A DNA stretch of 64,000 bases from Lachnospiraceae bacterium. GTDB lineage: Bacteria; Bacillota_A; Clostridia; Lachnospirales; Lachnospiraceae. The number at the start of each line of letters is the position of its first letter. Within the stretch, counting starts at the first letter, position 1. Where the stretch lies: positions 62,001 through 126,000 of the forward strand of contig JAETQR010000002.1 in NCBI GenBank assembly GCA_021770615.1, given 5' to 3'. The notes under the pieces are model-generated. The model ran no database searches, was not told the DNA's origin, and was given only the letters and a program-made list of their open reading frames with translations. A program made the position numbers and the translations under genes. Of this stretch, positions 1 through 64,000 are shown piece after piece.

Positions 1-674
1 TAGGAGCAGAAGCAAGTCTTTGCCCGGTCGTAGTCGCAGGCCTTGCATCCGCTCATGCGCTCAGCACAAACAATGAAAATCCACAGACAGCAAGTCGTCC
101 CTTTGATAAGACCAGAGACGGTTTTGTATTCGGAGAGGGCGGAGGAGCCGTCCTGCTTGAAACCGAAGAACATGCAAAAAAACGTGGGGCTGATATAAAA
201 GCAAGGCTTCTTGGGTTTGCCAACTGTACAGACGGGTATCATGTCACGGCCCCTCATCCGGATGGGATCGGAGCGATTGCATGTATGGCAGACGCCATAA
301 AAAAAGCCGGTATCTCCACAAATGATATCGACTACATAAACACTCACGGAACTTCCACTCCGATGGGCGACACGATTGAGACAAATGCCATTAAGACTTT
401 ATTTGGCCCACATGCTTATGAGATGGCTGTCACCTCTACCAAGGGCGCTACCGGCCACATGATGGGCGCCGGCGGCATCACCGAGACGATCGCCTGTATC
501 AAAGCAGTACAGGAAGGAATCATCCCTCCCACACTGAACTTAAACACCCCGGATGAAGAATGCGACTTAAATTATGTGCCAAACAAGGCAGTCCAGCGGG
601 AAGTCAAATATGCAATGACCAATGCGTTTGGTTTTGGCGGACAAAATTCAAGCCTGATCGTAGGAACCCCATGA
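1..674 (+). CDS. fabF: beta-ketoacyl-ACP synthase II, C-terminal part (5' truncated by window)
   Basis: The reading frame is open from the first bases, so the N-terminal half, with the catalytic cysteine, lies outside the window. The visible 223 or so residues carry the second half of a thiolase-fold condensing enzyme: a glycine-rich GEGGGAVLLE stretch, the catalytic histidine in THGTSTPMGD, the TKGATGHMMGAGG lysine/histidine motif and the C-terminal NAFGFGGQNSSL. KASII elongates acyl-ACP with malonyl-ACP in cytosolic type II fatty acid synthesis. KASI (FabB) is less likely because Clostridia normally use FabF. The stop codon overlaps the next gene start in an ATGA arrangement, so the two are translationally coupled at the end of a fatty-acid operon. 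Confidence 0.93.
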   Translation, partial: GAEASLCPVVVAGLASAHALSTNNENPQTASRPFDKTRDGFVFGEGGGAVLLETEEHAKKRGADIKARLLGFANCTDGYHVTAPHPDGIGAIACMADAIKKAGISTNDIDYINTHGTSTPMGDTIETNAIKTLFGPHAYEMAVTSTKGATGHMMGAGGITETIACIKAVQEGIIPPTLNLNTPDEECDLNYVPNKAVQREVKYAMTNAFGFGGQNSSLIVGTP

Positions 675-1411
675 ATACTCTGAAAAAACTGATCACAGAG
701 TCCTCCCATCTGAGTGATGAGGCCCTTGCCCAAAAAGCAGATTCACTTCTGCATATTCACACGGAAGAAATCCAGACGGACGGGAAGGATACCTTTCATT
801 TCCACCGGTATGAGCCAACACCTTACCGGGTTTTACAGATTCTTTTTGATCATCTGGATATCCGCGAAACGGATACCCTGTTAGATTATGGCAGCGGTCT
901 CGGCCGATCAGCTTTTTATGCAAATTACTTGTTTCAATGCCGGGGAATCGGCATAGAACAGTCAGAAGAATTTCACCGCATGGCACTAAAAAACCGGAAC
1001 GGATACCGGGGGATATACCGGGATCGTCTTTGCTTTATCCATGCATCGGCAGAAGAATATGATCTTCCTGGCGAAGTAAATTACATTTACTGCTTCAATC
1101 CGTTTTCTACGGCCATCTTCCGATCTGTCATGACAAAGATTGAGACGTCCTTTGAACAGCGTGAACGCGACATCACACTTATACTATACTATCCGGAAGA
1201 CGACACCATCTTTTATATCGAGAGGCATACTCCTTTTCAGCTTCTCTGTGAGATCCCCGTCCCTGATCTGATCGAAAAGGATCGTAGGGAGCGTTTCTGT
1301 CTGTACCGCCTTTGTGCCTCAGGCGAAACTTCTATAGAGTCAAATACCCCGCGGCAGTCGCCAAATGGACATGCAAGCATGTCCGCTTGGCTCGTTGCTT
1401 CGCGAGAATAA
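671..1411 (+). CDS. class I SAM-dependent methyltransferase, substrate unknown
   Basis: The start at 671 is chosen because its ATG overlaps the fabF stop (ATGA); longer in-frame starts would lie inside fabF. The protein has 246 residues with a Rossmann methyltransferase motif I (LLDYGSGLGRSAFY), an acidic GIEQS after beta-2 and a YCFNPFS motif like the post-I/IV NPF of this family. It is cytosolic and soluble. Coupling to fabF does not by itself reveal the substrate. The last 25 or so codons run through a palindromic segment (1360-1391) unlike the rest of the gene, so the present C-terminus may have been rewritten by a repeat insertion. The family call is firm; a specific function is not. Confidence 0.8.
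   Translation: MNTLKKLITESSHLSDEALAQKADSLLHIHTEEIQTDGKDTFHFHRYEPTPYRVLQILFDHLDIRETDTLLDYGSGLGRSAFYANYLFQCRGIGIEQSEEFHRMALKNRNGYRGIYRDRLCFIHASAEEYDLPGEVNYIYCFNPFSTAIFRSVMTKIETSFEQRERDITLILYYPEDDTIFYIERHTPFQLLCEIPVPDLIEKDRRERFCLYRLCASGETSIESNTPRQSPNGHASMSAWLVASRE
1360..1391. repeat. hairpin-forming palindromic segment at the 3' end of the methyltransferase gene
   Basis: GCCAA, a 2-bp mismatch and GGACATGC are followed by AA and then the complement GCATGTCC, a mismatch and TTGGC, giving a 13-bp stem with an internal mismatch. It is inside the coding frame and has no U-tract, so it is not a typical intrinsic terminator. A second small hairpin-like run (CTCG...CGAG) follows. It looks like a dispersed palindromic repeat, but no second copy lies in this window. 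Confidence 0.55.
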
Positions 1412-1438
1412 ATGACCGATGATTTTTTTACAAAACCA

Positions 1439-1467
1439 TTGCGAATTTAGGAATTTTGCATTATACT
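1439..1467 (+). promoter_or_regulatory. sigma-A promoter for the small gene at 1517
   Basis: TTGCGA and TATACT are separated by exactly 17 bp and lie about 50 bp before the GTG start at 1517. This is a near-consensus housekeeping promoter. Confidence 0.65.
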
Positions 1468-1516
1468 GTTAGTAGGCCGTTGATACACGGGCAGAGAAAC
1501 GAAAGGGAGTGAAGAT

Positions 1517-1729
1517 GTGTACAATGAAGAATTATTCCGGAAAATGCTGATGACTTTTGATCACAAGTACGAATCTTCTACTGTATTTTATGACAATCTT
1601 CCATATATAAGGGATTATGATCTGTGCAACTGGACTCCGCTTCGTCTTATGAGCGGAAACATCATAAAATTTTATCAGTATAAACTTGATAAACCCGTCA
1701 TCATACAGACCGATCCGGACGGCATGTAA
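1517..1729 (+). CDS. small conserved-looking protein of unknown function (70 aa)
   Basis: Not recognised. It starts with GTG at 1517, seven bases after a GGGAG ribosome-binding site; the ATG two bases earlier gives only a very short frame. The product is rich in aromatic and charged residues (YDNLPYIRDYDLCNWTPLR near the middle) with no signal peptide or membrane segment, so it is probably cytosolic. A 17-bp-spaced promoter stands upstream and an intrinsic terminator directly downstream, which makes it a monocistronic gene and supports its being real despite its size. Confidence 0.6.
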   Translation: MYNEELFRKMLMTFDHKYESSTVFYDNLPYIRDYDLCNWTPLRLMSGNIIKFYQYKLDKPVIIQTDPDGM

Positions 1730-1750
1730 TATTTATTTTTGAATATGATA

Positions 1751-1795
1751 AGAGTATCCACATGCTCCTGTAATGGAGCCGGGATACTCTTTTTT
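1751..1795 (+). terminator. intrinsic terminator after the 70-aa gene
   Basis: AGAGTATCC (1751-1759) pairs with GGATACTCT (1782-1790) and is followed by a run of T. It lies about 20 bp after the stop at 1729. Confidence 0.8.
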
Positions 1796-1845
1796 ATCAA
1801 TAATGCTGGATCTTCGTTGTTACCAGACATTAACATAGCTCTGTA

Positions 1846-3093
1846 TTAATCAAAAATTTTTTCCAGTTCACTGATTATCTCATGATCAAATCCCGTTTCC
1901 GGACAGATAATCTCCTCACCGTCCACCGGCTCATAACCAAGCGGGCCATAGTAGAATTTTTTTGTCATGATGCACTGCTTTCCTTCCAAATCCGTAACTC
2001 TCCAATAAAGAACTGCATCATACTTTTTCTCCTCTTCATTATACTCCTTATCGATAAGTTGAAAATCATTGGATTTACATCTGCTTAATACATTGTAAAG
2101 TCCGTCTCCTATTTTTACAGCGTATTCTGTCACACCGGTTTCTTTATTTATAACCGGCATTTCCATACAGTTCCTCACAAAATAAAAACTGTAAAAGCCG
2201 GAAGAAAAACCTTCCTTCCCTATTTCTTCTGCTGTTTCCGAATTCTGTATATTGATCCTGCGACTCGTTATATAATTTGCAACATTATATCCGATACAGG
2301 AATATTTATAATAATCCAGATAATAATTCATATCCTCAATATAGTACCCAAATGAATGTATATAATCCTCATCAAAACGCTCCCCCATATATGTTTCTTC
2401 ACCATTCCAGATACTGATGCCATAATTATACCGGTCCTTAAAAATAACCTGCATCGAAACCCGCTCCTCCCCTACTCTCAGCAAAAGATCCACGCTATAC
2501 GCTGAATATTGGATATTGGTATCCGGCGTACTGTACCAGTCAGCATTATCTGTATATGTTACACCCTTTACATCAATCTTTACATCTTTTCCCTTAAATG
2601 TCTTTTCATAAGATTGATAGATACGCTCTGAAACGTCATAAAAAAAGGCATCGTGCTCATCTCCATTTTGATTACTCACATCAAAACTTGTACCAGTACT
2701 TTTCAGGATTTCCCGGATCCTGCCATCCACCAGCTTTTGTGCAATCTGCTTTGCCTTATAGCGATACATAAGGCTGTCATAGCTCGGGCATGGCAACGAC
2801 GGAAAAAGCTGCCCTGTCGTCAAAACACCAAATACACCGCACACAATGATAAGTACTATAATAGCAATTCCCTTTTTGATCCGATTTTTCTTCAACTCCC
2901 TTTCAATCTTTTTAAATGGCTGGATCTCATCAAAACCTGCAGCACTTTTCTCCTGCGTCTCCTGCATTTCTTCCATCTTTTTTCTGCAGCGCTCACAGCC
3001 AGTCAGATGTTCTTCCAGCTGTTCCTTTGTCTCCATACTGCATAATCCCTCGATATACTCTGGCATTAAATCCTCTGCGATATGACACTTCAT
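1846..3093 (-). CDS. putative anti-sigma factor with N-terminal zf-HC2 zinc finger
   Basis: The protein has 415 residues. The first 40 carry a zinc-finger anti-sigma pattern (Cys3, then HLTGCERCRKK, i.e. H-x3-C-x2-C). A single membrane helix follows near residues 75-97 (GIAIIVLIIVCGVFGVL), then about 315 extracytoplasmic residues of no recognised fold. The cytosolic finger is expected to hold the sigma factor encoded just upstream, and the outer domain would sense an envelope signal. The start overlaps the sigma gene stop by 4 bp, so the two are co-translated. Orientation, domain order and pairing match ECF sigma/anti-sigma modules; the inducing signal is unknown. Confidence 0.8.
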   Translation of the reverse strand: MKCHIAEDLMPEYIEGLCSMETKEQLEEHLTGCERCRKKMEEMQETQEKSAAGFDEIQPFKKIERELKKNRIKKGIAIIVLIIVCGVFGVLTTGQLFPSLPCPSYDSLMYRYKAKQIAQKLVDGRIREILKSTGTSFDVSNQNGDEHDAFFYDVSERIYQSYEKTFKGKDVKIDVKGVTYTDNADWYSTPDTNIQYSAYSVDLLLRVGEERVSMQVIFKDRYNYGISIWNGEETYMGERFDEDYIHSFGYYIEDMNYYLDYYKYSCIGYNVANYITSRRINIQNSETAEEIGKEGFSSGFYSFYFVRNCMEMPVINKETGVTEYAVKIGDGLYNVLSRCKSNDFQLIDKEYNEEEKKYDAVLYWRVTDLEGKQCIMTKKFYYGPLGYEPVDGEEIICPETGFDHEIISELEKIFD

Positions 3094-3632
3094 CTCTGCT
3101 CTCCTCCAATCTGCTCTCTTAGCTTTTCCTTACCCCTAAAAAAAGTAACTCTTCCCCATGTTTCAGATTTTCCAAAAATACTACCGATTTCCTTAAAAGA
3201 AAGGCAGCCCATGATGCGCAGCATCAGCACTTCCTTATAAGGCTCTGAAAGATTATGGATCGCCCGATAAACCACTGCTGTTTCGTCTTTCCGGATCAAA
3301 TCTTTTACAAAGTCGGTCTCCTGCACAGTCTGCCCAAACAGTAAAGCTTCTCCCTGCTGTTCCATGATCTGGTCCATGGAAATGTTCTTCTGCTCCCTCT
3401 GTTTGCACATATCAAGCCAGGTATTTTTAGCGATCTGACAAAGCCAGGTTGACACCTCACATTTTCCCTCAAAAGAATCCGCATGCTCGATGGCTTTTAA
3501 AAAAACCGTCTGTAAGATATCATCTGCTGTCACCGGGTTTTTGCAAAGCTGTAGGATATATCCATACAACATTTTTGCATATTTCTGATAAATCTCATCA
3601 AAAACCCCCTTGATATATTTCATTTGTGCCAC
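3090..3632 (-). CDS. ECF-type RNA polymerase sigma factor
   Basis: This 180-residue sigma-70 family protein has region 2 in the first 90 residues (NPVTADDILQTVFLKAIEH, then STWLCQIAKNTWLD) and region 4 in the last 60 (LSEPYKEVLMLRIMGCLSFKEIGSIFG). Regions 1 and 3 are absent, as expected for ECF factors. The GTG start at 3632 has an AGGAGG site four bases upstream; an ATG three codons in is the alternative. It is followed by its zf-HC2 anti-sigma partner. The upstream region carries an ECF-style promoter, consistent with positive autoregulation. Confidence 0.9.
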   Translation of the reverse strand: MAQMKYIKGVFDEIYQKYAKMLYGYILQLCKNPVTADDILQTVFLKAIEHADSFEGKCEVSTWLCQIAKNTWLDMCKQREQKNISMDQIMEQQGEALLFGQTVQETDFVKDLIRKDETAVVYRAIHNLSEPYKEVLMLRIMGCLSFKEIGSIFGKSETWGRVTFFRGKEKLREQIGGEQR

Positions 3633-3653
3633 TTCACCTCCTCTGTTAAATCA

Positions 3654-3679
3654 GACGAATGAAACGAGAAAACGTTACA
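3654..3679 (-). promoter_or_regulatory. ECF-type autoregulatory promoter of the sigma gene
   Basis: On the minus strand TGTAAC (3679-3674) is followed after exactly 16 bp by CGTC (3657-3654). This matches the general ECF -35 AAC / -10 CGTC architecture known from Bacillus (TGAAAC-N16-CGTC). It ends about 20 bp before the GTG of the ECF gene. That the gene's own product reads it is inference. Confidence 0.6.
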
Positions 3680-3696
3680 TAATTTGCAGCCCGGCC

Positions 3697-3734
3697 ATAT
3701 AATAAATAAGGTGCGGCTAAAATGCGCACCTTAT
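3697..3734 (-). terminator. intrinsic terminator after the aldo/keto reductase gene
   Basis: A perfect 10-bp stem, ATAAGGTGCG with CGCACCTTAT and a 9-nt loop, is followed on the minus strand by TTATTATAT. It lies 70 bp past the reductase stop and before the ECF promoter. Confidence 0.65.
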
Positions 3735-3807
3735 CATGTCCATAAACTCTTTATTTCACACTACTTCAATGCTTCTTCAAACCTGCCTGACTAAATTTTC
3801 TTAACTA

Positions 3808-4938
3808 TTACGCGTTCAGCTTCTCGGCAAAATCACTCATAGCCTCCGATATTTTTATCTGCTGCGGGCATACTGCTTCGCAACTCCGGCATCCAATACA
3901 AGCCGTTGGATGCTTTTCTTTCGGAATCGCCATCAGCGCCATCGGCGCAAGAAAACCGCCACCGGTAAAGCTATGTTCATTATAAAGATCAAGAAGCCCC
4001 GGAATATCCAACCCTTTCGGGCAGTGGCTCACACAGTAATGGCAGGAAGTACACGGAAGAGTGCCGTCCAACATACCGTCTGCCACGCCAAGCAGTGCAT
4101 TCATTTCTTCCTGTGACAACGTTTTCTCTGTCTCAAATGTTTTTATATTCTCTTTGAGCTGTTCAAAATCCGACATACCGGAAAGTATCATCGTCACACC
4201 CGGAATACTCTGCAAAAACCGGAACGCCCATGCCGGAATATTTTCATCCGGCCGCAGTCCCCTTAACACTTTTTCTGCATTCTCTGGCAATTTCGCCAGT
4301 TTACCTCCACGGACCGGCTCCATCACCCATACCGGGATCCCATACTCTTTTAACAGTTCAACCTTGGCTTTTGCATCCTGGAACGTCCAATCAATATAAT
4401 TTAACTGGATCTGGCAAAATTCCATATGATCGCCATAAGCTTCTAAAAACCGTTTCATCACATCATAATTTCCATGCGCAGAAAAACCAAGATGACGAAT
4501 GCGTCCCTGTTCTTTCTGTTTTACAAGATACTCGTCAATATGGTATTTTTTATCCAGATAGGCATCAATATTCATCTCACATACATTATGGAACAGATAA
4601 AAGTCAAAATACTCCACACGGCATTTTTTCAACTGCTGCTCAAAAATTTCCTCTACCTTGCCCATATTAGTAAGGTCATACCCCGGAAATTTGGTGGCAA
4701 GGAAAAAACTGTCACGGGGATACTTTTCCAGAACCCTTCCCATAACAAGTTCCGAGTTCCCGTCATGATATCCCCACGCCGTATCATAATAATTGATTCC
4801 CTGCTCCATTGCATAAGCAACCATCTCTGCCGTTCTCTCTTCATCAATCTTTGCATCATTTCCATCCAAAACCGGCAGACGCATCGTCCCCATTCCCAAT
4901 GCAGACAATTCTAACTCCTGAAACTTTTTTGTGATCAT
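3808..4938 (-). CDS. aldo/keto reductase with C-terminal dicluster ferredoxin domain
   Basis: The protein has 376 residues. Residues 1-280 form an AKR barrel (GMGTMRLP start, YYDTAWGYHDGNSE with the Asp and Tyr of the catalytic set, FLATKFP with the Lys, HLGFSAHG). The last 90 residues hold two 4Fe-4S motifs, CTSCHYCVSHCP and CIGCRSCEAVCP. This fused form is common in anaerobic Clostridia and Bacteroides. It probably exchanges electrons with ferredoxin while reducing a carbonyl, but the substrate is unknown. It is monocistronic, with a terminator downstream; the ATG follows a weak GGGATGAA ribosome-binding site. Confidence 0.9.
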   Translation of the reverse strand: MITKKFQELELSALGMGTMRLPVLDGNDAKIDEERTAEMVAYAMEQGINYYDTAWGYHDGNSELVMGRVLEKYPRDSFFLATKFPGYDLTNMGKVEEIFEQQLKKCRVEYFDFYLFHNVCEMNIDAYLDKKYHIDEYLVKQKEQGRIRHLGFSAHGNYDVMKRFLEAYGDHMEFCQIQLNYIDWTFQDAKAKVELLKEYGIPVWVMEPVRGGKLAKLPENAEKVLRGLRPDENIPAWAFRFLQSIPGVTMILSGMSDFEQLKENIKTFETEKTLSQEEMNALLGVADGMLDGTLPCTSCHYCVSHCPKGLDIPGLLDLYNEHSFTGGGFLAPMALMAIPKEKHPTACIGCRSCEAVCPQQIKISEAMSDFAEKLNA

Positions 4939-5031
4939 TTTTCATCCCAGCCTTTCTTTCTATAAATGATTAACAAAAATATTTATTATTTTTATTTTAT
5001 CAATAATTGGGGGAAATATCAAATGTGTTTT

Positions 5032-5199
5032 TTGCAGGTTCCGTATTTCATAAAGCGGTTTCTCCCGCATGGAGCGCTCCCGCTCTGTAAGTTACGCAGT
5101 GGTAAGGGTGTGGAAAGTGCAAAACATGCACTTTCCGCACCTCTTACCAGCGTACTTACAACTCCATGCTCTGAGAAACCGCTTTATGAAATACTGCAA
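5032..5199. repeat. long hairpin repeat, family A copy 1
   Basis: A 168-bp imperfect palindrome in the 345-bp gap between the reductase and the next gene. The arms begin TTGCAG...GTATTTCATAAAGCGG and end CCGCTTTATGAAATAC-TGCAA. The inner part pairs GCATGGAG with CTCCATGC, GTAAG with CTTAC, TGGTAAG with CTTACCA and GGAAAGTGCA with TGCACTTTCC. A second copy is at 33310-33482, with matched changes in both arms. No open frame of merit, and no T-tract suited to a terminator. The remainder of the gap, 4939-5031, is AT-rich without visible features. Confidence 0.85.
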
Positions 5200-5239
5200 T
5201 GCTGCAGAAAAAAAAATAGTAACCTACTTATACTAAGCA

Positions 5240-5263
5240 GATGTTGGGGACAAAAAGGTGCTT
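5240..5263 (+). repeat. degenerate end of a family C cruciform repeat
   Basis: 24 bp match the left end of the element at 33506-33638 at 21 positions (GATG..GGGG.CAAAAAGGTGCTT). They lie downstream of a family A copy in the same order as at 33 kb. The rest of the element is missing here. Confidence 0.5.
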
Positions 5264-5283
5264 ACATAATCTTGGGGATAGTT

Positions 5284-8200
5284 TTACTTTATCTTGATTT
5301 TCCTTATTGCACTGTACTTTCCGTTTATGATTTTCCCTTTTTCGTTGCTGTTCCATGCTGAAATCCTAATGAAATAAGTCTTTTTTGATTTCAGTTTCTT
5401 AATAACTTTTTTCAGCGTTTTTGCAGAAACCTTATACTGCTTGAGGCCCTTGGTAAATTTTCGGTTTGTTGCAATCTGAACCCGGTAACCCTTTGCAGCA
5501 CTTACTTTCTTCCACACAACAGTCAGTTTCCTTTTGCCGGGCTTTACACTCTTGACAGAAACCTTTGCCAGTTTTACGGTCTTTAACCCCCCACCATTTT
5601 TCGGTATGTTATTTGATTTCAGCGTTGATGTTGCAGTCGTTTTTTTTGTTTCAGATGATTCCGCCGAAGGCCTGGAAATGTTCTCTGGCACATCCGTCGG
5701 CCGGGTATTTTCATCTTTCAGCACTGTTACATTACAGACTGCAGTTAATCCACTAAAACTATTTGCAGCAGATATTACCGCGCTGCCATCTCCCACAGCT
5801 GTAATCTCTCCATGTTCATCCACCGTCACCACATTTTCATTACTACTGCTCCATTGAATCTGGGTATTATTTGCATTAAAGGGCTCAAATTGTTCTTTCA
5901 GCAAATAAGTATCACCTATATTCAGCTCCAATTCTTTTACATCCAGCGTTAAGCTTTCCGCTGAAATGTTTTCAACGACCTCCGTATCTGTGCTGGATTC
6001 CATTGCTTCGTCATCCGAATTATATAAATCATACAGAGACTTTCCCTGTCTTCTTCCCTCAGAAAAATAATTGCTATAAGAGATCTCTTTCGACAATGGA
6101 ACCTTTGTATACTCAATCGTTCTAACCAGCTCGTCATTCTCGTATTCCTTAATAATGCAGTCCATGGTTCCCTTGTCATTCCCAACATAAGACACAACAA
6201 AATTATCATCCGGCAAAATCAAATACTTATCATCACCATCTACATAAGCGATAATCTCATCATATTGTGTATCCACGGTATTATCCGTAATTTTTGCACA
6301 CACATTTCCCTCGCTGTCATACACAATAATATCTACTGGGCAATGTCCCTCAATCCTTGTCGTTTTCTTCACAAGATCTTTGGTTAAGATAATTGTTATA
6401 TCTTTTATACTTTTTTTGGCATCGTCCTCGCCATATCCGGTATAGCCATATTTAAGGCTTGTGTAAACCATTTCACTTGCTGAGCCATACTTCGCATTGA
6501 CAACCTGGGAGAACGTACCGGACAACATCTGATCTGCTATGCTGTCAATTCCCTCTCCATAGAGTTTGCTATAGCAATTATGAATTTGACCTTCTAATAC
6601 TTTTTTCAGTGACGTTGCAAAGCTATCGTAGTCTGCATAGGTTATAATCCCCATACCGCTTCCTGTACCCTGATAATTCATTTCACTTTTTTTCGATTTT
6701 GCGTTAAATCCGGCTTTTTCTATCTGATAACTGATTGTTCCAAAACCACTGTAAGCAGAGGAACTGCCACCGAATGTGAAAAAGTCCATATTCATTGTAA
6801 ATACGATTACAATATCCTTATTATCTTTTTTATTTTTCGCTTCAAACCTGAGCGTACCTGTGTATGGTTTCCGAAATGTAAGCATCCCCTTTGCCTGAGA
6901 AATACCTAATTTCTTAAAAACAGTATCCATCAAATCTTCTTTCGTAAAATGTGCGTTTTTCATTAATTTCTTAACAAGGCTTCCCTCGCTATCATCGTTT
7001 ATCATGCTATTTAAAGCATTCGAGGTATAAATCCAGTTATTCACCTGAGCAGTTACTGCTTTTACCTCTGAGTCCGTCAGGTATTCTCTGAGCAGAGTAT
7101 CGTCAAATGCCGCCTGCGAGCCGTTCAGTATGTTGTTGAGCTTGTTAATTTCTGACCTTTTCGCGGTTCCCGTCTGCTTTTTGATCACTGCCGTTTCATT
7201 TGCCCGGTCTTCATTGGAAATACTAACCTCTGCCTTTACATACTGCATATTATCTACAGACGCTCTAAACTCTGTTACGGTATTGATACTTTCCGGCACA
7301 TAGTCCTCCTTCAAATACGCTTTAACTGTAAATTCTTCGTTTTCCCCAAGTTTCAAAAATTTATTATATGATTGCGTAAATGTGGTATCTTTACTGGAAA
7401 AAATCCCTGACTTTAACAAATACGGAATCTCACCGCTATTTGAAAAACTGGAAGACAAAGTAATATCGGATATATCAACTCCTATATCACTAACATCCGT
7501 ATCTCCTAATGCTTCCAGTACATTCTCCGTATAGTATGGCTTTTTCAAGTCACAGGCTGCCGATACTTTTACATCAAATGAGTCTTGGGAAAATTTTGCG
7601 TTTTTATATGTAATATTTGTGATTTCCGGCGTCACAGACAATTTCGGAATCACTACATCAGAAACCGGATCCATATTGGTAATCTGGTTATTTTTTAATA
7701 ATGCGATCACCTTGATGCCATTGTTTCCCACAACTAAGCCTGTCGCCTCATTCAAATCAAAATCGTCACTTACATCGTAGTCTGCCCCATCAATTTTTAA
7801 CGTAAAATCATTTAGATTAACAGCTTCCAATGTGCCAAGGATGGTATCAACTCCAAAATTATGACCTGGGGACACTGGCGTCTCCGTCGGGACTGGCAAC
7901 TCCGACGGAGTTGGTGTGGTTTCACTTTCAGAATCGTCTGCTATTTCGGCATCTGCAATATACTTCTTCCTATTCTCCTCTGTATTGGAAATAAAATCAA
8001 AACGTTTTCCAAGTGCTTCATAGATCATTTGAAATTCATCTGCAGTACATGAACTTCCATTTAAACGATACTCATTTGTAACTGTATCCGCAAGCCATTC
8101 ATCCCAAGCAGCTGTATTAACAAGGGAAATTTTATTATTTACTAATTTGTACTCTTGTATTATTCGAGGTATCACAGTCCCCGAAGTTCCCACATTGAAC

Positions 8201-8451
8201 GCCGGTGCCCGGTAATAGTAAGCATATGTGCCCCTTCCCGGCATAGAATATAAGTCCCCATAATTATCATATCCCTCCGTCTCAGGCATCATTTCAACTT
8301 CAACTGCCCGACCATTCTGATATGTATAATAATGCACAATATCTAAACACTTGTCCGTTGAGGATATCATTAACTCTGGAGTCATATCCTCGTTCAAATC
8401 CCCAAGAGCAAAGTAATACTCTGAATAATCTCCTTTGGATAATATATTCAT
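5284..8451 (-). CDS. large surface protein with Ig-like (Big_2) and FN3-like domains; N-terminus frameshifted
   Basis: Not recognised as a named family. The open frame encodes 1055 residues. An acidic DLNEDMTPELMI motif near residue 20 recalls Ca-binding loops, and a proline/threonine linker follows near 200. A long middle region has no assigned fold. A bacterial Ig-like unit lies near 850-925 (TLDVKELELNIGDTYLL, VVTVDEHGEITAVGDGSAVI) and a lysine-rich FN3-like tail near 960-1055 (VSAAKGYRVQIATNRKFTKG). It lacks a signal peptide in this frame, but one is encoded just upstream in another frame (8448-8564). It belongs to a block of four minus-strand secreted proteins sharing the C-terminal tail. 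Probably a wall-associated or secreted protein, possibly now inactive. Confidence 0.75.
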   Translation of the reverse strand: MNILSKGDYSEYYFALGDLNEDMTPELMISSTDKCLDIVHYYTYQNGRAVEVEMMPETEGYDNYGDLYSMPGRGTYAYYYRAPAFNVGTSGTVIPRIIQEYKLVNNKISLVNTAAWDEWLADTVTNEYRLNGSSCTADEFQMIYEALGKRFDFISNTEENRKKYIADAEIADDSESETTPTPSELPVPTETPVSPGHNFGVDTILGTLEAVNLNDFTLKIDGADYDVSDDFDLNEATGLVVGNNGIKVIALLKNNQITNMDPVSDVVIPKLSVTPEITNITYKNAKFSQDSFDVKVSAACDLKKPYYTENVLEALGDTDVSDIGVDISDITLSSSFSNSGEIPYLLKSGIFSSKDTTFTQSYNKFLKLGENEEFTVKAYLKEDYVPESINTVTEFRASVDNMQYVKAEVSISNEDRANETAVIKKQTGTAKRSEINKLNNILNGSQAAFDDTLLREYLTDSEVKAVTAQVNNWIYTSNALNSMINDDSEGSLVKKLMKNAHFTKEDLMDTVFKKLGISQAKGMLTFRKPYTGTLRFEAKNKKDNKDIVIVFTMNMDFFTFGGSSSAYSGFGTISYQIEKAGFNAKSKKSEMNYQGTGSGMGIITYADYDSFATSLKKVLEGQIHNCYSKLYGEGIDSIADQMLSGTFSQVVNAKYGSASEMVYTSLKYGYTGYGEDDAKKSIKDITIILTKDLVKKTTRIEGHCPVDIIVYDSEGNVCAKITDNTVDTQYDEIIAYVDGDDKYLILPDDNFVVSYVGNDKGTMDCIIKEYENDELVRTIEYTKVPLSKEISYSNYFSEGRRQGKSLYDLYNSDDEAMESSTDTEVVENISAESLTLDVKELELNIGDTYLLKEQFEPFNANNTQIQWSSSNENVVTVDEHGEITAVGDGSAVISAANSFSGLTAVCNVTVLKDENTRPTDVPENISRPSAESSETKKTTATSTLKSNNIPKNGGGLKTVKLAKVSVKSVKPGKRKLTVVWKKVSAAKGYRVQIATNRKFTKGLKQYKVSAKTLKKVIKKLKSKKTYFIRISAWNSNEKGKIINGKYSAIRKIKIK

Positions 8452-8564
8452 ATAACATTCTTTGAGTGTCTTTTGCGCCTTAATATCTGCCTTTGCTCCA
8501 AGTCTAAAAATAACACATTAATCAGTAGTAGAAACATCAGTAAAACACTAACAACTTTTCTCAT
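8448..8564 (-). pseudogene. detached signal peptide of the 5284-8451 gene (frameshift)
   Basis: An ATG at 8564 stands 8 bp after a GAGGGG ribosome-binding site and begins MRKVVSVLLMFLLLINVLF, a clear signal-peptide hydrophobic core, but the frame stops after 38 residues. The downstream frame reads LGAKADIKAQKTLKECYMN and runs into the large protein. One extra T in the run of five T (minus strand, 8510-8506) would join the two frames. So the intact gene would be 5284-8564, with a one-base indel or sequence error at that homopolymer. Confidence 0.7.
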
Positions 8565-8637
8565 GTCAAATTCCCCTCATTTTGTTCTTTACTTCTCTAC
8601 ATTTTGTCTTGTAGAAGTGCATTGACTCCCCCATACA

Positions 8638-10668
8638 TCACTTTCTGATTTTTATTTTTCTTATCTTGCTCCATGCCCCATAAACCTTCTTTGCTCCTTC
8701 CAGTCGGTAAGCCCTTACACGGAAATAATAGGTCTTTTTCTTTTTTAGTTTTTTAATTACCACCTTATTCTTGCTAACCAGCTTTTGTTTTTTCCCCTTC
8801 CAGTTCTTAGATGTGCTATAGCAGATTTGGTATCCTTTTACTCCGGTTAGTTTCTTCCATTTAGCTTCAATGGAATTCTTTGCTTTATTACGCAATAATT
8901 GAATTACTGGCTTCGGCAAAGCATTAGAAATCTTGGCGTTTCCAGCGTCGTGAACCGTCCCGGCACCGGATGGCACAGGCGTTTCCAACAGCTTAACCGT
9001 TAAAAGCGAACTTCTTGTATTCTGTGACGGAATTGTACTTTGGGGCAAAACTGTTTGCATAGGTTTTTCAGTTGCTGGCACCCCTGATGTTTGCACAGGT
9101 TCTTCTGCCGCACCGCCTATCAAAGTCCCATCCCAAATTACCCGCCCAGCATCTTTCCATACAGATGCTTTTTCTAAATCTATATATAACGCCGGACGAA
9201 CACCCATACCCGTACTACTGCCAAATCCGCCTGTACCATACTGACTAACCCTCCCCTGATAATCTACATAGGCACCATATGCATTCGTTCCTTTCTCTCC
9301 AGGCACCGTTATTGCTGCTCCCAGTGTTCGTAACCACCAAGGTCCTTCTCCTTCTCCGCCTTCTTCTACACTTGGGGCTGTATAAGCATTATTGGCTTTT
9401 GCATACTCCGTATTTTTTGCCCGCCGCGTCTGAGCCCCGGCATCAAATGTCGGATAAAAACCATATTTCGTATTAGTCATATCCTCTAACGACAACAAAA
9501 AGACTTTATCCTCTGTATTATTTCCTCCATCCACCCCACTACCGGCAGCATCATTCACAAGCTCCGTTTGGAAAATAGCCGACTGTTCTTTTGCCGTAAA
9601 TGCATTTTTTATAAAATCCGAATTCAGCCATTCTCGCAGAGTACAAGTTTCCCATGTGATCTGTTCATATTCTTTATTATATGATTGATGATCCAAACAA
9701 CGGTCTGCCAACAAAAGGGCTTTATTTCCTTCCTTTGATAATATCCGCCATTTAATCGCCTCTTTTTGATCTTTCTTGTCCGCCACACCATCCCCATTTG
9801 TATCACTTTGCCAATAGTTCCCAAAATACACACAATTCCATTCTTTCTTATCTTTTGTCTCTGACACTTCTCCCCATGACGTCACCTGTCCAGCATATGA
9901 CCATTGGGAAGTTGCAGACAAATCCAAATGCAGCACCGGACGAACAGAAACATTCATTACCCGAGCAGACATCGTCTGCACTATTGTATCAGTGCTTAGT
10001 GCCGTTACACATGTCTCTTTTTCCCCAGGAGATCTCAACCAATACAACTGTGAACCACCACTCTGTTCCACCAAATAATCAGTTACGTATGCCATACGGG
10101 ACCATTTATATTTCGTTCCAAATCCATACTGTTTATTCTGCATTTCTTGGATTGACGGCACATAAATTTTATCTTCTGTATCATTTCCACCATTCGTTCC
10201 ATACTCTGGGTTCGGCTCTGTAATTACCTTTGTTGTTTGAATCGCAGCCTGTTCCTCATCACTAAACGCATCTTTAATAAATGTTTCATTCAAATATGTA
10301 CGCAGGCTACAATTCCCCCATGTAACAGGAACTCCCTCTTTCTCATTATATGCCTCATTTTCAAGAATACAATCCGCCATTAAAAAGGCATCATTTTTAT
10401 CAAGAGACAGCACACGCCACTTAATCGGTTCCTTATTATCATTTCGATCCGACGTACCATCTCCATTTGTGTCATTTTGCCAATACTTGCCAAAGTAGAT
10501 GCAGTCCCATGTTACTGTTCCATCGCTGTCTATCTCCGGTTCGCTTAAATTAAAGGAATTATCCATTTGTGCTTTACTATTACTTATTATTTGATTACCT
10601 TGCAATATCCCGATTACTAATGCAAAAACAAGCCAAATTGCAATTCTTTTTTTAATCATTGATTTCAT
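8638..10668 (-). CDS. secreted protein with two DUF6273 units and FN3-like tail
   Basis: The 676-residue protein starts with a signal peptide (MKSMIKKRIAIWLVFALVIGIL). Two DUF6273 units follow, at roughly residues 45-260 and 275-510. Each has WDCIYFGKYWQ or WNCVYFGNYWQ, a DTNGDG(x)xD acidic loop, IKWR(V/I)LS, a WGNCSLR or WETCTLREWLN motif, a WWLR/YWLRSPG motif and VRPxLHxDL. A proline/serine linker leads to an FN3-like tail (KGYQICYSTSKNWKGKKQKL). Exported, function unknown; DUF6273 is frequent in secreted proteins of gut Clostridia. It follows the 10727-14680 paralogue by about 60 bp and is probably co-transcribed. Confidence 0.85.
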   Translation of the reverse strand: MKSMIKKRIAIWLVFALVIGILQGNQIISNSKAQMDNSFNLSEPEIDSDGTVTWDCIYFGKYWQNDTNGDGTSDRNDNKEPIKWRVLSLDKNDAFLMADCILENEAYNEKEGVPVTWGNCSLRTYLNETFIKDAFSDEEQAAIQTTKVITEPNPEYGTNGGNDTEDKIYVPSIQEMQNKQYGFGTKYKWSRMAYVTDYLVEQSGGSQLYWLRSPGEKETCVTALSTDTIVQTMSARVMNVSVRPVLHLDLSATSQWSYAGQVTSWGEVSETKDKKEWNCVYFGNYWQSDTNGDGVADKKDQKEAIKWRILSKEGNKALLLADRCLDHQSYNKEYEQITWETCTLREWLNSDFIKNAFTAKEQSAIFQTELVNDAAGSGVDGGNNTEDKVFLLSLEDMTNTKYGFYPTFDAGAQTRRAKNTEYAKANNAYTAPSVEEGGEGEGPWWLRTLGAAITVPGEKGTNAYGAYVDYQGRVSQYGTGGFGSSTGMGVRPALYIDLEKASVWKDAGRVIWDGTLIGGAAEEPVQTSGVPATEKPMQTVLPQSTIPSQNTRSSLLTVKLLETPVPSGAGTVHDAGNAKISNALPKPVIQLLRNKAKNSIEAKWKKLTGVKGYQICYSTSKNWKGKKQKLVSKNKVVIKKLKKKKTYYFRVRAYRLEGAKKVYGAWSKIRKIKIRK

Positions 10669-10726
10669 AAACTATATCCTCACTACTATTCTTTATTTCG
10701 GACTTTGTATTCTGATACATTTTCCC

Positions 10727-13700
10727 TTATTTCTTAATTTTGATCTTCTTCACACTACTCCATGCCCCATAAACCTTCTTCGTTCCTTGCAGCCGATAAG
10801 CCCGGACACGGAAATAATAAGTTTTTTTCTTTTTCAGGTTTTTGATCACCGCATTGTTTTTGGTGACCAACTTCTGTTTTTTGCCCTTCCATTTCTTAGA
10901 AGTGCTATAGCAGATCTGGTATCCTTTCACCCCGGTTTGCTTCTTCCATGAAGCAGTCACAATGTACTTTTTCTGTTTCAGTTTCAAATCTGTCACTTTT
11001 CCGACTGTATTCTTTCCCGAATCCGGTAAAATACCTGATGCCGGAGTTACCGCAGAACCCTGCTGTGGCACAAAAGACGTCACGGAAGAAATTCCCGGCT
11101 GGGATGGTATTCCGGGTGTCGGTGCAGGGGCGGATGGCTTATCCGTTTCTTCCGGCTCTTCCACTTCACCCTCCACTGTTACAGTACCGGCATATGACCA
11201 GACTACAGAAGATACGTCATCTGACGATGCTCTCAAATTTAAGTGCAGTGCTGGTCGGGCAGCGTATTCATTACCGTAGAAATTATTACCGCAAACATCG
11301 TAGTCATAAATGGGGCCGCCGACCCCCACATAGGATGCGTCATCACTATTCTCACCGGGCGACCGAAGCCACCAACAACCATCATCTATGTACACATCCC
11401 ATGGATCATCTGCCCATACTCCTTGCGCTTTTGCATACTCTGTAGTTTTTGCCGCTCTCCTTAGATCATAACTGCTTCCTGAAAACCCATACGCCGGATT
11501 CGTCACCTCATCAAGGGACAGCAAATACACCTTATCTGACGTATCGTTTCCACCTTCTGTGCCATATTCAGAGTTGTCACTGTTCACCACATTTGTTATC
11601 TTAATTGCAGCCTGCTCTGTTTCTGAAAATGCATTATTAAGGAAGTTATTATTGCTGTAGTCCTTTCCGTCTTTATTCTTTTCCGCCCCGTATCCGTTTA
11701 GCCAGCTACGCATCGTACATGTCTCCCATGTGACAGCTCTACAGACATCGTTGTAACTCTGGCAGTCGAGGTTCTTATCTGCCAACAAAAATGCATCATC
11801 ACCATCTACGGAAAGCACACGCCACTTAATCGGAGTTTTATCATCATCTTTGTCGGCTTTCCCATCCCCATTCGTATCCTCCTGCCAGTAGTTTCCAAAA
11901 TACACACTGTCCCACGTCACCATCCCATCCGCATCTGTCGTAGGATTCTTCAATGTCCCGGTAACCTCTCCCGGTGTAGCCGTTGGCGATACATCTGGCT
12001 GATCTGACGGTGCAGCACTGGCGGACGGCTTCGGGGTTGGTGTCGTTGCCGATGTCTCTCCCCCTTCCGAAGTAATAGTACCAGCGTATGACCAGCCAGA
12101 AGTAGATGATAGATTCAAATGCAAAGCGGGTCGCACCGCAACGTGATCATCGCAGACATCGTCGCCACTCAGAAAGACATATCCATTGCTATCCACGTAG
12201 GAGGCTCTACTACTCCCGTAGGCCGGCGACCGCAGCCACCAGATATTCGTTGATCCGGCACTGCTCATATAAGACGATTTTATCTCCCCGCCTGCTGCCA
12301 AATACGCTGTATTTACTGCTTCCCTTGTATCTGTCGAATCCATTATCGATGTGAACCCATACGACGGATTCATTACTTCACTAATGGACAGCAGATACAC
12401 CTTGTCTGACGTATCATTTCCCCCATACATTATATCAGACTCCAGATTAGCATTAATTACGTTGTTTACTATATCTGTAGTCCGTATAGCAGACTGTTCG
12501 CTTTCCGAAAACGCATTATCAAGGAAGTTATCGTCACTGTAGTCCTTTCCACTTATATTGAAGCCAGCTCCGTAGCCGTTCAGCCAACTGCGCATCGTGC
12601 ACGTCTCCCATGTGACATTTTCATCGGTATCATTGTACCTCTGGCAGTCTAGGTTCTTATCTGCCAGCAAAAACGCATCGTTACCATCTACCGACAGCAC
12701 GCGCCACTTGATCAGGGTCTTTGCGTCGTTTTTATCCGCTTTTCCATCCCCATTCGTATCCTCCTGCCAGTAGTTTCCGAAATACACACAGTCCCATGTC
12801 ACTATTCCATTGGCATCTGTTGTTGGGTTATTCAATCTCCCTGTAATTTCTCCCGGTGTAAACGTGGGCGGTGTGGATGGCTTTTCCGATTTTATTGGGT
12901 TTGCAGCTCCTGTCTCTTTCACTTTACCTTCCGAGTTCACGGTACCGGCATATGACCAGTTTGAAATAGATGATAGATTCAAATGCAATGCCGGCCGAAC
13001 AGCACTACTACTATTATGGACAAATTCACCATCTTCACTGACACTTCCATAGTCATCCACGTTGGAATCGAAATAACTATAACGCCCTGGCGACCGAAGC
13101 CACCAATATCCGTATTTTGCGTATATATCACTTATAACAGAATACGTTTTTACTCCCTGCTGTTTTGCATACTCTGTAGTTTTTCCCCTTTTGCCATGAT
13201 CATCTGCACTGTTATCTGACGAAAAACCATATGTTTGTTCCATCACCTCATTAATGGACAGCAGATACACCTTGTCTAATGTGTTATTTCCTCCCTTTGT
13301 GCCATACGTAGAATTATCATAATTTACCACATCTGTAATTGTGATCCCCAACTGCTCGCTTTTTGAAAACGCATTGTCTAGAAAATTATTGTCACTGTAA
13401 TCCTTACCTTCTTGATTCACTTCCGCCCCATAACCATTTAACCAGCTCCGCAATGTACAGGTTTCCCAGGTGACATCTGTATATGTTTCATTATACTTCT
13501 GGCAGTCAAGGTTCTCGTCTGCCAGAAGCAAGACATCATTACCCTCCACTGAGAGTACCCGCCACTTGATAGGGGTTTTCTCGTCATTCTTGTCCGCTTT
13601 TCCGTCTCCGTTCGTATCCTCCTGCCAGTAATTTCCGAAATAAACACAGTCCCAAATCACAATTCCATCGGCATCTGTTGTCGGGTTATTTAATTTTCCT

Positions 13701-14680
13701 GTAAATTCCCCCGGTATAACTGTTGACGGTACAGATGGTTTTCCCGGTTCTGTCGGGTTCGTAACTTCTATCTCTTCCACTTTACCTTTTGAGGTTACGG
13801 TGCCAGCGTATGACCAACTTGAGGAGGACATGGTATCTGATAATGCCTTAAGATTTAAATGCAATGCCGGACGGACGGCTGTATTACTGTCGTTGACATG
13901 GCCGCCACCCCGAGACACAGAACCATGCCCCATCACATCCGAAGCGAGACTACTACGGAACCCTGGCGACCGAAGCCACCAATAGCCATTTCCTGCATAC
14001 GTATCACTTAACTCAGAATATGTCTTTGCTCCCCGTGCTTTTGCATACTCTGTAGTTTTTGCCCATCTGCTTTTATCATTCTCATTATAATCTGAGGAAA
14101 ACCCATATGCCGAATTCGTTACCTCATCTAACGACAGCAGATACACCTTGTCTGACGTACTATTTCCACCCTCTGTGTTGTTCTCAGGATTATCATTATT
14201 CACTACATTAATGGTCTTGATTGCCGACCGCTCGCTTTTTGAAAACGCATTATGTAGGAAGTTATTTCTACCATAGCTTTTACCATCATTATTTGCATCT
14301 CCCCCATATCCGTTCAGCCAGGTACGCATCGTACAAGTTTCCCATGTAACATCGGTATCGGTATCATTATATTTTCGACAGTCGAGGATTTTATCTGCCA
14401 CCAAAAACGCATCATCCCCATCCACCGACAGCATACGCCACTTAATCGGGGTTTTTGCATCGTTTTGATCCGCTTTGCCATCCCCGTTCGTATCCTCTTG
14501 CCAGTAGTTCCCGAACCACACGCAGTCCCATGTCGTGACGCCGTCACTGTCCGTTCTTGGGTTTTTCAGTAGCGTGGCGGCTTCTGCCACATACTCCGGC
14601 ATGATTCCCTGGCACACTGGAATCAGTAGTGTCAGTATCAAGAGAAATGATAATAATTTTCGTGTTTTTTGCTTATGCAT
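10727..14680 (-). CDS. giant secreted protein with four DUF6273 units and FN3-like tail
   Basis: The start at 14680 follows GGAAGGAGACACC; an in-frame codon eight residues earlier lies before that site. The 1317-residue product has a signal peptide (KLLSFLLILTLLIPVCQG). Four DUF6273 units of about 290 residues follow, separated by proline-rich linkers ending in TPGEITG-like text, then the shared FN3-like tail. Each unit carries an EDTNGDGKADKND acidic loop resembling Ca-binding DxNxDGxxD loops, VTWETCTMRSWLNGYG, WWLRSPG and VRPALHLNL. The DNA of the four units is very similar, so recombination could change copy number. Probably a cell-surface or secreted protein; ligand unknown. Confidence 0.85.
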   Translation of the reverse strand: MHKQKTRKLLSFLLILTLLIPVCQGIMPEYVAEAATLLKNPRTDSDGVTTWDCVWFGNYWQEDTNGDGKADQNDAKTPIKWRMLSVDGDDAFLVADKILDCRKYNDTDTDVTWETCTMRTWLNGYGGDANNDGKSYGRNNFLHNAFSKSERSAIKTINVVNNDNPENNTEGGNSTSDKVYLLSLDEVTNSAYGFSSDYNENDKSRWAKTTEYAKARGAKTYSELSDTYAGNGYWWLRSPGFRSSLASDVMGHGSVSRGGGHVNDSNTAVRPALHLNLKALSDTMSSSSWSYAGTVTSKGKVEEIEVTNPTEPGKPSVPSTVIPGEFTGKLNNPTTDADGIVIWDCVYFGNYWQEDTNGDGKADKNDEKTPIKWRVLSVEGNDVLLLADENLDCQKYNETYTDVTWETCTLRSWLNGYGAEVNQEGKDYSDNNFLDNAFSKSEQLGITITDVVNYDNSTYGTKGGNNTLDKVYLLSINEVMEQTYGFSSDNSADDHGKRGKTTEYAKQQGVKTYSVISDIYAKYGYWWLRSPGRYSYFDSNVDDYGSVSEDGEFVHNSSSAVRPALHLNLSSISNWSYAGTVNSEGKVKETGAANPIKSEKPSTPPTFTPGEITGRLNNPTTDANGIVTWDCVYFGNYWQEDTNGDGKADKNDAKTLIKWRVLSVDGNDAFLLADKNLDCQRYNDTDENVTWETCTMRSWLNGYGAGFNISGKDYSDDNFLDNAFSESEQSAIRTTDIVNNVINANLESDIMYGGNDTSDKVYLLSISEVMNPSYGFTSIMDSTDTREAVNTAYLAAGGEIKSSYMSSAGSTNIWWLRSPAYGSSRASYVDSNGYVFLSGDDVCDDHVAVRPALHLNLSSTSGWSYAGTITSEGGETSATTPTPKPSASAAPSDQPDVSPTATPGEVTGTLKNPTTDADGMVTWDSVYFGNYWQEDTNGDGKADKDDDKTPIKWRVLSVDGDDAFLLADKNLDCQSYNDVCRAVTWETCTMRSWLNGYGAEKNKDGKDYSNNNFLNNAFSETEQAAIKITNVVNSDNSEYGTEGGNDTSDKVYLLSLDEVTNPAYGFSGSSYDLRRAAKTTEYAKAQGVWADDPWDVYIDDGCWWLRSPGENSDDASYVGVGGPIYDYDVCGNNFYGNEYAARPALHLNLRASSDDVSSVVWSYAGTVTVEGEVEEPEETDKPSAPAPTPGIPSQPGISSVTSFVPQQGSAVTPASGILPDSGKNTVGKVTDLKLKQKKYIVTASWKKQTGVKGYQICYSTSKKWKGKKQKLVTKNNAVIKNLKKKKTYYFRVRAYRLQGTKKVYGAWSSVKKIKIKK

Positions 14681-14867
14681 GGTGTCTCCTTCCTGTTCTG
14701 TCAAGCCGTAATCATGGATTTACATAGCTTTGACATATTTTTTATCTCTAAAACAAAACTATAAATACAACTTAATCAACAGAAAAAACATCCCCTCATC
14801 ACAGCGAGTTTTTCATAACTAGATGTACAGAATGGGGGGGAGTTTTTTCTTCTGTATTTCCTTCCCT

Positions 14868-16880
14868 CTATTTCTTAATTTTTATCTTCTTCACACTGCT
14901 CCATGCCCCATAGACCTTCTTTGTTCCTTCTATCCGGTAAGCCTGGACACGGAAGTAATAGGTCTTCTGCTTTTTGAGATTTTTGATCACTGCGTTGTTT
15001 TTCGTAACCAGCTTCTGCTTTTTGCCCTTCCATTTCTTAGAAGTGCTATAGCAGATCTGGTATCCTTTCACCCCGGTTAGTTTCTTCCATGAAGCGGTCA
15101 CAGTGTGTTTTTTCTGTTTCAGTTTCAAAGCTGTCACTTTTTCGACCGTGTTCTTTCCCGAATCCGGTGAAATGCCTGATACCGGAGATGCCACAGAACT
15201 CTGCTGCGGTACAAAAGGTGTCACAGAAGAAGTAACTGGCTGGGATGGCTTTCCAGGTGTCGGTGCTGGGGCGGATGGCTTCGGGGTTGGTGTCGTTGCC
15301 GATGTCTCTCCCGGTGTAAGCGTGGGCGGTAAGGATGGTTTTCCCGTGCTTCCCGGTTCTGCCGGTTTTGTAACTCCTGTCTCGTCCACTTCTCCTTCCG
15401 AATTCACGGTACCAGCGTATGACCAGTTTGAAGTGGATGATAAATCTAAATGCAAAGCAGGACGAACGGCTTCATAAAAGTCAACCCAATCACCCTGTTC
15501 GTACACGTATCCATCGTCCTTCACATAAGATACGTTACTATAAAAGTCACCAGGCGACCGGAGGTACCATATTCCCGTCCCGTCGCTTGAATTCCATATA
15601 TGAGCATTATTACATTCAGCATAATCTGTGTTCTTCGCCTGCCTTGTTTCCTCAACTCCATAAATCTCTGATGCAAACCCATAGTCTGTATTACATACCT
15701 CATCTACTGACAGAAGATATATGCGGTCCACCGTGTCATTCCCGCCCGCCGTACCATATTCCGGGTTAGCTCCAGTGACAACTGTCGTTTTCATGATTGC
15801 CTCCCGCTCACTACTGTTGAATGCCTCACTATAAAAATCTTCATTCAGCCATTTTCGGAGCGAACATGTTTCCCATGTCACATCTTCATCTTTTGCATTG
15901 TATGGCTTGCCGTCCAGACACTTATCTGCCAGCAAAAAGGCATCATCGCCATTGACCGACAGCACCCTCCATTCAATCGGCTCCTTTTTCCATTCTGCCG
16001 TTTGTTTATAATTTCCCAAGTACACACAGTCCCACGTAGTAACCCCATTGCTATCTTTCTTAGGAGCGCTGATTCCATCATCCTTGTTTGTCACGTTTCC
16101 TTCCGAATCTACTTCACCGGCATCCGTATGAACAGAAGATGACAGATTTAAATGTAAAACCGGTCGCACGGCCTCATTATTGTAGACATCGCTACCCTCC
16201 GGACCTATGTAGTCACTCTCCACGTCTTTGGCCCTACTGCTATCATTACCAAGTGACCGAAGCCACCAATCACTCGTCTCGTTACCGTTACTATTTGCAT
16301 TAATATTTGTATATGCGTGATTGCATTTGGCATAATCTGTATTTTCCGACTCTCTCGCAGAATCCACTGCAAACCCGTAGTCTGCATTACATGCCTCATC
16401 CACCGACAGAAGGTAGATGTGGTCCATCGTGTCATTCCCGCCCGGTGTTCCATATTGCGGATTATCTTTATTGACAACTGCCGTTTTTATGATCGCCGCC
16501 TGCTCGCTACTGTCAAATGCCTCGTTATAAAAATCCTCATTCAACCATTTCCGGAGAGAGCATGTTTCCCATGTTACATCTTCCTCTTTTGTATTGTAGG
16601 GCTTGCAATTCAGACATTCGTCTGCCAGCAGGAATGCATCATCCCCATTAACCGACAGCACCCGCCACTTAATCGGCTCGGGCTTAAACTTCGCTGTCTG
16701 GTAATAGTTACCGAACTTCACCTTGTCCCATGTTGTAACTCCGTCACTGCCCGTCCTCGGGTTATGCAAAGTCGTGGCAGCTTCTGCCACTCGCTCCGGC
16801 ATGATTCCTTGCCACAATGGAATCAGCAGTACCAACGTCAGCAAAAATGATAATAGTTTTCGTGTCTTTTTCTTATACAT
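14868..16880 (-). CDS. secreted protein with two DUF6273 units and FN3-like tail
   Basis: The start at 16880 follows AGGAGGAGACATC; a longer frame exists but begins upstream of this site. The 670-residue product has a signal peptide nearly identical to that of the 1317-residue neighbour (KTRKLLSFLLTLVLLIPLW). Its two DUF6273 units (near 40-260 and 280-480) lack the acidic DTNGDGKAD loop and read FGNYYQTAKFKPEPIKWRVLS instead. The linker and FN3-like tail are almost the same as in the neighbour, showing recent duplication. It is the first of the tandem block and begins 18 bp after the membrane gene at 16899-17483. Confidence 0.85.
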   Translation of the reverse strand: MYKKKTRKLLSFLLTLVLLIPLWQGIMPERVAEAATTLHNPRTGSDGVTTWDKVKFGNYYQTAKFKPEPIKWRVLSVNGDDAFLLADECLNCKPYNTKEEDVTWETCSLRKWLNEDFYNEAFDSSEQAAIIKTAVVNKDNPQYGTPGGNDTMDHIYLLSVDEACNADYGFAVDSARESENTDYAKCNHAYTNINANSNGNETSDWWLRSLGNDSSRAKDVESDYIGPEGSDVYNNEAVRPVLHLNLSSSVHTDAGEVDSEGNVTNKDDGISAPKKDSNGVTTWDCVYLGNYKQTAEWKKEPIEWRVLSVNGDDAFLLADKCLDGKPYNAKDEDVTWETCSLRKWLNEDFYSEAFNSSEREAIMKTTVVTGANPEYGTAGGNDTVDRIYLLSVDEVCNTDYGFASEIYGVEETRQAKNTDYAECNNAHIWNSSDGTGIWYLRSPGDFYSNVSYVKDDGYVYEQGDWVDFYEAVRPALHLDLSSTSNWSYAGTVNSEGEVDETGVTKPAEPGSTGKPSLPPTLTPGETSATTPTPKPSAPAPTPGKPSQPVTSSVTPFVPQQSSVASPVSGISPDSGKNTVEKVTALKLKQKKHTVTASWKKLTGVKGYQICYSTSKKWKGKKQKLVTKNNAVIKNLKKQKTYYFRVQAYRIEGTKKVYGAWSSVKKIKIKK

Positions 16881-16898
16881 GATGTCTCCTCCTAGCAT

Positions 16899-17483
16899 TT
16901 AATTCAATTTTTCTTTTATATTACTCATGATACTCAAGTAACTTTCTCTTACATTTTTTGTTTCCCATACAGTTTTATTTAGCAAAAATACCACTCCAAA
17001 TAGCAATAAAGCAAATATAAACACCAAAGAATTTCTCAAAGAAATAGATAAAATTTCTTTGAACTCAATCCCTAAATTCATATAGTGCACGATACATGCA
17101 GACAAGCTACAAAAAAATCCTATTTGAACAGCACCAGTTCTTCGTACAAATCTCTTAAACTTATTATGTATCCTCTTGTCATTTATTTCCCTATTTTCTG
17201 CTTCAAACAAAATGTTTACATTCTCCCAATCATTTTCATTTTCCAAAAAAACCTGGATATATACGCCAAGCTTGATCATCGCATTGCGTTTAATATTAAT
17301 AATAGATTGAAAAGGAATGATAATCAAATATGGAAACAAAAAAATCAATTCATCATTTTGACTAAAGGCAAATACCAAAATGCTAATGGAGATTGTATAC
17401 ATTGCAACGATGTAGTTATTTTGCATTGTAATACAGTTCAATATTTCATTTCTTAATGCACTATATTCAGTTTCACTATTCAT
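16899..17483 (-). CDS. small multi-pass membrane protein of unknown function
   Basis: Not recognised. The start at 17483 is set by AAGGAGAAGGGGT directly before the ATG; the frame stays open upstream through the inverted repeat at 17521-17546, but that part is unlikely to be translated. The 194-residue product has hydrophobic segments near 20-35, 42-60, 115-135 and 145-170 around a charged central loop (ENENDWENVNILFEAENREI). It is the gene closest to the invertible segment and would be first in line for a promoter switched leftward, followed at 18 bp by a DUF6273 secreted protein. The membrane location is clear from composition; the role is not. Confidence 0.7.
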   Translation of the reverse strand: MNSETEYSALRNEILNCITMQNNYIVAMYTISISILVFAFSQNDELIFLFPYLIIIPFQSIINIKRNAMIKLGVYIQVFLENENDWENVNILFEAENREINDKRIHNKFKRFVRRTGAVQIGFFCSLSACIVHYMNLGIEFKEILSISLRNSLVFIFALLLFGVVFLLNKTVWETKNVRESYLSIMSNIKEKLN

Positions 17484-17520
17484 ACCCCTTCTCCTTGTTC
17501 TATTGGTATTTCCAACATAA

Positions 17521-17546
17521 TTATCAAAAAGTGTACTTTTTGATAA
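17521..17546 (+). repeat. hix-like recombination site, left copy
   Basis: Twelve-base arms TTATCAAAAAGT and ACTTTTTGATAA surround a central GT. Apart from that dinucleotide the site is a perfect palindrome of 26 bp, the size of Hin hix sites. The outer ten bases on each side equal those of the synthetic hixC site (TTATCAAAAA ... TTTTTGATAA, from memory). The asymmetric centre gives the site a direction. Confidence 0.8.
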
Positions 17547-17621
17547 TCCCTCTTCATCTAAAAAACACAACACATTTTCCATGATATGTATACAAAAACA
17601 AAGCAAAATTACAGATTTTAT

Positions 17622-17680
17622 TTGTGAAATTCAAAAAATCCGTGTATATTATTGCACCAACATCAAAAATATGGTAGAAT
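17622..17680 (+). promoter_or_regulatory. two rightward sigma-A promoters inside the invertible segment
   Basis: TTGTGA (17622-17627) with TATATT (17645-17650), and TTGCAC (17652-17657) with TAGAAT (17675-17680), each have exactly 17 bp spacing. Both point right, into the antisense of the recombinase 3' end. After inversion they would point left, toward the membrane protein and the DUF6273 genes. A weaker leftward pair (TTGAAT-N17-TAATTT) is also present, so the present state need not be fully off. Confidence 0.6.
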
Positions 17681-17694
17681 ATTTTTTAATCTTT

Positions 17695-17726
17695 AAACTA
17701 TCAAAAAGTACACTTTTTGATAGTTT
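17695..17726 (-). repeat. hix-like recombination site, right copy (inverted)
   Basis: The 26-bp core at 17698-17723 has arms CTATCAAAAAGT and ACTTTTTGATAG around AC on the plus strand, which is GT on the minus strand. Read on the minus strand it matches the left site at 24 of 26 positions, in opposite orientation. The symmetry extends to 32 bp (AAACTATC...GATAGTTT). It lies 3 bp after the recombinase stop codon. Confidence 0.8.
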
Positions 17727-17729
17727 ATT

Positions 17730-18371
<642 letters not shown>

Positions 18372-18580
18372 TTATTTATATTACAGGCTTTGCACCAAAT
18401 AGCACAGCCCGGTAATAGTGGCTGTAGCAGCATGCGCCATTGTGGCAGAAGTTTTGCCATAAGGAAGGTTCCTTTAGCATACATTATATATTCCATTGAA
18501 ATCAAATATTGATTTTCCAATACCAATACGTTATAGTTAGCATAACGGTAATCAAAAACAAAAAGGAAATGGAGCTACCG

Positions 18581-18976
18581 ATGGAACTCTTAACACTAAA
18601 CATTCATATCCTTGAAACGAATGAAGTTATTTCCGAAAATACTATCGTCCGCATGATATTATTTGATGGCGAATGTACGGGAAACTTTTTTCACGGGACA
18701 ATTATAAGCGGTGGTGTTGACACACAGATTATAAAGAAAAAGGAGTATACTTCCCTATCGGCACGGTATATCGTAGAGGGATATGATAATACTGATACGC
18801 CGTGCCGTCTGTTTATCGAGAACAACGCCAAAAGCAACACAGACATTATAACTACCACTCCAAAAATTTATACAGACAGTACAGCCCTAAAATGGATGGA
18901 ACAAAAAAAATTAACCGGAACACTCGAATTTAAAGATGACAACCTGATAATCCATATTCAGGATCCGTCCAAATAG
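18581..18976 (+). CDS. DUF3237 family protein
   Basis: The start at 18581 is chosen for the GGAG six bases upstream; another ATG lies at 18569. The 131 residues show the DUF3237 barrel pattern: an early TLNIHI strand, GECTGNFFHGTIISGGVDTQI, then a YTSLSARYIVEG strand and LFIENNA. Family members are small cytosolic beta-barrel proteins without an established reaction. The gene stands alone between the recombinase and the TSCPD gene, divergent from the recombinase. Family confidence is good; function unknown. Confidence 0.75.
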   Translation: MELLTLNIHILETNEVISENTIVRMILFDGECTGNFFHGTIISGGVDTQIIKKKEYTSLSARYIVEGYDNTDTPCRLFIENNAKSNTDIITTTPKIYTDSTALKWMEQKKLTGTLEFKDDNLIIHIQDPSK

Positions 18977-19013
18977 TGTTATCTTTTGGGGCAAACCGCA
19001 AAATACATCAAAA

Positions 19014-19100
19014 AGCATAGTTTATGTGCCATTACCGCTGCGTATTTATATAGCGGGAGCGCCCATGCCAGGGAAATCCTTTCTTCTAAAATACTTCCCC
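19014..19100. repeat. family B hairpin repeat, right half only
   Basis: It matches the right arm of the complete element at 33709-33890 from TTTATGTGCCATTACCGCTGC onward through TATATAGCGG.AGCGCCCATGCC to the AAATACT end, with scattered changes. The complementary left arm is missing, so this copy cannot form the long hairpin. Confidence 0.7.
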
Positions 19101-19120
19101 CGGTAAACCCCCGCCCCTCC

Positions 19121-19149
19121 TTGACAACCCCACCCATTTTATATAAAAT
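19121..19149 (+). promoter_or_regulatory. sigma-A promoter for the TSCPD gene
   Basis: A perfect -35 TTGACA and a -10 TAAAAT are spaced by 17 bp, ending 35 bp before the TTG start at 19185. Confidence 0.75.
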
Positions 19150-19184
19150 AATTTTCAGTACCAATAAGTCAGGAGGTGAAAAAC

Positions 19185-19442
19185 TTGAAATACTCTTACA
19201 AGACAAAAGGCACCTGTTCGCAGCAAATCGACCTTGAAATCAATGACGATATCATAACAAATGTCAAATTCTATGGCGGCTGCGATGGAAATTTAAAAGC
19301 CATTCCCAAACTGGTCGAGGGCCTGAGCGTAGACCAGATTGTAGAAAAATGCGCCGGAATCCAGTGCGGATTCAAAAATACATCCTGCGCTGACCAGCTT
19401 TCCAAAGCTGTTCTTGCTGCAAAAGAGGCTGCCACAGATTGA
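19185..19442 (+). CDS. TSCPD domain protein (TIGR03905-like)
   Basis: The TTG at 19185 is preferred: AGGAGG lies eight bases upstream, and a GTG at 19176 would overlap that site. The 85-residue protein starts KYSYKTKGTCSQQIDLEI and has cysteines in GTCSQQ, GGCDGN, EKCAGIQCG and TSCADQ, the pattern of the stand-alone TSCPD family. The same fold occurs at the C-terminus of some B12-dependent ribonucleotide reductases. Small, cytosolic, biochemical role not established; the cysteine set suggests metal or redox chemistry. It is followed at about 60 bp by the riboswitch and queT. Confidence 0.85.
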   Translation: MKYSYKTKGTCSQQIDLEINDDIITNVKFYGGCDGNLKAIPKLVEGLSVDQIVEKCAGIQCGFKNTSCADQLSKAVLAAKEAATD

Positions 19443-19498
19443 CAGCCACACATGTTCTGTGCAGATCTGTACTTTCTTGTATTCCGGCACAGGCAAAT

Positions 19499-19541
19499 CC
19501 GTGTGTTCGAAACCATCCACACGTAAAACAAAACTAAGGAG
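19499..19541 (+). promoter_or_regulatory. preQ1-I riboswitch upstream of queT
   Basis: A 6-bp stem CGTGTG (19500-19505) / CACACG (19518-19523) closes a 12-nt loop starting TTC. An A-rich tail TAAAACAAAACTAAGGAG follows, whose end is the ribosome-binding site of queT. This matches the short class-I preQ1 aptamer, in which the tail folds back into the loop and hides the Shine-Dalgarno when ligand binds. The gene behind it is a queuosine-precursor transporter, the expected target. Confidence 0.72.
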
Positions 19542-19549
19542 AATTTAAA

Positions 19550-20041
19550 ATGAAAAACAAAAACATATTATTGATCTGTCAGGCAGCTATGATTGCTGCC
19601 CTCTATGTCGTATTGACTTTTATTGCAAATGCACTTGGCCTCGCAAACTATGCCATTCAGGTAAGATTCTCAGAGGCGCTCACGATCCTTCCCTACTTTA
19701 CACCAGCTGCCATACCCGGCCTCACGATCGGCTGCCTGCTCAGCAACTGGCTTACCGGCTGTGCACCCACCGATATCATTTTCGGAACGATCGCCACGCT
19801 CATCGCTGCTCTTCTCACTTATGCGTTCCGCCGGTTCAAATGGCTGACTCCCCTCCCGCCGATCGCTGCAAATACGATCATCGTTCCCTGGGTTCTCCGG
19901 TATGCCTATGGAATCGGAGATGCTATTCCTTTCCTCATGTTCACAGTCGGCTGCGGAGAGTTTATCTCTGCCGGCATTATGGGAATGTTTCTTCTGTTCT
20001 CGCTTGAACGGTTTGGGAAAAATATATTCAAAGTGAATTGA
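19550..20041 (+). CDS. queT: QueT-type ECF transporter S component for a queuosine precursor
   Basis: The 163-residue membrane protein has about five to six helices. It opens NILLICQAAMIAALYVVLTF and shows QVRFSEALTILPYFTPAAIPGL, GCLLSNWLTG and PPIAANTIIVPW, which mark the QueT family. It would capture preQ1, preQ0 or queuine and work with the shared energizing module (EcfA, EcfA', EcfT), not encoded here. A preQ1-I-like leader overlaps its ribosome-binding site, so translation should fall when preQ1 is plentiful. Confidence 0.88.
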   Translation: MKNKNILLICQAAMIAALYVVLTFIANALGLANYAIQVRFSEALTILPYFTPAAIPGLTIGCLLSNWLTGCAPTDIIFGTIATLIAALLTYAFRRFKWLTPLPPIAANTIIVPWVLRYAYGIGDAIPFLMFTVGCGEFISAGIMGMFLLFSLERFGKNIFKVN

Positions 20042-20094
20042 CTTTTATCGTATACTAAGGGTATAATGCTTGTTAGAAGTTGGGAGGTTCTTCT

Positions 20095-21204
20095 ATGAAA
20101 CGATTTTTTATAGCAGGCATTATACTACTTCTTGTGGTTTCTGCTGTCGTGATCCTGTACCCGGCAAAACCACAACATGAGACAGATACGAACAATGCCG
20201 ATTCTTATGAATATTATTATAATGAAAATGAAGATGAGGAGGACTCACTTTTGCCAGATGATCTGAGTTCCATTCTGACAGACAACCAGACTGTTCCACT
20301 GGATACAATACCAAGCAGCATAACCGTACTGGTAAACCGCATCTACCTTCTGCCATCCAGCTACATTCCTGCAAATCTTGTAGACCCAAACGTTAAATTT
20401 AGTTTTACCTACGTTTCTGACAAAAGAAAAATGCGTAAGGTCGCTGCTACAGCCCTTGAAAAACTTTTTGAAGCCGGTGAAAAGGAAGGCATCATCCTAT
20501 ACGGTGTATCCGGATACCGTTCCTATGCACGCCAGAAGCAGATTTATGATAAAAATATTGCCACAAGGGGACAGGCTGCCACAGATGCTGTCTCTGCCAA
20601 ACCAGGAAGCAGTGAACATCAGACCGGGCTTACGATCGATGTGTCTGCACGCAGTGTAAACTTCCGCCTTGATCAGAGTTTTGGCGATACAAAGGAAGGA
20701 AAATGGCTTGCTAAAAATGCCCATTTATACGGATTTATCATCCGCTATCCTTATGGGAAATCAAAAATAACCGGATACAGCTATGAACCATGGCACATCC
20801 GTTTTGTAGGGAAAACCGTTGCAACCTATCTCTATGAAAATGAGCTCACGATGGAGGAGTATTATGGGGTAGCAGATGAAATGGAAAACGAGGCCGAAAC
20901 CCGTGTCGATGTAGAGGATCCTGATTCTGTAAAATATGCGACTCCAAAACCGACAAAAAAACCAAGCCCGACTTCTACCCCAGAACCCTCTAAGAAACCA
21001 AAGAGCACAAAGAAACCGGTAAAAACAAAAAAACCAGCGAAGACAAAAGCACCGGCCCGGACAAATCCACCGGCAGATATCAAACCGGAGCCAACCGTAC
21101 CGCCGGCAGAACCAACCCCTGTTGTACAGACCGCTCCTCCGGAGCCAACAGCACCACCGTCAGATGTACCTGTTGAAAACGAGAACAACGGCACTCTACA
21201 ATAG
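20095..21204 (+). CDS. D-alanyl-D-alanine carboxypeptidase, M15B (VanY/LdcB type)
   Basis: The ATG at 20095 follows GGGAGG by seven bases. The 369-residue protein has an N-terminal membrane anchor or signal (FFIAGIILLLVVSAVVIL), an acidic linker and the M15 zinc peptidase domain near residues 100-265 (SGYRSYARQKQIYD, SSEHQTGLTIDVS with His and Asp ligands, EPWHIRFVG with the last His). A long Lys/Pro/Thr-rich tail probably lies in the wall. It trims D-Ala from peptidoglycan stem peptides outside the membrane. VanY here refers to family, not vancomycin resistance, since no van ligase is nearby. Confidence 0.87.
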   Translation: MKRFFIAGIILLLVVSAVVILYPAKPQHETDTNNADSYEYYYNENEDEEDSLLPDDLSSILTDNQTVPLDTIPSSITVLVNRIYLLPSSYIPANLVDPNVKFSFTYVSDKRKMRKVAATALEKLFEAGEKEGIILYGVSGYRSYARQKQIYDKNIATRGQAATDAVSAKPGSSEHQTGLTIDVSARSVNFRLDQSFGDTKEGKWLAKNAHLYGFIIRYPYGKSKITGYSYEPWHIRFVGKTVATYLYENELTMEEYYGVADEMENEAETRVDVEDPDSVKYATPKPTKKPSPTSTPEPSKKPKSTKKPVKTKKPAKTKAPARTNPPADIKPEPTVPPAEPTPVVQTAPPEPTAPPSDVPVENENNGTLQ

Positions 21205-21221
21205 AGAAAGGAATCTTTACC

Positions 21222-21959
21222 ATGAGAACGATACTTATTTTATTATTTTATATCATTGTTTGCATAATCAGCGCTCCCCTTCTGCTCATTGAATGCATTG
21301 TGCGAAAAATCAACAAGAGGGCGGCAGCGGCATTTGCGATCCGGATGGTGCGGATTACTTTTCACATGACGTTATTTTTTTCCGGCTGTAAAAAGCATGT
21401 CACGGGAGTCGAAAACATCCCGAAGGATACACCTGTCATGTTCGCTGCAAATCACAGAAGTTTTTATGATATTATCCTTGCTTACGCAACACTTTCTTCT
21501 GCGCATATCCAGACGGCTTTTATTTCAAAAATTGAAATCAAAAAATTTCCGGTTATTGCCCAATGGATGTATTTCCTCAACTGCCTGTTCATGGACCGGG
21601 GTGATATGAAACAAAATATGGGTGTCATTCTCAATGCGATTTCATTGATCAAAGATGGTTACTCGATTTATATCGCACCAGAAGGAACCCGTAACACAGA
21701 AGATGTTCTACTGCCTTTTAAGGAAGGCAGTATGAAAATCGCAACCAAGACAAAAGCGCCAATCATCCCTGTTTGTATCAAAAACACAGAGAGCATCCTT
21801 GAGGACCACTCTCCATGGATCAGGGGCGGACACATCTACATTGATTACGGAGAACCGATTTATCCTGACAAACTTGACAAAGAAGAAAAAAAATATATTG
21901 GTGCCCATGTCAGAAATATCATTCAGAAAATGTACGATGAAAGAGAAATCATTCGATAA
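21222..21959 (+). CDS. plsC: 1-acyl-sn-glycerol-3-phosphate acyltransferase
   Basis: The 245-residue protein has an N-terminal membrane segment (ILILLFYIIVCIISAPLLLI), the acyltransferase HX4D motif in NHRSFYDII near residue 80, and the glycerol-phosphate binding APEGTRNTE near 150. It makes phosphatidic acid from lysophosphatidate on the inner membrane face. It starts 17 bp after the carboxypeptidase stop, so the two are probably co-transcribed, with the following 153-aa membrane protein possibly in the same unit. Confidence 0.88.
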   Translation: MRTILILLFYIIVCIISAPLLLIECIVRKINKRAAAAFAIRMVRITFHMTLFFSGCKKHVTGVENIPKDTPVMFAANHRSFYDIILAYATLSSAHIQTAFISKIEIKKFPVIAQWMYFLNCLFMDRGDMKQNMGVILNAISLIKDGYSIYIAPEGTRNTEDVLLPFKEGSMKIATKTKAPIIPVCIKNTESILEDHSPWIRGGHIYIDYGEPIYPDKLDKEEKKYIGAHVRNIIQKMYDEREIIR

Positions 21960-22048
21960 ATACATCTTTTCATTTTCTGTAAAACATGATAAAATAAGTT
22001 CTGACGGACTAAAATAGAAAGTTTTGAGAAAGAGAGGCACAGTAATCC

Positions 22049-22510
22049 ATGAAAACATTTTTGATCGTACTCGGCATCGTCCTTGCCGTACTTATAGTTG
22101 TATTTATCGTTTTATCCATTGTAGGACGAAAGCTTCAGAAAAAACAGGAAGATTCCCATTCACAAATGGAAGCAGCTTCCCAGATCGTTTCTATTCTGGT
22201 CATCGACAAAAAGCGGCTCCGGCTAAAAGATTCCGGCCTTCCGAAAGTAGTCATCGATAACACGCCAAAATATTTAAAGCGCTCCAAAGTTCCGATTGTC
22301 AAGGCAAAGATTGGTCCAAAGATCATGTCACTTATGTGTGACGAAAAGATTTTTCCCCTTCTTCCTGTAAAGAAGGAACTGAAAGTCGTACTGAGCGGCA
22401 TTTATATCATGGACGTAAAGGGTTCAAGAAACACATTGCTCAGTCCACAGGAAAAACTGGGATTTTTCCAACGGGCCAAGCTGAAGGCATTACAGAAAGT
22501 AGGAAAATAA
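22049..22510 (+). CDS. membrane-anchored protein of unknown function (153 aa)
   Basis: Not recognised. An N-terminal helix (IVLGIVLAVLIVVFIVLSIV) is followed by a basic cytosolic or external part with repeated KVVIDNTPKYLKRSKVPIVK and a lysine-rich C-terminus. A conserved-looking IGPKIMSLMCDEKIFPLLPVKKE block contains the only cysteine. It follows plsC by 90 bp and precedes a strong terminator. The pattern suggests a small envelope protein common to Lachnospiraceae, but I cannot place it in a family. Confidence 0.7.
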   Translation: MKTFLIVLGIVLAVLIVVFIVLSIVGRKLQKKQEDSHSQMEAASQIVSILVIDKKRLRLKDSGLPKVVIDNTPKYLKRSKVPIVKAKIGPKIMSLMCDEKIFPLLPVKKELKVVLSGIYIMDVKGSRNTLLSPQEKLGFFQRAKLKALQKVGK

Positions 22511-22570
22511 AAAACGGACGGGGAACAAACACAAGCAAAGCCCATGAAAAGTTCCCCATCCGTTTTTTAT
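22511..22570. terminator. bidirectional intrinsic terminator
   Basis: AAAACGGACGGGGAAC (22511-22526) pairs with GTTCCCCATCCGTTTT (22551-22566) with one mismatch. T-runs follow on both strands. It separates the convergent 153-aa gene and the kinase-like gene. Confidence 0.88.
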
Positions 22571-22586
22571 TTTCCTACTTTCTGCT

Positions 22587-23189
22587 TCAGGTTTCTGCCT
22601 CAAGCCTTGTGTTGATATAAGACATAAGCATTTTAGCTGTACCACGGATCCCGAGGTTGCTGCTATTGACACAGAGGTCATAACTTCTGGAATCCCCCCA
22701 CCGGTACTGCGAGTAACGGTTGTGATAATATTTCCTCTTCCTGTCATGACGATTTATCTTTGCCACCGCCTCTTTTTCTGAGAGCTGGTATGTCTGCTCA
22801 ACCCGTGAAATCTTATCACGGCGGTCACCGAGAATAAAAATCGATATCAATCCTTTTTGATCCTTTAGTATCGTCTCGGCACAACGGCCAACAACTACGA
22901 AAGATTCCCCATTGTCTGCCTTCTTTTTCAAATATTCAAACTGCATCTCTGCCAGATTTTCTTCCATAGAATTTGAATGTCCACGCACTCTCCTGGAAAC
23001 TAACGGAACCTTAGGTCTTTCATCAAATTTCTCAAGATACTCTTTATCAATTCCCTTTTCATTAGCAATATCCTCCAGAATACTCCTGTCATATAAAGGG
23101 AGTCCTATCTCTTTTGCGATCTGATCCGCAATAGCATGACCGCCACTGCCAAATTCACGACTGATCGAAATAATAATTTGTTTGTCCAT
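22587..23189 (-). CDS. cytidylate kinase-like family protein
   Basis: The start at 23189 gives MDKQIIISISREFGSGGHAI, the usual N-terminus of this family, with a GGGG-rich ribosome-binding site upstream; a longer frame would overlap the permease gene. The 200-residue P-loop-like protein has SREFGSGGHAIADQIAK in place of a classic Walker A, VVVGRCAETIL and a basic HDRKRKYYHNRYS lid. It belongs to the AAA_26/cytidylate-kinase-like group, whose substrate is not established and which is distinct from Cmk. It is probably co-transcribed with the permease gene upstream (30 bp gap). Confidence 0.8.
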   Translation of the reverse strand: MDKQIIISISREFGSGGHAIADQIAKEIGLPLYDRSILEDIANEKGIDKEYLEKFDERPKVPLVSRRVRGHSNSMEENLAEMQFEYLKKKADNGESFVVVGRCAETILKDQKGLISIFILGDRRDKISRVEQTYQLSEKEAVAKINRHDRKRKYYHNRYSQYRWGDSRSYDLCVNSSNLGIRGTAKMLMSYINTRLEAET

Positions 23190-23218
23190 ACAACGCCGCC
23201 CCTTTCCACTTGAATCTG

Positions 23219-24583
23219 CTAACAATACCGCACAAAGATAAATAACATGGATACCGTCACTACTATGATCGTCGCTGGCACTGCTGTCTTACAGTATTTC
23301 CCCCATCCGATCGGATATCCGTTTTTAGCTGCCACAGAAGTTCCTACTACATTGGCAGAGGCGCCGATCGGTGTTGCACTTCCACCGATATCTGTTCCCA
23401 TCGAAAGTGCCCATGCAAGAACGTCAAGATTTACTCCCTGTGAGACAGCAAGACTCCTTACTACCGGAATCATCGTAGCCGCAAACGGGATATTATCTAC
23501 AAAGGCACTCGCCACAGCAGATACCCAGATGATGATCGCCACCATGAGCATCAGATTACCGCCACTTATCTTTCCAATGAAAGCAGCGATCCGCTCCAAA
23601 ATTCCTGTCTGTTCCAAACCGCCTACCACCATAAATAAACCGACAAAGAACAAAAGCGTCTTATAATCCACCTTTTTCAAAAGTGATAACGCCGCACTGC
23701 CCGCAGCCACCAACGTGACCACTGCGATCACTGTTCCGATAAAAGCTACTGTCAGCCCCGTCTGCGCATGTGTCACAAGCATAATAACTGCACAACCAAA
23801 TATCACGCAACTGATCACAAAATCTTTTTTATTCGTGATCGCATCTTTCGGATCCGGAAGCGACGCCGGATTTACAGCGTCTCTTTCCTCCTGAACCAGT
23901 TCTTTCCGGTATACTAAGAAAAAGTAAACGATAACAAGCACTAAACTGATCGCTGCCATGACACCGGTATTACTCAGGAAATCCCAGAAAGAATAGCCAA
24001 GGGAAGTTCCAATAATGATATTAGGCGGGTCTCCACACATCGTGGCAGAACCTCCCAGATTCGCACAAAATATTTCTGACAGGATCATCGGAACCGGATC
24101 GATCTTCAACAACTTTGCCAACTCGATCGTCACCGCCGCCAAAAACAGAATAACTGTGATACTGTCAATAAACATCGCCAGTACCGACGACATGATCATA
24201 AAAGCAAGAAAAAGCGGAACCGGTTTGTAGTGGACCAGCTTTGCCAGTTTCATACAGAGCCACTGGAAAAATCCGGCCTTCGCCATTCCCTCTACCATGA
24301 TCATCATACCGGCTATAAATATGATCGTCGACCAGTTGATCCCGCTTGAGGACTCTGCTGATTCCCCTGCGGCATACCAAAACTCAGGAGTAAAAATCCC
24401 CCGAATATTAAGCGTCTTTAATATTGCACTCGTACTATGCATGCTGACACCAAAAACCAAAACAAGCGTCAAAGCACCACAAACCAGTGTAATATTCTGC
24501 CGTTCAAAACGATCGATCACGATCATAATAAACATTGATACAAAAATTAACACCGCTAAAACCTGTGCAATCGTCATTGCCAT
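23219..24583 (-). CDS. SLC13/ArsB-NhaD type anion permease
   Basis: About 454 residues with eleven or so membrane helices. Ion-transporter superfamily signatures appear as two inverted repeats: CGDPPNIIIGTSLGYSFWDF in the first half and GTDIGGSATPIGASANVVGT in the second, plus FVDNIPFAATMIPV. Such proteins move dicarboxylates, sulfate or arsenite, or exchange Na+/H+. The sequence alone does not tell which. AGGAGG lies 4 bp before the ATG at 24583 and 10 bp before an ATG at 24577; either is possible. Confidence 0.82.
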   Translation of the reverse strand: MAMTIAQVLAVLIFVSMFIMIVIDRFERQNITLVCGALTLVLVFGVSMHSTSAILKTLNIRGIFTPEFWYAAGESAESSSGINWSTIIFIAGMMIMVEGMAKAGFFQWLCMKLAKLVHYKPVPLFLAFMIMSSVLAMFIDSITVILFLAAVTIELAKLLKIDPVPMILSEIFCANLGGSATMCGDPPNIIIGTSLGYSFWDFLSNTGVMAAISLVLVIVYFFLVYRKELVQEERDAVNPASLPDPKDAITNKKDFVISCVIFGCAVIMLVTHAQTGLTVAFIGTVIAVVTLVAAGSAALSLLKKVDYKTLLFFVGLFMVVGGLEQTGILERIAAFIGKISGGNLMLMVAIIIWVSAVASAFVDNIPFAATMIPVVRSLAVSQGVNLDVLAWALSMGTDIGGSATPIGASANVVGTSVAAKNGYPIGWGKYCKTAVPATIIVVTVSMLFIFVRYC

Positions 24584-24724
24584 CAAGCCTCCTATGTAAA
24601 ACGATATTTGATAATTTATCCGCTATTTATCATAGCACCGGAGGACTAAAAATTACATAGTCACTTTGCCTATATTTTCTGGAATTCGCAAACTTATTTT
24701 GTACAAAAATACAATAAATTTCTT

Positions 24725-26269
24725 TTAATCAAAATTTCCCTGTCCTGATTTTACTTTATCAAACTCTGCGAACATCTCCTCCGACGGCTTTTTGGTCGCC
24801 AGGCTGACAATGACAATAAATGCCAGACTGATGAAAAATCCGACAAGCAGGGAATAAATACCTGTTGCCGCATAAATCGTTTGACCACCTACAAGCGGCA
24901 GGTAGTCCCAGACAATGACAGTAAGCCCACCAGACAGGATACCCGCTACTGCACCTGCGAGATTTGTTCTCTTCCAAAACAGGGAACAGACTACGACCGG
25001 GCCAAATGCCGAACCGAGTCCGGCCCACGCATCGGAAACAAGATCCATAATACTACTGTTCGGATTCCACGCGATGAGAAATGCCAGAAGCGCCACTACA
25101 ACGACCGTAATACGACTTACTTTCAAGACTTTTTTATCCGGAGCATCCGGCTTTGCCACATTTTTATAGATATCCTTTGAGGCCGATGAAGCACACACAA
25201 GAAGCTGCGAGTCCGCTGTCGACATGATCGCCGCCAGTATCCCGCAGAGGAAAATCCCCCCGATAAATGGCAGGCCAAGATGCTCATTGAACACTTTATT
25301 GATCATCTCAATAAATACACTTTCCTGTCTGGTCTCATCCAGAATAAGCGGAGCCAGATACGCACGCCCCACCACACCGATGACACAGGCTGCGACGAGG
25401 GAAAGAAATACCCACACGATCGCAATGACACTCGACTTTTTCAGTTCTTTTTCATTTTTTACTGCCATAAACCTCACAAGGACATGTGGCATCCCGCAGT
25501 ACCCAAGCCCCCATGCAAGTTGTGATAAAATATCTACCACACGGTATGGCTCACCGGTCGCCCCATTGGAAAAAAGGCTCATATAATTACCATAATCAGC
25601 AATTCCCGTAGCAGTAATGCTCTGTGAAAAATCACTGCTCACAAAACTATATGCTGCGATCGGCACGACAAGAAGTCCGATCAGCATCAGGGTTCCCTGC
25701 ACAAAATCTGTCGTGCAGACCGCAAGGAAACCTCCCATAAACGTATAGATCAGGATCACCGCCGCCCCGATTGCAAGCGCCCAGTGATAGTCAATACCAA
25801 ATACCGTATTAAAAAGCTTTCCACCAGAAGCCAATGCAGAAGCTGTATATACGAGGAAAAAAATCACGATCACAATCGACGAGATACAGAGCAGGATCTT
25901 CTTTTTATCGTGATACCTGTTTTCCAGAAATTCCGGAAGCGTGAGCGAATTATTGGCCACGATCGTATATCTCCGCAATCGTTTTGAGATAAACAGCCAG
26001 TTTGCCACCGTTCCTAAAAACAGACCGATCGCGATCCAGGCCTGTCCGGTTCCAAGTGCATAAATCGAACCCGGCAATCCCATGAGGAGCCATCCGCTCA
26101 TATCAGAGGCCTGCGCCGAAAGCGCCGCTACCCAGCCGTTTAATCCCCGGCCGCCTAAAAAATAATCTTCTGTACTCTTTGTCTTTTTCATTGATAAAAT
26201 ACCGATAACGATCATCAAGATCAGATATGCCACGAAAGCAGACAATACAATAATAGAATCTGTAGACAT
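24725..26269 (-). CDS. putP: sodium/proline symporter
   Basis: This 514-residue protein of the SSS family has thirteen predicted membrane helices. The N-terminal SMKKTKSTEDYFLGGRGLNGW, then SAQASDMSGWLLMGLPG, PHVLVRFMAVKN and ADSQLLVCASS are typical of PutP, including the Ser residues that bind Na+. It imports proline with sodium across the cytoplasmic membrane. It is divergent from the nucleoside phosphorylase gene, with a 98-bp shared promoter region. Other SSS substrates are possible, but similarity to PutP signature regions is high. Confidence 0.88.
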   Translation of the reverse strand: MSTDSIIVLSAFVAYLILMIVIGILSMKKTKSTEDYFLGGRGLNGWVAALSAQASDMSGWLLMGLPGSIYALGTGQAWIAIGLFLGTVANWLFISKRLRRYTIVANNSLTLPEFLENRYHDKKKILLCISSIVIVIFFLVYTASALASGGKLFNTVFGIDYHWALAIGAAVILIYTFMGGFLAVCTTDFVQGTLMLIGLLVVPIAAYSFVSSDFSQSITATGIADYGNYMSLFSNGATGEPYRVVDILSQLAWGLGYCGMPHVLVRFMAVKNEKELKKSSVIAIVWVFLSLVAACVIGVVGRAYLAPLILDETRQESVFIEMINKVFNEHLGLPFIGGIFLCGILAAIMSTADSQLLVCASSASKDIYKNVAKPDAPDKKVLKVSRITVVVVALLAFLIAWNPNSSIMDLVSDAWAGLGSAFGPVVVCSLFWKRTNLAGAVAGILSGGLTVIVWDYLPLVGGQTIYAATGIYSLLVGFFISLAFIVIVSLATKKPSEEMFAEFDKVKSGQGNFD

Positions 26270-26327
26270 TAAAATTCTCCTTTGCTTTTTACTTTTTATG
26301 AGTATTCTATCATATTTTAATATTTTA

Positions 26328-26336
26328 TGCTATAAT
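26328..26336 (+). promoter_or_regulatory. extended -10 promoter for pdp
   Basis: TGCTATAAT is an extended -10 element with perfect TATAAT, 31 bp before the start codon at 26368. The -35 region (TATCAT) is weak, as usual for extended -10 promoters. Confidence 0.6.
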
Positions 26337-26367
26337 TAATTCAAAGCAAACAGAAATGGGGGATATT

Positions 26368-27672
26368 ATGGAACGTTTTGTAGATATCATACACAAAAAG
26401 AAAACAGGAACAGAGCTTTCCGACCCGGAAATCCATATGATGATCGCCGGTTACTGCGATGGCAGCATCCCGGACTACCAGATGTCAGCCATGTTGATGG
26501 CAATCTGTTTTAACGGACTCTCCGACAGGGAACTTACAACGATGACTCTCGCTATGAGAGATTCCGGACAGATCAACGATCTCTCTCCCATTCATGGCAT
26601 TAAAGTGGATAAACACAGCACCGGAGGCGTCGGGGATAAAACAACCCTTATCATCGGCCCTGTTGTCGCCGCATGTGGCATCCCGGTCGCCAAGATGAGT
26701 GGAAGAGGCCTTGGGTTTACCGGAGGAACAATCGACAAACTGGAATCCATCCCGGGATTTCGCACCGATCTTTCTAACGAAGAATTTTTCGGGGCAGTCA
26801 AAAACACGGGCATCTGTATCAACGGACAGACTGCTGATCTCGCACCTGCCGACAAACTCATTTACGCCCTTCGTGATGTGACAGCCACGGTGGACAGCAT
26901 CCCGCTTATCGCTGCTTCCATCATGAGTAAAAAGCTGGCAGCAGGAAGCGATAAGATCCTCTTGGACGTGACAACCGGAAACGGCGCATTTATCAAAGAT
27001 TATGACCAGTCTCTGGAATTGGCAGAGAAAATGGTAACGATCGGAAATAACGCCGGAAAGACAACGGTGGCACAACTCACTTCTATGGATGAACCCCTCG
27101 GTTTTGCCATCGGAAATAATCTGGAGGTAAAGGAAGCCATCCGGGCACTTCACGGGAATGGTCCGGATGACCTCATGACCGTGTGCTATACGCTTGCCGC
27201 TCATATGATCTCCCTCGGTAAAAATATTTCGTTTGAAAGTGCCAGGAGGGAAGCAGAAGACGCGATACACAGCGGAAGAGCCTGGGAAAAATTCCTCGCC
27301 ATGGTCCATGAACAGGGTGGTGATCCATCTTTCATGGAGATTCCGGAAAAACTGCCCTCCGCCGATGTAACCTTAGAGTACAAAGCGAAAAACTCCGGTT
27401 ACATTACCTGGATGGATACCGAGGGGATTGGCACCGCAGCCGGCATCCTCGGCGCGGGACGAAGCAAAAAAGAAGATTCGGTTGACGTCTCCGCCGGGAT
27501 CATACTTTGCAAAAAAATAAATGACCCGGTCAGCCCGGGCGAAACCCTCGCCCGGCTCCAAACTTCGGATCATAATCTTGCCATCGCTGCCATGAAAAAA
27601 CTGGATAACTGCTATAAATTTTCAGAAGAAAAGGTTCCTGACATAAAACTGATCGGGGACGTTGTGCGTTGA
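26368..27672 (+). CDS. pdp: pyrimidine-nucleoside phosphorylase
   Basis: The ATG at 26368 follows GGGGGATATT, and an upstream in-frame start overlaps that site. The 434 residues match the family length. The signature SGRGLGFTGGTIDKLESIPG and the phosphate site KHSTGGVGDKTTL are intact, as are the C-terminal GAGRSKKEDSVD stretch and GETLARLQTS. It cleaves uridine, thymidine or deoxyuridine with phosphate in the salvage pathway in the cytosol. DeoA-type thymidine phosphorylase is the near relative; Firmicutes normally carry the broader Pdp form. No deoC or cdd is adjacent; it is monocistronic, ending at a strong terminator. Confidence 0.93.
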   Translation: MERFVDIIHKKKTGTELSDPEIHMMIAGYCDGSIPDYQMSAMLMAICFNGLSDRELTTMTLAMRDSGQINDLSPIHGIKVDKHSTGGVGDKTTLIIGPVVAACGIPVAKMSGRGLGFTGGTIDKLESIPGFRTDLSNEEFFGAVKNTGICINGQTADLAPADKLIYALRDVTATVDSIPLIAASIMSKKLAAGSDKILLDVTTGNGAFIKDYDQSLELAEKMVTIGNNAGKTTVAQLTSMDEPLGFAIGNNLEVKEAIRALHGNGPDDLMTVCYTLAAHMISLGKNISFESARREAEDAIHSGRAWEKFLAMVHEQGGDPSFMEIPEKLPSADVTLEYKAKNSGYITWMDTEGIGTAAGILGAGRSKKEDSVDVSAGIILCKKINDPVSPGETLARLQTSDHNLAIAAMKKLDNCYKFSEEKVPDIKLIGDVVR

Positions 27673-27681
27673 AATCGTAAC

Positions 27682-27724
27682 GATTGTTAGACAGCGTTCT
27701 TTTGCTGTCTAACAATCTCTTTTC
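27682..27724 (+). terminator. intrinsic terminator after pdp
   Basis: GATTGTTAGACAGC pairs perfectly with GCTGTCTAACAATC around an 8-nt loop and is followed by TCTTTTC. It lies 10 bp after the pdp stop. Confidence 0.88.
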
Positions 27725-27727
27725 AAT

Positions 27728-29695
27728 CTATCCTCTCCTATTTTCAAAAGCACTCAAAAAATCATCAATACTACTATAGGTTGTGCCGTCCCAGATGACG
27801 CTTGTCAGGTTGCTGCAACCACTAAACGCATACAAACCGATACTCGTCACACCAGCAGGAATCTCAATGCTTGTCAGACTGCTGCAACCACTAAATGCAC
27901 CACTACCGATACTCGTCACATTCGCAGGAATCTCAATACTTGTCAGGCTGCTACAACCACTAAATGCACCACTACCAATACTCGTCACACTCGCAGGAAT
28001 CTCAATACCTGTCAGACTGCTGCAACCTTCAAATGCACCCTCACCGATACTCGTCACATTCGCAGGAATAACGGTGTTCTTACACCCTATAACCAGAGTT
28101 TTGGTATCCCTCGCAATAATCGCATTACAATTATCCGGACTTTCATATGTCAAATTATCCTCTGCTACTACAATTTTCGTCAGGCTGCTGCAACCACTAA
28201 ATGCACTCCAATCGATACTCGTCACACTCGCAGGAATCTCAATACTTGTCAGACTGCTGCAATCACGAAACGCACCTCTACCGATACTCGTCACATTCGC
28301 AGGAATAACGGTGTTCTTACACCCTATAACCAGAGTTTTGGTATCCCTCGCAATAATCGCATTACAATTATCCGGACTTTCATATGTCGAATTATCCTCT
28401 GCTACTACAATTTTCGTCAGGCTGCTGCAACCACTAAATGCACTCCAATTGATACTCGTCACACTCGCAGGAATCTCAATACTTGTCAGGCTGCTGCAGC
28501 CATGAAATGCATTCCCAGCGATACTCGTCACACTCGCAGGAATCTCAATACTTGTCAGGCTACTGCAGCCACTAAATGCATCCGTACCGATACTCGTCAC
28601 ACTCGCAGAAATCTTAATATTTACCAGACTGCTGCAATTACTAAATACAGTTTCACTGATACTCGTTACACCAGCAGGAATCTCAATACTTGTCAGACTG
28701 CTACAATTTATAAATGCATACCCACCGATACTCGCCACAGTATCCGGAATCTTAATACTTGTCAGACTGCTACAACCTGCAAATGCATACCTACCGATAC
28801 TCATCACACCATCAGAAATCTCGATACTTGTCAGGCTGCTGCAGCCACCAAATGCCCTATCACCGATACTCATCACAGTACCCGGAATCTTAATACTTGT
28901 CAGACTGCTGCAACCATTAAATGCACCCTCACCGATACTTGTCACAGTCTCGCTAACTACGACCGCAATCGGATCTTCTGAGTTTCTAATTGCTTCTATG
29001 TTAGATCCATCATACACAATTGTGGGTACTTCTGTCGGCACTGCAGACGGTGTCGGAGTTTCCACAGATGGGCTTCCCGTTGGTGCTGCAGACGGTGTCG
29101 GAGTTTCCACAGATGGGCTTCCCGTTGGCACTGCAGACGGTGTCGGAGTTTCCACAGATGGGCTTCCCGTTGGTGCTGCAGACGGTGTCGGCGTTTCCAC
29201 AGATGGGTTTCCCGTCGGTGCTGCAGACGGTGTCGGCGTTTCCACAGACGGACTTCCCATTGGTGCTGCAGACGGTGTCGGCGTTTCCACGGATGGGCTT
29301 CCCGTTGGCACTACCGTATTCGTTGCCTGCGGCTGGCTGCTAGCAGTCAGTTTCATCCCTTTGGCAGATACCTTCACCGTGCAGGTATACTTCTTTTTAC
29401 CCACGGCTGCCTGTACCTTTGCTGTCCCTTTTCTGATGCCTTTCACTGCAGCATACGACTTTTTCTTTTTGGTAATTGTAACCAGCTTCTTGCCTTTGGT
29501 TACCTTCCATTTTACCTTTTTCGTATTATTTTTCAACTTGATTTTAGCGGTCTTTCCTATGTTCACATTGACTTTCCTGGTAATTCTTACCTTTTTGGAT
29601 GCCGCCTTTGCATTCTGTGATGGTACAGGCAATACCCCGATCAGAAGGCTTGCCACCACCACTACAGCACTTACCCTTTTCCATTTGTTTTTCAT
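27728..29695 (-). CDS. BspA-type leucine-rich-repeat surface protein
   Basis: The 655 residues begin with a signal peptide (VSAVVVVASLLIGVLPVPS). A lysine-rich Ig-like module follows near 30-115 (NVNIGKTAKIKLKNN, VKGIRKGTAKVQAAVG), then a linker of six near-identical 15-residue units (SPSVETPTPSAAPTG). Fourteen LRR_5 repeats of 23 residues (CSSLTSIEIPASVTSI core) fill 245-635, interrupted twice by a VVAEDN..YESPDNCNAI insert. No LPXTG or membrane anchor is visible at the C-terminus. BspA-like proteins bind host matrix or other bacteria; here that is inference. It converges on pdp. Confidence 0.88.
   Translation of the reverse strand: MKNKWKRVSAVVVVASLLIGVLPVPSQNAKAASKKVRITRKVNVNIGKTAKIKLKNNTKKVKWKVTKGKKLVTITKKKKSYAAVKGIRKGTAKVQAAVGKKKYTCTVKVSAKGMKLTASSQPQATNTVVPTGSPSVETPTPSAAPMGSPSVETPTPSAAPTGNPSVETPTPSAAPTGSPSVETPTPSAVPTGSPSVETPTPSAAPTGSPSVETPTPSAVPTEVPTIVYDGSNIEAIRNSEDPIAVVVSETVTSIGEGAFNGCSSLTSIKIPGTVMSIGDRAFGGCSSLTSIEISDGVMSIGRYAFAGCSSLTSIKIPDTVASIGGYAFINCSSLTSIEIPAGVTSISETVFSNCSSLVNIKISASVTSIGTDAFSGCSSLTSIEIPASVTSIAGNAFHGCSSLTSIEIPASVTSINWSAFSGCSSLTKIVVAEDNSTYESPDNCNAIIARDTKTLVIGCKNTVIPANVTSIGRGAFRDCSSLTSIEIPASVTSIDWSAFSGCSSLTKIVVAEDNLTYESPDNCNAIIARDTKTLVIGCKNTVIPANVTSIGEGAFEGCSSLTGIEIPASVTSIGSGAFSGCSSLTSIEIPANVTSIGSGAFSGCSSLTSIEIPAGVTSIGLYAFSGCSNLTSVIWDGTTYSSIDDFLSAFENRRG
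29037..29307. repeat. six tandem 45-bp repeats in the linker of the LRR protein
   Basis: Six in-frame copies of a 45-bp unit (GCAGACGGTGTCGG.GTTTCC core on the plus strand) encode the Pro/Thr/Ser linker. Copies differ by one to four bases. The length is a multiple of three, so copy-number change would keep the frame. Confidence 0.9.
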
Positions 29696-29765
29696 ATTTT
29701 TTCTCCATTCCGAAACGCTTTTCGCTGAGGATGCGAGCAGAATCCTGTTCTCCGCGTAAAATTAC

Positions 29766-31460
29766 CTACATCCTGAACTTCTCAACAAGCTTTCTGAGAT
29801 TATTCGAAGCTTCCCCTGTAGCTGCCGCAAGCGTATTGATCTCTGCCGAATGCCCTGCAATCATATTCGTATCCTCTGCAATCGTCGCACTTTCCTTCGC
29901 TCCCTCATCACTCTTCTTCGTAATATCGCGTATGATTTCATTCATTTCATTCAGGCTCGTTAATACCTGATCTGTCGTACTGCTCAGTGATTCGACGAGA
30001 CCATCGACATACTCTGCGTCCTTCTGGTACTGATCCCCCGTCTCTACAAGGTCTCCATAAGCCTCCATAACCGATGTATTAATAAAATCAAGAACAATTT
30101 CCGCCGACTCAATAAGGCTCCTTACAGATTCCGTAACCATGACTGCTACATTCTGGATCTTCTCAACGGCCTCGGCAGACGCCTCTGACAAATCTGTGAT
30201 TTCCATCGCAACTACCGCAAACCCCTGACCACTTTCTCCGGCTCTTGCAGCCTCAATCGAAGCATTGATCGCAAGAAGATTTGTCTGGTTTGTAATATTC
30301 CGGATGGTCTCCGTCAGCACCTGTATCTGCTCGATATTACGGGAAGCCTCAATCGCTTCTGACATTCTTTGTTTATTTACTTTTAAAACCCTGTTTGCCT
30401 TGCCGCGGGACTCTTTCGCCCTTACCTGAAGTCTGGCGGCGCGGTCATTGATCTTTTCAACTTCATCTGCGCCTTCCTGTGCCCGTTTGGCAACATCTTT
30501 CATGACAAGTTCAATATCATCCGTAGACACATCCAAGTCATGCATCGCAGACGCCGTCCTTACAAGCCCCGATGAAACCTGCTCGGTCGCAGCTGTCATT
30601 CCTCCAAGTTTCCCGGACAGATCATCCACCCTCTGCGACGTCTCCACGATCGCATCATCTATATTCCTTGCCGCCTCGCTCATACCAGTGATGACTTCTT
30701 TTAGAGACTCGGCAGTGCGCTCAGATGCCCTTGCCATTTCTCCCACCTCATCCCTTGCCTTCAGCATCTCCTCCGGGATCACACAAGTCAAATCCTTATT
30801 GGCAAGCGATGTGAGTTGAACCTGAACCTGACGAATCCGTTTGACCAGCTTCGTACTAAAAAGGATCGTCAGTACAATACCAAGGATCAGTGATATAACG
30901 ACGACGATGCTCAGCGGGAGAACCAGATTCCATATACTGTCTGCCAGTACACTCTCATCTATTCCGACACAAAATATACCAATGACTTTTGCGTCCTTAT
31001 CCTGAATCGGCATAAAATACTGACGCACACGGCTGCCTGCCACCGTTCCGGACATCTCATATTCATTTCCTTTTTGGAGTACATTTTCAACCACCTCATC
31101 CGGAGCCTTTTCCCCGATCAGATCTTTTCCCGAATCATCTGTCACATTCGTCGAAACGATCGTATCATTCATGTACAGCGTGGCCTGACACTGGGTCTGC
31201 TTCAAAAACCACACAAGCATCGCTGAATTATTACTCATCATGGAAGAGCCCTTCATAAGTTTGTTATTTTCTATTGCCCACTGGCCTGGATACGATTTAT
31301 CTACAATGCTGTAGCACAATGTCGTATTTGTTTTTATATTTTGTTCAAAAGTAGCATTCATTGCCCTCGTTGTGTTTATGTATACTGTGATCAGTGATGC
31401 TGCTGATGCCAAAATCAACACACCACAAACGATCACCATCAATTTTGATTTGATCTTCAT
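29766..31460 (-). CDS. methyl-accepting chemotaxis protein
   Basis: The start at 31460 has GAGAGG upstream. The 564-residue receptor has TM1 ([22 protein letters not shown]) and an extracellular single-Cache-like domain near 35-180 ([62 protein letters not shown]). TM2 near 185-210, HAMP and a coiled-coil signalling domain follow, with the hairpin tip [20 protein letters not shown]. The ligand is unknown; small organic acids are typical for this Cache type. It has no adjacent che genes, so it serves a pathway encoded elsewhere. [11 protein letters not shown] replaces the more common VVADEIRKLAE. Confidence 0.9.
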
Positions 31461-31560
31461 ATATCTCAGCCTCTCTTTCATCTGCCACTCTGTCAATTTT
31501 TCTTTTGTGCCACTTTAATCATATCATGGATATCCAAGGATATCAAGCGAAATAAAGCTT

Positions 31561-31902
31561 TTATGCCTCTGTTTTATCCCGGATCTTATCATAGTATTCA
31601 TATAGTTTTTGTACCCCATTTTCCAGAATATAGTAATGACGGATATACGGTATAAGAAGCACAAAAAACATAAGACATAGTATCAGAACAGCCAGTTGCT
31701 GGATCAGGAGGCTTGCCAGTATAGACATCACCGCCAGAAGTGCAAACAACACCGTCACGATCAGATGGATCAGTCTCTCATGCTGAAAAAACTGGATCTG
31801 AATGAGCATCTCCTTCAAAAATCCCTCCCGTTCTCCTACATCCTCTTCTCCCTCTGAAACACGCCTGTAAAATTCTAAATACTGCTTCAATCTTTTTTCC
31901 AT
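31561..31902 (-). CDS. small membrane protein of unknown function (113 aa)
   Basis: Not recognised. The start at 31902 has AAAGGAGAGCGTG before it. A charged N-terminus (LEFYRRVSEGEEDVGEREGF) precedes two hydrophobic helices near 45-90 (LIHLIVTVLFALLAVMSILAS and LAVLILCLMFFVLLIPYI). A short basic tail with ENGVQKLYEYYDKIRDK follows. Both ends are expected inside. It lies between tmcAL and the chemoreceptor gene, all on the minus strand, and may share their transcript. Confidence 0.7.
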   Translation of the reverse strand: MEKRLKQYLEFYRRVSEGEEDVGEREGFLKEMLIQIQFFQHERLIHLIVTVLFALLAVMSILASLLIQQLAVLILCLMFFVLLIPYIRHYYILENGVQKLYEYYDKIRDKTEA

Positions 31903-31956
31903 CACGCTCTCCTTTCTTCTGCACATCTCCTATACCGGCCCAACGATGTGATTGAG

Positions 31957-33162
31957 TTATACAACAATAACCGGTCTCTTATATTCATCCGGCTGTATTT
32001 TTCCGCTTTTTCCCGCAGACACACTGCGATACAGATCGGATGCTTTTATATCCTGATATACTTTTTTTCTGTTGTCATCAGAAAGTTTCTCTATATCCCT
32101 GGCAAGCCGCCCAAGGATCACAATACTGCCACCGGCCACTCCCTCAAGTTTTCCCGCTGCTTCTTTTCTCATCCCTAACAGTCTTAAATAAGGGCACCCC
32201 GTTTCCCTCCGAGATTCCTTTTCTAACCCAAGAAGCGTCTGAAAAATGCAACGTTTGATCCGGGACATCGTGACATTTTTCGTCTTACATTTTTCTGTAA
32301 AATCTCTTAGCGAAAGTGCCTCATACCAATTCCTGCGAAATGCACCGGCAAGCTCTTCTGAAATATCCTTTATACTTTCCAGGCTCTCCCAACGGTCACG
32401 GATCGCATAAGAACAGGACGGCCAAAAATCCTCTGCTTCAAGAAAACAGGCTGCCATCTTAAGTTCTCTCTCCGCCTTTTCAGGAATACCATTTATCCTT
32501 CCAGTCATTATTCCTTCACGGATCGCCGTAGCCGACAAAAAATCGTCCTCACATTCTTTTTCCCGGTGCCTGTCGTGGTATCCTCTGCCTTTTCTTTCAA
32601 TGATAACCGGTTCCATATGCGTACCAAGCATAATTGCTGCCCTGATATATTCAATCCCCAGAATATTATTCGGTAAAAAAAGTGTCCGGCAGACAGATGC
32701 ATCTACATCAGCAGCCTCCATATATGCCCTCTCCCTCGCCGCCGGATATGACAAACCCTCTTTGAGAAATTGTTTAAGCTTCTTCTTATATCTTTCCGGC
32801 TCTTCTGCAAAAAAACATCCGGCTTTCTTCAATGCAGTCTGATCTGCCCCTTCACTTCCAAAACAAAAATGATCCACAAAAGAAAGGGAATGAAGCGCCA
32901 GAATGCCGCCATATGCAAAATCTTCCGCACTTGACAGTCCATAACGTACCGGCAGTTCAAATACGATATCCGCCCCTCCGGCAAGCGCCATCCTCGCTCG
33001 GGTATACTTGTCTGCTATTGCGGGCTCCCCCCGCTGCATGAAGTCACCATTCATCACAGCGACCACCGTATCAGCTCCTGTCAGCTCCTTTACCTTTTCG
33101 ATATGAAATTTGTGCCCCTCATGAAAAGGATTATACTCACAGATGATCCCAGCCACTGACAT
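31957..33162 (-). CDS. tmcAL: tRNA(Met) cytidine acetate ligase
   Basis: The 401-residue nucleotidyltransferase of the YlbM/TmcAL family begins VAGIICEYNPFHEGHKFHI (HIGH-like motif) with VVAVMNGDFMQRGEPAIADKYTRA and FCFGSEGAD. TmcAL activates acetate with ATP and acetylates the wobble cytidine of elongator tRNA-Met to ac4C, the Firmicutes solution in place of TmcA. Length and motifs agree with the family. It is the last gene before a 795-bp repeat-rich gap. Confidence 0.9.
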   Translation of the reverse strand: MSVAGIICEYNPFHEGHKFHIEKVKELTGADTVVAVMNGDFMQRGEPAIADKYTRARMALAGGADIVFELPVRYGLSSAEDFAYGGILALHSLSFVDHFCFGSEGADQTALKKAGCFFAEEPERYKKKLKQFLKEGLSYPAARERAYMEAADVDASVCRTLFLPNNILGIEYIRAAIMLGTHMEPVIIERKGRGYHDRHREKECEDDFLSATAIREGIMTGRINGIPEKAERELKMAACFLEAEDFWPSCSYAIRDRWESLESIKDISEELAGAFRRNWYEALSLRDFTEKCKTKNVTMSRIKRCIFQTLLGLEKESRRETGCPYLRLLGMRKEAAGKLEGVAGGSIVILGRLARDIEKLSDDNRKKVYQDIKASDLYRSVSAGKSGKIQPDEYKRPVIVV

Positions 33163-33309
33163 ACTGCCCGTCCAACCTTTCTTCTGTTTTTATATCCTCC
33201 CCGCCCCGACTGTTTCCGCAAATTACCACTTATTGAATGGCATTTATATCATCATATCATTTCCGGACAGCTTTCGCAACATCATTAAGGTTCCTTTTGC
33301 AGGTTCCTT

Positions 33310-33482
33310 TTGCAGGTTCCGTATTTGATCAAGTGGTTTCTCTCGCATGGAGCGCTCCCGCTCTGTAAGTTACGCAGTGGTAAGGGTGCAGAAAGTGCAA
33401 AAGCATGCACTTTATACCCACACCTCTTACCAGCGTACTTACCACTCCATGCTCTGAGAAACCACTTGATCAAATACTGCAA
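33310..33482. repeat. long hairpin repeat, family A copy 2
   Basis: A 173-bp palindrome similar to 5032-5199 over its whole length. The outer stem reads GTATTTGATCAAGTGG on the left and CCACTTGATCAAATAC on the right. Compared with copy 1 three positions differ in each arm, and every change is matched in the other arm. A 13-bp duplication (AGGTTCCTTTTGC) sits at its left border, 33291-33315. It lies in the gene-free 33163-33957 region. Confidence 0.85.
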
Positions 33483-33505
33483 CTCTGCCAAAAGTAAATA
33501 GGAAT

Positions 33506-33638
33506 CTCCCTGATGCCGGGGTCAAAAAGGTGCTTCGCACCAACCGAACACAATATGTGGTGTTGCAAGTTCACTTGCAAACACACATATTTGTGTCGGT
33601 TTTGCCCCGAAGGGGCTTTTGACCCCGGCATCAGGGAG
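33506..33638. repeat. cruciform repeat, family C, with three inner hairpins
   Basis: Perfect 22-bp outer arms (CTCCCTGATGCC... at 33506-33527 and its complement at 33617-33638) enclose three hairpins. GGTGC-TTC-GCACC comes first. A long stem from CCGAACACAATATGTG down to GCAAGT-TC-ACTTGC follows, and then GCCCC-GAA-GGGGC. The fold is a four-way junction like a cloverleaf. A fragment of the same element is at 5240-5263. Confidence 0.8.
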
Positions 33639-33708
33639 TCGAAAAAAAGGGGAGGCCGTACACCACCAGATCGAGTACTTACCCCCTTCAACAAATCTAT
33701 TTCAGCAT

Positions 33709-33890
33709 GAAGTTGGATAAGGTCACAGTATTTCAGAAAAAATGATTTTCCGGGCGTGGGTTATAAATACGCCGGTAATAGGCACATGTAGTTTATGTGC
33801 CATTACCGCTGCGTAATTTATATAGCGGAAGCGCCCATGCCCGGGAAATCATTTTTTCTGAAATACTGCTGCCCCCCCTTATCCAACTTC
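33709..33890. repeat. long hairpin repeat, family B, complete copy
   Basis: A 182-bp palindrome. The outer arms GAAGTTGGATAAGG and CCTTATCCAACTTC enclose GTATTTCAGAAAAAATG paired with CATTTTTTCTGAAATAC, then CCGGGC/GCCCGG. An inner CGGTAATAGGCACAT pairs with ATGTGCCATTACCG. Half of another copy is at 19014-19100. The GTATTT...AAATACTGC ends resemble family A. Confidence 0.85.
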
Positions 33891-33957
33891 ACCTTCATAA
33901 AGCAAGCAAAACTGCATATGATTATGTATCAAAACACCATAAAAAGGAGTGCTTCCG

Positions 33958-34779
33958 ATGAAAAAAAATACAATCTATACCTATTCCGGAATGGAAAAGA
34001 AAATCAAACAGCTTTCCGGACAATACCCCAAACGATATTTCCGCTATTTCTCCCTGGGCATGACCTATGGAAAACGCGATATCTTTGCCTGCTGCCTGGG
34101 CAGTGAAACTGCCGGAAAACAATTTGTCCTTACAGCATCGATACATGGCCGCGAATATATTAACACAACTGTTCTCCTCCGTATCATGGAATATTATCTG
34201 GAACATTATGAAAGTACCTACCGGGATCTGTGGGGAGACATATGTATTTATTTTCTTCCTATGCTGAATCCGGATGGTGTCTGCATTTCTATGTCTACTG
34301 ACGCTGTACACTGGAAAGAAAACGGACGCGGCGTCGATCTAAACCGGAATTTCCCATGCGGTTTTGGCAAATCTTCCGACAGGAAGAAAAGAAATCCCGG
34401 CAGTTCTGCCGCTGACCAGCTTGAGACACAGTTTCTGATGCAGTTCATAGAAGGTCTTACTGCACCGCTTGGCATCATCCATTATCATTCCCGGGGAAAT
34501 CTCATTTACTATGATTACAAAGTCCACGGGGCATTAAAAAACCAAATTGCCTTGATGGCCGCCACCACTCACAGGGTAACCGGATACAAATTAGCGGAAA
34601 ACACAAAAGACACGATACCCGCCGGCGGATTTGGGGACTGGTGCGTATATAAAAAGAACATACCGTCCATTACCATCGAGACAGGTTTTTTAAAAACACC
34701 TGTACCCCGCTGGCAGCTGGACGGTATCTATAACCGGAATTTATTTGTGCTTCGTGATCTTCTTTCCTGTATTTTGTAA
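33958..34779 (+). CDS. M14 family zinc carboxypeptidase
   Basis: The ATG at 33958 follows AAGGAG by eight bases. The 273-residue protein carries the M14 zinc site HGRE (in ASIHGREYINT) with the third ligand His in GIIHYHSRGN, the substrate-binding VDLNRNFPCGF and the catalytic Glu in SITIETG. No signal peptide is seen, so it may act inside the cell on peptidoglycan fragments, like gamma-D-glutamyl-diaminopimelate peptidases. The exact substrate is inference. Its last 39 bp overlap the end of the convergent sulfotransferase gene. Confidence 0.87.
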   Translation: MKKNTIYTYSGMEKKIKQLSGQYPKRYFRYFSLGMTYGKRDIFACCLGSETAGKQFVLTASIHGREYINTTVLLRIMEYYLEHYESTYRDLWGDICIYFLPMLNPDGVCISMSTDAVHWKENGRGVDLNRNFPCGFGKSSDRKKRNPGSSAADQLETQFLMQFIEGLTAPLGIIHYHSRGNLIYYDYKVHGALKNQIALMAATTHRVTGYKLAENTKDTIPAGGFGDWCVYKKNIPSITIETGFLKTPVPRWQLDGIYNRNLFVLRDLLSCIL

Positions 34780-36762
34780 TTCATCGCCAAGCTGTATATA
34801 AATATCATACTGGTCGGGAGGCAGAACATCAAGCCACATTGCGATCCTGTAATCTGCGTCCTCAAACGTCTTCATCGTCTGGTAAGTGTCTGCAAATTCG
34901 ACAAACCATATCCCCGACTCCTTACCAGAAAAATATACTTTTTTAATGGCATGGTCAATTTCATGGATATAAAAAATATCCTCCTGCCTTGCATAAGAGA
35001 CAGATGGTTCTCCGACTGGCGGTGCAGACGCAAAATCAAGCCTCTCTGCCTGCTCGTCATCCATCCGCTCCGGCCGTTTCAGATCCCCTCCGAGATAATC
35101 ATTGTTTTTCACGAGCGTCTTGGAAAGTGACACCATGTCCGGACAAAATTCATGGGCGCGGAAAAATCCGGGTTTCACATAGTACTCACTGATGATCTCC
35201 TCCGTGTCAAAATCATATTCCCGGATAAGGCCAAGATTTTCTTCCATTTCGGGCACAAGATATCCCGCCATTACATAAAGTCGTCTTGCTTCCTTATCAA
35301 ATATGGCGTTGGAACGGATTTTGGACTTCGGACACGAAAACCGTTTATACAGCTTTACCGTTTTTTCCTTTTCGTTCACCTCATAAAAACTGACATAACT
35401 TAATTCATCCTCATCAAAAAACTCTACTTTACGGCGTTTGTGCCAGTGGTTGTCAAATACCATGATATATTTTATATCCGGCTTTGATTCTCTCTCGGGT
35501 TCCACCTCAAACACCGCATGCTGCTGATAAAACCATGGCACATACCCGACCGGCCGGAGCACTTTATCTTTCATCTCCGTATTTTCCCAGAACCTCGGAT
35601 CTGCCAGGATCCACTTTATCTCATCCTTCCCCCAGTCAAACATAGCAACTGAGTGGATATTACGCATGGAAACAAGCATGGCGTCCTGTTCCTCATCATA
35701 AGAAGCAGAATTGATATGGGCCCAATCCATCATATCCTGATATGTCTCATCAAACAGATCTCCGATTTTGATCTTGTGAACGATCTCACCATTCTCCCTG
35801 TTGAGTTCCAGGATCAGATCTTCAGAATGCCCTTCCAGGCTGTTTCCTGCTGTGAGTATATTCCCCCCCGGCGTCTTCTCCTCTACCGTATGATGTGCTC
35901 CGTTCTTCACCAGATAAGTCCTCCCCACTCTCCCCAGATAATCCATATCATACATCTGGACAGAATGCGGATTGGTAAAAGACGGGGCAGAAATCTCACG
36001 TTCCATAAACAGAAAACGCCCTTTTGACAATGGAAAAATCCCATAACCCTTCGGCTTTCTCTTAAGATAATAACGTATTTTCCCCTCCCTATCAAATACA
36101 CACGGTTTTATATCGATCCCCCCGGCAATCAATATATTTTTAAACCGGGAGTCTTTATTTATTTTCTTTGGAACAATAACATCCTGCAGATCCGGCGGCA
36201 GTGGATCCGTCGTGAGCGGAAAACTCCGACTGTCACAGGACTGCCCACTCTCATCCAGAAGCTCTATGACCACTTCTGTACTCCTTCCGGGATACAAACC
36301 AAGGATTGGAATCCTGTGGCGCTTCTCCGGCGGATACTCGAATACAAAGCTGGTATCCTCTGTATCACCAACCACAGTTGCCCTCACCTGATAATCCATA
36401 ATCGTCGTAAATAATACAAGAGCCGTCAGTGGGGCCTCCCCAAATGGATTTACCACCGCAAGGATATTATTAAACGTGTATTTATCACTTCTCAGCTGCA
36501 ACTCCAAAAACCAGTCTTTCGCCTGCGAAGTACGGGAATACATCTTTTCCTCCCGTACATTTCCTTTGATCGAATCCGTCCGGGTTCGCTGGAATACTTC
36601 CTCATAATCGAGGGATCCCTTTTCCACCCACTCCTTCTGGCGGATCGTGATCGTCCCCCCGTTATCACGATAAACCTCTTTTACTCTTGCCTCCCTGGCT
36701 GTGCGGAGTTCCCTCTTTTTCCGCCCAAGCCCGGACCTTAGTTTGTTTGATAGATTACCCAT
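34741..36762 (-). CDS. arylsulfotransferase (ASST) family protein, cytosolic form
   Basis: The 673-residue protein of the arylsulfotransferase family has a beta-propeller part with GAHHTVEEKTPGGNILTAGN, GHSEDLILELNRENGEI, DWAHINSASYDEEQDAMLVS and RNIHSVAMFD; the histidine in the last motif group corresponds to the ASST active-site region. Characterised ASST enzymes move sulfate between phenols, without PAPS, in the periplasm. This one lacks a signal peptide and begins with a basic N-terminus. AAGGAG precedes the ATG, and the gene lies 36 bp after cysC, so it ends a sulfate-activation operon. Acceptor and donor are unknown. Confidence 0.82.
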   Translation of the reverse strand: MGNLSNKLRSGLGRKKRELRTAREARVKEVYRDNGGTITIRQKEWVEKGSLDYEEVFQRTRTDSIKGNVREEKMYSRTSQAKDWFLELQLRSDKYTFNNILAVVNPFGEAPLTALVLFTTIMDYQVRATVVGDTEDTSFVFEYPPEKRHRIPILGLYPGRSTEVVIELLDESGQSCDSRSFPLTTDPLPPDLQDVIVPKKINKDSRFKNILIAGGIDIKPCVFDREGKIRYYLKRKPKGYGIFPLSKGRFLFMEREISAPSFTNPHSVQMYDMDYLGRVGRTYLVKNGAHHTVEEKTPGGNILTAGNSLEGHSEDLILELNRENGEIVHKIKIGDLFDETYQDMMDWAHINSASYDEEQDAMLVSMRNIHSVAMFDWGKDEIKWILADPRFWENTEMKDKVLRPVGYVPWFYQQHAVFEVEPERESKPDIKYIMVFDNHWHKRRKVEFFDEDELSYVSFYEVNEKEKTVKLYKRFSCPKSKIRSNAIFDKEARRLYVMAGYLVPEMEENLGLIREYDFDTEEIISEYYVKPGFFRAHEFCPDMVSLSKTLVKNNDYLGGDLKRPERMDDEQAERLDFASAPPVGEPSVSYARQEDIFYIHEIDHAIKKVYFSGKESGIWFVEFADTYQTMKTFEDADYRIAMWLDVLPPDQYDIYIQLGDELQNTGKKITKHK

Positions 36763-36798
36763 ACTTTCTCCTTAAACAGTCTCTCTTTCAAACTGCTC

Positions 36799-37392
36799 TC
36801 AGCCTTCTCGTTTTATGATCCTTTCAAACACCTGCTCTGCGCACTCACAAGGTGTGTACTTTACCGTATCAAGAACCAGTTCCGGGTGTAACGGCGGTTC
36901 ATACGCCGAATCTTTCCCGGTAAAATTTTGGATCTGCTTTTTGTAAAGTCCCTTCGGATCGCGTTCCATACAGGTCTTCAGATCTGTATCTACATAAACC
37001 TCGATAAAATTTCCCTCGCCTGCCTTTTCCCTCGCAAATCGTCTCATCTCACGAAATGGGGAAATAAACGATACCAGTGTTATCAGCCCCGCATCACGAA
37101 ACAGAGCTGCGATTTCACTGATGCGGCGTATATTTTCATTTCTGTCCTCGTCAGTAAATCCAAGATCGGAATTGATACCACACCGTATATTGTCACCATC
37201 TAACAGATACACTGCTTTTCCGGCATGATTCAACAGTTTTTCCAATTCCACCGCCACAGTTGACTTTCCTGATCCGGAAAGTCCGGTGAACCAGACCACG
37301 ACTCCTTTTTGCCCAAGAACCTTACACCGCTCCTCATAAGTTACCTTGTTATGATGCCAGACGATATTTTCATTTTTATTTCCCGAAACCAT
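36799..37392 (-). CDS. cysC: adenylylsulfate (APS) kinase
   Basis: The ATG at 37392 follows AAGGAGAAAAAT. The 197-residue kinase has an intact P-loop (WFTGLSGSGKSTVAVELEK), the APS site DGDNIRCGINSDLGFTDEDR, NIRRISEIAALFRDAG, ISPFREMRRFAR and the lid DPKGLYKK. It phosphorylates APS to PAPS in the cytosol. It is a separate enzyme although the upstream cysN also ends in a decayed kinase-like domain. It sits between cysN and the arylsulfotransferase gene in one operon. Confidence 0.93.
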   Translation of the reverse strand: MVSGNKNENIVWHHNKVTYEERCKVLGQKGVVVWFTGLSGSGKSTVAVELEKLLNHAGKAVYLLDGDNIRCGINSDLGFTDEDRNENIRRISEIAALFRDAGLITLVSFISPFREMRRFAREKAGEGNFIEVYVDTDLKTCMERDPKGLYKKQIQNFTGKDSAYEPPLHPELVLDTVKYTPCECAEQVFERIIKREG

Positions 37393-37439
37393 ATTTTTCT
37401 CCTTAATCTGACTCTCCTGACACCGGTACGGAAAAAACA

Positions 37440-39251
37440 TCAGCTGAATATAATTCTTTTATCCTTTAAAAGTGTACGGATCAACCCGATATTCTTTCCA
37501 TAATCAAAATCACTGTCCTCCAGCTGCATATCCGCCTTGATATCTGTCGTTATCTCACTTCCTACCCAGCAGATATCCATCTCTCCCTGAACAACGGCCT
37601 TTAAAATCTTGCGGTCGCTCTCGGTCAGGCCGGTCGCTGTCACGATCAGGATCATCCCGGCATCAAGCATGAGATTTGCTACCTCGCCAAAACGCCGGAT
37701 CTGTTCCTTGTGATTTTCATCTCCACCAGATTTTGTGTCCGCACCCACGCCATACAGATAAGAACCGATTCCCATATAGTACACATATCTGCCACTGTCT
37801 AACAGCGATTTCTCAAGTGCTTTTGCCAAATCTTTCTTTCCCGTATTTTTCTCCCCGGTCAGGACAATGAGTTCCGGCCTCTGGGCATAGTGCTCAATCC
37901 TCGATTCAATGTCAATCTCGCTTGTTTCCCATTTATAATTACGAAGCATCGCACCCGAGCGGATGTCGCTGTCCTCATCCTTCAATGCTTCGGTAATGAT
38001 ACCTCCTCCGGCAATTTCATAATTATCTACAATAACAAAACGGCTTGTCCCCGCACTCTCTTTTACGGTGTCAAAAGCAATCGGTTTATCGGTCTTTAAG
38101 ATCACCTCGGCGACCTCATTTTTTTCAACCTGCTGCTTTGTATCTGTGGAGGAAAGATTAGAAGAGTTTATAACTCCTTTTACCTTCTCGATTTCTACTT
38201 TTACTTTCTCGCCGCCTATTTTCAGATAATACAGCTTTCCGGTCTCAAAATTCTTTTTGCCGAGCCAGAAAATATTGGCTGCGATACGGGATGCGGTCTT
38301 TGGCTGTGGCTCTCCGGCAACCGCCATGAGCTCGCCTCTCGTAATGTAAATCTGCTCCTTCATCGTAAACCCGATCGCCATGCCCGGTTTTCCCTCTTCG
38401 ATCGGATCTGTATGAAATGACTCAATATTCTTAATATGGCTCTTCTTACCGGATGGGTAGAAGATTACCTCCTGACCGGCGCGTATCGTACCGGTCTCGA
38501 TCGTCCCCGCTACAATTCTCCGGTCATCACCGTTTCTCGTAAATTTATATACATCCTGAACCGGCATACGGAATGGCTGTCTGTCATGCTCTTCTTCACA
38601 CTCGAACTCATCCAGTACCTGAAGAATACACATTCCATCGTACCACGGCATCTTCTCACTCGGTTTTACGATATTTTCTCCCTGAAAAGAACTTACCGGA
38701 AGCACAAAAGACGGTGTGATATCAATCTGTCCCAAAAATTCAAGATACTCATCTTTCACCTTATTGTACACTTCCTCGCTGTAACCGACCAGATCCATTT
38801 TATTGATCACGACAGCGATCTGCTGGATGCCAAGCATCGAAAGCATATAGGCATGTCTTCTGGAATTTTCCTGCACCCCCTCTTTGGCGTCGATCATAAG
38901 AAGCGCCGCCTGCGCACGGGCAGCTCCGGTGATCATATTTTTCAGAAACTCAATATGGCCGGGGGCATCCAGAATGATATAATCCCTTTTTTCTGTCTTA
39001 AAAAAACATCTCGCTGTATCGATCGTAATCCCCTGAGATTGTTCATCTTTCAGTGCATCCAGTAAAAAGGCATACTCAAACGGCTTTGAATTTCGCCGGC
39101 ACGTCTCCTTTACCTGCTCTAGCTTTCCCTCCGGCAGCGAGCCGGTGTCTGCCAGCAGACGCCCCATCAAAGTGCTCTTTCCGTGATCCACATGCCCGAC
39201 GATAACAATATTCATATCTTCCTTTTTATTCATAATCTGTATCTGCTCCAT
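37440..39251 (-). CDS. cysN: sulfate adenylyltransferase subunit 1 with degenerate C-terminal APS-kinase-like domain
   Basis: The 603 residues start with a translational GTPase domain ([36 protein letters not shown]) and beta-barrel domains to about 430. Residues 458-603 resemble APS kinase, but the P-loop reads GEKNTGKK, losing the final Ser/Thr. [21 protein letters not shown] still matches the kinase helix. With CysD it makes APS from sulfate and ATP, driven by GTP. Start uncertain: the ATG at 39251 has GGAG very close, and a better-spaced AAGGA precedes a Met 12 codons in. Confidence 0.9.
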
Positions 39252-39271
39252 TTCTCCACATGATTTGCTTT

Positions 39272-40153
39272 TTACATATATCCTTCTTTACGCAATTCCT
39301 CAAGTCCGCCGCCTCCCTCTTTATCCTGGGCACGGCCGGATCTCTCTGCAATGTTGGCAAACTTTCCGGTCTTGAGTTCTTCGATGATCTCATGTACATT
39401 TTTAGCAGTGGATTCCACTGTTCCCGTGCAGGGTGCGCATCCTAATGAGCGATAGCGCTTTCCCTCCCCCTGATCGAAATAGAGCGGAACCACAGGTATA
39501 TTTTCCCGCTCGATATATTCCCAGATATCAAGCTCTGTCCAGTCGAGGAGCGGATGAACCCTCACATGGGTTCCCGGTGCAAAATCTGTCTTATACTGAT
39601 TCCAGAACTCCGGCGGCTGGTCTCCCACATCCCAGTCATTGTTCTTATCCCTTGGCGAAAAATAACGTTCCTTGGAGCGGCTTCCCTCTTCGTCTGCACG
39701 CACGCCGACGATCACTCCTGTATATGGCTCGATATTCACATCTTTTTCATAAACGCCCTTGCTGTGATTAAAGCGGTATCTCGGCCAGCTGGCGTTCAGC
39801 GTATTTGCTAACGCCTCTGTCTTGAGCGCTTTACAACACTCCAGCCTTGTCGCATTTCCATCCGGGAACGTTGCCTTTTTTTCGAGAGCCTCTGTATTCT
39901 CGCCATAGATCATATCCAGGTTCCACTCGGCAGCGAGACGGTCGCGGTATTCGATCATTTCTTTGATCTTAAAATGCGTGTCTACATGAACGAGCGGAAT
40001 CGGAACATGTCCGAAAAAAGCTTTCCTGGCAAGCCAGAGAAGCACCGTACTATCCTTTCCGATCGACCAGAGCATGCACAAATTTCCAAGCTCACTGTAA
40101 GCCTCTCTCAAAATATGAACACTTTTATATTCCAACATATCCAAATGATCCAT
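39272..40153 (-). CDS. cysD: sulfate adenylyltransferase subunit 2
   Basis: The ATG at 40153 follows GGAGGAGAACG. The 293-residue ATP pyrophosphatase has the PP-loop [64 protein letters not shown] and [14 protein letters not shown]. It pairs with CysN, encoded 20 bp downstream, to form ATP sulfurylase. It is the first gene of a cysD-cysN-cysC-sulfotransferase operon with a strong promoter 70 bp upstream. Confidence 0.95.
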
Positions 40154-40222
40154 CGTTCTCCTCCATTCACAGATATCATTCATCTGCGTCCTTATATCAC
40201 AGGGCAGTTTTATTATTTTTAT

Positions 40223-40251
40223 ATTTTACAAAAATATGACAATTATGTCAA
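40223..40251 (-). promoter_or_regulatory. sigma-A promoter of the cysDNC operon with overlapping palindrome
   Basis: On the minus strand a perfect TTGACA (40251-40246) and TAAAAT (40228-40223) have 17 bp between them. The -35 box is part of TGACA-TAAT-TGTCA, a palindrome that could be an operator; no candidate regulator is nearby. Confidence 0.75.
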
Positions 40252-40280
40252 TTTATTATCAAACTTGAGTTTATGAAATC

Positions 40281-40940
40281 CTACGATTCGCCCGGGAGTC
40301 CGTTATCGACCGCATACACATCTCCCGTTTCCCTGTCATGATACAGTGCGTAGACGATCCCATCGCTCATGATCACCTTGGCCCCATACTCAAGTTCCTC
40401 TATGCTGTAGAAGATAACGGTCTGACTTACCCGGTAAGCCTCACTGTCATATTTTTCGGCATAACGGTTGATCGCACCACGGGCCAAAAATGGATAGAGC
40501 GGATTGCCAAACATTGCAATGCCGCTGCCAAAAGTCAGCACGATCCCAAGTACACAGCATATTATACCCATTACTCTGGATTTGTTTCGGTTAATGAGTA
40601 CCCGCACAAGAAATCCGGCGGCGATCCCCAGCATCATAAATAAGATAATAACAGGTAAAATGTTCAAAATTATGTTAATTTTGGAATTTTCCACAATTCC
40701 CGCTGCACTGACCCTGTTTTCTATCATTTGATAAACAATGCAAATAACAACGGTCACTGCCGGCACGATAAAACTCACTTTTTTTAAGAAAACCGCTGCC
40801 AAACAGCCAAACACCGGCATCAAAACGATCGCCTGCGGCAGATCAAAATAGAGATAAAGCTGCATATACTCCCACATACCTGCCAGAGAAAATACAATGA
40901 TCAGCAGACCTTTGGATATTTTTTTAAATCGTTCCTTCAT
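40281..40940 (-). CDS. multi-pass membrane protein of unknown function (219 aa)
   Basis: Not recognised. The start at 40940 follows GGAGGAAGGAA. Five or so hydrophobic helices span residues 10-150 (GLLIIVFSLAGMWEYMQLYLY, IIVFMMLGIAAG-like stretches). A C-terminal soluble part follows (YDSEAYRVSQTVIFYSIEEL, VIMSDGIVYALYHDRETGDV). It lies on the minus strand between the cys operon and another membrane protein, with about 70 bp on the upstream side. No motif for transport or catalysis is visible. Confidence 0.68.
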   Translation of the reverse strand: MKERFKKISKGLLIIVFSLAGMWEYMQLYLYFDLPQAIVLMPVFGCLAAVFLKKVSFIVPAVTVVICIVYQMIENRVSAAGIVENSKINIILNILPVIILFMMLGIAAGFLVRVLINRNKSRVMGIICCVLGIVLTFGSGIAMFGNPLYPFLARGAINRYAEKYDSEAYRVSQTVIFYSIEELEYGAKVIMSDGIVYALYHDRETGDVYAVDNGLPGES

Positions 40941-41012
40941 TTCCTTCCTCCCATTCATAATAACAATCCTGACATATAACTTTAAATAAGATCACGGGAA
41001 AACCTGTGCCAC

Positions 41013-41465
41013 TCAGTAAAACACCGAAACAAGAACCGGCACAAAAAATACAACTGCTACCAGTACCACATTAAAAAGTGTCGTCAAAAATCCCATAACG
41101 ATCCGTTTAAAAATATCTTCTCGTGTGATCAGAACGGTATTCACGATCCAGTCCACTGCTACACATATTGCCAGCAGGGTGTACATCCTGACGCTGCTGA
41201 TATCTTCCGTTCCGACCAGAGAAATACCGACGATAAGAACTGCCATGTTTAGTGCCAGATACAGAATAAAATCCGTCTCGCACTCCATCACCTTATAAAT
41301 AAATGCATTCACAAAACAGAACATCGCAGCTGCCATAATAAAAAATGCATACATATCCAGCGTCTTCTTGGATGCGATCTGCCAGGGAAGCCCGACCAGA
41401 ACAGCCACGATTCCGATCATCGCCCGGTACATTGGCGTCAACTGCTTCATTATCTTTTCATACAT
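41013..41465 (-). CDS. small multi-pass membrane protein of unknown function (150 aa)
   Basis: Not recognised. Four hydrophobic segments cover most of the protein (IGIVAVLVGLPWQIA, AFFIMAAAMFCFVNAFIY, ILYLALNMAVLIVGISLVG, VVLVAVVFFVPVLVSVF), with a short DWIVNTVLITREDIFKR loop. The proposed start overlaps the radA stop by 8 bp, implying translational coupling, but the GGAGG is 12 bases away; a later Met is possible. It may share the radA transcript. Confidence 0.65.
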   Translation of the reverse strand: MYEKIMKQLTPMYRAMIGIVAVLVGLPWQIASKKTLDMYAFFIMAAAMFCFVNAFIYKVMECETDFILYLALNMAVLIVGISLVGTEDISSVRMYTLLAICVAVDWIVNTVLITREDIFKRIVMGFLTTLFNVVLVAVVFFVPVLVSVFY

Positions 41466-42852
41466 ATGATGTCCATTCCTCCCTATCCATAATCTCTCTA
41501 ATATTTCTTATCCCGACAAGTTTTATCCCGGACAGATCCAGACTGCCGCTCTTTTCGATCGTTTTCTTATTTGCTGCAGGAAGAATACAGGTTTTATATC
41601 CGGTCTTCATCGCCTCCACCACGCGTTTCTCACACTGTGGAACTGCACGCACCTCGCCTACCAGCCCCACCTCGCCAAATATAACGGTCCGGTCATCCAT
41701 AGCCCGTCCACTCTGGCTCGATATCAGTGCTGCAATGATCGCAAGATCCATCGCCGGTTCCGTGATCCTCATACCTCCTGCTACGTTTACATAAGCATCA
41801 CTATCTGACAATCTGAGCCCCAGACGTTTCTCAAGTACAGCGATCAGGAGATTTACCCGGTTATAATCCGTGCCGGCCGCCGTCCGTCTTGGCATATTAA
41901 AATATGTATGGCACACAAGAGCCTGTACCTCGATCATAAACGAGCGGCTGCCTTCGATCGCGCACGCCACTACCGAGCCGGACTCACCCACGGGTTTTCC
42001 CTGCATCATATATTCGGAAGGATTTGGAACCTCTACAAGTCCTTTCCCTTTCATCTCAAATACACCAATCTCATTCGTCGAGCCAAAACGATTTTTCACC
42101 CCACGCAGGATCCTGTATGCCGCCGTCTGATCCCCTTCAAAATAAAGCACCGTATCGACCATATGCTCCAGCATCCTGGGACCCGCTACATTGCCTTCCT
42201 TCGTTACATGCCCCACGATAAAAATACTGATGTTCCTGCTCTTGGCAAGTCTCAAAAGAATCGATGTGATCTCTCTCACCTGACTGATGCTCCCGGGAGC
42301 CGCATCGATATTCTCATCATACATCGTCTGGATCGAGTCCACGATAACAACTTCCGGCTGCACCTTTTCAATAGCGCCATCTATCGCGGATATACTTGTC
42401 TCTGAGAGAAGATAAACCGATTCCTGAAATTCACCGATCCGGTTCCCCCGCAGCTTGATCTGCCCCAGCGATTCCTCCCCCGATACATAAAGTACCTTCC
42501 TCTCCTTGTCAGAAAGCTCCTTACACATCTGAAGTAAAAGCGTCGATTTTCCAATCCCCGGGTCCCCACCCACCAATACGAGCGATCCCGGCACGATCCC
42601 GCCGCCTAATACACGGTCCAGTTCACAGATACCCGTAAGCATCCGCTGCTCGTTTTCAATCGTGATATCTTTCATCCGGGATGGTTCTGCCACCGGTTTA
42701 AACACCGTGGCCTTCCCTCTTCCTGCAGGCGTTTTTGACGCCGGTGCCTCAACAAGCGTATTCCACTCCCCGCAGCCCGGGCACTGCCCCTGCCACTTGC
42801 CGACCTCTGTCCCGCATTCTTTACAGTAAAATAAGTTTTTCGCCTTTGCCAT
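41458..42852 (-). CDS. radA: DNA repair protein RadA
   Basis: The ATG at 42852 follows GAGGAAAGT; a start five codons earlier overlaps that site. The 464 residues show all RadA/Sms parts: an N-terminal C4 zinc finger (CKECGTEVGKWQGQCPGC), Walker A GGDPGIGKSTLLLQ, the RadA-specific KNRFG motif and a Lon-like C-terminal domain (GGMRITEPAMDLAIIAALISS). It is a hexameric helicase that extends recombination intermediates in the cytosol. Clostridial radA often sits near clpC, as here with one gene between. Confidence 0.95.
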   Translation of the reverse strand: MAKAKNLFYCKECGTEVGKWQGQCPGCGEWNTLVEAPASKTPAGRGKATVFKPVAEPSRMKDITIENEQRMLTGICELDRVLGGGIVPGSLVLVGGDPGIGKSTLLLQMCKELSDKERKVLYVSGEESLGQIKLRGNRIGEFQESVYLLSETSISAIDGAIEKVQPEVVIVDSIQTMYDENIDAAPGSISQVREITSILLRLAKSRNISIFIVGHVTKEGNVAGPRMLEHMVDTVLYFEGDQTAAYRILRGVKNRFGSTNEIGVFEMKGKGLVEVPNPSEYMMQGKPVGESGSVVACAIEGSRSFMIEVQALVCHTYFNMPRRTAAGTDYNRVNLLIAVLEKRLGLRLSDSDAYVNVAGGMRITEPAMDLAIIAALISSQSGRAMDDRTVIFGEVGLVGEVRAVPQCEKRVVEAMKTGYKTCILPAANKKTIEKSGSLDLSGIKLVGIRNIREIMDREEWTSYV

Positions 42853-42932
42853 ACTTTCCTCACTCATCTACAAATGATCCGGGCCCGGCAGTACAAATTC
42901 CGATCCGCTCGGAGCTGCACCGCCAAGCGAAA

Positions 42933-43032
42933 GCGGCGTCAATTTGAGTCCATCAAATCGGCGCCGCCGTATTATTTTGATCCTCTTAAAATTACACCCG
43001 GTACAATGAATATTAAATTGTATTCATTGTAC
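42933..43032. other. structured intergenic segment between radA and the 137-aa gene
   Basis: Two hairpins. One starts at the stop codon of the 137-aa gene: GTACAATGAATA pairs with TATTCATTGTAC across 43001-43032. The second, GCGGCG...CGCCGC with an inner TTTGA/TCAAA (42933-42967), lies closer to radA. Neither has a good T-tract on the minus strand, so a terminator role is uncertain. Confidence 0.45.
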
Positions 43033-43445
43033 TAACATTTGCTTACCTTTACAGAGGCCTGTTTCCCCTCCTCTAACTCAATACTTACATTAAGCTTTCC
43101 GCCAAGATTCGTCTTCATGCTCCCAAGCTCTACATCATCAAGCACAACTTTATACTCCTGTGATGGCTCAAGCTCAAGTGTAAAACTTAAGTCTGACGCA
43201 GCCTCTACGACAAATGACACATCCGAACCATTGTTTACAAAATCTGTAACTGTACTTCCAGGTACTGATTCATACACAAAGAGTCCATTCTTCTCAAGCT
43301 TGGTGATCTCATGAAAGGTCTTTACCTTATACAGATCTCCTTCATATTCAAAATCGGTCTTTTTTGTCTTTGCATCCAGAAGATAATTTCCAAAGCTCAG
43401 GGAGCCGTTATCTTCTTTGCGAATCAATTCCTCTACAACGCTCAT
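43032..43445 (-). CDS. conserved Lachnospiraceae protein of unknown function (137 aa)
   Basis: The start follows AAGGAGGATACTGCT. The N-terminus VVEELIRKEDNGSLSFGNYLL and the MKTNLGGKLNVSIEL motif match a small family that, from memory, some database entries call endosialidase. Nothing in it looks like a glycoside hydrolase, so that name should not be trusted. The protein is acidic with no signal peptide and looks all-beta in its C-terminal half. A good extended -10 promoter stands upstream, so it is probably well expressed and monocistronic. Confidence 0.75.
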   Translation of the reverse strand: MSVVEELIRKEDNGSLSFGNYLLDAKTKKTDFEYEGDLYKVKTFHEITKLEKNGLFVYESVPGSTVTDFVNNGSDVSFVVEAASDLSFTLELEPSQEYKVVLDDVELGSMKTNLGGKLNVSIELEEGKQASVKVSKC

Positions 43446-43515
43446 AGCAGTATCCTCCTTAGTTTCTTAAGTCTCTCCCCCCAATGTGAGCATTTTATTT
43501 CATACCTTAATTATA

Positions 43516-43524
43516 GCAAAGAAG
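43516..43524 (-). promoter_or_regulatory. extended -10 promoter of the 137-aa gene
   Basis: The minus strand reads TTTGCTATAATTAAGG, with TGCTATAAT as an extended -10 about 75 bp before the start codon at 43445; the -35 is weak. Coordinates are good to a few bases. Confidence 0.5.
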
Positions 43525-43589
43525 TCTGTATATTGCTATCCTTTTTTTATGAATTTTTAATGACCATCCGCCTTTTTATCTCTCAACAT

Positions 43590-46049
43590 TTATTGCACTT
43601 TTGATATGTGAACCTGTTTATCCTTCAGTGAAATTTTTACGGTATCGCCAATACTTACCTTTCCATTGACCACCTCTTCAGCGAGCCGGTCCTCGATCTG
43701 GTTCTGGATCGCCCTTCGGAGCGGCCTTGCGCCATAATCTTTATCAAACCCTTTATCCGCTACAAATTCAATGACATTTTTTCCATATCGCAGTGTAATA
43801 TCCATCTGGGTCTTTACCCTTTTCTTAAATGATCCGAGCATATTTTTTGCGATATCATATATATTTTCTTTCGTAAGAGCATGGAACACGATGATCTCAT
43901 CAATACGGTTGATAAATTCCGGTTTAAATGTGTGTTTTACCTCTTCCATAACCCCTTCCTTCATCCTCTTGTGCTCCTGTTCTGTATCCTCACTCTGGAG
44001 AAATCCAAGGGTTTTCGGTGAAATGATGCGGTTCGCACCTGCATTCGAGGTCATGATAATGACCGTATTTTTAAAATCAACTTTTCTCCCCTGTGCATCG
44101 GTCAGATGCCCATCCTCCAAAATCTGTAAAAGCATGTTAAACACATCCGGATGCGCCTTTTCAATCTCATCAAATAATAATACGGAATACGGGTTCTGGC
44201 GCACTTTTTCACTGAGCTGCCCACCCTCTTCATAGCCTACATATCCCGGAGGGGATCCGACCATTTTCGATACACTGTGTTTTTCCATATATTCTGACAT
44301 ATCCACCCGGATGATATCTTTTTCCGAGCCAAATACCGCTTCGGCCAATGCCTTGGAAAGCTCTGTCTTTCCCACTCCGGTCGGCCCAAGGAATAAGAAC
44401 GAACCGATCGGACGTCCGGGATCCTTTAAACCTACCCGGCCTCTCCTGACCGCACGGGATACAGCTTCCACTGCCTCATCCTGCCCGACCACACGCTCAT
44501 GCAGGATGCGTTCTAACTTCTGCAGCCGTTTTGTCTCATCTTTTTCCAGGCGGCTCACCGGGATCTTCGTCCACTTTGCAACGATTTCCGTAATATGCTG
44601 TTCCGTTAATACATTATCCTTTTTCTTCTGCTTTTTCTGCCACTTTTTCTGCTCTTCTTCAAATTCTTTCCGGGCCTCCTGCTCCTGTGCATGGATCGAG
44701 AGCACCAGATCCATATCGCCCTTTATCAATGCCTTTTCCTTGGATTCTTCCAAATCCCATATTTTCTCTTCCAGCCGGGAAAAAATCTGATCCCGTTTCA
44801 ACACACGGGCCAGGCGCAGCTTCGCAGACGCCTCATCCATCAGGTCGATCGCCTTGTCAGGAAGAAACCGGTCATTGATATACCGGTCTGACAATTTTAC
44901 CGCTGCCTCCACTGCCTCATCACTGATCTTTATCCTGTGATACGCCTCATACTGGCTCTTTAACCCCCGGAGCATGCTCACCGTCTGCACGACAGTCGGT
45001 TCCTCAACAACAACCGGCTGAAATCTCCGCTCAAGGGCGGCATCTTTCTCGATCCTTTTACGGTATTCGTCCCTTGTCGTAGCTCCGATCACCTGGATCT
45101 CCCCGCGGGAAAGAGACGGCTTCAGTATATTTGAGGCATCAAGCGCCCCTTCTGCACCCCCGGCGCCGATCACTGTATGGAGTTCATCGATAAACAATAT
45201 AACATTTCTGGCAGATACCGCCTCTTTTATCGCACGCTTGATCCTCTCCTCAAACTCACCACGATACTTGGAACCTGCCACCATCCCGGAAAGATCAAGA
45301 GAAAGGATACGCTTTCCGATCATCGTCTCCGGCACGGAATTTTCAGCGATACGGATAGCAAGCCCTTCTGCGACCGCCGTTTTCCCCACACCTGGTTCTC
45401 CTACCAGACACGGGTTATTTTTCGTCCGCCTGCTCAGGATCTCGATCACGCTCTCGATCTCATCTTCCCTGTCAAACACCGGATCCAGTTTTCCCTCTCT
45501 GGCATACTCGACCAGATCTCTTGAGTACTGGTCCAGGACAGCCGTATTCGACCGTCCCCGCCTGCCTCCGTTCCCCCGGCTGTTTGCAAACTCTGCCTTC
45601 GCCGCATTCAGATCTGCACCGATCGTAAGAATGGCATCCACATACATTTTCTGCACATTTGCCCGAAGAGACTCTAAAATAGCAGATGCACCGGTATCCC
45701 TGGATTTAAGGATGGCAAGAAATAAGTGCTCCGTTCCGATCTTTTCATCTTCATTTTTGTCTGCAATCTGCTCCGCTGCCAAAACGGTCTCCTCCAGCCT
45801 CGGCGTAATATCGCAGTCACTCTGGACGACATTCTCCACTCCTCTTCCGGCACTGAGATCCTGAAGTGCCTGCAGCATCACTGATTTTTTAATGCCGTTC
45901 TCTTTCAGTATTCTGGATGCCGTCCCGCTTACGGCCATCAGGCCATAGAGCAAATGTTCTGTCCCGATGGCAGTCGTCCCCATCTTGGCTGCCACCTCGC
46001 CTGCTTTATTTAACGCTCTTTCCGCATTCGCTGTAAAATCTCTTCTCAC
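43590..46049 (-). CDS. clpC: ATP-dependent Clp protease ATP-binding subunit ClpC
   Basis: The 819-residue AAA+ unfoldase starts at a GTG nine to ten bases after AAAGGA. It has two Clp_N repeats in residues 1-145, the first P-loop GEPGVGKTAVAEGLA, a coiled M domain near 400-470 (the ClpC size class, shorter than ClpB), the second P-loop GPTGVGKTELSKALAE and a C-terminal D2-small domain. With ClpP it degrades damaged or tagged proteins. In most Firmicutes it sits behind ctsR-mcsA-mcsB; here those genes are absent and secreted-protein genes lie upstream, so its control must differ. Confidence 0.94.
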   Translation of the reverse strand: MRRDFTANAERALNKAGEVAAKMGTTAIGTEHLLYGLMAVSGTASRILKENGIKKSVMLQALQDLSAGRGVENVVQSDCDITPRLEETVLAAEQIADKNEDEKIGTEHLFLAILKSRDTGASAILESLRANVQKMYVDAILTIGADLNAAKAEFANSRGNGGRRGRSNTAVLDQYSRDLVEYAREGKLDPVFDREDEIESVIEILSRRTKNNPCLVGEPGVGKTAVAEGLAIRIAENSVPETMIGKRILSLDLSGMVAGSKYRGEFEERIKRAIKEAVSARNVILFIDELHTVIGAGGAEGALDASNILKPSLSRGEIQVIGATTRDEYRKRIEKDAALERRFQPVVVEEPTVVQTVSMLRGLKSQYEAYHRIKISDEAVEAAVKLSDRYINDRFLPDKAIDLMDEASAKLRLARVLKRDQIFSRLEEKIWDLEESKEKALIKGDMDLVLSIHAQEQEARKEFEEEQKKWQKKQKKKDNVLTEQHITEIVAKWTKIPVSRLEKDETKRLQKLERILHERVVGQDEAVEAVSRAVRRGRVGLKDPGRPIGSFLFLGPTGVGKTELSKALAEAVFGSEKDIIRVDMSEYMEKHSVSKMVGSPPGYVGYEEGGQLSEKVRQNPYSVLLFDEIEKAHPDVFNMLLQILEDGHLTDAQGRKVDFKNTVIIMTSNAGANRIISPKTLGFLQSEDTEQEHKRMKEGVMEEVKHTFKPEFINRIDEIIVFHALTKENIYDIAKNMLGSFKKRVKTQMDITLRYGKNVIEFVADKGFDKDYGARPLRRAIQNQIEDRLAEEVVNGKVSIGDTVKISLKDKQVHISKVQ

Positions 46050-46087
46050 TTTTTATATTTCCTTTCTTCACACCGGAACAATACTGG

Positions 46088-47383
46088 CTAAAAATCCATA
46101 TCATCCAGTTCCTTTTTTCCCCTGCTAAGCCTTTTTCTCAATACCATATTCAGTATAACGATCAGAAGTGCAATGACCATTACCATCAAAACGATAAGGA
46201 CTGCATACAGCCACGCATTGGAATCGATCTCCACATCCTCTGAGACCGTTCCGCCTTTATTTACCTTCTGGGTCATCGTTCCCGTGTAACGTTGTATCGT
46301 CTTTTCCTGCCGGTCATACTGATAGAGCGTAGGCTCTGTCCCTGCCCCCTTCAGATACATCAAAAGATAATTGTTATCCAAATCATTCTCCATCGTATAT
46401 GCTGTTACATTTTTCCCCTCCAGATCCACCGACGTTTTTACATAACCGGACGGTATGACCGTTTCATCTTCCACATTCACGACTTCAAACTGATACTGGT
46501 TCTGGATATAAATCGATCCTTCTTTCTCATAGACCGAAAACGTAATATCTGAATTTCCCTTTTCTTCCTGTTCACGTACTTTCGTCTCTGACTCGCTCTC
46601 TTTCAGGACTTTGATCTTAAAGACACGCTTGTCCCCGGATTCTGCAGTCACAACGACCTTTATATCATTTTCACCTACAAGAAGTTCTTCATTGTCTTTT
46701 ATCCTGACGATCGATTTTTTATTGGAGGCAATATAATTAAAATACAGGATACTCGTGTTACAGTCAACCTTAACTGTATAATCAAGCACATTTGTATCAA
46801 ATTCCGGCGTCATGGAAAGACAGTTAAAACGCAACGATTTCAGTTTATTATTCGTGCTGAGTGCCGGTTCCGGCGTCTCCGCCGGAGAAGGTGTTCCCCC
46901 CGCTTCGGATGGAGTCTGTGGTTCCTCCCCGGCCGCTGCTTTCACACTGACAGAAAGCCGGTTTGAAGATATGGAAAATTTTGTCCCCGAGGCATCACTC
47001 ACCGCCACGCCGCTGTCCGGCTCTACCATACCGGCACCGGCCATGAGAGCCTTGAATTTAAGGGAATAGGTACGTTTCTTTACCTCATCGCTGTTTCTGA
47101 CGGAGGATATGTGAAGGACACCATTTCCACCGCTCACTTTTTTCCCACCCTCAACAAATTCCATTACCTCTGCATCATAGAGGACATCCATCTCCACATC
47201 ACTAAATTTTTCGGAAGAATCTACCCGGCATATGACAGTGAATTCATCTCCTTCCTGAATGTCCTGTTTATCGACAGTGAATTCCACCGACGCACTTGCC
47301 GCATAAGCGGTCCGGTCAGACAGATAAACTGCCATAACTGCCATAAAAAATATTATCGTATAGCCTGCTATCTTTCTTATCAT
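46088..47383 (-). CDS. membrane-anchored protein with cohesin-like and cadherin-like domains
   Basis: The start at 47383 follows GGGGAAGTT. Of 431 residues, the first 28 are a signal peptide (YTIIFFMAVMAVYLS). A cohesin-type beta sandwich is near 30-150 (FTVICRVDSSEKFSDVEMDV, YSLKFKALMAGAG), followed by a Pro/Ser linker. A cadherin-like beta-sandwich unit is near 175-265 (LKSLRFNCLSMTPEFDTNVL, YTVKVDC). A C-terminal helix (LYAVLIVLMVMVIALLIVIL) precedes a basic tail. It is type I and faces outside. It probably shares an operon with the glucosaminidase gene upstream; its ligand is unknown. Confidence 0.82.
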   Translation of the reverse strand: MIRKIAGYTIIFFMAVMAVYLSDRTAYAASASVEFTVDKQDIQEGDEFTVICRVDSSEKFSDVEMDVLYDAEVMEFVEGGKKVSGGNGVLHISSVRNSDEVKKRTYSLKFKALMAGAGMVEPDSGVAVSDASGTKFSISSNRLSVSVKAAAGEEPQTPSEAGGTPSPAETPEPALSTNNKLKSLRFNCLSMTPEFDTNVLDYTVKVDCNTSILYFNYIASNKKSIVRIKDNEELLVGENDIKVVVTAESGDKRVFKIKVLKESESETKVREQEEKGNSDITFSVYEKEGSIYIQNQYQFEVVNVEDETVIPSGYVKTSVDLEGKNVTAYTMENDLDNNYLLMYLKGAGTEPTLYQYDRQEKTIQRYTGTMTQKVNKGGTVSEDVEIDSNAWLYAVLIVLMVMVIALLIVILNMVLRKRLSRGKKELDDMDF

Positions 47384-47445
47384 AACTTCCCCATTTCCGC
47401 AAAATGAACTTTCGTTCACTTCCGCTCTGTCATTACACAAGATTT

Positions 47446-49380
47446 TTATTTGGGAGCCGCACAAACTCCATCGGGCATATTTTCATACACCGGTATGGAA
47501 AATACAAGAGGAACGGAATCCAGCATTCCGTTATAGGCATTCTTCGTCTTAAGAGCCTCCGAGTTCGCCGCCTCTACATTTGTCATGTACTGATGATTAT
47601 ACGTATTGGTAGCTGTCACATTAAACTTCTGCAGATAACCCGTGTTCTGGCCTCTGTTGATATAATTGCTTCCGATATACATACCTCCACCGACGATCGA
47701 GCGGTAGCGGTTATTCCATGGCCGGAGAAATGTCGTCCCCTCACTTGCCCATTTAAGACCATTCAATGCGGGAGCGGCGCCGCTGTAAGCACCGATATTA
47801 TAAAAGTTAAAGATTCCCGGATAACTTTCTGTCGTTCCCGTCACGGCGATACTCGTCGTCGTCGCACTGGTCACGACCTCCTGCTTGGAACGGGAAGCAA
47901 GATGATACGGACTGACGCCGGACTCCCTTGCCGCATCTAAAAATGCTGCAGCATAACTTGTCTGCTTTTCCGTCCCGGTCACGTCATCGATATACGTAAA
48001 CGTCGCATTGGCAAACGGTGTATTCGATAAGATCTGGTTCACACCTGCAAGCGTCTGGTACTGGGCCTGATATTCCAACATCTCAAACTGGAAGATCGCA
48101 TCTGTCGTCAGGAAGTTTCTGGGATCCATATAATACATGATCGCCTCACGGGAAGCAGCCACCCACGTACTGCCATCAAATACTTTCCATTTTCCGGTCT
48201 CGGCATCATAAGCTCCTTCCTCCATGGATTTCCACGCCGCCGACTTGGAATTTGAAATCAGGTTCAAACCAAGCTTTGATTCTCCCGCCACGGCAGTATT
48301 CCAGTCGATTCCGGTCTTAAATGCCGTAAACTGCCAGTATGGATAAGCCGCGTGGAGTTTTCTCAGGGATTCCTTATAAGAATCCGGGAAGCCCTGTCTC
48401 ACCAGCTCCTCCTCAAACTCTTTCTCACTCAGAACCGTCACGGCGACTTTTTTCTGCACTCTCGTCTTCGCCAGCTTGATGTACTTAGCCTGTACATACC
48501 CCTTGTAAGTCTTACCATAATAATCAAAGGAGATCTGATACCACTGTTTCTTTTTTACTGTCCTGACTTTAATAACATTGATATACTGTTTTTTAGCAAG
48601 TACCATGACCCGCCCGTTGACTTTATAATAAGGTTTTGAATTTCCCGGCTGCTTTCTCACCCTCAGAGCTGTCTTTACACCTGTGACAACGCCGCCAACC
48701 GGCTTTTTCGGTACGGGCTTTATGTCCGTACTCTTTATGTAGCCCTTTCTCATCTTCTTATTATAACGGAATTTGATCTTAAACCACTTTGTTTTTCCTT
48801 TTGTCTTCTCTGCTATTATTTTTACACTTTTATTCTTTTTTAAAACAACCTTTTTCTTTTTAACTACCATCGTCTTTCCCGATGTGTTTTTCCGGATCAC
48901 CGATTCCTTCAGCAATTTGGCAGACACATTGATCTTCTTATAGGTCGTCTTGGTACGGTACACCGTGACCGGGGTACTCTGCGGTACTGCTGTCGGCGCC
49001 GGCGTAGCAGGCTGTGGCGTAACAGAAGGTGACGGCGATGCCGGAACACCTGCCGGAGATGCCGATGGCACGGCATCAAATGTGATATATGTCCCCGCCA
49101 CATATCCCTCCTGACCATTGTAGACGATCTTATACCATGCCCCATTATGATCCGAACCGGCGGCTGTATCTGTCACCGTGACCTGGCTCCCGTTCGGGAT
49201 CTCAGCAACTACCGGAAAAGCAGTCCCCACACCGGATCTCATATTCAGCGGACTCCCCTTTGTCACGACGGTTCCCGTCTGGTCTGCATATGCCGTCTGC
49301 GCACCGGTATACCATGCAAATATACCACACATCATTATACAGATCACTGTACAAATCAACACATTTCTCTTCATAATCAT
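47446..49380 (-). CDS. secreted SH3-domain N-acetylglucosaminidase-like wall hydrolase
   Basis: The start at 49380 has AAGGA five bases upstream. Of 644 residues, the order is signal peptide, a bacterial SH3 domain near 35-100 (SPLNMRSGVGTAFPVV), a proline-rich linker, two more basic SH3-like units to about 320, then a glucosaminidase domain to the end (WNTAVAGESKLGLNLI, YYMDPRNFL, YHLASRSKQEV, GIFNFYNIGAYSG, WASEGTTFLRPWNNRYRS). It should cut peptidoglycan glycan strands outside the cell. Together with the cohesin-like gene downstream it suggests wall remodelling or surface display. Confidence 0.85.
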   Translation of the reverse strand: MIMKRNVLICTVICIMMCGIFAWYTGAQTAYADQTGTVVTKGSPLNMRSGVGTAFPVVAEIPNGSQVTVTDTAAGSDHNGAWYKIVYNGQEGYVAGTYITFDAVPSASPAGVPASPSPSVTPQPATPAPTAVPQSTPVTVYRTKTTYKKINVSAKLLKESVIRKNTSGKTMVVKKKKVVLKKNKSVKIIAEKTKGKTKWFKIKFRYNKKMRKGYIKSTDIKPVPKKPVGGVVTGVKTALRVRKQPGNSKPYYKVNGRVMVLAKKQYINVIKVRTVKKKQWYQISFDYYGKTYKGYVQAKYIKLAKTRVQKKVAVTVLSEKEFEEELVRQGFPDSYKESLRKLHAAYPYWQFTAFKTGIDWNTAVAGESKLGLNLISNSKSAAWKSMEEGAYDAETGKWKVFDGSTWVAASREAIMYYMDPRNFLTTDAIFQFEMLEYQAQYQTLAGVNQILSNTPFANATFTYIDDVTGTEKQTSYAAAFLDAARESGVSPYHLASRSKQEVVTSATTTSIAVTGTTESYPGIFNFYNIGAYSGAAPALNGLKWASEGTTFLRPWNNRYRSIVGGGMYIGSNYINRGQNTGYLQKFNVTATNTYNHQYMTNVEAANSEALKTKNAYNGMLDSVPLVFSIPVYENMPDGVCAAPK

Positions 49381-49439
49381 CGCATTCCTTTCCTGTATCA
49401 CTGCCGGCAACAAACCGGCTTTTCCCGGTCCATGCCGTC

Positions 49440-50180
49440 TTATCTGTTTCTTACTGCTGCCATATATATTCTCTCATCTTCCGGAGCCGGAGATCCTGTC
49501 ATATCCTCCCCAAAACAATCCTGAGGCTTAAGCCCGGCTTCTAAAAGAAGCTCTCTGACCCGCTCCACCTCATACGCTCTTTGCCTGTGACACTCATCGT
49601 ACCGGTCATACCGGCCATCCTCACCGCAGAGGAACATTGTAAGAAGATATTCATTGATCTTTTCTGCGCTGTCATATTCATTATCCCAGATGGCCATATA
49701 ATCTTCTTCGTCCTCCACACGGATCTGATTTCCCAGAACAGCCGAAAAACAATATTCCGTTTTCATATCAAAAAGGAAGATCCCATCCTCTGCCAGATGA
49801 TCCCTGACATGGCAGAACGTATGCAGCAATTCCTCTTCTTCCAAAAGATAATTGATCGAGTCACATATACATAGTACCACATCTGCGGGCTTATGCAACG
49901 AAAAATCTGTCATATCCTGATTCAAATATAAAATTTTCCGGGAATTCTCCTGTTTTTGCGCTGCCACTGCGAGCATATCCGGCGAGAAGTCGATTCCCGT
50001 CACCTCATATCCGGCGTCCGAAAACCGCCTGCTCATCTCTCCGGTGCCACAGCCAAGCTCGCACAGGTGCCCGCTCTCTTTCCCATGACGTTTCAGATAG
50101 GAACACAGTTTCTGAAACCACTTATCATAGGGTATCTCCGACATCATCCGGTCATAAATACCCGCAAATTCTTTATACAT
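49440..50180 (-). CDS. class I SAM-dependent methyltransferase
   Basis: The start at 50180 follows GAGGGAAGT. The 246-residue protein has the motif I ELGCGTGEMSRRFSDAG, then GIDFSPDML, the motif II region VVLCICDSINYLL and GIFLFDMKTEY. The YKEFAGIYDRMM N-terminus is typical of a broad small-molecule methyltransferase group found beside addAB or RNA-processing genes in Clostridia. Substrate unknown. It lies 23 bp after addA on the same strand, so it is likely co-transcribed. Confidence 0.83.
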   Translation of the reverse strand: MYKEFAGIYDRMMSEIPYDKWFQKLCSYLKRHGKESGHLCELGCGTGEMSRRFSDAGYEVTGIDFSPDMLAVAAQKQENSRKILYLNQDMTDFSLHKPADVVLCICDSINYLLEEEELLHTFCHVRDHLAEDGIFLFDMKTEYCFSAVLGNQIRVEDEEDYMAIWDNEYDSAEKINEYLLTMFLCGEDGRYDRYDECHRQRAYEVERVRELLLEAGLKPQDCFGEDMTGSPAPEDERIYMAAVRNR

Positions 50181-50203
50181 ACTTCCCTCATTTCTGCAGG
50201 GCA

Positions 50204-53200
50204 TCAACGGATGTCAATCTCCTTGTTCAACGAAAACGAATACAGTACCTTTCGCACGACCTCTCTTCCGATGATCCCATAAAGCGCTCTGGCGTACAGT
50301 TCCATCTGCTTTTGATATCTCTCGATGAGCACATGTTCCTGTCCCTCTTCCAGACGGTCTGTCTTATAGTCCATAAGGACGATGCCATTCTCCGTCTCAT
50401 AAAATCCATCGATGATCCCCTGTACTAAGACCTCCTCGTCACCATCGGCATCCGGCAGAACCTCATCTGCACGGACGCTGATGACAAAGGGCTGTTCCCG
50501 GTAAAGTTTTCCTGCTTTCCATGCTTCCCGCATTTCCTTTCCTAACGGTGTCTCAAAAAAGCGGATCAATTTATCAAAATTGATATACGGCAATTCGTCC
50601 CGTCTCACTCTGCCCTCATCTGCCATATGCTCCAGTTCCTTTTTCAGCCCCTCTCCGGAGGGCTCTACTGAAAAATCGAGCCCGGACATGACCTGATGCC
50701 ATATCGTACCATACCCGGCTCCGGCAAGCGCCTGATCTTCCTCCCCGTCCTCTCTGGCAAATGCCGGTATGGGGGACTGGTTTTCAAGAGCATCCGAATA
50801 CAAAACAGTGAATCCTTCTTCTTCACTCTCTTCCATTGAGCGCTTCTTGATCTCTGACACAGACAGCTTGGTAGGAATATCTTCTGCCTCTTCCTGCCGA
50901 AATCCATCGATCACACGGAGCATATCTCTTAACGGTTGATTATACGTAAAATTTGTGTCAAAATTGTTCAGCATCACCTCATCTGTGATGAGATCTGCCT
51001 GACGCCTTACTTCCGCTTGCTCCAGCTGCTCCGGCTCTACCTGGTTGATACAAAATAGTTTATTTCCCCGGACAGCAGGAAGCACCCAGTCAAAATAGCT
51101 TTTTGCCCGGATCCGCTGAAAATATCCGGTAGAATGCGGAATTTTTTTCCCATCAACACAGCCGGTCAAAATCAGTTTTTCTTTCGCCCTTGTCATCGCC
51201 ACATAAAGAACCCTGAGTTCCTCTCCCAAGTCGTCCTGAAGGTTCATTCTGGCGATTGACCGGTAAAATGTGTGATTGACCGAAATCCCTTTTTCATTAT
51301 CCACGATCGGTGCGGCGATTCCCACATCGGGATTTAACATAAGAAATGGTTTTTTCCGTCCTCCCGAAAGACCTCTTCCCATCCCTGCGATCACACACAC
51401 CGGAAATTCAAGACCTTTGCTCTTGTGTATTGTCATGATACGGACTATATTTTCCCCGCCGCCGGGAAGACTGGCCTCTCCGAGATCCTCCTCCCGCCTT
51501 TTGATCCCGCTGATATAGCGTACAAACTGATGCAGCCCTTTATAGGAAGTGCTGTCAAATTCTCTGGCCACCTCCATCAGAAGATCCAGATTTGCCTTTC
51601 TCTGCGTCCCATTCCGCATTGCCATCAAAAGATAGTCGATATGGGTGCTCTCATAAATATCCTGAATGATATCCGCCACCGTGGCATACGTCATCTTTTC
51701 CCTGAATCTCCCAAGCTGGTCTAAAAAGTTCCTTATCTTTTCCCTCAGTCCATCCTCTTCACAATAAGAAAGAAGGGAATCATAAAAATCCTTTTTCTTT
51801 TCCTCTCCCCGTATGACCGCAAGCTCATCATCCGTAAACGCAAATGCCGGACTGCGCAAAACCGCTGCGAGCGGAATGTCCTGCCTCGGATTATCAATGA
51901 TCTGAAACAGGCTGACCATGATGGAAATCTCCCGTGTATCAAAAAATCCCTGCGTATTTTCCATATGTACGGGAATCCCTTCTGCTGTCAGCGCATCGTA
52001 GATCTGCTGCCCGATGGCTTTTGTACTCCTCGCCAGAATGACGATATCTCCATACTTTGCCGGACGGTATTTCCCGTCCTCATACACATACAATGGATCC
52101 TCTTCACCGGTATACTCCCGGATCAGACCGGCGATCAGCTTCCCCTCATAGCTGCCATCCTCTCTCCCATTGATTTCATATATGTCAATCCCCCCGGCAG
52201 TCCGTTTTTCGGTATCCGGAAATTCAGCCCCGGCACATAACCTGGCATCCTCGTCATACTCGACGCCTCCTAACTCCCGGTGCATGATCTTTTCAAAAAC
52301 AGCATTGGTTCCCTCCAGTATGATATCCCGGCTCCGGAAATTCCTGCTCAGGTTCACCAGACGGTTTGGCTCTCCCTCGTTCGTACGATAACTTTCGAGT
52401 TTTTCCAGAAACAGGTCCGGTCTGGCCATACGAAAACGGTAAATACTCTGTTTGATATCACCTACCATAAAAAGATCGTGCCCGGAGACGACACTCCCTA
52501 AAAGCATATCCTGAACGAGATTACTATCCTGATACTCATCGATCATGATCTCAGCAAACTGCTCTGACAGTTCTTCTGCCGCATCGGTTCGTCTGGCATT
52601 TCCCTCCGGATCCTCTTCGATGAGGATTTCCATGGCCATCTGCTCAAGATCACTGAAATCCGCCAGTGACCGCTCTGCTTTTTTTGCCTGAAACCGCTCC
52701 AGAAATTCTTCCGTGAGATGGATAAAGGCAAGAATGACACCCCGCATCTGCCGAAACTGCAAAACCTGCTCCTCAAACGTACAGTCAAAGAGCTCCCCTT
52801 TCAGCGTCTTGACTGCCTCCTTCACCGCATCTCTCATCTGTTTCACATTTTCTTTCAGCTCTTCATCACTGTCCGGCTGCTTTTTCCCCGGAAGCCTTCC
52901 AAAATGGATGAGTCTTATTTTTCTCCCGAGTTCCTCATAATCATTTTCCCCGCAAAGGGCAAAAAACTGCTCTTTCTCCTCAAAGAGCACCTCCCGGTAC
53001 CAGAGCGGCCCGCCCGGTCGGTCGCACAATTCCAGCATAACCTGGTATTCTTCCAAAATCCCATTTAAAACATTGTGTGTATAAGTGGTATTTCTCCTGA
53101 CAAACTCAGAATCCCGGAACTCTTCCACCGTATCGATCTCCAGAAAACGCACCAGACGCTCAAGAAACTTTTTGGGAAATGGTTCACTCATCGCCTTGTC

Positions 53201-53734
53201 ATACAACATAAAAATAAGCTCTTCGATCTCTTTATCGCTTTTTACAAACCGGCTCATGACCGCCATATCCATGAATTCCGGAGAACCCTCTTCGTATTTT
53301 TCCTCAAGCAGTTCCTCCATCACATCTTCTCTTAAAAGCCCCATCTCGCTCTCTGTCCCTACCCGGTAGGCCGGATCCACCCCTGTCCGGTGGAAATAAT
53401 TCTGTATCACATAGCCACAAAAACTATGTATCGTAGAAATCTGCGCCATCGGCACCAGCATAACCTGCCGTCTCAGGTGTTCATTCTCCGGATCTTTCTT
53501 AAGCGCCTCTTCCAACGCCTTTTGAAGCCGTTCTCTCATCTGTGCCGCTGCCGCTTTCGTAAATGTAACGATCAGAAATTCATCGATATTGACCGGGTGC
53601 TCCGGGTCGGTGATGCGGGATAATATCCGCTCGATCAGCACAGCGGTCTTTCCGGAACCGGCTGCCGCGGAGACCAGGATACTGCAGTTTCTGAGCCCGA
53701 TGACCTGTTGTTGTTCTTTCGTCCACTCCATCAT
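50204..53734 (-). CDS. addA: helicase-nuclease subunit AddA
   Basis: The 1176-residue protein starts WTKEQQQVIGLRNCSILVSAAAGSGKT, the Q-motif and Walker A of UvrD-like helicases. IMIDEYQDSN (Walker B) and VRIMTIHKSKGLEFPVCVI follow, with a C-terminal RecB-type nuclease (IIDGFYETENGIVLMDYKTD). With AddB it resects double-strand ends in recombination. Two adjacent ATGs follow GGAGGCGGGAT, and the start overlaps the addB stop by 4 bp. Full family length. Confidence 0.96.
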   Translation of the reverse strand: MMEWTKEQQQVIGLRNCSILVSAAAGSGKTAVLIERILSRITDPEHPVNIDEFLIVTFTKAAAAQMRERLQKALEEALKKDPENEHLRRQVMLVPMAQISTIHSFCGYVIQNYFHRTGVDPAYRVGTESEMGLLREDVMEELLEEKYEEGSPEFMDMAVMSRFVKSDKEIEELIFMLYDKAMSEPFPKKFLERLVRFLEIDTVEEFRDSEFVRRNTTYTHNVLNGILEEYQVMLELCDRPGGPLWYREVLFEEKEQFFALCGENDYEELGRKIRLIHFGRLPGKKQPDSDEELKENVKQMRDAVKEAVKTLKGELFDCTFEEQVLQFRQMRGVILAFIHLTEEFLERFQAKKAERSLADFSDLEQMAMEILIEEDPEGNARRTDAAEELSEQFAEIMIDEYQDSNLVQDMLLGSVVSGHDLFMVGDIKQSIYRFRMARPDLFLEKLESYRTNEGEPNRLVNLSRNFRSRDIILEGTNAVFEKIMHRELGGVEYDEDARLCAGAEFPDTEKRTAGGIDIYEINGREDGSYEGKLIAGLIREYTGEEDPLYVYEDGKYRPAKYGDIVILARSTKAIGQQIYDALTAEGIPVHMENTQGFFDTREISIMVSLFQIIDNPRQDIPLAAVLRSPAFAFTDDELAVIRGEEKKKDFYDSLLSYCEEDGLREKIRNFLDQLGRFREKMTYATVADIIQDIYESTHIDYLLMAMRNGTQRKANLDLLMEVAREFDSTSYKGLHQFVRYISGIKRREEDLGEASLPGGGENIVRIMTIHKSKGLEFPVCVIAGMGRGLSGGRKKPFLMLNPDVGIAAPIVDNEKGISVNHTFYRSIARMNLQDDLGEELRVLYVAMTRAKEKLILTGCVDGKKIPHSTGYFQRIRAKSYFDWVLPAVRGNKLFCINQVEPEQLEQAEVRRQADLITDEVMLNNFDTNFTYNQPLRDMLRVIDGFRQEEAEDIPTKLSVSEIKKRSMEESEEEGFTVLYSDALENQSPIPAFAREDGEEDQALAGAGYGTIWHQVMSGLDFSVEPSGEGLKKELEHMADEGRVRRDELPYINFDKLIRFFETPLGKEMREAWKAGKLYREQPFVISVRADEVLPDADGDEEVLVQGIIDGFYETENGIVLMDYKTDRLEEGQEHVLIERYQKQMELYARALYGIIGREVVRKVLYSFSLNKEIDIR

Positions 53735-56700
53735 ATCCCGCCTCCTTCTTCATCCGTTTCCTTCCTCAGAGCTTCCCATATCTCTTCTTCTTTTTTCTCC
53801 TCCAGCTCCCTGCATTTATGTGCAAATTCTGTTCTTTCCATTCCACATATACTCTGTAAGCCACAGTAATCACAGCCGGTTTCCTGTTTCAGAAAATATG
53901 GCTGCACATCGATCCTCCCCTCCATGATCTGCTGCCCGAAATCCGCCGCCAGCTTTGTCGTGTGCCGGATCAGCTGTTCCCATTTCTCATCGCTCATTAC
54001 TTTGGCGTACCGCCCCGGTTCCCCCTTTGATGTTATATTTACCGGAACACACTGGGATTTCACCCCAGCCGGAAGCTCTCCTCCGACGCCAAATACAGAA
54101 TCCAGCTTCTGGAGCACTGCGGCACGGTCATTGGCATAGCCATTACATTTATATTCCCCGAGCATCTGTTCTTCCAGATCATTCTCTTCCTCCGTATTCT
54201 CAAAACGGAGAACCGGATCTTTGACATAATAATAAAACATCCCGGCGGGTATAACTTCCTTACCTGTCTTTTTATTCTTTTCCATATCCAGCGCGGCCGC
54301 CATATATAAAACAAGCTGCATCTGGAGTCCATGAAAGACAGAGTTCAGGGACAGCTTAATACCCCCGGTCTTATAATCCACAACTTTTACATAAACCTGA
54401 TCCTCATCCTCATAGATATCGATCCGGTCGATCACCCCGGAAAAAACAAGTTTTTTCTCACCGTCAAGATGGATCTTCATACTGGGCAGGTTATCATGAT
54501 AAGAAAATCCCGCCTCACAATACTCCTGCTCAAACGCTCCCCGCCGCATCTGCTCGGAAATCGCCCAGATCGTCCGGTTCATCATGCGTTTTATCCTTGT
54601 TATCATATATTCGATCCGATGTGACTGGTGAAAAAGAACATCCCGGTAGCCGCCCACTGTCCGGTCCACACATTCGGACACCATCGGTGCGATCTTCTCT
54701 TCATCCAGATCCCGCCAGCGAAGATTTTTCGCCCGCATCTCATCCGAAAATTCTTTCAGGGTATAGTGTACCACATTTCCAAAATCCGGTGCCTCTACCG
54801 TATATTCCTCCCGCTCTCTCAACGAGAGCCCATACATGATAAAGTAGGAATACGGACACCTGGCAAACTGCTCGAGCCGGGTGATACTCCCATATAATTC
54901 TTCCCCATACAGTTGCTGCAACGCCTTCTCTGATAATCTCCCCTCTCTGCTTCCCTGTATATAGCCGGCTAACGCCCGGCTTACCCACTCACTTTCTTTC
55001 CCTGACTTATAATAATTCCACAGTTCCCACCAGAGTTCCTTATCCGCACCGGTGCGGCAGCTTTCTCTTGAGAACCCGGATATAAGAAATCCAAGTCCCC
55101 GGTCAGTCCCGAGAATTTCTCTTACACGCTCTTTTTCACCGGTAAAATGATCCGCACGGTCAATCGTAAGCTCTGTAAAAATATTCTGTATTTTCCCAAG
55201 CACATAGGATGGTTGCCTCGTCTCCCCCCCTGCGCTGCCCTCGCTATAGGTGAAAATAAGTTTCTCTGAGGGCTTTGTGAAATTTAAATACAGATAAAAC
55301 AAATCATTCGCTGCCTTTTTTCTTCCAGACGGAGCAAGTGAAATTCCCATCTGTTCGATCTTTCTTCTCTCTCTGGCATTTATGATCCCCGGAGACTGCA
55401 TTTTCCCAGGCACAAGATCATCACAAAACCCGACAAAAAAGAGAACCTTTATATCCTTCAGCCTCGTTCTCTCAATATCTCCGATAACTACCTGATTCTT
55501 TTTGGGCGGGATAAATCCCACCAGCCCTTCCGACAGACCGGCTGATAAGATCTGACGGTACTCTTCCGTGCTGACCACTTCGTCCCCCAAAAGTTCCACC
55601 ATCTCATCAAAAAGATTCATCACCACTTTGTATACGCTCCGGTATTCTTTGGCGAGAATATCCTCTCCCTGCTCCTCAAACACTTCACTCTGCGACAGCA
55701 TTCTCTCATAGATCTCCTGCCTTACAAGAAACGAGTAAAGCGCCCTTGTATACTCCTCCACTGTCTTTTTGGATCCGCCAAAGTCCTGAAATAATTCTCT
55801 CACACAATCGCACAGCCTGACTCTGGAATCATTGATCTCTTCCAGTGAAAGCTCCCTGATCTGGCGTTTCCACTCCCTGTCATAAGAGGAAAAACCTCTC
55901 TTGCCCGTAGCCAGCACATAATTTTCCAGACAGTCCGTCTCCTCTTTGGTCAGCGGCGACAAACCACACCTGAGAAAACGAAACGTACTCTCATAGTCCA
56001 TATTTTTCTGGATCATCTCGAGTACTGCCTGAATATATTCAGCCACCCAGTTCGCTCCGATGCTTTTTTTATAATCCATAAAATACCGGATTCCCATTTT
56101 TGTAAATTCCTTTGAAAGAACATGTTCATAAGATGGTATGTCGCCTGTGATCACGGCGATATCGTCAAACCGGTAGCCCTGTTCCACTGTCATCCACCAT
56201 ATCATACGGGCCACGTATACCGCCTCATCCTGCGGTTTCTTTCCTACATAAAGACGCACGTCCTCCGTCTTTTCTTTCCACGTCCCCATCGGATAACAAA
56301 AAATATTTTTTTCAAGAAAGGCAAGTTCCCCATCCTCTTTAAAACGGTACGGTTTCTTTGCCTTTCCTTTTCCCGTGACAACAGGTTCTCTTACTTCTAC
56401 AGGAATATTGTTTGCCGCTTTTGTCAGTGACGATACTGTCTCCCCGCTGATCCCAAAAATATTTCCCCTCTTGCCCGTCAGATCTGTCGTGACCGTAACA
56501 TACATATCCCGGCACAACCCCATCAATCGTGTCAAAAGCTCATACTGTGTCGGCGTAAATCCGGTGAATCCATCCAGACAGATCACAGAACCCCGGATCC
56601 CCTCCATCTCCTGGACAACGTCAGTCAGCTGCACAGTCAGTTCCTCTGCCATCATATAGGTATCGCCCATTTTCTCTTTGAAACATTCATAAATCCACCG

Positions 56701-57159
56701 AATGTCTTCAAACTTTTTTCCGAGCGTCTTCAGTTTAGCAAAATCCTGTTCTTCGCGGATGCCATACTGTTCCAGTTCACACAAAAAAGACTTACATTCA
56801 TCTAAAAATCCGGGCTTATCGATCCCCTTTTTAAAATATGTAAGTCTGTCCTTTTGTTCCGCAAACACTTTACGCAAAAGCATGGTCTTCCCCATGTCTT
56901 CTAAAATCGTCTTCATGCGTGCCGGAAATTGTTCAAACACCCGAAACGCCATCCGTTGAAAACTGAGTACGTCAATATTTAAGATTCCCTTGCCCCCGCT
57001 TTTTTCCACAAAAATCTTCTGGGTCTCCAGTGTAAACTGATCCGGCACAAGTATAAAATACTGCTTATCCCTGTGTTCTGCGGCTTCTCTGCTTATCATA
57101 TCATATAGAAAAGTGCTCTTTCCGCTGCCCGCACCTCCAACTATAAACTGTAACGCCAT
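53731..57159 (-). CDS. addB: helicase-nuclease subunit AddB
   Basis: The 1142 residues open with FIVGGAGSGKSTFLYDMI. The C-terminal nuclease domain has KVVDYKTGGIKL and four cysteines for an iron-sulfur cluster, one in RCPYSYFIMYG and three in GCDYCGLQSICGMER. AddB recognises Chi-type sites and supplies the second nuclease of the AddAB complex. AGGAGG precedes the start. It is the first gene of the addB-addA-methyltransferase unit and is divergent from the gene at 57261. Confidence 0.95.
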   Translation of the reverse strand: MALQFIVGGAGSGKSTFLYDMISREAAEHRDKQYFILVPDQFTLETQKIFVEKSGGKGILNIDVLSFQRMAFRVFEQFPARMKTILEDMGKTMLLRKVFAEQKDRLTYFKKGIDKPGFLDECKSFLCELEQYGIREEQDFAKLKTLGKKFEDIRWIYECFKEKMGDTYMMAEELTVQLTDVVQEMEGIRGSVICLDGFTGFTPTQYELLTRLMGLCRDMYVTVTTDLTGKRGNIFGISGETVSSLTKAANNIPVEVREPVVTGKGKAKKPYRFKEDGELAFLEKNIFCYPMGTWKEKTEDVRLYVGKKPQDEAVYVARMIWWMTVEQGYRFDDIAVITGDIPSYEHVLSKEFTKMGIRYFMDYKKSIGANWVAEYIQAVLEMIQKNMDYESTFRFLRCGLSPLTKEETDCLENYVLATGKRGFSSYDREWKRQIRELSLEEINDSRVRLCDCVRELFQDFGGSKKTVEEYTRALYSFLVRQEIYERMLSQSEVFEEQGEDILAKEYRSVYKVVMNLFDEMVELLGDEVVSTEEYRQILSAGLSEGLVGFIPPKKNQVVIGDIERTRLKDIKVLFFVGFCDDLVPGKMQSPGIINARERRKIEQMGISLAPSGRKKAANDLFYLYLNFTKPSEKLIFTYSEGSAGGETRQPSYVLGKIQNIFTELTIDRADHFTGEKERVREILGTDRGLGFLISGFSRESCRTGADKELWWELWNYYKSGKESEWVSRALAGYIQGSREGRLSEKALQQLYGEELYGSITRLEQFARCPYSYFIMYGLSLREREEYTVEAPDFGNVVHYTLKEFSDEMRAKNLRWRDLDEEKIAPMVSECVDRTVGGYRDVLFHQSHRIEYMITRIKRMMNRTIWAISEQMRRGAFEQEYCEAGFSYHDNLPSMKIHLDGEKKLVFSGVIDRIDIYEDEDQVYVKVVDYKTGGIKLSLNSVFHGLQMQLVLYMAAALDMEKNKKTGKEVIPAGMFYYYVKDPVLRFENTEEENDLEEQMLGEYKCNGYANDRAAVLQKLDSVFGVGGELPAGVKSQCVPVNITSKGEPGRYAKVMSDEKWEQLIRHTTKLAADFGQQIMEGRIDVQPYFLKQETGCDYCGLQSICGMERTEFAHKCRELEEKKEEEIWEALRKETDEEGGGI

Positions 57160-57260
57160 CCTTACCTCCTATTGCACACCCAAAGGTTCTATTTCTACAG
57201 AGCCGGACATATACTATAACAAGATAGAATTTACGCTCCATAAAAGGGGGAATTATCCAC

Positions 57261-57707
57261 ATGTCAAAAACCAAAATTGTTGTTTTTCAAATGAAAGAAC
57301 TCGTATATACCGGTATATTCATAGGACTTGGCATTTTACTCATCATTCTTCTGATCGTCATGTTCTATCCTTCCGGCAAAGATACCGCACAGGAGACGTC
57401 AGGGACAGAAGCTGCTGTCTATACGCCCGGTATTTATAATTCGCAGATGCAGTTGGGCGACACCACACTGAATCTGGAGGTCGTAGTGGATGAGAGTCAG
57501 ATCAAATCCGTAGCCCTTGTAAATCTCGATGATTCCGTGACGACAATGTATCCGCTTGTAAAACCTTCCCTTGAATTCCTGCAAGAAGAACTGATCGCCG
57601 GTACTCCGATCGACCAGATCGCCATCAGTGAAAAAAGTAAATATACCCAGACCATGCTTATCGACGGCATTAAAAATGCCCTTTTAAAAGCCAAAGTCAA
57701 CCAGTAA
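57261..57707 (+). CDS. membrane-anchored FMN_bind-like protein
   Basis: The 148-residue protein has one helix near 15-38 (VYTGIFIGLGILLIILLIVM) and a small outer domain: YTPGIYNSQMQLGDTTLNLE, a VVVDESQIKSVALV strand pair, and TQTMLIDGIKNALLKAK. This layout resembles FMN_bind domains, but the Ser/Thr flavin-attachment motif is not clear. Probably extracytoplasmic, function unknown. The last 11 bp overlap the end of the convergent nadE gene. GGGGGAATTATCCAC precedes the ATG. Confidence 0.62.
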   Translation: MSKTKIVVFQMKELVYTGIFIGLGILLIILLIVMFYPSGKDTAQETSGTEAAVYTPGIYNSQMQLGDTTLNLEVVVDESQIKSVALVNLDDSVTTMYPLVKPSLEFLQEELIAGTPIDQIAISEKSKYTQTMLIDGIKNALLKAKVNQ

Positions 57708-59685
57708 CTTTTTCCGGATCGACCCGTTCCAAATCTGCCTTCCACAACGCATCCGAGGCATCGCTCGGCATCCTGAGGTCTCCGCGCGGTGAAACAGCGA
57801 CAGAACCGACCTTTGGTCCGTCCGGAATACAGGAGCGCTTAAACTGCTGCCGGAAAAAGCGGTGATAAAACGTATAAAGCCATTTATATATTGTCCTTTC
57901 GTCGTAAATACCTTTAAATGTACAGACTGCCATCCGAAATACCTTGGATGGCATAAAACCAAACCGGAGTATATAATACAGGTAAAAATCGTGCAGTTCA
58001 TACGGCCCTACGATGTCCTCTGTTTTCTGTGAGATCCTGCCGTCCTTTGGCGGCAGAAGCTCCGGGCTGACAGGCGTGTCCAAAATATCATAGAGAACCC
58101 GCTCCAACGTCTTATTTTCTTTTGCACCAAATGTATCCGCATAGTACTGTACCAGATAACGGACGAGCGTCTTCGGCACGGAACAGTTTACACCATACAT
58201 AGACATATGGTCGCCATTGTAAGTCGCCCAGCCAAGCGCCAGTTCAGACATATCACCGGTGCCGATCACAAGCCCCCCTACCTGGTTTGCAATATTCATC
58301 AAAATCTGGGTACGCTCTCTGGCCTGTCCATTCTCGTATGTGATATCATGGACATCCACGTCATGTCCGATGTCCTCAAAATGTCCAAGAACTGCCTTTT
58401 CAATCGGTATTTCCCGAAGATTCGTTCCTAATTCCGTTGCCAGATTTACTGCATTTTCATAGGTGCGGTCTGTCGTTCCGAAGCAGGGCATTGTTACACA
58501 TGTAATGCCTTTCCGCCCTAACGACAGTTGATCAAAGGCCCGTATTGTAACAAGCAGCGCCAGCGTGGAATCAAGACCACCGGACAAACCGATCACGGCG
58601 CTCTTGCACCCGGTATGCCTCAGTCTCTTTGCCAGTCCCGCTGCCTGGATATTCAGAATCTCATTACAACGCTCTTCCCTGTGATTTTTAGTCGCAGGAA
58701 CAAACGGCATCTTTTCAAAGGTCCGCGTAAGCTCTGTCTTTTCCAGACGGTCATATGCAAAATTATGTTTCACATAACCTTTTTCTTCTGGCGACTGATA
58801 TATTGGAAATGTCGTCATTCTTCTTCTTTCTGCCGCCAGTTTTTTAACATCGATCTCCGTAATCAGATCGTTTTTTCCAAATGATATATTTTCTGCAAGC
58901 ACAATTCCATTTTCAGCGATCATGTTATGACCGGCATAAACAAGATCTGTCGTAGATTCTCCGCCCGATGCATTGGCATACAAATATGCCGTCACTGTTC
59001 TGGCACTCTGGCCCCTGACTAACTCTTTCCGGTACGCCGATTTTCCCGTAACCTCATCGCTGGCCGACGGGTTCACGATAACAGACGCACCCGCCATCGC
59101 ATGATACGAACTCGGCGGAACAGGAACCCAGAGATCTTCGCAAATCTCCGCCGCAATCGCAAGCTCCGGAATCTGTTCACATACAAATAATTGTCTTGCC
59201 CCAAAACAAACTTCCTTTTCCATAAAAGGAAGTTTGTGCATCGTGCATTGTCCCTCTCCACTCTCCCCCATCCGATATGCCGCGTCCCCACCAGAAAAAT
59301 GCCTGCCTTCATAAAATTCAGAATAAGTCGGAATATGGCTTTTGGGGACGAGACCAAGTACTTCCCCATAAAATACAAAGGCAGCCACATTATACAGACG
59401 TCCCTGATGGAGAAGCGGGAGGCCGACGATAAAAACCGTATCGCACCTCGACGTCTCACCGGCAAACTGTCCCAAAGAGTTCACCGCACCCCTCAGCAGT
59501 ACATCCTGCAAAAAGAGATCACCACAGGTATATCCGGTTATCGCAAATTCCGGAAATGCCAGGATCTTTACGCCCTTTTCGCTTAATTCAACTGCTTTTT
59601 TTATTAATTGTTTTATATTATATCCGCAGTCTGCCACCTTTAAATCCGGTGAACATACACCCGCTTTAATGAATCCGTCAAACAT
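57697..59685 (-). CDS. nadE: glutamine-dependent NAD+ synthetase
   Basis: The 662-residue protein is a two-domain NadE. The N-terminal nitrilase-like amidase has Glu in LAFPEFAITGYTCGDLF and Cys in AAEICEDLWVPVPPSS. The C-terminal synthetase has the PP-loop AVIGLSGGLDSTLALL, GTGDMSELALGWATYNGDHM and SPRGDLRMP near the end. It converts nicotinate adenine dinucleotide to NAD+ in the cytosol. The length fits the long glutamine-using form. The gene lies downstream of the 6S RNA terminator and starts without a strong ribosome-binding site visible in the repeat-rich leader. Confidence 0.95.
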   Translation of the reverse strand: MFDGFIKAGVCSPDLKVADCGYNIKQLIKKAVELSEKGVKILAFPEFAITGYTCGDLFLQDVLLRGAVNSLGQFAGETSRCDTVFIVGLPLLHQGRLYNVAAFVFYGEVLGLVPKSHIPTYSEFYEGRHFSGGDAAYRMGESGEGQCTMHKLPFMEKEVCFGARQLFVCEQIPELAIAAEICEDLWVPVPPSSYHAMAGASVIVNPSASDEVTGKSAYRKELVRGQSARTVTAYLYANASGGESTTDLVYAGHNMIAENGIVLAENISFGKNDLITEIDVKKLAAERRRMTTFPIYQSPEEKGYVKHNFAYDRLEKTELTRTFEKMPFVPATKNHREERCNEILNIQAAGLAKRLRHTGCKSAVIGLSGGLDSTLALLVTIRAFDQLSLGRKGITCVTMPCFGTTDRTYENAVNLATELGTNLREIPIEKAVLGHFEDIGHDVDVHDITYENGQARERTQILMNIANQVGGLVIGTGDMSELALGWATYNGDHMSMYGVNCSVPKTLVRYLVQYYADTFGAKENKTLERVLYDILDTPVSPELLPPKDGRISQKTEDIVGPYELHDFYLYYILRFGFMPSKVFRMAVCTFKGIYDERTIYKWLYTFYHRFFRQQFKRSCIPDGPKVGSVAVSPRGDLRMPSDASDALWKADLERVDPEKVTG

Positions 59686-59776
59686 TGATCTGCTCCGTTT
59701 CTACTTTTGATTAGGTTTCTTATCGCAAAATTCTTCGCTCACTTCGTGAGCTCATCATTTGTGGCTGGCGCCACAT

Positions 59777-59836
59777 ATCCAGCAAGCGGAATAAATTTCT
59801 CTGTGCAAGCACAGAAATTTTTCCGCTTACTGGATG
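59777..59836. repeat. long hairpin between the 6S RNA gene and nadE
   Basis: ATCCAGCAAGCGGAATAAATT and its near-complement AATTTTTCCGCTTACTGGAT flank TCTCTGTGC-AA-GCACAGAA, giving an almost continuous stem of 28 bp. Smaller hairpins GCTCAC-TTC-GTGAGC and GTGGC...GCCAC lie closer to nadE (59737-59774). No T-tract follows in the nadE direction. It may be a dispersed palindrome or an RNA leader of nadE. Confidence 0.6.
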
Positions 59837-59854
59837 CGATGGCTTGTAGCGTTG

Positions 59855-59885
59855 AAAAAAAGGAGCAGCGATGTTTCGCTGCCCC
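59855..59885 (-). terminator. intrinsic terminator of the 6S RNA gene
   Basis: On the minus strand GGGGCAGCG-AAACAT-CGCTGCTCC is followed by seven T. It lies about 15 bp after the 6S closing stem. Confidence 0.88.
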
Positions 59886-59899
59886 CTACGATCTTTCGT

Positions 59900-60112
59900 G
59901 TACTCCCAAAATGCCGATTCTTGATTTTTGACTCCTAGCATGTGCTAGGTGGGCAACCGCACGTGGTCTTCTGCCTTCCATTGCAATGTTTCCATTGTAC
60001 TGAAACAAATCCAGCAGTGACGGCCTGGCATCCAATCACAAATATAGGAATCCCGTTTAAAGTATTGTAGGTTCAAAAATTCAAGAGTGTCGAACATCTC
60101 AGGAAGTCATAC
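59900..60112 (-). ncRNA. ssrS: 6S RNA
   Basis: The minus-strand transcript starts near 60110. Its 5' end contains CTTCCTGAGATGTTCG, very close to the 5' end of known 6S RNAs, and its 3' end contains CGGCATTTTGGGAG. These pair as the closing helix (ACUUCC with GGGAGU, GAGAUG with CAUUUU). UCUUGA-AUUUUUGA then pairs with UCAAAAA-UCAAGA, extending the rod. A central open region follows, with a CCTAGCA-TG-TGCTAGG hairpin on its 3' side as in Firmicutes 6S. Length is about 210 nt. A consensus promoter and an intrinsic terminator frame it. 6S RNA binds the housekeeping RNA polymerase and tunes transcription in stationary phase. Confidence 0.85.
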
Positions 60113-60116
60113 TCTT

Positions 60117-60145
60117 AGTATACCTAATCTGATCCATTTTATCAA
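60117..60145 (-). promoter_or_regulatory. sigma-A promoter of the 6S RNA gene
   Basis: TTGATA (60145-60140) and TATACT (60122-60117) are spaced by 17 bp. The expected start, seven bases downstream, is the first base of the 6S closing helix region. Confidence 0.8.
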
Positions 60146-60188
60146 GTAGTTATTAAAGAATTTTTTACTAAATGTGCATAGTGTAAAA

Positions 60189-60509
60189 TCATGCATTTAA
60201 CTCATGTACTGCTTTTAAAAGATCCGCCACTTTTTCTATCTCCTGATCCTGAAACAGATTCACGGCATTATAAAAATCCGTATTGTAATATTTATCGTCT
60301 CCTCTTACAATATAATCACAGGTCGTCCCGAGACTATCCGCTATATTCTTCAGCGTATTTACCGAAAAACCTTTTCGTCCGAATTCAATCTCGTATAAAA
60401 ATTTTTGTGATATCTTGGCCATTTGGGCTAATTTCCCCCGTGAAATCTTTTGTTCCCTCCTCAACCCCATGATCCGATGACCAATTTCGCTATAATCCGT
60501 ATCGTACAT
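60189..60509 (-). CDS. XRE-family helix-turn-helix regulator (106 aa), third of the agr locus
   Basis: The 106-residue protein has a Cro/CI-type helix-turn-helix in residues 10-68 (GHRIMGLRREQKISRGKLAQ, ISQKFLYEIEFGRKG, LGTTCDYIVRGD). A C-terminal helix follows (LFQDQEIEKVADLLKAVHEL). AGGAGG stands upstream of the ATG. It follows the agrA-like gene by about 70 bp and may be the last gene of the locus. Its role in quorum sensing is inferred from position only. Confidence 0.85.
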   Translation of the reverse strand: MYDTDYSEIGHRIMGLRREQKISRGKLAQMAKISQKFLYEIEFGRKGFSVNTLKNIADSLGTTCDYIVRGDDKYYNTDFYNAVNLFQDQEIEKVADLLKAVHELNA

Positions 60510-60580
60510 AGGAACATAACCTCCTGAATTTTATCCTTTGAGTGATAGGCTTAAAGTGCTTAAAGAATATCTGTTCCTTC

Positions 60581-61309
60581 TTATTTTTGAATCTCCGCCA
60601 AAAAACGTTCCCGCATTCTGGTGCCAATATCAATCAGAGTATCCACTCCCCTTAATTTCACAAACCGGTTCGTCGTATCAATATATTCGATAAAATCTAC
60701 ATTCACTGCGATTCCTTTTGTAGGCGATGCGAAACTTTGGGTATGTATCCGTTCCAGAAATTTTTTCAGAGACAAATTTGGTGTCTCTACAACTCCGTCT
60801 TCTGTATGCACATATAAAATCTTTTTTCTGTTTTCTGCATATATTATTCTATTCTCATAGACCGGATAGGTGACTCTGTCTTTGCGCAAAAACACTAATT
60901 CATTCCCCGTATTTTTGCCATTCATTTTCCTCAAGGCCTCGCCCACCATTCTCTGAACCCTCTCTTCTGAGACCGGTTTTTCAATATAATCAAAGCAATG
61001 TACCATATGGAGCAATTCGGCCTCAAGACCTGCGAGCGCTGTAACAAATACAATTTCAGCAGATGCATATTCCGGGCACGCCCGAATCCCCTTGGCAAAT
61101 GTAATTCCCGAAAAATCATTTGGTTCTCTCGGTTTTAATACAATATCCACCAAAAACAGATCCACCCGCTTTTCCATCGCAAATTCAAAGGCTTTTGCCG
61201 CATCACAGAACTCATATACCACCAGTTCCTCACTACATTCCCTGATCATATGTGCCAGTGATTCCCTTGTGGCAGGCAAATCCTCCAGGATCAAAACTCG
61301 TCTTTTCAT
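60581..61309 (-). CDS. LytTR-family response regulator, AgrA-like
   Basis: The ATG at 61309 lies 5 bp after GGAGG; an earlier GTG (61348), overlapping the preceding stop, is less likely. The 242 residues have a receiver domain with phosphoacceptor Asp55 (DLFLVDIVL), VTALAG and IEKPVS. A LytTR DNA-binding domain covers about 140-240 (RIIYAENRKKILYVHTEDG, FASPTKGIAVNVDFIEYID). It is the natural partner of the AgrC-like kinase at 63168 although three genes separate them from agrB. Expected to bind pairs of 9-bp direct repeats. Confidence 0.88.
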   Translation of the reverse strand: MKRRVLILEDLPATRESLAHMIRECSEELVVYEFCDAAKAFEFAMEKRVDLFLVDIVLKPREPNDFSGITFAKGIRACPEYASAEIVFVTALAGLEAELLHMVHCFDYIEKPVSEERVQRMVGEALRKMNGKNTGNELVFLRKDRVTYPVYENRIIYAENRKKILYVHTEDGVVETPNLSLKKFLERIHTQSFASPTKGIAVNVDFIEYIDTTNRFVKLRGVDTLIDIGTRMRERFLAEIQK

Positions 61310-61344
61310 CATATCCTCCAACAAGAAATAACACAACACACAGA

Positions 61345-61686
61345 TCACAACCGGTTATTGACAACGTCCGCAATATAGTGGAGCATTTCCGCCAGTCTTT
61401 GATTGTCATCCTCGCGCATATCAAATCCGATCTTGTAAAATTCATCATCAGAAATAACACCGCCAAACAGATAGTTCATATCACAGTTAAATTTTGTTGC
61501 AAGAATATAGGCATACTCACCAGATAGCCCTGTAGATCCGTTTTCAATCCTCAGCAACGAATCTTTTACAATTCCAAAGGCATCTGCCATCTCATCCGCT
61601 GTTATCCCATTCTTAACCCGAAACCGCCTTAATCGTCCTCCTATTTTTATATTGATATCCGTTCTCTTTCGTGAAGGTCCTTTCAT
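61345..61686 (-). CDS. XRE-family helix-turn-helix regulator (113 aa), second of the agr locus
   Basis: The 113-residue protein has a basic N-terminus (KGPSRKRTDINIKIGGRLRR) leading into the helix-turn-helix (NGITADEMADAFGIVKDSLL, RIENGSTGLSGEYAYILATK). A C-terminal acidic helix follows. AAAGGAG is upstream. A TATCA-TCTA-TGATA palindrome at 61716-61729, just before the start, is a candidate operator. The stop lies 36 bp before the response regulator start, so they are co-transcribed. Confidence 0.85.
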   Translation of the reverse strand: MKGPSRKRTDINIKIGGRLRRFRVKNGITADEMADAFGIVKDSLLRIENGSTGLSGEYAYILATKFNCDMNYLFGGVISDDEFYKIGFDMREDDNQRLAEMLHYIADVVNNRL

Positions 61687-61796
61687 GATACTTCCAGCTC
61701 CTTTAGCTTTTCTTATATCATCTATGATACCAATAAATGAAGCTATTGAAACGACCTATATGTCCGTCCTCGTCGAAATGTGTCGTAACGTATCAT

Positions 61797-62144
61797 TTAT
61801 ATGTCAGCTCCGCGAAGACTCTCTTTTAATGTTTTTACCGTATCTACTATAATTTTTGTTTCTCTTTCATTGCAATTTTCTAATATCTTCGAATATTCTG
61901 CCATCCTTGCTTTCTGGCTTTCTTTTAACGAATCACACAGCAGCACATCTACTGAAATATCCAGTGCATTCGCAATCCGAACCAGAACTTCTGCACTTGC
62001 ACGTGAATTTGCACTCTCGATATTATTAATGTGCGACTTGGAGACTCCGGCGATTTCACTGAGTTTCTCTGCTGAGTATCCTTTCTCCATCCGGTATTCT
62101 TTTACCTTTTGTCCCAGAGCGTTCAAATTGATCTCTTTATCCAT
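61797..62144 (-). CDS. XRE-family helix-turn-helix regulator (115 aa), first of the agr locus
   Basis: The second ATG, at 62144, is chosen because GGAGGG touches the first. The 115-residue protein has a Cro/CI helix-turn-helix near 10-65 (LGQKVKEYRMEKGYSAEKLS, GVSKSHINNIESANSRAS) and a charged helical tail (ARMAEYSKILENCNERETKI). Two palindromic A-tract sites lie 43-82 bp upstream, and a LytTR-type repeat pair lies beyond them in agrB, so it may be under both self and AgrA control. Confidence 0.87.
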   Translation of the reverse strand: MDKEINLNALGQKVKEYRMEKGYSAEKLSEIAGVSKSHINNIESANSRASAEVLVRIANALDISVDVLLCDSLKESQKARMAEYSKILENCNERETKIIVDTVKTLKESLRGADI

Positions 62145-62186
62145 ATACATCCCTCCAATATTTGGTATATACTCATACTACTATAC

Positions 62187-62226
62187 GAGGTTTTTTCCTC
62201 AAATACTTTATGCGAGGTTTTTACCT
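62187..62226. promoter_or_regulatory. two palindromic operator candidates before the first XRE gene
   Basis: GAGG-AAAAAA-CCTC (minus strand, 62200-62187) and AGGT-AAAA-ACCT (62226-62215) share the sequence AGG.AAAAACCTCG and are 27 bp apart centre to centre. This is the layout expected for cooperative binding of a small dimeric repressor such as the adjacent XRE protein. Confidence 0.55.
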
Positions 62227-62274
62227 TTTATAGAGTACGTATATGGATTCTTCCCAATCTAACCTTATACTATG

Positions 62275-62901
62275 CTATTTTTTTGTCAGCTCTGAATCCC
62301 TCTGGGACAAACGACCAATATTTGTGACGAACGACATTCTCTTTTGTGCCACGGCAGCCATCATGACCCCACACACCATCACGATCCCGATCACAATGCT
62401 CCGTGACAGCTCTGTCATTTTAGCGGCATTCAGCATTACCGCCAGAATCACTTCCGTAAGATAAAGCAGGCGTGCCCGTTTCCCATACCTGACAACCTCA
62501 TACTCTTTGAGCGGCTTATTCTCATGTTCCACCGGAGAGCAGATCCATATGCAGATCCCCGCTATAAGTACCATGGATATCTGTAACCAGATAAATTCCG
62601 GCATATACTTTAGCCACATAAAAGAGCAAAAAAAGAGCAGCCATGACATTACTGCACACTGCACCGGGGTTTTGGCATGATATCCTCCGGCATAGCTGCG
62701 AAGAGGTATAAATGTCACAAGGATGATAACGGCCTGCCAGAATACATTCAGCATAAGGCCTGTGACCAGGATCATGAGGATTTCCAGAACCGAACGAAGT
62801 CCCTGGACGATACCAAATAAAACCAGTTCGGCATTTTCTTCCGGAATTGTCTGGTTGGCGAGCATTCCGCCCACCAGCCTTCCGGCGAATCGCTCTAACA
62901 C
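62275..62901 (-). CDS. agrB: AgrB-like accessory gene regulator, AgrD-processing membrane peptidase
   Basis: The 208-residue membrane protein has the AgrB core RSYAGGYHAKTPVQC, placing catalytic His75 and Cys82 seven residues apart as in the Staphylococcus protein. About six hydrophobic segments and a basic cytosolic loop (KEYEVVRYGKRARLL) complete it. It cuts the C-terminal tail of AgrD and closes the thiolactone ring. The GTG start at 62901 is 4 bp after the agrD stop, so translation is coupled. Its last 60 bp contain a LytTR-type repeat pair. Confidence 0.92.
   Translation of the reverse strand: MLERFAGRLVGGMLANQTIPEENAELVLFGIVQGLRSVLEILMILVTGLMLNVFWQAVIILVTFIPLRSYAGGYHAKTPVQCAVMSWLLFFCSFMWLKYMPEFIWLQISMVLIAGICIWICSPVEHENKPLKEYEVVRYGKRARLLYLTEVILAVMLNAAKMTELSRSIVIGIVMVCGVMMAAVAQKRMSFVTNIGRLSQRDSELTKK
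62306..62334 (-). promoter_or_regulatory. LytTR-type direct repeat pair inside the agrB 3' end
   Basis: Minus strand: TCGTTCGTC, an 11-bp spacer (ACAAATATTGG) and TCGTTTGTC, a 20-bp period. It matches the pair upstream of agrD at 22 of 29 positions, including the spacer. AT-rich -10 candidates (TAGCAT, TAGTAT) lie 29-34 bp further on, ahead of the first XRE gene. Confidence 0.55.
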
Positions 62902-62905
62902 GTTC

Positions 62906-63049
62906 TTACTTTCTGCGGAGCCGATCTGCTCCCTCTGGGAGTTTCGGCTGATGCAAAGTATAACGGCACGCTGAATTTACCGTATTTGACGTAACCCGGA
63001 GTGCCAAATCTGCTATTACTTTAGATCCTTTTTTCCTTAATGCTTTCAT
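62906..63049 (-). CDS. agrD: AgrD-like cyclic autoinducer peptide precursor (47 aa)
   Basis: An ATG at 63049 follows AGGAGGAAAGAGAT. The 47 codons give a basic amphipathic leader (MKALRKKGSKVIADLALRV), then TSNTVNSACRYTLHQPK, then a charged tail LPEGADRLRRK. The NSAC....QPK.P pattern is that of Clostridial AgrD precursors. AgrB would cut after the ring segment, and the likely signal is a thiolactone closed between Cys28 and the residue four places on (C-R-Y-T-L). It sits between the agrC-like kinase and agrB, where agrD is expected. It is easily missed by gene callers because of its size. Confidence 0.88.
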   Translation of the reverse strand: MKALRKKGSKVIADLALRVTSNTVNSACRYTLHQPKLPEGADRLRRK

Positions 63050-63090
63050 ATCTCTTTCCTCCTATCAATGATATAAAATAGCATGTATTT

Positions 63091-63099
63091 ATTATAGCA
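63091..63099 (-). promoter_or_regulatory. extended -10 promoter of the agrDB unit
   Basis: GTGCTATAAT gives a perfect TATAAT (63096-63091) with the TG extension, about 42 bp before the agrD start. The -35 region is poor (TTGTAG at 19 bp), which fits an activator-dependent promoter. Confidence 0.6.
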
Positions 63100-63126
63100 C
63101 CTTTTCCGCTTTTTTCTACAAAATGC

Positions 63127-63155
63127 GACAGACAACCAAAATCTGTGACAAACGT
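63127..63155 (-). promoter_or_regulatory. LytTR-type direct repeat pair upstream of the agrD promoter
   Basis: ACGTTTGTC, an 11-bp spacer (ACAGATTTTGG) and TTGTCTGTC lie immediately before the -35 region of the agrD promoter. Size and spacing resemble AgrA/ComE binding sites (two 9-bp repeats about 21 bp apart). The adjacent LytTR regulator is the natural reader; that is inference. Confidence 0.6.
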
Positions 63156-63167
63156 CACCTTTTGACC

Positions 63168-64000
63168 TTATCCCATAAACAGCACGATTTCAACCGTAAA
63201 ACGATCCCCCGCCTCCCGGATCTCAAAGATGCCATCGTATTTCTTTACGATCTTTGCTACATTTTTCAGACCGTATCCATGACCCTCCCTGTCCGCCTTT
63301 GTCGTCACATAATGTCCTTTTTCTTTAATCCGCTCCCCCTCAAAGACATTATCGATCTTGATCTGAAGACGGTTTTTATTATAGACGATATAAATCCCAA
63401 TCCTTTTATCCTCAACACTCTTTACAGCCTCCATGCTGTTATCTAACAGATTGGTCAGAATAATATTCATATCATAGATCGAAAGTTCCAGTTCCTCAGG
63501 TATCTTCACGTCTGCCTCGATCCGGATCCCTGCTACCGTCGCCTCCTGGATCTTATAATTCAGGATTCCATCTAACACAAAATTCCCCGTGTCCACATAC
63601 TGCTGCTTTTTTGCCATATTGCCCTGGATCTCCTCCAAATACTCGGAAATCTGCTGTTCCTTCTTCTGCTCGATCATATAAGAGATCATCGAAATATGCC
63701 GCAAAAAATCATGTCTCTGTTCCCTCGACTGCTCGACTGCCTGATTCATAAGCTCTAACTGGCTGCGCTGATACTGGTTCTGCATCATCAATGTCTCTCT
63801 CTCCTTCTTTATGCGAAAGGCTTCAATCTGATGGTCATACAAATAGAACACAAACATATTGATGACGAATATGATACAGGTCGCAATAAACAGGTCAATG
63901 GCCTGCAATCCCTCTTGACGGGAAAATAAATAAAAAAGAACGACAGAAAGAATGGGAAGCGCGACACAGATGATCCAGTATGCCACCGGAACGGTCTCCC
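63168..64000 (-). CDS. AgrC-like GHKL sensor histidine kinase (5' end outside window)
   Basis: The frame stays open to the window edge, so the N-terminal part is missing; the GTG at 63986 is not a convincing start. The visible part has two hydrophobic helices (IICVALPILSVVLFYLF, LFIATCIIFVINMFVFYLY) and a coiled coil. The His box EQRHDFLRHISMISYMIEQ, the N box ILTNLLDNSMEAV and the G box HGYGLKNV of the AgrC/GHKL type follow. It senses the cyclic peptide at the membrane and phosphorylates the LytTR regulator. It precedes agrD by about 120 bp. Confidence 0.9.
   Translation of the reverse strand, partial: ETVPVAYWIICVALPILSVVLFYLFSRQEGLQAIDLFIATCIIFVINMFVFYLYDHQIEAFRIKKERETLMMQNQYQRSQLELMNQAVEQSREQRHDFLRHISMISYMIEQKKEQQISEYLEEIQGNMAKKQQYVDTGNFVLDGILNYKIQEATVAGIRIEADVKIPEELELSIYDMNIILTNLLDNSMEAVKSVEDKRIGIYIVYNKNRLQIKIDNVFEGERIKEKGHYVTTKADREGHGYGLKNVAKIVKKYDGIFEIREAGDRFTVEIVLFMG

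Follow-up and report, generated by a model that had tools for sequence, protein, structure and literature searches.

A 64,000-nt stretch of Lachnospiraceae DNA (hereafter, the window) probably carries a self-contained ON/OFF inverton, in which a small serine recombinase would flip a promoter-bearing segment by way of a DNA loop and one recombination site would serve as part of a terminator. Comparison of sequences among relatives argues for this through the pairing of sites, their complementary centres, the position of the promoter, a hairpin tied to one arm, the occurrence of both orientations, quantised spacing and phased AT content. Invertons are a known general kind of element; a whole-turn, pre-curved segment together with an OFF-state terminator built from a recombination site was not found described in the literature searched. 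More broadly, we lean slightly towards the view that serine invertases working without an enhancer form a family widespread in Clostridia, and that in this family the segment itself would provide both the topological control, as a pre-curved whole-turn loop with AT minor grooves toward the recombinase core, and a terminator complete in the OFF state only. An earlier sequence-only reading of this DNA had proposed an invertible promoter and a neighbouring recombinase; both stand, and it foresaw neither the whole-turn spacing nor the phased AT content.

Architecture of the probable switch in the window

The features of the locus are listed in Table 1. On recounting, the two 26-bp sites agree at 24 of 26 positions in inverted orientation, as had been claimed. 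Taken singly, either site reads as a palindrome over 24 of its 26 positions, the exceptions being the two central bases (GT on the left, AC on the right). No other 26-mer in the 64-kb window is palindromic at 24 positions or more, and a third site of the same arm type was not found there. The pair is also the top inverted repeat of positions 14000-22000 (I1, 27 nt, 96% complementary), the remaining listed repeats of at least 24 nt in that region being 70-79% complementary. The outer ten bases had been equated with those of hixC; against what we take to be the hixC sequence, this holds for the left site, and in the right site the outermost base differs on either side. As a side observation, a G/C-rich tetrad, often GGG, is enriched 4-7 nt from the distal site, at inner segment ends (in the window, GAGGGAT in the region 17542-17548). 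A search of Rfam gave no match.

The sites adjoin the recombinase gene on its 3' side; the gene lies outside the segment, to the right of the switch, where a Hin-family neighbour had been described. Its frame is open along the full length, and its product contains a PF00239 domain (89.8 bits against a cut-off of 23.3). Among solved proteins, Sin/Tn552 is nearest (100 bits), followed by gamma-delta (72 bits), and the "DNA-invertase" entries 4m6f and 3uj3, which we presume to be Gin, score 43 and 42 bits. Thus, "Hin-type" is a label that fits the site arms, not the enzyme. The recombinase reaches 30.8 bits with the Mpi family model NF009949, below the curated cut-off of 272.

Table 1. Features of the predicted switch and its surroundings (positions in the window)
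Feature	Position	Strand	Details
Secreted DUF6273 protein	14868..16880	-	Fn3-like C-terminus (below Pfam cut-off); 18 bp after membrane protein gene
Membrane protein, 194 aa	16899..17483	-	Nearest gene behind the switch; preceded by an AGGAG ribosome site
Distal recombination site	17521..17546	.	Centre GT at 17533-17534; TTATCAAAAAGTGTACTTTTTGATAA
Invertible segment (predicted)	17534..17710	.	177 bp centre to centre, equal to 16.9 turns of 10.5 bp
Second promoter-like match	17622..17650	+	TTGTGA-17-TATATT; coincides with no conserved element in relatives
Conserved invertible promoter (predicted)	17652..17680	+	TTGCAC-17-TAGAAT, TGG before -10; toward recombinase, i.e. OFF; position kept in relatives
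OFF-state hairpin and T-rich tail	17694..17735	+	Hairpin 17694-17727, 15 pairs; predicted terminator of the invertible-promoter transcript
Recombinase-proximal recombination site	17698..17723	.	Centre AC at 17710-17711; CTATCAAAAAGTACACTTTTTGATAG
Small serine recombinase	17730..18338	-	202 aa if begun at ATG; alternative GTG start of the ORF at 18371

Survey of related loci

One scan of genome contigs confirmed at least 571 relatives of the recombinase, and the best 80 of these were used (67-80% identity; Clostridia, many titled Lachnospiraceae, Oscillospiraceae or Ruminococcaceae). Whole-genome searches detected the recombinase in 14 of 245 genomes at E 1e-70 and in 59 of 397, 14 of 58 and 27 of 300 genomes at E 1e-75, from which 89 loci were used, no more than 30 per search. 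The total came to 170 entries with the window included, a few of which are one place repeated (for example, L098 is L001, and L122 is L057). A site pair lies 3' of the recombinase gene in 103 of the 170 entries (L160 among them is doubtful), with the form TRTCAAAARGTnnACYTTTTGAYA or a variant with the same core. The other 67 have no such pair, and 14 of them have less than 200 nt of contig beyond the gene; at some of the others (e.g. L135, L136, L141 and L183) a generic inverted-repeat scan revealed variant arms. The recombinases of four variant-arm loci (L178, L154, L180 and L108) group in a single clade that FastTree supports strongly, as predicted if every enzyme recognises its own arms. 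A strict pair pattern run over 299 genomes had yielded four pairs in three genomes (L081-L084) and was superseded by the protein searches.

Viral contigs supplied 13 loci. One of them (L085) has a pair of this motif whose sites and spacing equal those of L065, another (L087) has a single site, and a third (L093) has an unrelated inverted repeat; no site or repeat of this kind was found at the other 10. In addition, 136 phage records contain a match, every one below 60% identity.

Complementary central dinucleotides

When pairs were chosen by motif score, with centre positions left free, 95 of 97 had complementary centres (the 97 are 55 pairs, L002 included, plus L011 and 41 others, a few of which repeat the same place). 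Such complementarity is expected of a crossover at the 2-bp centre, which is required to match after exchange, and with the centres in opposite orientation it supports the earlier prediction of inversion rather than deletion. Ten of the 95 are of types other than GT/AC (AA/TT, TT/AA, AG/CT, CT/AG and AT/AT), and the centre changes at least 23 times on the recombinase tree, GT/AC and AC/GT being counted separately. One miss is L002 (122 bp, CT/TT), which was judged a false pair and dropped from the orientation and spacing tests; the other is L160 (78 bp, AA/GA, weak second site), kept within the 103 and excluded from the spacing test. Seven pairs came from a core method that requires complementary centres; they stand outside the 97, and both the 103 and the spacing test include them. 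The AT/AT centres (L070, L171 and L179) are symmetric and would impose no direction, and at these loci the inversion-only rule should be lost.

Promoter position and orientation

Two rightward promoters with 17-bp spacers had been read within the segment. Both are readable, and only that at 17652-17680 coincides with a conserved element: in relatives aligned on the proximal site, a promoter of the approximate form TTGCA-17-TRTGGTAAAAT ends about 18 bp inside the site and points toward the recombinase. In the window, this promoter, recognised from its sequence, is flanked by the inverted repeats. Promoter-like matches in 16500-19000 were no rarer than chance (11 against 9.3 +- 3.7 expected), in a scan that included the match at 17622-17650 and omitted the conserved pair.

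A leave-one-out promoter matrix assigned 48 of 54 segments to OFF (46 with a margin above 3) and six to ON; the matrix was seeded from proximal (OFF) ends before iteration and leans to OFF. L048, which contains masked N, was excluded from the orientation and AT tests. The comparison across related genomes that the sequence-only reading had proposed finds both orientations, and between species, homologous segments mostly share one. The window scores are nearly tied (7.4 against 7.1). That the given orientation is mainly off, as had been suggested, agrees with the conserved promoter facing the recombinase and with the hairpin being stronger at the OFF junction. The sole relative informative on the orientation of the window locus is a membrane-protein homologue (P0001, 97% identical, from a cluster of 6), whose N-terminal extension is the translated distal site and segment in the same OFF orientation; no ON copy was seen in the window or in this near-identical homologue. 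Two OFF copies would also be expected of a switch that is functional in the lineage and locked OFF in this strain, which we consider improbable: the recombinase frame is fully open, both sites are intact, and the spacing is within 2 bp of 17 turns. We infer that this copy flips.

A predicted OFF-state terminator built from the recombination site

At the proximal junction, a hairpin with a T-rich tail would stop the transcript of the OFF promoter ahead of the recombinase gene. The hairpin folds with -15.8 kcal/mol in the window, against -8.6 at the virtual ON junction. Over 54 loci, the median folding energies are -18.2 kcal/mol at the OFF junction and -9.25 at the ON junction (p 6e-9), and the 12 nt behind the hairpin contain 6.9 T on average in OFF against 3.4 in ON. 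A difference above 2 kcal/mol favours the OFF hairpin at 45 of the 54 loci and the ON hairpin at two; nine loci lack an OFF hairpin stronger by this amount. Moreover, at 46 clear OFF loci the recombinase-side flank pairs with the promoter end at 4.9 of 8 nt, falling to 1.96 if the segment is flipped, and at the six ON loci the pairing is reversed (3.0 as found, 4.5 flipped). For five of these six (L007, L039, L052, L057 and L067), flipping the segment back in silico yields a hairpin that is 7.2 to 22.9 kcal/mol stronger, with the largest gain in L007 (-34.4 vs -11.5) and the smallest in L067 (-18.3 vs -11.1); the sixth, L072 (truncated, 91 bp), opposes the rule.

Covariation was tested at 48 OFF loci for ten arm pairs, numbered outward from the proximal site. 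Pairs 1 to 5 reach the lowest p that 2000 shuffles allow, pair 9 reaches 0.01, and pairs 6, 7, 8 and 10 do not covary; these shuffles ignore relatedness. Taken with the folding energies, this points to a predicted terminator that is complete solely in the OFF orientation and has the recombination site as its stem. The promoter end and the hairpin also permit an ON/OFF call from sequence alone.

A terminator-like proximal palindrome, and one orientation in most assemblies, might likewise be met in a static element, in which nothing would invert and the palindromes would serve the recombinase gene as operators or terminators. We regard this as very improbable, as it gives no reason for complementary centres in 95 of 97 pairs, ten of them other than GT/AC, or for five ON loci whose promoter arm pairs with the recombinase-side flank solely after re-inversion.

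Spacing by whole helical turns

The distances between sites form clusters at about 125-127, 136-138, 146-147, 156-158, 166-169, 176-178 and 187-190 bp. With one value taken per sequence cluster, the best period was 10.3 bp (R 0.67; 82 of 85 clusters, 110-200 bp), and none of 5000 jittered sets reached as high; removal of the dominant 133-141 group left a period of 10.55 (n=47, R 0.64). With one representative per recombinase group (below 90, 80 and 75% recombinase identity), 68 of 83, 55 of 69 and 41 of 51 have a spacing that departs from some multiple of 10.5 by no more than 2 bp, where 37.6, 31.3 and 23.1 were expected, and 15 of the 83 lie further off. The window spacing is within 2 bp of 17 turns. 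Four loci fall outside the tested range of 110-200 bp: L015 (253) and L179 (105) are in phase, and L062 (204) and L072 (91) are out of phase.

At least 49 changes of turn class are needed on a tree of 96 recombinases built with FastTree. Among 27 recombinase pairs that are at least 70% similar and differ by more than 3 bp in spacing, that difference is, by tendency, again a whole number of turns (mean cosine 0.47, u 3.4). The distance from the end of the gene match to the site has no periodicity (R 0.10, p 0.83); a second control, the distance from the distal site to the next start codon, gave R 0.35 at a period of 9.9 (jitter p 0.044), out of phase with 10.5. The 21-bp difference between the near-twins L101 and L126 was considered as a whole-turn indel and rejected: it comes from a second copy of the distal site. 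The two still make up one of the 27 pairs. The duplicated site of L101 has the opposite centre, where L126 has one site, and offers alternative partners for recombination.

Phased AT content and predicted curvature

The AT content of 82 segments varies with a sharp period of 10.5 bp, in register with each of the two sites (z 29.7 and 23.7, simple shuffles), with maxima within about 0.6 bp of the phase of the site centres. With dinucleotide shuffles, z is 19.9 for the whole segment, 12.7 for the first 60 nt at the promoter end and 16.6 for the remainder. AT periodicity is absent from 79 stretches further downstream (z -0.1) and from the upstream side of the recombinase (150 nt; z -0.5, dinucleotide shuffles); two further controls, inside the recombinase gene and in the 60 nt outside the distal site, are not flat (z 2.4 in each). 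Taken one by one, 42 of 82 segments reach significance at 0.05, as do 5 of 81 upstream controls, and the window segment by itself is modest (p 0.031).

A roll model predicts for 80 of 82 segments a bend to the side on which the minor groove of the site centre lies. In resolvase structures, the minor-groove side of the site centre faces the catalytic core, so this side would be the inside of a loop closed by the recombinase tetramer. The model is consistent with a segment that acts as a pre-bent loop and permits synapsis without an enhancer, its phased curvature performing the role that the Fis enhancer would otherwise have; segments of this kind, pre-bent and of whole-turn length, may account for flipping without the helper protein of the Salmonella switch.

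It is possible, with a likelihood well short of even that overlaps that of the main reading, that the phasing has another cause. The element would then be an ordinary inverton, its AT pattern and length would serve wrapping by an HU-like nucleoid protein or support of the promoter, and an unknown accessory protein would aid synapsis. The promoter end does hold part of the periodic signal (z 12.7 in the first 60 nt), and according to passages of PMC4817059, HU stimulates the Fis-activated Hin reaction with the enhancer near a hix site. However, the signal continues past that end (z 16.6) and keeps in register with each of the two sites, and site spacing is quantised where the gene-end-to-site distance is not (R 0.10).

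Proposed mechanism

For the window, we propose the following course. The recombinase would bind both sites and join them by bending the 177 bp (about 17 turns) into a loop, with both sites on one helix face and the AT-rich minor grooves inward. It would then cut the 2-bp centres, exchange the strands and rejoin them, leaving the segment inverted. In OFF, the conserved promoter would point toward the recombinase, and its short transcript would fold promoter arm, site and outer flank into the terminator. In ON, it would point toward the membrane protein and DUF6273 genes, and the arm, unpaired with the new flank, would allow readthrough. About 100 natural segments (103 pairs), and probably many more given at least 571 recombinase relatives, offer a direct prediction on phasing: 5 bp added to the segment should abolish inversion, and 10 bp should restore it.

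Comparison with known systems

Hin/hix of Salmonella resembles the present switch in its small serine recombinase domain, promoter inversion and 26-bp near-palindromic sites with TTATCAAAAA arms. The invertible segment of Hin is about 1 kb, against 177 bp here; a paper of 1993, judging by its title, reportedly dealt with looping and helical repeat. Unlike Hin/hix, the switch has an enzyme nearer to Sin than to the Gin entries, a recombinase outside the segment, whole-turn spacing and an OFF-state hairpin. To our knowledge, Fis is absent from Clostridia. Wild-type Hin needs Fis and an enhancer according to passages of PMC4817059, and the helical dependence of the Hin enhancer is described in parts of PMC3798978.

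The invertons of gut bacteria from the PhaseFinder work are alike in having a promoter between inverted repeats, an adjoining recombinase and surface genes nearby. In passages of PMC11892184, the invertases named as over-represented close to groups of invertons are of the tyrosine type or are integrases of unspecified type, and "serine recombinase" and "helical" have 0 occurrences in its main text. The flagellar switch of Clostridioides difficile (RecV, 154 bp) is likewise a short clostridial ON/OFF switch in which OFF transcription is terminated; it lies within the mRNA leader, and its OFF transcript is terminated by Rho (passages of PMC7446863). Here, by contrast, the predicted promoter is inside the segment and an intrinsic hairpin would be formed by the recombination site. 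The Sin, Tn552 and gamma-delta resolvases, the best matches of the recombinase among solved proteins, act at multi-subsite res for resolution, unlike the two single sites in inverted order found here. The open literature searched, of which coverage was partial, gave no report of whole-turn spacing or phased curvature in invertible segments, and we do not claim their absence from print.

Genes behind the switch

Left of the switch, the gene order is as had been described, with a membrane protein gene followed by DUF6273 secreted proteins; the first two genes are probably co-transcribed. The 194-aa membrane protein had no Pfam match at 0.001 and no family above cut-off in further searches. An ORF on the recombinase strand, to which the search was confined so that the count says nothing of gene direction, follows the distal site at 51 of 55 loci, within 153 bp in 47. 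By one crude rule, 23 of the 51 first products have a secreted or membrane-anchored-like N-terminus, against 101 of 641 background ORFs, and the switch often precedes secreted or surface proteins of gut Clostridia. Families among 49 scanned products (the window and L038 excluded, and the second ORF used for L043) include BspA-type LRR (6), Listeria-Bacteroides repeats (5), AMP-binding (4), zinc ribbons (4), SPFH (3), S-layer (2) and others.

The recombinase cassette appears portable between loci, as closely related recombinases precede unrelated genes (L028/L073 and L021/L041). Related recombinases with unrelated genes downstream are seen in the cassettes of L028, L073, L007, L165, L021 and L041. 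At L074 (4454-6966), the switch precedes a short peptide with a double-glycine-like leader together with a protein of 756 aa, predicted to have five TM stretches, which by eye resembles a peptidase-containing exporter; this is possibly a phase-variable bacteriocin. Elsewhere in the window, positions 27728-29695 encode a BspA-type LRR protein with a repeated ETPTPSAAPTGSPSV linker.
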